Source: Chromera velia (Eukaryota; Sar; Chromeraceae). Taken from it: a stretch of 21,511 nucleotides of DNA. The DNA is taken from the NCBI GenBank assembly GCA_018398765.1, contig JAHBMJ010002389.1, positions 15,001 to 36,511 of the forward strand, in the 5' to 3' direction. Below the pieces are notes generated by a model, which saw only the letters and a list, made by a program, of their open reading frames with translations, was not told the DNA's origin and ran no database searches. Both the position numbers and the translations under genes were made by a program. Below, piece by piece: positions 1-21,511 of the stretch (the first letter of the stretch is position 1; every line of letters begins with the position of its first letter).

Positions 1-3000
1 CAGAGCGGCAAGAGAGGAGGGACCGCGATCGGATACAGAATGCACCTGCGCGTTCGGAGTGGCAGGCACAGTGGCAAACCGCTGCACTCCCCCCTTTGTC
101 TGTGTGTGGGAAGGGGGAGACACGAAAAGTCGACTGTCGGGAGGATTCCGTGACGGAGACTTCCTTGCTCCTTTTACCCCCTCCTCTTGTTCTTGTTCAT
201 TTGCAAGACCCTCCTCTTGCTTCTTTACACGCGCCTTCATTTGCTTCAATTGCTCTATCAGCGAGGCCTTCAGACGCGCGCGGCGCCTCTCTTCTGCCTG
301 TTCCTCCGTCAAGTTCTCTTCCTCCTCCTCCTCCTCTTCCCCTTCTGCCTCATCGTCGTCCTCATCGGCCCCATGAGCCACCAGATGCTTCCTGTACTGC
401 TGCTGCTGCTGCTGCTGAGGGAAACCGCGACCTCCAAAGCGGAATGGGCCGGCCGGAGAGACAGAACGAGAGACGAAGGCGGATGAGGGCCCCGGAGAGC
501 CTCTGTCTCTTTCTCTGTCTTTCCTTCGCCTTCGCTCCAGACGAACTACTGTCTCCTCCATAGACATCAACTGTCTCCCGAGATCCTTGAAGGCTCCCGC
601 GAGGGTCATAGAGGACTTCTCTTTCTCTTTCTGCTGTTCTGCATCAGCAGCGTCAGCCAGAGGACTCCGACGTCTGTTGGCACTGGTGCGTGCATCACTC
701 CGCCCTTTTGCCCTTTCCCTCTCAGCCAACCTCATCTCCTTCTCCACATCTCGTCGTCTCTTTTCGGCATCTCTGGGAATGTCCCTCGGGACTCCTCCCT
801 GACTCTGCTGCTGCTTCAAAGATCCCCTTTTCTTCAGACGACGAGAAGCCCCTAGTGAGTTGCTGTTGCTTGTCTGCTTTTTCTTTTTCCCCCCGCCGAC
901 CCGCTTGTCTGCTGAAGCCTTCCGAGCAGGTGGGGGTGCGGAGACGGGAAAGTCTTCTAACGGTTCCTCTTCCAGCTCTGCGGGATAAGCAGGGGGAGAA
1001 AGAACAGACAGAGAAATGGCGGCAGATGGGGGTTGGGGTTCCTGTGAGGCCTGCAAAGGCAATGATCCAGAGGGTCTGGCAGACGCGGCGACTTGTGTAT
1101 TTCCCCCGTCCCTTTCCCCCTCCCTCTGGGGAGCCTCCCTTGCCCTTCCCGTTCTCCCTTCACCCCCTGCTCCTCTCCCACCCCCTTGCGCCAGTTCCCC
1201 CTCATGCACCCCCTCTGGAAGATGTTCAGGGTCTGGGCACTCCCCCATGTGGTACTCCAGTTGGCTTTCAAAGACCTGCATAGAAAGAAATGAAGAGGAA
1301 AGATGCAGACATGCAGACAGACATGCTCGAGAAGGAAGGAAGGCTAGCTAGTCGGGGAACAGGCTAACAGAGAGGGGGGTACGATGCAAAGCAATGAAGA
1401 GGCACGGAAGGAAGACCTCATGATGATGCTCGAGGTAGACGAAGACAAAAAAATACAGGAAGGAACTAAAAGATACGAAAACCTACTCACTCACAATTTC
1501 TTGGCAAATCTGACAGCGGAATGGCTGCCCCTTGGGTTCGGGTGGAGCTCCCAACCCCTCAGTGCCGTCTTCTTCTTTCTTGTCCTCTCCTTCGTCGCCT
1601 TCGACCTCTCCTTCTTCTTCTTTGATCGCTTGCGCATCCTGTGCAGAAGCCCCCCCTTCATCCGTATGCCGTTTTTCTTTCTCACGCTCCCCTTGTATCT
1701 GACTGTGCGACTGTGCCCCTCTCTCTCGTGCCTCAGCCCGGAGGAGGGGCAGGGGGAGACGGCTGACGGAGGCCGCAGCTGCAGCAGTCGTCTGAGAGCG
1801 AGACGCCGGCTGGAGCCCGTCGGATGACGTCGCCACAGCCTCGACAGCCGCGGGAGGGTCGGAGAGGGAAATGGACGCGCGCTGTCCCCCCCCTGAAGCA
1901 AAATCAGCCCCCCGGGCGGAGACAGAGGCGCGTGGGTCTTGTGGGGGTAAGTGGTTGGGTTGTGGGAGTGCGTGCGGAACCGGATGCTGCTGTTGGTGAG
2001 ACCCGAAAGGAAATTGTGCGGGCACCTGTTGCTGGTAGGGGGCGTGCCCATGTGTGGGTGGCTGGGTGGCGGTTTGCTGGACTTGAGTGGGTTGCTTCGA
2101 CGTATAGTTCTGCAAGGGAATTTGTTGAGGGGACTGCATGGGTGAGAGGGAAATTGGAGTGCGGTGGTTGCCTGTCTGGGTGCTCGACCTTCGCGGCGCT
2201 CCAATTGTCTGCTGGCCTGCAGGAGGGGCTGCAGAGAAAGAGAAAGACAGAGAGTAGGGGTCTGTCTGAGACCCTGAGGAAGCAGGAAGCACGGCGGGGG
2301 GTTGTTTGGCTTCTTGGGGACGGGCGCTCGGAAGGGACATCGCCGGTATGGATGGGGGCGGGCCTGGGTGCTGGTAGTGAGGGAGGGAGTACGATCGCGC
2401 TGCTGCCCCGGGAGGCAGACTTTGTTGTCTCTGGGCTGGAGGAACTCGGTAGTACTGCTGCTGTTGCTGTTGCGTCTGTGGAGCCGTCTGCAAGCTGATG
2501 TTCACAGCCTGAGATTGCGAAGAGGGACTGATAGCTGCCGGGAGCGTTCCTGCAGACACAGCGAATGGATGCAAGAACAAGGAGGCAGACAGGGGCCGGG
2601 GGAAATGAAAGACACAAAAGTACAGGATCAGGAAGCCTCCAGAGACAGTCGCGAGAACAGCAAGCGGAGATGTGACGTCTAGCTTGTGCACACGGAGTCG
2701 CCTAATTCCCCCGGCACTCATTCCCTGACCGTGCAACCAACACTGTGCCACCGGTTCCTTCCAGCGCGTTAATTCCATTTGCCCATGCACCCATGCAGAT
2801 GATGAACCATGCATGAATTCATGGATCAACGAACGGGTTTTCTCACCTGAGGATAACCGCCTGAACTCAGGCCGGGCACCAATAGGGGGATTCCCCTGTG
2901 GATTAGTGCCTTGGGGAGAGAAGGAACTCTCCTGAGACGCTGCCGAGGGGCCCGCCTGTGCCTGTGCTGCCACAGGAAAGGGGAGGTAGCCGCGTCCGTG

Positions 3001-3267
3001 CTGTCCCGGCGGGAGGTGAGGGTGGTGAGGCGGTGGAATGTGCATGAGAGGACTTCGGGCACCAAAAGGAAGAGTTCCAGTCTGCAGAGGAAGATAAATC
3101 AGGGGCCGTGAGGTCAGAAGGATCTTTTATCTTCTCTCTTCTTCGTCGTCTCTGCACTGTTGCACGGCCAGTAAAGGATTCACGCGCGCTTTCAGAAAGG
3201 GGAGAAGGAAGTCCAAAAACGGATGGGCCAAACCAAGACTGACGTTTTGGATGGGATTGCTCGCCAT
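1..3267 (-). CDS. Gln/Pro-rich protein with a C2HC zinc finger (3' end outside window)
   Basis: Exons, in gene order: 3267-3184 (tentative first exon), 3081-2847, 2549-1495, 1275 to the left edge. The last three are well supported: all phases agree, and the 1275-1 stretch is open throughout. The 1495/1275 junction builds a zinc finger, C-x2-C-x11-H-x3-C (C452, C455, H467, C471 in this model), the spacing of the ZC2HC family; half lies in each exon. Before the finger the protein is Pro/Gln/Ser-rich. After it come Gly/Pro-rich stretches, a Lys-rich patch, several Arg/Glu-rich probable coiled-coil segments, a seven-Gln CAG run at 399-418 and a run of Glu. At least 883 residues. This style suits a nuclear or RNA-associated scaffold, but no function is assigned. 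The start ATG at 3267 rests only on an in-phase junction with a weak donor (GTGAAT); the true start could lie elsewhere. Confidence 0.68.
2550..2846 (-). other. In-frame 297-nt intron of the zinc-finger gene
   Basis: The donor GTGAGA at 2846 and acceptor TCTGCAG ending at 2550 are good matches, and the length is exactly 99 codons with no stop. I call it an intron because the encoded stretch is rich in Trp, His, Phe and Leu, unlike the Pro/Gln/Ser-rich protein on both sides. If retained, it would add 99 residues including a hydrophobic run of about 20. It also holds a GAATTC-centred 12-bp palindrome at 2812-2823. Confidence 0.6.
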
Positions 3268-6034
3268 AATTGTCGGTGCGGCCAGAGAGAGAAAAGTGAA
3301 AGCTGCAGTCAGACATAGAAGACAAAATACGTAACTGTTGGAGACTGTTGAGTCTGATGTAGATCTGCATCATACAATGCGTATTCTTTGTAGAATAACA
3401 ATTCAATTGAAGTCTCACATGTCCATCCACACGGAAGATTGATCAGCGCAGACTGACCTCGGTCCGCTGTTCCTCCTCGTCAAATCAAAGCAACGCCGGT
3501 CTTTTATTAATATACAATGCAAGAAGAGAGTTTACAAGCAGGCCTTTCATCTCTTCAGTGTATAGTGAGAGAGTCGTCTGCAGGAGCAGCCCTGACCGAC
3601 TCTTCTTCCCCCAGTGTCTAAGCGCTTTAAAGAAGGTTAATGAATCTGTCGGGTCTCATGTTGATAAGCAATCCGCAAGACTCGGGCGGCGAGTGGAAGC
3701 AATGAGATTGAATTGAATGATGGATCGTTTGAGGTCGTTTGAGCAGCTAGACTGAGAATGCTCGCGGCACGTGCAGCTGCTTGTAAAGCCGCGCTCGCTT
3801 CGCTCGCGCTGCGTGCTCCAAGCCCCGGATCGAGGGCGCAGCCCCCCTGGGCGCTTTTGTGGGCCCGCCGCGTCATGCATGGCAGCGCCGTATCCTGCGA
3901 TCCGCATTTTTTTTTTTTTGGAAAAACATTTTGAATTGTAGTTTGCATACATCACGTTTGCATACATACATAATGATCGTCTTCATGTTTTTCAAACTGT
4001 AGTTTAATTCTTTTTTTCACCTCCCTGACACTACAAGCCACTTGAAACAGAAATCTTTAAGTTCATCTGCCCATGCGACTTTGTGTTTCAAGAATTAATC
4101 CGCGCCGCATTGAACTTTCAAGACATATCAAGACACTATCCCGCACTATTCACGCCTGTGGCACAGAGTTTCAAGATATAACCCACACCTGTGGCACGGA
4201 TTAAAGCCATCCGCGAGAGCAACTTTAAATTTAAATGGCCTGCAGTGTCGGGGAGGGATTTTTTTTTAGTAACCAGCAAGTATTTGGTTTTATTGAATTA
4301 CTTCTTTAATCAAGCCCAGTCGCCATCCTCTTCCTACTATCTGTTACCTCCTCTAACACCTGGACGGCCACCAATCCTCCCGTTGTCTACGATCCGCATC
4401 TATCCGCATCGGATGAATACTGAACAGCTACCTACGTACCGTAGCAGTAACCATATATAACCATACCACACCTGGTCCGCTCTGGACCATGTGGGACCAT
4501 ACAGAAGTTAGCAGAAGTTGCAGAACTCACCCACGTAACTTTAAACACGGACTACAACTGCCTAAGTCTACCTAAGTTAACCTCCCTGAACCTAAGTACC
4601 ACTTAAAAAAATATGATTAAGATGATCTCTATCAATTTCTGTATCCACTACTATCTACGCCCACATCGTACTCTAAGAGATCGTTCACGCTTGCAGTGTA
4701 GACGGTCTAAAGTAAACTAAATTTTTAGTTTAAGTTTTTTTACATTTTTTTATGTATGATGATTGAGGGTGAAATCCTAGATTTAGCGACGCCAAATCCT
4801 AAGCCACTAACAAGGCTTTAAGGATATTCATGGGGGGGAGGGGATGAGGAACGATGAGGAACTTCAAGCTTGCATGCCAATCGGATTGATTCGCCTCAAG
4901 GCACACCACATCTGCGGAAGCACATGGAGATATAAATACTCAGTACATGCGCACACCATATTGAATTTCATACATTGAATTCTGAATCAATCCAAAAAGA
5001 GAGTAAGAGCAAGGATAGATGAGTCTCAGAGGTAATGAGAAGAGAAACGGGGTTGATGACAGACTCTTTCGAAGATCTACACTGGCTTATGCCGTCCAAA
5101 GGCAAAGTAGCAACTCGATTGAAGCAATCAATACTTTCTGATCAGTCACTAAGGGAAGAAGGAACCACAAAGGTTCAAATTTGTGCTCGCAATGTTCAAC
5201 TGGTTTTCATGAGAAAGGAGTAAAGGAGCAAGAAAATTAAATAAAGACAAACACTCGATCAATCAAGTACATACACCTAAACATATATACAAATACCAAA
5301 ATCGTATCACCGGAAGCCTAATCGACCCTGCGGTCATCTTACAAAGTACTCGCAGATCTTTTGATGTGCTTTGAAGACCGTGCTCTCCCATGACTCAGGA
5401 GTTCCGTCTCCACCTTCGACAATCAGACGAGTCATTCGTCCTCCTGGCCCGATGCTTGCATGAGCCGTGCGGCCGTGTTTGTTTTTTCTTTAAATTTCAT
5501 CATGCCTTTAGATCAAATGCTGAATTAAAAGTTTATTCTGAGTTAATTTTTGAACTGTTAACAATTTTTAAGCTAATATATATCAGTGACGCGGTTCAAA
5601 TACCAATCAAGCTCATATCTGTCACTGTTGTTTCTTGATTGATCTAGTGATTGATTGATTATATGTATGGTTTATTGATTCAAAATATCATTGATAGCAT
5701 AATAATTTAAATGATCGACCACAAGCATGCAACGTCATATACGTCTGATCAAGCGATGTCTTTGCTTTCAAAGTCGGTCTCTTCCTTTTTTTTCCAAAGT
5801 TGTTCAAAGCATCATAGAAAATCTGTCTTTTTCTGTGTCTAACAATTTTATGATGTGCTCAACTCTTCCCACAAGCTCCTAAGCACACGCAGCAGCAGGA
5901 AGGGTTGCGCTCAACACCTGCACAATGCCGAAATAATCCACCATTTGTAGGTGACTTGGCGTGTTTAGTGACAACGAGTTACAAGGACCTTGACAGCCGG
6001 GTTGAGGAGGTCTTGATAATCGGTCTCCCCCCAC
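3268..6034. other. Intergenic, AT-rich with degenerate repeats; no gene seen
   Basis: Open frames here are short and show no domain or plausible splice partners. A GC-rich island sits at about 3775-3895, with a repeated GCTCGC motif, inside otherwise AT-rich sequence. TTTCAAG-linked repeat units follow at 4086-4200. From about 4250 to 5950 I see only AT-rich, unstructured DNA. The left part should hold the promoter of the zinc-finger gene, and the right end the 3' untranslated region and poly(A) site of the membrane-protein gene; I could not point to either with confidence. Confidence 0.6.
4018..4200. repeat. Degenerate TTTCAAG / hairpin repeat cluster
   Basis: Several units end in TTTCAAG or ATCAAG, two of them near CCTGTGGCAC words. 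The left end (CCCTGACACTACA followed by ACTTGAAAC) resembles the reverse complement of the right end of the inverted-repeat element at 8753-8989. It looks like a decayed, oppositely oriented relative of that element. Confidence 0.45.
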
Positions 6035-7081
6035 TCACTCAACTCCCAACTCGCCCCAATCACAGTCGTCAGTAATACAACCCAAGAGGAGGCCAACGTC
6101 TCCGTACGCACTTTCATCCTCAGCAAACATCTGCATCAAGTCGGACGCAGTCTCCGCGTCCACCTGCCCACTCTCTCTCATGCGATCGACTTCGTCCGTT
6201 GTGACTTTGTAGTACGGAGGATCCTCGTGACCCGGGAAGGCCAACTTTTCCGATGCTACGTCCTTACTTAGCGCGATGCAATCACGCCCCCTACGGACTT
6301 CAATGATCTTCTCGATTCTAGTTTTCACGCAGTCAGAGAACTCGACCCACGTGTACGTCTTTCCTTGCCACATATACCTGCAGGCAATTCAACGCATGCC
6401 GAGAAGTGCATGCATATGAAAAAAAAAAAACTTACCACATATACCTGCAGGCAATTCAGAGCATGCCGATAAGCAAGCCACGTCGGTGTAAGGGCGGTCC
6501 GATCGTCCCTAGATTCCGTTCCGTCTCGCCTGACTTCTCGCAGCTTCTGACCTGATCTGTTGCCGCGCTGTGGATTTTGAATCTGCCAGCTGGATGCATT
6601 GAGAAAATACACATGCAGCTAGGCTGGCCTGCATTGACCAGAGACTTTCTTTAGACAATTAATCCGACATGCATACCTGGCTTTCCTGTGCTTTTGTGCT
6701 TTCGCATCTTTCTCGAAGTCCCCCTTCGGGACTGGCTTGCAACACCTGCATTGACGGTGTGTGTGAATGTGTGAAAGGGAGGGCAAATCCATCAGTGGTT
6801 GACCATGCACCTAGCTGAGCTTGGTGATCTCACACGGATGCACACACATGCATGGATCGATAGGTGGACCTTCGAGGCTGCAGGCTTCCTTCCTACACCG
6901 GAGACATGCGTTGAAATCAGTCTTGCCTGTCAGTTGAAAAGGAAGAGTCTGAATAGCGGTGGGTCCACCAGATGAACATGCATTCTTTTTCTCTTCACCG
7001 AGCTCGGATCACTTACAGGCAATCTGTCAGGGCCGGTCGGAGTGTGTGTCTGCTTATCTTCCTGTTGTGTCTCTCGACTCT

Positions 7082-7118
<37 letters not shown>

Positions 7119-7982
7119 GTCTGTCTGTCTGTCTGTGTGCACCTGTTCGTCTTGCATGGGCACAGCTGACTGACTGACCGACCATGGATCTGGCATGTAG
7201 ACTTTTGATGGCCGTTGCTTCTTCATGAGTGCACGGAAGTCCACCCTCCCTTTTTCCTCAGGTTTCTTTTCCTCCTCCTTCTTTGTGGGCTTTTTGGCTG
7301 GGGCAGGGACTGAGGCAGATGGCTTTGGCCTGGGCCATTGGGCGTCTTTGGAAAGCTCTTTTTCGACTTCCTCTTGGCTGGCAGGAGCGGAAGGTTTCGT
7401 GACGGGTTTCTTCTCAGGTTCCGTTGGTGATACCGTCTTTTCTGGCCCCGGGGGAGCTGGAGTTTCTTCAGTTTGCGTCTCTTCTTTCGGTGCAGGCGGG
7501 GACGCTTCAAAAGAAGCTGGCTTGATTGTCTGATCCCTAGTTTCTGGTTGCGCTGAATTCGGGTTTGCAAACACGTCTGTGGAAGAGGGGTCTATGGGCT
7601 CAGATGGTTTCGGTTTCTCTCCTATCACTTCCGTTTCGTCCTCGCCCTCATTTGCCTTCCCTTCAAGGAGACCGTCAACATCCCCAGCGGAGGGTCCTGT
7701 ATCTGTGTTGGCACTGTGGGAGCCTTCAATGTAAACCTCCCCGACTCCTGTCTGCAGATCCAGGGTCTTTTTTGTTCTGGGTGTGTCAGGCTGTTCGTCT
7801 TTCTCTCCGTCTCCTCCCGGGGGTGCTTGCTGCTCGGGTTCCGCAGGTGTTGGAGATGGAGAGGGCGAAGGTGTTGGGGACGGACCCTTTGCCTTCATTC
7901 CATTCCAGAGAAAGTAGCCACCACCTCCTAACACAGCCACCACACTGACTACAATCAGAACCTTCAGAGGCGAGGGAGCCAT
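6035..7982 (-). CDS. Single-pass membrane protein of unknown function, three exons
   Basis: Model: 7982-7183, 6745-6677, 6377-6035, giving 403 residues. Both junctions are phase 2 and agree exactly. The start is the ATG at 7982, which places a hydrophobic segment at residues about 8-26, followed by a Lys pair: a signal anchor or single membrane span. Residues about 30-250 are low-complexity Pro/Glu/Lys/Thr, probably an extended linker. The last 150 residues look folded, with mixed charge, several Cys (a Cys-Cys pair begins exon 2) and a Trp/Tyr-rich segment, and end in an acidic tail. I recognise no family. Donors are GTCGGT and GTATGC. The acceptor of exon 3 is duplicated upstream (see 6364-6469). 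Confidence 0.72.
6364..6469 (-). repeat. Duplicated splice acceptor of exon 3 (39-nt direct repeat)
   Basis: The segments 6364-6402 and 6431-6469 match at 36 of 39 positions. On the gene strand each copy holds the intron end (TTGCCTGCAG) and the exon start (GTATATGTGG). The copy at 6364-6402 carries the acceptor that fits the reading frame. The other lies 67 nt upstream inside the intron and is followed at once by GTAAGT. The 28-nt spacer holds TGCATGCATATGAAAA. Confidence 0.85.
7086..7138. repeat. (GTCT)n tetranucleotide microsatellite
   Basis: About thirteen GTCT units with one interruption, inside the first intron of the membrane-protein gene. Confidence 0.95.
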
Positions 7983-8405
7983 TTTGCAAAGAACGTTTGT
8001 TGAAGTGCAGGAGAAGCACCAACCAAGTACAAAATCGCACCAACGGAAGAGATCGAAATTTTGCTGAGGGTGCAAGCCAGATGTCACCTGATTGATTATT
8101 TGCTAGCTCAGAGGATCAGTCCCGTTGTGCAAAAGCGGTGCGTGATTCTATGTATAGGTACCTGCTTTGAGCCTGATTCAAAGCTCAATCTTGAACTTTG
8201 CGTGCCTCTAAGCGCAGCACAGAGTGAGTCGATCGTCGGACGCCCCTGAAAAGTGCGTGTGCTTGTGGGATGTGTCTGAAGATTTGCTTCGCCAAAAAGT
8301 CATTCACAAAGAAGCCGGATTCATGCAGGTATCACATTCAGCGCCGTCCTTGCATGCATATAATATCGCGACAAACAGATCGAGACGGTTATGTAATATG
8401 GCGAA

Positions 8406-8447
8406 TGCATGCATGCATGCATGCATATAATTGTGCAACACAATTAT
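8406..8447. repeat. TGCA microsatellite followed by a perfect hairpin
   Basis: About five TGCA units lead into ATAATTGTG-CAA-CACAATTAT, a perfect 9-bp stem with a 3-nt loop at 8427-8447. It lies about 430 bases upstream of the membrane-protein start. TGCATGCA is a known ApiAP2-type binding word in apicomplexans; a regulatory role here is a guess. Confidence 0.6.
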
Positions 8448-8752
8448 TTCAAATTTAATACCGAAAATAATTATACGTACCCGGCCAATTATAAACAAAA
8501 ATCCAAAAATCTCTCACATTGGGCGCGCGCGCGTGCATGCATGGCACCTGTGCATGGTGTGACTTAATCTGTCAGTCAGTCGGTATATAAGCTGCATGGT
8601 CTTTTACCGATCAGCGGTGGAGTTAAAAAGGTGGGTGTCTTAATTGAAATGCTTCGCGAACAACGTCGAAGGTGCATGAGTGCCTTAACTTTAATGTTAC
8701 GTACAATATATGAGTTTCTAATTTTTTTAAATTTATATTCGGAATATTTCAT

Positions 8753-8989
8753 TAACCCCCCTAACACTCCAGTCTGTGTTAAAATAAATTTTTCAATGCT
8801 GGCCGCACCTGCGGCGCGGTTCTTTCAAGACTTTTTGCGTCTTCCACAAAAAAATTTAAGTGTACTTTATTTTAGCTGCGTCTTCGGCACGCCACTTTCA
8901 AGTTAAGCCGTGCCTACGGTGCAGGCGTTTCAAGTCTGGCCGCACCTATGGTGCGGCGTTTCAAGTTTACTGGAGTGTCAGGGGGGTTG
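8753..8989. mobile_element. MITE-like element, 237 bp, with 20-bp terminal inverted repeats
   Basis: The left end AACCCCCCTAACACTCCAGT (8754-8773) and right end at 8969-8988 are inverted copies with one mismatch. TTTCAT flanks the element on both sides (8747-8752 and 8990-8995), a likely 6-bp target duplication. Inside are four related 27-28-nt units at 8802, 8875, 8907 and 8939. Each is a GC-rich hairpin or its decayed form followed by TTTCAAG; the last is perfect (GCCGCACC-TAT-GGTGCGGC). No coding capacity, so it would depend on a transposase elsewhere. Confidence 0.7.
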
Positions 8990-9257
8990 TTTCATCATCC
9001 CCCCCCAACCTGGGCCTACCTGCCATATAAGTCTTTAGCTGAAAAAAATGTTGCACTTTTAGATACTTTTAGCAGAAAGTCGCGCATGTGAGTCGATAAT
9101 GTAAGTAAAGGAACCAAAGTTTCTAACTATCACTGAGCTGATCAGCTGTGTTTAGCTGTGCCAGAATTACTTCCACGTGCAAAGCACGCAATATGACTTA
9201 TTCAAGTTAATTCCGGTTAATTCGATCGGCTCTTTACACCATCTCATGAGCGCAGTA

Positions 9258-9934
9258 CGAGGCGACGTACAGTGGTAAAAAAAAAAAAAATGAAAACGTC
9301 TATTCTTTTTTTTTAAAAAAATTTAAAATTTTATTGTATATATAAAAAAAAATAAAGGTTAAATGACTAGATTCAACTAGAGTTTGAATCATATCTAGGA
9401 TCCCAGTTTCACTTTTAGCTTGGTAGACGCTTAAAAAGATTGACCAAAACTAGCTTTGACTAGAGCTTCGAAATGTATATCATCCTAGATATCGTCAAGG
9501 AGCCAGTCAAAGAACTTCTCTTCTGTCTGCTCTTCTGTCTGCATCCATGCATCCATCCTTCTTGTCACTCTTTGTATAGGACAAAAGAGAGCTCCCTTTT
9601 CCCTTCGCCCGCCCGCTCACCTTCGTCCCTGTAATCTCCTTTTATGATAGTCACTGCGTGCAGTGCCATACATGTAGACTTCATTCATTTTTCAATTAGC
9701 ATGAATGGTGAAACGATGGACCGGATCACTCCCTCTGTCTCCCTCGTCTCTCACACTTATTTGGTCTATCACCTAGTCCATCACCCGGCATCCCTCCAGT
9801 GAGGAAGTTAGTTTAAAAGTACTTCTAAAAGGTGTTTCTAGAGGTGCCCTAGGAAATCCTTCGTAGAAAAAAAGAAAAAAAAAAAATCTGGAAAGGTCTT
9901 TTTTTTTTTTTTTACCACTGTGCGTCGCCTAGGT
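9258..9934. mobile_element. Candidate non-coding element with short terminal inverted repeats
   Basis: AGGCGACGTACAGTGGTA followed by a poly(A) run at 9260-9277 recurs inverted at 9913-9930 with one mismatch in 18. GCAGTA flanks it on both sides (9252-9257, 9935-9940), though at slightly different distances from the inverted repeats. No open frame of note inside. It could be a decayed DNA transposon or a foldback repeat. Confidence 0.5.
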
Positions 9935-10531
9935 GCAGTATGCTTTCCTGATATTTCCTGATAGGGACCAAGGATAGTTAAATGTAGCAGTGCCATGTAT
10001 AGATCAGTACAGCTAAGATATGGACAGCACATGTCTCCAGTTCTGCCGGGGCACTACAAGTAGGACTTCAGTCCTTGTTTGTTTCCTCGGTCTCTACTAT
10101 ATGTTGCTTCATTAAGAAAAAACATAATTATTATGAAACGGTTAACCGTCATATATATTAGTGGCTTTATTCATAATCATCTACATAACTTTAGAAAACC
10201 GTCTGAAAACGTCAGTGTTACGTCACTGCAATGTCCCATGCATTAATAAATTTGATCGGTTCCTGAAGCTGCAGGAATGTAGGCCAGGAATGACCTCGTT
10301 CGGTCTGTACGTGCTGCGAACGCCGCTCACAAGCATTTCCTCATATTTCCTCCGGTGAGTCGGAAACCTCTTTTTGTTTTATTTTTCATTGTTCGACTAG
10401 ATTTTATAATGAAAACATATTTACTAGCATATTTAATAAGTCAGGGTAATGGTTATACCGCCTGCTAAGATTACCAGATCTAGTAACGTTACTTGCCAAC
10501 GTTCGATCTAGGCGAAACATTCAGACCACAT

Positions 10532-11699
10532 TCATTCGACCACCCCCATCTCTTCGTCCTCTGCATCGTCCCCTCCCTCTCCTCCCTGTACACACGCAGA
10601 CGTATGTCCCTGCGCCCCTCCACTGCCACTGGCTGAGGAGGGCTGCAGGTCCATCGCGCCCCCTTTCTCCTTCCCGCCAGCTCCTGGCCCGCCCAACGGT
10701 TCCGATACCACCTCACCCTGGGAGGCAGGAGCTCCTCCCGGGGCAGCTGCTGCAGCAGCACTCACAGGACCCTCCGGCAGATCTCTTTCTCTTTGACTGC
10801 TTTCGCCCTGACCCTGCACCACCACACCTCTAGATGAAGTGTAGCCCCCTCCCGCCTGCTGAGCCTGAATCGACGCAGCGGCACCGGAAGCCACGAATTG
10901 GGTGGCCCGGGTTGCTACAGCCCCCCCACCCATTCCCCCGGCGGCAAGTACAGAGAGGGGGACTGGAGACTTCGGCGCACCCCCCCCCTGTTGATCGTGC
11001 TGCCCTTGCGGGACGGAAAGTCGACTGTGCTGGTTTTGGGCTACTCTACTCTGTGAAATCCCACCTATGAGAGCGCGGGCGGGGGAAACAGGAGAGCCTG
11101 TCGGGTCCCCTACGGCAGAGAGGGAGGGAGACCGCTCTGGGTTTGCGGGAGGTCTGACCTGGGTCGGACCCATAGGCTGAAATAGGGAAGAAGCGCTGCT
11201 CGGGGAGGCCGCAGTGTTTCCCCGTCCGCCCATCACGAACGGGAGCGGACCCGGTCCATTTATCGGCAAGTGGGGGGGGGCCATCCCTGACCCCCCGACC
11301 ACGCCTTGAGGGCGAGCGCGCTTGACTGCAGAGCTGTGCGAGGACGTCCGAGAAGGGGAAGGACTCTGGAGAGAAGGGAGGGTGATCCCCCCGGCTGCCC
11401 CACTTCTCTGGCGGCTGGGAGACGCTGCATAGGCCTCTCTGTTACTCATCAACTGCGCAGACATTGGGCCTATCTGTGAGTGTGTCTGCTGCTGCTGCTG
11501 TTGCTGAGACGAATGTTGTCTCTTGATGCCGCCGCTGCTGTGAGTGTGAGAGACGGGAGGTGCAGCTCCTCCCCCAGTGCCCCCCGACTGAGAGGGCCGC
11601 CGAGAGGGCAGCGCCCCCCCCGGTAGGAACGTGCCCGGAGTAGAGAGGATGCTCTGGATTGGGAAGGTGGTGAGGGGGGCGCCCCGCACGGTCCCCTCG

Positions 11700-11730
<31 letters not shown>

Positions 11731-14700
11731 GTGTCTGGACCCCTGGCTGTTGTTGGGGTGGAAAGTGGCCAGCAGCCGCCGCCTGTGCGAACTGCGCAAT
11801 ACCTTGTCCGTAACCCTGGTGGAGTTGGCTTATCGGCCAGCAGTGATGTGGCACGAATTGATTCTGTTGAGCGAGCCAGAAGGCCGAGAAGTGGGCCTTT
11901 GCACGCCTCTCATTGTCAATTCGCTGCTTGAAAAAGGAGTTCTTGTCTGCGGGATCAGTCTCGTCGTCACAGAACGGACACTTCCTGTACACACACATCA
12001 ATATGCATGCATTTATTTTCAAACAGAATTCTGTATGTGTGTATGATTTTTTTTTCATAAAAGAATTCTGTATGAAAATGAATGCATGCACAGAATGGAC
12101 ACTTCCTGCGCAGACGCATCAAATCAGTATGCACAGACAGACAGAGACTCATATCTGGATATGCTCACTGAAGAATAACGTTTCTCTTCTAAAATAGACA
12201 GGACACCTGCATGGCGCCTTAGTGTCAGACAGACAGACAGACAGATTGCATGCGAGCCAGTCGATGGCTTTATGGACGCGCGGAACCTCTCTCGATGTGA
12301 CAACCTGTCTATCTGTGTGCGAAGACATAAAGCAAAATAAATAAATAAAGAAAGAAAGAAAGAAAGAAAGGCAAAGAGAACGGAAGGAATGACGCGGCCG
12401 ACCGACCGACCGACCAAATGAAGTCGTCGTCGTCCATCCGAGCCACGGTTTCCTCGTCCATGCTCATCACCGTGCACTTCACGTGAAACCACCGACCCGC
12501 AGGGCACTGCAGCCACTCAGGCCCACACATACAGAGGTCCACTGTCACACGCGAAATCTCTCACACGTACATGCTCTTTCTCGTCCGCTCTTCCCCTCTC
12601 TCTTTCACGGAGGGAAGACGGACATACAGTAAGTGAGGAAGGAACATGAACATACAGCCACACGTGCAATTGAGGACAAGAGAGAGAACTGACATCGTCC
12701 CCCATGGCACATTCCACCATATTTTCCGGATACCGCTGCAAACAGAGAATAAACACAGCACGGAGAGAATGCATGAAGCAAGGCATTGAGGAGAGAGTAT
12801 CTTCATCCATCGCCTCCCCCCCACAAACAGCCGAAACGCGGGAATGAAAAAGCCGGTCACTTTAATACGAAGACAAACGGGGAGAGTGAAACACAGGAAG
12901 GAGAACGTCACTCAACCCCACCATCTACCAGAGGCCAGCCAGCCAGCCGGCCCTCTGAAGAAAGAGAGATGGATGGAGATCAGCATTTCGCATGACGCAC
13001 GCACAAAGGACGCACGTACGACCCCTTTTCATAACGCTTCCCTACACGAGCAAACCCATATTTGCGTATTCCAAATCTTGGAGGTCCGATTGACTAGAAT
13101 ACAACGGTACTTCCCCATTAATTATTGGGGGGGTATGGGTGGAAGGAAAGACGTACGCTTGCGCACACACAGTAGTTCCAGGGTCCCTCCTCGTCAGACT
13201 GGATCGCCGGCTGCTCTTCTATCGGGGTGTTCTGCACACTGGCTTGCATAGCCGTGTTGTACTGTTTCTCCCTCAGCCGGTCCTTGTACTGTGTCCACGC
13301 ATGACCCAGCTGCTCATCACTGCACACAGACAGAGAGAGACAACACAGACAGGTATCCAAGCATAACTGCGTGAAATGGTCTGTCTGCGGACATGAATGC
13401 CTACACAGACAGTGCGTGCACACACAAACTGCACAACCAACGCTCACGAGAATGCACCCACCGCAACATAAGAGAAGAGACGGATGCCCCCAAACAGAGT
13501 TGCGGGGGTGCTACCAAATACACAGAACACACAGTTTTTTCTTCCTTCCTTCCTTCTTGTTTTTGCGTGCCCTCCGATGGACTGACAGTCAGGAGACAAC
13601 GTGAAAATCATGTGAATTTCTCCTCTGAATCTTGAATTCTCGAGATCTTCCGAGAAGTTTGAGAGAGACGAACGAGACAACAAAGATGGCCCCACCTCAA
13701 TTGAACAAACAGGTCATTCACAACACTGGGAAGGAAGAGACGAAAACTACGGAAGGGTTGGAGTTCCGTACATCAGCCTGACGAGAAACAGAAACGAAAG
13801 ACGAACGGACAGCAACCTACCCACCAACCCACCCACCCATCATTTCACTCAATCACTCACTGACTAACTAACTGACCGACCTAAGAGCGAAGGCCCCATG
13901 GATCGTCTGGTAGTTCGCGTTCGCACTGTGGGGCCTCGAGGTCAAGGCAAACGCGTCAAACGCTGCATGTACCACAGGACAGACACAAAACAAACAAGTC
14001 CAGGGACACAGACATCAAATCGTGAACACGCACAGAGACAGAGAGGGCAAAAAGACTGAAGGGAAGAAAAAGACACACAGAGAATCGGGGGAGAGAAACA
14101 AGTACAGGCAGAAGGAAAGGGATCAATCTACTTTCTTTGAAAACAAAGGAGAGCTCCGCATGGGGTCTCTCACAGGGAAAGCAGACCGAGCAGATCGATC
14201 TATCGTTTGATTCTTTTCAAGCAAGGGGTCGGAAGGAAGGTGAATAGGGAGAATGGCAGACAGGCAGGAAGAAAGGAATGAATGAATAAAGAAAGGTCAG
14301 AAGGAATAAAGAAAGGTCAGAAGGAAGGTGCGAAGGGAAGAAGCAATGCAGGAATAAAAGGATGCACAAATGGATGAATGGATGGATAGATGAGACAAGC
14401 AAGAAACGAAAAAAGAGATTCAGGAAGGAGGGAACGAGAATTCTCTCCTTGCTCGACTCACGGTCGAAGGTAGTCATCGAATCCTTCGCACGCACATAGA
14501 GGGTCTGCTCAAGTTCGCTTACCTGCAGCATGCATTCATTTTCATACAGAGCATGCATTTATGAAAATGAAAAGAAATGCACGCACGCATGCACATAGAG
14601 GGTCTGCTCAAGTTCCTTTACCTGCAGTACAGCAAAAACAAACAGACACAGGCTGACAAATATGCAAACATACACGCAAATCTACACATGTAAATATGCA

Positions 14701-15983
14701 GAGGCGCTCACCCACCCACATCCACACACACACTCGTGACACCGAGCACGGAAAAAGAGGAGAACAAACAGAGCAGAAAACCGAAGAGAGCATGTGTAAC
14801 GAGGAAAAAAAGGGCGGAGAAGCTGGGCAAGAGTGAAAAAGGGAAAGACGCAGAGCAGAACACTAAAGCGTCGCCGATTCGATGTTACACAAAGGACACT
14901 TCCTGAAGAACTCTGATTGGGGCGGATGAGAGGGATACACAGGCTATGAAGCGTACAGCCAGGAATCACCCCGAGCCTATTCTTGGCCGTCACACAGACT
15001 ATACCATCTGAAGTTTGAAAAAAAAAAAAAAAAACTGATCAAGGCACTCACTCACCCACCCTCATGTGAAGAACTCCGAGCTCTGCCATCTTCGTGTCTG
15101 CCAACTGGTCGATCTCCTGTTTGAGCCCGGCCAGTTCTTTCATCCTCCTGACTAACAGGGCCTCCTCCTCTGGAGACCCCGGCATCACAGTCCCTAGGGT
15201 GGGGGAGTGGACGGGGCTGATGTCTCCAGCCCCAGCCATCGAGAGGGTCCCTGTGGAGTGCTGCTGGGCTAGGCTGGAGTGGGGAGCGTCAAAGGCACTG
15301 ACAGGAGACGCGGATGGCTCAGATACCCGGAGCTGCTGTTGTCTGTGGATGCGTCGTTTGGTCAGGAGACGCTGAATGAACGTCTTCTTCCTTCGCACGT
15401 TGTCAACCAACTTGTCTAACCGAGAGTTCAGCTCGTCTTGCTTCTTGATCTTTTCGGTAAAGAAGCTTCTCAAAGAAGCATACTCTGTCTCGCACAGAGA
15501 AGGCAAAACCTTCTCGAATTCAGGATCGTTCACAGGCGGGCGCTTTTCGAACAAGTCAATGAAGGCCGAGTGGGTTTCATTTCGCTGCTCGTTCTGCTGA
15601 ATGCCCGCAAGTCCGCTCTGCGCAGGGTTCACTTTTTGGAAAATCGGGGCGGCACTCTTCTGCTGTTGATGTTGCTTCGGTTGCGGCACCTTCTGCTGCG
15701 CCTGCCTCTGCTGCTGCGGCTGCTGTGATGGCTGTTTATCGGGACGCTGTGCCGTCTCTGGCGGGCCATCTGAAGTCTTCCTTTTTTTGGTGTCCGGCCC
15801 TTCCGTTTGCAGAGCAAGAGCAAGCCGGGGCCCTCCCGCGAAAGGGGGGAGATTCTTCAGGCAAGGCTGCTCCTCTTCCTGCTTTGTGGGGTTACCACTA
15901 CAGAGAAGGTCTGCAAAGGGCTCGACTACTCCCTCAGACCGTTGCTGCTGCTGCTGCTGCTGCTGAGAAAGTGAGTCGTCCAT
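10532..15983 (-). CDS. ING-like PHD-finger protein with Gln-rich tail, seven exons
   Basis: Model: 15983-15060, 14522-14462, 13962-13881, 13319-13157, 12735-12694, 12506-12415, 11984-10532; 938 residues, every junction in phase. A chromatin-reader type protein, presumably nuclear. Residues 1-140 are Gln-rich. Residues about 155-240 are Glu/Lys/Leu-rich helix resembling the N-terminal ING helical region, and a second helical stretch spans 290-328. The PHD finger is C406, C408, C419, C425, H432, C435, C457, C460. The CxC-x10-C start and the WFH core match ING fingers, and the cage-type aromatics Tyr405 and Trp430 are present, so binding of methylated histone H3 Lys4 is plausible by analogy. C-x5-C, C-x6-H and the last loop are longer than in animal INGs. 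Residues about 465-938 are Gln/Ser/Pro-rich with polyQ and an acidic end. The first ATG (15983) was chosen; an in-frame GTG lies upstream. Generic PHD protein is the alternative. Confidence 0.82.
11703..11731 (-). repeat. CAG repeat coding polyglutamine in the ING-like tail
   Basis: An uninterrupted run of about nine CAG codons on the gene strand. Similar CAG-only runs occur at 399-418 (zinc-finger gene) and 15944-15964 (start of the ING-like gene). Confidence 0.95.
11968..12123 (-). repeat. Duplicated splice acceptor of the PHD-closing exon, around a palindromic spacer
   Basis: 11968-12002 and 12089-12123 match at about 30 of 35 positions, with 19 of 20 over the exon part. Each holds an acceptor AG followed by the codons of K-C-P-F-C. 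The inner copy (11984) gives the full-length frame. The spacer is a palindrome: arms 12004-12032 and 12062-12090 pair at 27 of 29 positions, with TGCATGCA ends and GAATTC inside. The right arm overlaps the first two bases of the outer copy. Confidence 0.85.
12216..12380. repeat. Intronic tetranucleotide microsatellites
   Basis: (CAGA)n at about 12223-12244 and (AAAT/AAAG)n at about 12333-12370, in the sixth intron of the ING-like gene. The intron also begins with a (GTCG)4 run directly at its donor (12414 downward). Confidence 0.9.
14492..14627 (-). repeat. Duplicated splice acceptor of ING-like exon 2, around a palindromic spacer
   Basis: 14492-14528 and 14591-14627 match at 35 of 37 positions. 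Each has CTGCAG then GTAA and the codons for E-L-E-Q-T-L-Y-V. The copy at 14522 gives the in-frame exon. The outer copy, if used, reads 20 codons and hits a stop. The 62-nt spacer contains TCATTTTCATA (14536-14546) and its exact inverse (14560-14570). It shares a 22-nt identical stretch (14529-14550) with the palindrome in the last intron of this gene. Confidence 0.87.
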
Positions 15984-17075
15984 GATCCCGCACTCCCTCA
16001 CTTCTTCATGCACTTATTCAATTTCTCTGGCCCACCTATCGATCCAAAATCATGTGGTCGTTGCAGAGGGGAGGTGTTCTGTTTCCGTTCGCAAGTCCGG
16101 CAATTAAGTGTGAAGTAGTGTGCTTTCTTGCTTTCTTTCACAAAGAGACCGCCTGAAGAAGTAGCGCATTCAAGAACACTAAAGAATATTTCTACAACAC
16201 CACACCACGCTCCTGGCAGAACAGAGCGGATTGCATAAAGCCTCACAAATTTCGGAACTTGCAGTGGCCACGCCTTCGAAAGTCTCCATGCATCTGGAGG
16301 ATGGTGGAGGCTGCAGGAAAGCAGTCTGGAGATTGGTGGACCTGTGGTGGACGAGATGTCCCGGAAAGATTTATCTGGAGGGCACTTAATAAGCTTTAAA
16401 TTCTCTCCAAGAACCCCCCCCTGCGCGCTGACGCTGCTCGCGCGCACAGAATCCTGGTAAATCTTGACGAAAAAGTGAGGATCCAAGGGCTCGAACCCAC
16501 GACCTGAATCCATAAAAAAAAATCTTTCCGAGCCATTCGCACGCTTCGCGTGCGTCAGATGCATGTGAGCGCCACCGGCCGCGGCCCCCGCCGCCGGCCC
16601 CCGGCCCCCCCATGCATGCATGCATGCATCCGCGGCGCGGGCCGGCCCGGGCCGCCCGGCGGCGCGCGGTCCGGACGCGCATGGAGTTGGATGGCACAGC
16701 AAGACTGCAAGATCGGGCTTTCAAACTTCAGATGAATATCAGATCGATATGGTTCAACCTCTTCGACTATCTTCGAGTTCACAAATCTTGGGAAGGAATC
16801 TGTCAAAGTGATGCAGACACTGAGTACAGTCAACGACCATGCCGGATTCTTGCATAGGTGGTGGCTGCAGAAGAAAAGTATTTTTGCAGCCGAAACGCGC
16901 TGCCAGCAGAAAGGATCTGTCGGAGATTCAGCCAGTGACTATTGTGTCGCTCTCGGACACCACTCGGTTCTGAATCAGGACGTAAATCCACTTCATTAAG
17001 CGATCGTGGAAAGCAAGAGGCCCGAAGAGCATAAAATAAACTGCTTGTCTTTTTTTGTTCCACCCAGTTTCCGGG
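15984..17075. promoter_or_regulatory. Divergent promoter region between ING-like gene and kinesin
   Basis: The two flanking genes are head to head, so both promoters should lie here. At 16560-16680 the sequence becomes almost pure G and C, interrupted only by an ATGC repeat at 16611-16629. TGCATGCA is a known ApiAP2-type site in Plasmodium and Toxoplasma. The sequence TTTTTTTGTTCCACCCAG directly before the kinesin start (ending at 17067) looks like a splice acceptor, so an intron in the kinesin 5' untranslated region is possible. The role is inferred from position and composition. Confidence 0.5.
16475..16530 (-). other. tRNA-like T-arm relic (possible SINE head)
   Basis: On the minus strand AGGTCGTGGGTTCGAGCCC looks like a tRNA variable loop plus B box. 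A TGGCTCGGAAAG stretch about 30 nt upstream resembles an A box. The T stem does not close properly and a poly(T) run occupies the anticodon region, so this is not a working tRNA. A 7-bp hairpin with a TTC loop lies next to it at 16538-16554. A tRNA-derived repeat or chance resemblance is possible. Confidence 0.3.
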
Positions 17076-18185
17076 ATGGAGAGGGAACGGAACATTCGTG
17101 TGACGGTCCGCTTTCGGCCGTTGAACGGGTATGAGAGAGAGGCGGACAGCAAACAGCACTCCTTCTGTAGGGACAGCAACCAACCGATCTGGAAGGTCCA
17201 ATGTCCGAATACAGTCGTCAACCAGCATCTCCAAGAAGAGATGTGCTTCGGTCGGTCGAAAGCTGCCATCTTAATTGTTTTTCTGTCTTAACGCTGCCGT
17301 CTCTCTCGCCGACTCTGGCAGACTGAGATGCTCAAATCAAGCTTTTTGGGGAGATGACCCTGATTTGATCACGGTCTTTCCTCCCTGAGTCACGATGTTT
17401 CCTCTTTGAGCGCGCTTCGGGATGCCTTCTTTTTTTCTTAGCATTTTTTTCCCGGCTTGTCTTCGCGTCCTTTCCTTCTCTCCCTGCACATCGACTGCGT
17501 GCAGTCATATTCTCCTCACCGCTTTTCCTGCTTGTCTTCGTGTATGAGGTCACTATCCCTCGCCACTCTGCACAATCCCCTTTCCTGTCTCTCCTGAGCT
17601 TGCAGACCGCGTGTTCGGTGAAGACGCCAGTCAAGTGGAAGTTTTCGACAGCCTCGCGAAGGACGTGGTGCACGCATGTGCGCAGGGTTACAACGGTCTG
17701 TTTGTTGGTCGTTCAGCTTGGATGTCCACCAGTCCGGCAGATTGCCTCTCTTCTTCCCTAGGTTCCTGGATTTCTTCTCTTCATTCCTGCCCCAGAAATG
17801 GAAGGAGCAAGATCAGGCAAAGAGAATAAGACCACACACGGTGCTTCTCTCTTTCTCTCTCTCCCTGTGTGTGTGAGAGAGAGGGGTGAGAATAAGAAGG
17901 CATGAGTACGTGTGTGCCTGTATATTTGTGTTCAGGTACGGTTTTCGCGTACGGTCAGACATCGTCAGGCAAAACCTTCACCATGACTGGTCAGTTGACA
18001 GTCACTTCCACACCCACGCATGTGTCTGTTCCTTCGGTACTTTTTTCAGGACAAAAAACGTTTTCTTCTCCGGTCCCGCAACGAATCATGTTGCATTGAT
18101 TGACCATAAAAGAAAGAAATCGCGGCCTGAAAAGCAAGTCCGCAACGGACCGTCATCGGTTCGGTCGAGCAGGGGCGTACAAAGG

Positions 18186-18261
<76 letters not shown>

Positions 18262-18804
18262 TGAGGCAGAGGAAAAAAGGTGAGGGCGTGGACAGGGACA
18301 CAGAGAGGAAGCGGATGAGAATTTTGACGGATCGGCGTAGAGCAAACAGTCTGCCTCCTGACCCAACCCATCCCCACAATCTCGCATCATTTCGTCCATC
18401 CATCCCGTCTTGCGGATTGCCTAAGTCATTCTGAAGCTTGATTCACATATCTCTCGGCAAATTTGTTTCATGAACATACTTCGGGAAAAGGCCCTGAGTT
18501 CTCTTTTCCTCTTTGCAGGTTCTCCCGCTCAGCCTGGCGTGATTTCTCTTTCTGTAGAGGAACTCTTCAGGATCACTCGAGAGGTGGGCTGGGTGGGTGG
18601 ATGTGTCGCGGCATGTTGTGTTGTGTTGTGTTGACCTTCTTTGTTCTTTCGAAATGCGTGGGTTGATGACCCTAGTGCATATCATCAGCACGCCACTCAC
18701 TGCCTCAATCTGTTCGTTTATCCAACACCGTCACAGTGGTGCGTTGTGAAGACTGTGTGCGGAGTTCAAAAAAGAAAACTGATCAGGTGGGTAGAGGGCG
18801 TGGC

Positions 18805-18852
<48 letters not shown>

Positions 18853-21302
18853 CTGTCTCTGTCTCTGTCTTGAACAGATCCGGTCGTACTTGGGCTCCTT
18901 GACAGACAGACACGCTCAGGGCACCACGGACTTTCTTTGTGTCTGAGCTCAGGCAGCAAGACGGTTGCAGCGCGTGCGTGTGTGTTGGTTTTTTGCCTGT
19001 TCTGATGCCTAGACTGTTTGCTTGCGCCTGTGTCTGGACACAGATGTGCACATTCAGGCGTGCGTTTGTGTCGATTCGGGTAATAATTAACAGTCATCTT
19101 GGCTGGCTGTTTTTCCTTCCTGCAGAATCGAAGAATGCAGTACTCAATCCACATGTCCTGTCTGGAGGTCGGCACATGTCTTTCCCTTTTTCCTTCCTCC
19201 CCCCCTCCTCTCCCTCTCTCTGTGTATGTGTGTATTCGCGGTGGTTTGCGCTTGGGCACGTGCAAAAGGTTTTCCTTACTTTTGTTCTGCAGCCTTATTT
19301 TCAACCCCCTTGCCGTCTTTCTCTCTCTCGCTCTGTCCGTCTGTCTTTCCTTGTGACCGGAATTTCGTTTCTTCTTTTGCTCTCCTTTGTCGTTTGAGCG
19401 GAATCCGGGCAACGAAAGCTGATTGATATGCTTTCCTTATCCTTTGTGGTTCCTGTCTACATTGCTGTGCTTCTGTCTTTCCGGAAGAAGCCAAACGAGT
19501 TTTTTAACAGGTACGAGACAGGAAGAAGGCAGAAAAAAAGGAGATCTGGGAGGTAAATCTGCGATTTCTTTGCGAATCTGGGCGGTGAAGAAACAAGCGG
19601 AATATGATCGTTTTTTGTGTGAGGAGATGTACGTGCGTACATGAGTGGGTATGTATTTGCGCTACTGTTCCCTTCTGCTGCATACAGGTTTACAACGAGC
19701 AGTTGATAGATCTCCTGGAGGACCCCGGCAAGAGAGGAGAGGGGGCGGTCAAAGCACTCCGATTCGTGACAACTCCCGAAGGTCTGTCTGCAGACAGGGG
19801 AGAGGAGAACTGTCTCTCTCTTGTAACAAAACAAACAGTGGTTTAAGGGAAGAGACACGGACCAGAAATACATAATGAAATGGGGGGGAAGAAAAGAAAG
19901 CGCCCTTTGAAGCCGAGAGACAGCCTTGCCCATATTCTGCGTTGCAGGAACATCCCAATTCTTGGTTTCTGAGGAAGAAAGGGACAGGGTGCTCCATTTT
20001 CTTCCGTTTATTTTGTCTTTCCTTGTACCCTCTGCAGGAGACATCGACGTTAAGGACCTGAGAGAGGTCAAAGTTGATGCGACTGAAGAGGTGGTCCGAA
20101 TGATGTCAGTCAGTCAGTCAGGCAGACAATGTGTCTGTCTTTCAGTGAGTAAGTCAGTCAGTGTATCAATTGGTCGGTCTTTCTGTCTCTCAGTCCGTCC
20201 GGCTGTCCGTCCGTCTTCGTTGGTCAGTCAGTGAGTCACTCTGTCAGACACGTATTTCTTTTCTCTTTTCTCCTGTTCGTCTTTCTCTTGTCCTCCGTTT
20301 TCCGTGTGGTGTACTCTCTTCATGCTCCCCTCTTTGCTGTGGAAGGCCTTCTTGCACGGCCGTATCCCTCTTCCTTTCTCGCATCGAGTTCTTGATCCCG
20401 GTGTTTCCTCACATCGTATCGCTCGCTTGGCTTCCTCCTATATCCAGTCGCAGGGCTGCCTGCACTTGGACGGTTGTGTGCCCTGATTTGCATTTCGCTC
20501 CTTTTGCTCCACGGCTGCTTCGCTTGTCTTGCCCCTGCATTCAAACACAGCAGCAAAATGAAATGCCTTTTTTTGAATTTATTTCGTACCCCCATCGATC
20601 GATAGATCCATCAATGTTGACGATGATCGATCACATGACGCACTCATGCATGCAGAGCGGAGTGCGACAGTCGACGCAACGTGAAGCGCACGGCCATGAA
20701 CGAGAGGTCATCACGCAGCCACACTATTCTGAGACTCAGGGTTGTCGCAAGGGAGAAGGACAGAGAGGGAGAGGGAGAGGGAGGAGCAGCCTCGAAGGAC
20801 CTAAAGGCAGTCGCAGGAACAGCTGGGGGAGGTGCCCCCGAGGCCGCCCCCCAGCCCCAGGAGGGGGGAAGTGTGGGGGTGAGAGGGGCGGAGAGAGAAG
20901 TGCAGGTTGGCATCCTGAACCTGGTGGATCTTGCTGGTTGGTCTATTTTGTTTGTCTTTCCATCCTCTCCTTTCTTCTTTTTTCAGCTCTCGGCTTGCCC
21001 TCCCTCCTGTTCTCCATTTTCAAAGTGATTTGTTTCTGTGCATCCAGGGTGATTCTTTCAGAGGTGTCTTCGGGGGCCTCATCTCTCTCTGTGCGGCGTC
21101 TCTCTCTTGTGGTGTAGAGTGGCGGCACGCTGGTTCTTAATGCGGCCTTCTTCGGGGTGTGAGAAGAGAATTGAGTTGTCTGTAGAGTTTTCTCTCCTGG
21201 ACACACGGAGAAGGCTTCCGTTTCGCTGGACCGCTCCTGTGGTGCACTTGCAGGCTCTGAGGGTGTTCAGAAGGCGCAGACGGACGACGATGAACGGAAG
21301 CG
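17076..21302 (+). CDS. Kinesin motor domain, kinesin-7/CENP-E-like (3' part outside window)
   Basis: Exons: 17076-17250, 17606-17695, 17936-17989, 18519-18583, 19126-19167, 19688-19781, 20038-20104, 20656-20936, 21254-21302; 305 residues visible, all phases consistent. An ATP-driven microtubule motor. The start ATG is followed by IRVTVRFRPLN (first strand of the motor). Then come FDRVFG (58-63), YNGTVFAYGQTSSGKT with the P-loop at 95-102, the SCLEVYNEQLIDLL helix (139-152), switch I NERSSRSH (211-218) and switch II DLAGSE (287-292). PGVI after the P-loop and the overall motif wording suggest kinesin-7. Between the switches a low-complexity Gly/Glu/Ala/Pro insertion of about 45-50 residues enlarges a surface loop. 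DLAGSE is followed by Gly rather than the usual Arg. The fifth exon is only 42 nt. The neck and tail lie beyond the window. Confidence 0.92.
18188..18262. repeat. (CT)n with short (CA)n, intronic
   Basis: A long dinucleotide CT run, briefly interrupted, ending in CACACACA, in kinesin intron 3. Confidence 0.95.
18807..18870. repeat. (CT)n(GT)n compound microsatellite, intronic
   Basis: About a dozen CT units, then GT units, then CTGTCT repeats, in kinesin intron 4. Confidence 0.95.
20105..20216 (+). repeat. GTNN-phased tetranucleotide array starting at a splice donor
   Basis: Starting exactly at the donor of kinesin exon 7, four GTCA units are followed by diverged GTNN units. In 28 consecutive tetranucleotides, 19 begin with GT in the same phase. 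It looks like an old tetranucleotide expansion anchored at the splice site. Confidence 0.85.
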
Positions 21303-21511
21303 GTGGGTGGGTGGGTGAGTCAGGCATGCAGGCAAGGACTGCAAGAGAGATAGAAGGGATGGAAGAAGACCATGAGCAGAGCGGGAAAGAAACCAGAAAG
21401 GAACAAGCAAAAGGAGGAGGGAGGGAAGTAAGGAAGCGAAAAAGACAGGAAAAGACAGAGAGAGAGAGAATGCTGCTCTACTCTCCCTCTCCATCCCCCC
21501 CCCCCCCCCCC
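21303..21511 (+). other. Start of the next kinesin intron, ending in poly(C)
   Basis: The intron opens with GTGG repeated three times, then GTGA and GTCA, and continues as purine-rich sequence. The last 17 bases (21495-21511) are all C. This could be a real homopolymer, or the place where an assembly stopped. Confidence 0.6.

Follow-up and report, generated by a model that had tools for sequence, protein, structure and literature searches.

Short inserts, often at intron ends, appear to lengthen introns in Chromera velia yet keep the protein readable

Short inserts of one family, often lying at intron ends, appear to lengthen introns of Chromera velia yet keep the protein readable, and no standard type of jumping gene matches the long, uneven duplications around them. 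The original prediction concerned a window, the whole analysed stretch of 21,511 nucleotides, in which three introns were said to carry their acceptor and exon start twice, around a spacer. This observation is confirmed, and all three duplications are present (Table 1). The interpretation as a whole, in which an element inserts just inside an exon, duplicates its target and becomes intronic, is partly supported. Acceptor-like sites adjoin open minus-strand exons in case 1 (TGCAG/GTATATGTGG; slash, splice border), case 2 (TACAG/GAAGTGTCC) and case 3 (TGCAG/GTAAGCGAAC), and in all three an open frame is entered from the downstream copy (YMWQGKTYTWVEF... in case 1 and the frames of Table 1 in cases 2 and 3).

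Table 1. The three duplicated acceptors of the window and the elements between the copies
Feature	Position	Strand	Description
Case 1, upstream (intron-side) copy, acceptor and exon start	6431..6473	-	direct repeat, 43 nt, 91%; has TGCAG/GTATATGTGGTAAG
Case 1, element	6407..6430	-	TGCATGCATATGAAAA and an A run; basis: sequence
Case 1, downstream (exon-side) copy	6364..6406	-	acceptor AG 6379-6378, exon from 6377; open frame YMWQGKTYTWVEFSDCVKTRIEKIIEV
Case 2, upstream (intron-side) copy	12089..12122	-	direct repeat, 34 nt, 85%
Case 2, element, palindromic	12002..12088	-	arms 12004-12032 / 12062-12090; 22-nt word 12068-12089 (+)
Case 2, downstream (exon-side) copy	11968..12001	-	acceptor AG 11986-11985, exon from 11984 (KCPFCDDETDP...)
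Case 3, upstream (intron-side) copy	14586..14627	-	direct repeat, 42 nt, 93%
Case 3, element	14529..14585	-	most of 22-nt word (14528-14549, -) and inverted, partial arm
Case 3, downstream (exon-side) copy	14487..14528	-	acceptor AG 14524-14523, exon from 14522 (VSELEQTLYVRAKDSMTTFD...)

Spacer sizes had been given as 28, 86 and 62 nt; the arrangement stands, and ungapped extension of the copies puts the gaps of cases 1, 2 and 3 at 24, 87 and 57 nt. The 22-nt word CTGTATGAAAATGAATGCATGC, reported as common to two spacers, indeed occurs unaltered at two places in the window. Both of these spacers had been called palindromic, which holds for case 2 (29-nt arms, 93% complementary), whereas the inverted arm of case 3 is partial. 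Because its spacer holds only TGCATGCATATGAAAA and an A run, case 1 is a weaker family member. Ten other stretches (95.7 kb, 5 kb of them N) contained several direct-repeat pairs, mostly of low complexity. A few pairs in two of these stretches (L044 and L048) had a single tag word alone (TGCATGC, TTTTCAT or ATGAAAA), and the CTGTATGAAA core was absent from all pairs in the ten stretches, so that three cases in 21.5 kb represent a local cluster. An Rfam search of the window at gathering scores gave no match.

The window spacers belong to a dispersed, genome-wide family, and the expectation that their words would recur elsewhere was borne out. With up to 2 mismatches, the 22-nt word had 482 matches and its A-variant 825 in the 178-Mb genome, while the reversed pattern had none; one further family pattern gave 642 matches against a single control match. 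For comparison, the published genome measures 193.6 Mb, of which transposable elements occupy ~30 Mb (PMC4501334). The inserts are mostly 30-100 nt long and flanked by two ~40-nt copies of the surrounding DNA. Their arm has a consensus of ~33 nt (AAAAAGAATTCTGTATGAAAATRAATGCATGCA), inward of which no conserved sequence was found, and arm subfamilies covary (GTAAATGC with GCATTTAC). Poly(A) was absent from the elements by inspection. No exact match to the arm occurred in a viral contig collection, and neither a template gene nor a parent element or enzyme of the family came to light. Reverse transcriptase domains (RVT_1) are plentiful in the genome (1759 first-look candidates, at least 150 over cut-off), and none of those detected was tied to the arm sequence.

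Plain tandem duplication of the exon start, a minisatellite growing with the spacer inside its unit, would account for the head-to-tail arrays in 22 of 126 clusters; one array has a unit of ~119 nt and 24 matches among those listed. The other clusters are not tandem. At single-element loci a lone element is enclosed by two copies of a locus-specific flank, and spacers of the same family turn up amid unrelated flanks. Because the spacer recurs, tandem duplication is refuted as a full account and is extremely improbable as the origin of the arrangement; it is a likely route of array growth.

Long flanking duplications, as predicted, accompany nearly all sampled copies. Among 126 element loci picked by the 22-mer, 110 had a direct duplication of the flanks above 99% of a swapped-flank null, and 16 clusters had none over threshold. 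Duplication length ranged from 13 to 66 nt (median 39.5, interquartile range 30-48). In a second, end-unbiased sample the duplication was present at 47 of 54 loci with a median of 40 nt. This length is too variable for a fixed-stagger integrase: it lacks the constancy of MITE-type target-site duplications and exceeds the 3-9 bp of introner-type ones, and in both samples it varies as do the duplications of LINEs and SINEs. Empty alleles had also been anticipated; a search with 13 of 41 prepared empty sites gave no clean one, and one paralogue had a single copy without the core but an unalignable right flank. The nick sites yielded no clear endonuclease consensus. In the 22-mer sample T made up only 8% of bases directly after the left nick, and we read the GC/A at the right edge of that sample as the result of TGCA overlapping the element end.

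An element with defined ends, implicit in the original prediction, did not emerge. The ends are ragged, and in the unbiased sample they start at many points along the arm, with no fixed terminal inverted repeats. The uniformity of right ends in the first sample arose partly from selection by the 22-mer pattern. Palindromes are not the rule: an inverted core (at most 1 mismatch) was present in a minority of 8 of 42 unbiased elements, and at least two same-orientation cores in 14, two of which (L135 and L181) are two-unit arrays. Both kinds of repeated core would be expected if copying re-used its template or was primed from both ends. Microhomology was scored solely at junctions in which arm and target adjoin directly and at least 3 nt of the arm are missing. 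It averaged 1.34 nt at left junctions (29 junctions, both samples pooled) versus 0.38 ± 0.14 nt after shuffling, and 1.35 nt at right junctions (17 junctions, unbiased sample) versus 0.64 ± 0.23 nt, and neither value was reached in any of 300 shuffles. Microhomology at template junctions, as in LINEs and SINEs, is thus seen in the pooled left and unbiased right sets, although the six unbiased left junctions alone fall short (2.17 nt, within shuffles whose highest value was 2.33). Right junctions of the 22-mer sample were uninformative, with 2.11 nt both observed and shuffled.

These data bear on two further explanations. Transposases of the MITE type generally leave duplications of fixed length. 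A MITE whose transposase cut at an unusually long, loose stagger and whose ends eroded later could explain why some copies have the ~33-nt arms in inverted orientation, with subfamilies in which the two arms covary, and why the commonest right ends of the 22-mer sample lie at or near TGCATGCA, though that sample was chosen for this end. However, the variable duplication length, the many unbiased starting points with microhomology and the scarcity of inverted cores speak against it, as does the inner CTGTATGAAAA core, whose conservation exceeds that of the outer end (partly owing to selection of the sample). We consider such a MITE unlikely, and a fixed-stagger DNA transposase is disfavoured. 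Ordinary repair of staggered breaks with captured filler, as has been suggested for new Daphnia introns, would take its filler from an abundant short donor. End joining is consistent with duplications of uneven length, with microhomology and with patchy, AT-rich fillers, and in Daphnia staggered breaks leave direct repeats around the insert in introns (PMC4202315). Generic filler should be diverse, whereas here it is a single family, with 825 A-variant matches and none in the control; furthermore, in the available part of that account the exon-intron repeats span 4-12 bp rather than 13-66 nt, and no single recurring filler family features there (PMC4202315). Break repair of this ordinary kind is therefore also improbable as the whole explanation.

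The duplications were predicted to favour acceptors, and an equal frequency away from acceptors was to count against the idea. Acceptor motifs lie in the duplicated stretch far more often than by chance: TGCAGG in 29 of 140 duplications (5.1 ± 2.2 expected) and CAGG in 72 (39.0 ± 5.0 expected), counts that none of 200 random draws reached. In local flanks the motifs occurred in 16 and 78 of 280, respectively. The looser motif [ACT][CG]AGG showed no excess over ORF segments (71 versus 66.1), and a pyrimidine-tract acceptor model, which ranked 36 of 140 duplications within the top 10% of random scores against 14 expected, gave a weaker signal than the motif test. The objection applies only in part: many duplications have no acceptor motif and one (L085) spans a donor-like site, CAG/GTGAGTGAG. 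Acceptors are not the sole targets.

Donor-like sequence would be expected if many copies were strict introners, making whole new introns at AG/GT in exons with a GT donor upstream and an AG acceptor downstream. The L085 duplication spans such a donor-like site, CAGGT occurs in 30 of 140 duplications versus 8.1 expected, and donor scores in the duplications are also raised (p 0.0054). Nevertheless, 8 of the 21 acceptor-like sites considered in this genome already have T at exon +2 after G. Frames open for at least 60 nt on both sides of the duplication were found at 125 of 138 sites versus 71% of random sites, whereas those open for at least 148 nt on both sides, as for de novo introns, were not in excess (50 of 138 versus 39%). 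A plain codon-usage model in 120-nt windows separated exons poorly (at a score of 6 it picked out 31% of ORF windows and 14% of random ones) and was retained only as an aid. In a magnesium chelatase H (ChlH-like) gene and a serine-palmitoyltransferase-like (SPT-like) gene the upstream exon stops a good way short of the upstream copy, so that the intron must have pre-existed; the element is not itself the intron in either. We regard strict introners as very unlikely to explain the family.

The claim that the protein is left intact agrees with the two conserved genes, in which the sequence reads as continuously coding through the exon-side acceptor. The joined ChlH-like exons match a solved ChlH (E 1.3e-51) without a gap at the junction, the one single-residue gap lying far upstream, and the exon-side join of the SPT-like gene aligns ungapped at the junction to a solved homologue. 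The intron donor can be seen in the SPT-like DNA sequence and was deduced from the frames in the ChlH-like gene. Pfam domains also begin at duplicated acceptors: MTHFR_C (1.6e-16) from exon residue 3, and CobN-Mg_chel (1.2e-22) and pantoate ligase (8.4e-9) from residue 1. In the three genes read for this feature (ChlH-like, MTHFR and pantoate ligase), the upstream acceptor runs into a stop. Of 20 exon-side frames taken from 92 loci, four (L029, L170, L101 and L132) had a Pfam match over cut-off; the other 16 had none, CLN3 in L094 falling below. Among 30 frames chosen without knowledge of the exon side, only L062 (EGF) and L066 (RED_N) exceeded the cut-off, and a PEPcase match in L015 lay just under it. 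An intronic location is thus supported in conserved genes and not for every copy.

We propose, at roughly even odds of being right, that a single short mobile sequence gave rise to all the inserts, each a copy written at a staggered double-strand break with a ~40-nt overhang. Two nicks, one per strand and mostly separated by 20-60 nt, would free 3′ ends, one or both of which would prime, often through a few matching nucleotides, on a common template ending ...AATGCATGCA. The template may be RNA copied by one of the plentiful reverse transcriptases of the genome. Sloppy copying with possible restarts would yield ragged ends and repeated cores, and priming from both ends a palindrome; gap filling would then leave the target stretch present twice, and the resulting repeats may grow into tandem arrays. 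Where the duplication covers an acceptor, the downstream copy would retain a working acceptor, and the upstream copy plus element would become the new 3′ intron end. The sequence itself shows the family, its long and variable duplications, the ragged ends with microhomology, the excess of acceptor motifs and the continuous coding in the two conserved genes; we infer the break, template, enzyme, order of priming and splicing of the RNA at the distal acceptor. Several results count against the mechanism: the searches yielded no template, parent element or enzyme, no clear nick consensus and no clean empty site, inverted arms are a minority, and 16 of 126 clusters have no duplication over threshold. 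Target-primed reverse transcription also tends to give duplications shorter than ~40 nt.

Among retroelements, SLACS of the CRE clade makes a ~49-bp target duplication, and L1 duplications usually seem to be shorter than those of this family. CRE-clade LINEs of trypanosomatids likewise have target duplications of varying size, but are autonomous, spliced-leader-gene-specific elements (PMC12278014). In L1 twin or dual priming, as described, inverted fragments of one template lie between target-site duplications with target-junction microhomology (PMC2837659), as here; unlike L1, the family has no poly(A), no long parent element was found for it, and its proposed template is only ~33 nt. MITE-like introners are short, gene-dispersed repeats, most families of which keep the protein, and their target duplications help to supply splice sites, some earlier families having 3-9 bp (Gozashti et al. 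2022, PMC9860276). The inserts share the short dispersed repeats and the splice-site supply, and differ in their variable duplications of median ~40 nt, their ragged ends and, in the genes tested, the lengthening of a pre-existing intron at its 3′ end. Introner elements of Amoebophrya also combine inverted (8-20 nt) and direct (3-5 nt) repeats in alveolate introns with no general transposase in the published description, but their duplications are far shorter and each element is itself an intron (PMC7789003).

The literature searched on Chromera, introners and related elements gave no description of the insert family, and our claim of novelty rests solely on this. 'Chromera' is absent from the main text of PMC9860276, and 'palindrom', 'tgcatgca' and 'tgca' are all absent from that of Woo et al. 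2015 (PMC4501334).

The inserts touch on two open questions, the growth of introns and the survival of mobile DNA within coding regions. A duplication of ~40 nt has room for an acceptor and exon start, so that a copy inserted at the edge of an exon can be removed by splicing, and each such insertion is a natural experiment in acceptor choice, with two nearly identical acceptors a few tens of bases from each other. A stagger of variable length combined with microhomology would suggest an insertion chemistry unusual at such size. A bolder version, which we hold only tentatively and think doubtful, is that a dedicated reverse transcriptase with a short RNA, re-using its template as telomerase does, adds the ~33-nt sequence to a single end or to both ends of breaks with a ~40-nt stagger, which would arise preferentially at intron-exon borders, perhaps during transcription. 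We know of no counterpart to such a break-healing or mobile system. If it exists, a dedicated template copier would steadily lengthen introns from the 3′ end and plant a competing acceptor upstream.

A repeat search of the window (contig C2375, positions 15001-36511, in the 177.8-Mb assembly of 4040 contigs) recovered the three direct duplications of the original prediction; within each lies an acceptor-like site of an open exon on the minus strand (Table). The spacer words recur across the genome. Counted as words rather than elements, because several are possible per element and many per array and the lists overlap, matches with up to 2 mismatches numbered 250+232 for the 22-mer common to two window spacers and 429+396 for its A-variant (reversed-pattern control, 0 for both), and exact matches of the inner 16-mer GAATTCTGTATGAAAA 222+179 (control, 0). 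The 14-mer TTCTGTATGAAAAT gave 321+321 matches (control, 0+1). A first sample of loci was drawn from among the matches listed, 60 located by the first word and another 60 chiefly by the A-variant; the fetched loci and the window formed 126 clusters.

In 110 of these clusters, the local alignment between left and right flanks scored above the 99th percentile of a null of 400 swapped flanks. The duplicates were 13-66 nt long (median, 39.5), with a median ungapped identity of 0.959 (23 of 92 pairs identical), and the copies around single elements were separated by a median of 66 nt (range, 28-139). Because the first-sample loci had been picked by the right end of the element, we resampled by the inner word. 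The duplication was present in 35/40 and 12/14 loci of this unbiased sample, with a median of 40 nt (range, 16-55; n = 44; three of at least 80 nt excluded). No comparable case was found in 95.7 kb chosen regardless of the element, although a few repeat pairs there carried a single tag word. In the accessible text of published accounts, duplications measure 3-9 bp in some earlier introners (PMC9860276), 3-5 nt in Amoebophrya elements (PMC7789003) and 4-12 bp in Daphnia break-repair introns (PMC4202315), and direct repeats near introns in a 2025 survey 4-30 bp (mean, 11.4; PMC11782384). We found no description of duplicated acceptors of such length with a recurring spacer in the portions of these four papers available to us.

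A clean unoccupied site was not found with 13 joined empty-site queries, of 41 prepared. One paralogue of an occupied locus, L085, has a single copy of the stretch without the exact core (contig C1968, 92% over 291 nt) and shares with L085 ~20 nt that separate the left copy from the element there. This single copy supports the view that the duplication would be the derived state, but the paralogue is not a clean empty site, because the L085 sequence after the right copy fails to align.

The arm of the element has the consensus AAAAAGAATTCTGTATGAAAATRAATGCATGCA, and inward of it a consensus was not found. In the second sample, the sequence adjoining the target begins at many positions along the arm. 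Of 290 junctions, 189 could be assigned to the arm. Microhomology between the target end and the missing part of the arm was 1.34 nt at left junctions versus 0.38 ± 0.14 after shuffling (29 junctions, both samples), and 1.35 versus 0.64 ± 0.23 at right junctions (17, unbiased sample). Taken separately, the six left junctions from the unbiased sample gave 2.17, inside the shuffle range, and right junctions from the first sample carry no information on this point. TGCA was favoured in native DNA just outside the duplication (14/92 at one position), at loci selected for that end. Among the 42 unbiased-sample elements whose copies lie no more than 130 nt apart (five longer ones set aside), 14 contained at least two same-orientation cores, two of these (L135 and L181) being two-unit arrays, and 8 contained an inverted core within one mismatch. 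The palindromic spacer seen in the window is therefore a frequent form, not the rule. The unit of copy plus element was repeated in 22 of the 126 clusters; locus L175 had 24 of the matches listed, spaced mostly by 119 nt. Two pairs of near-identical contigs carried arrays, with three units in each member of one (L023/L110, 96.4%) and three units at a contig end versus seven in the other (L035/L109, 99.1%; within 3 mismatches).

Long and variable duplications disfavour a fixed-stagger integrase, and the single filler family disfavours generic capture of filler DNA. The ragged and microhomologous ends, the repeated cores and the occasional palindromes fit a mechanism, to which we give an even chance, in which one template would be copied from either or both of the 3′ ends at a staggered break. 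Twin and dual priming of L1, as described in the accessible part of PMC2837659, resembles it in this respect. The genome is rich in reverse transcriptase domains (150 scored of 1759 candidates); a template and an enzyme for the element were not identified there.

Acceptor motifs were counted in 140 duplications, with duplicate loci and lengths of at least 80 nt left out. TGCAGG occurred in 29 (5.1 ± 2.2 in random genomic segments, 6.1 in ORF segments), CAGG in 72 (39.0 and 45.1) and CAGGT in 30 (8.1 and 9.3); the 280 local flanks contained 16, 78 and 20, respectively. TGCAG peaked within ~10 nt of the outer edges of the duplication, read inward. A stricter test for a pyrimidine tract plus open frame selected 31/140 (22%) versus 8.5% at the loosest setting. 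Judged from these tests, about one-fifth to one-quarter of the copies, or more, may lie over an acceptor. Insertion at other places is common. Donor scores were also raised (33/140 duplications scored in the top 10% of the random distribution, p = 0.0054), and a donor-like site, CAG/GTGAGTGAG, lies within the L085 duplication. The enrichment of CAG was stronger before GT (30 versus 8.1) than before G plus a base other than T (51 versus 31.2). T at +2 already occurs in 8/21 acceptor-like sites of the genome, so that selection for a re-spliceable AG/GT is a possibility.

Locations of features and domain matches in frames following duplicated acceptors
Feature	Location	E-value	Description
Case 1	window 6364-6473 (-)
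Case 1, part of upstream copy	window 6431-6445 (-)		differs from downstream copy; reads GGTAAGTTTT, donor-like
Case 2	window 11968-12122 (-)
Case 3	window 14487-14627 (-)
29-nt repeats	window 8791-8956		three related repeats, 66-83% to first; GGCCGCACCTGCGG-like words (repeat search)
L085	C189:18200-18850		paralogous pair, with element
L176	C1968:7500-8500		paralogous pair, without element
L175	C3687:11000-12300; listed matches 11272-14611		satellite-like array, ~119-nt unit with element core
L046	C2100:10001-17381, at 2079-2684		long array of 8-nt word GATTGGCT and variants
MTHFR_C		1.6e-16	from residue 3 of frame
CobN-Mg_chel		1.2e-22	from residue 1 of frame
Pantoate ligase		8.4e-9	from residue 1 of frame
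DUF4215		1.1e-6	from residue 3 of frame

Domains were matched in 4 of 20 frames tested downstream of duplicated acceptors (Table). With its upstream exon joined at the exon-side acceptor, the ChlH-like gene reads ...ELTPYYK + ELEENWG... and aligns to solved ChlH (E = 1.3e-51) without a gap at the junction, the sole gap being a single residue far upstream. The SPT/AONS-like gene (...GNLPVARK + LCDEHQMKI...) aligns to solved homologues, gap-free in the best match (E = 6.3e-11). Translation from the upstream copy yields the same first residues in the ChlH-like, MTHFR and pantoate ligase genes, followed by element sequence and then a stop. On inspection, the inward arm TGCATGCATTTATTTTCATACAGAATTC is free of stop codons in all three frames, so that splicing to an upstream acceptor would append element-coded residues ahead of a stop. 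In case 1, the donor-like GGTAAGTTTT comes directly after the nine exon bases that follow the duplicated acceptor, and a micro-exon or recursive splicing is conceivable there. The acceptor excess would reflect either a preference of insertion or the survival of insertions that leave splicing intact.
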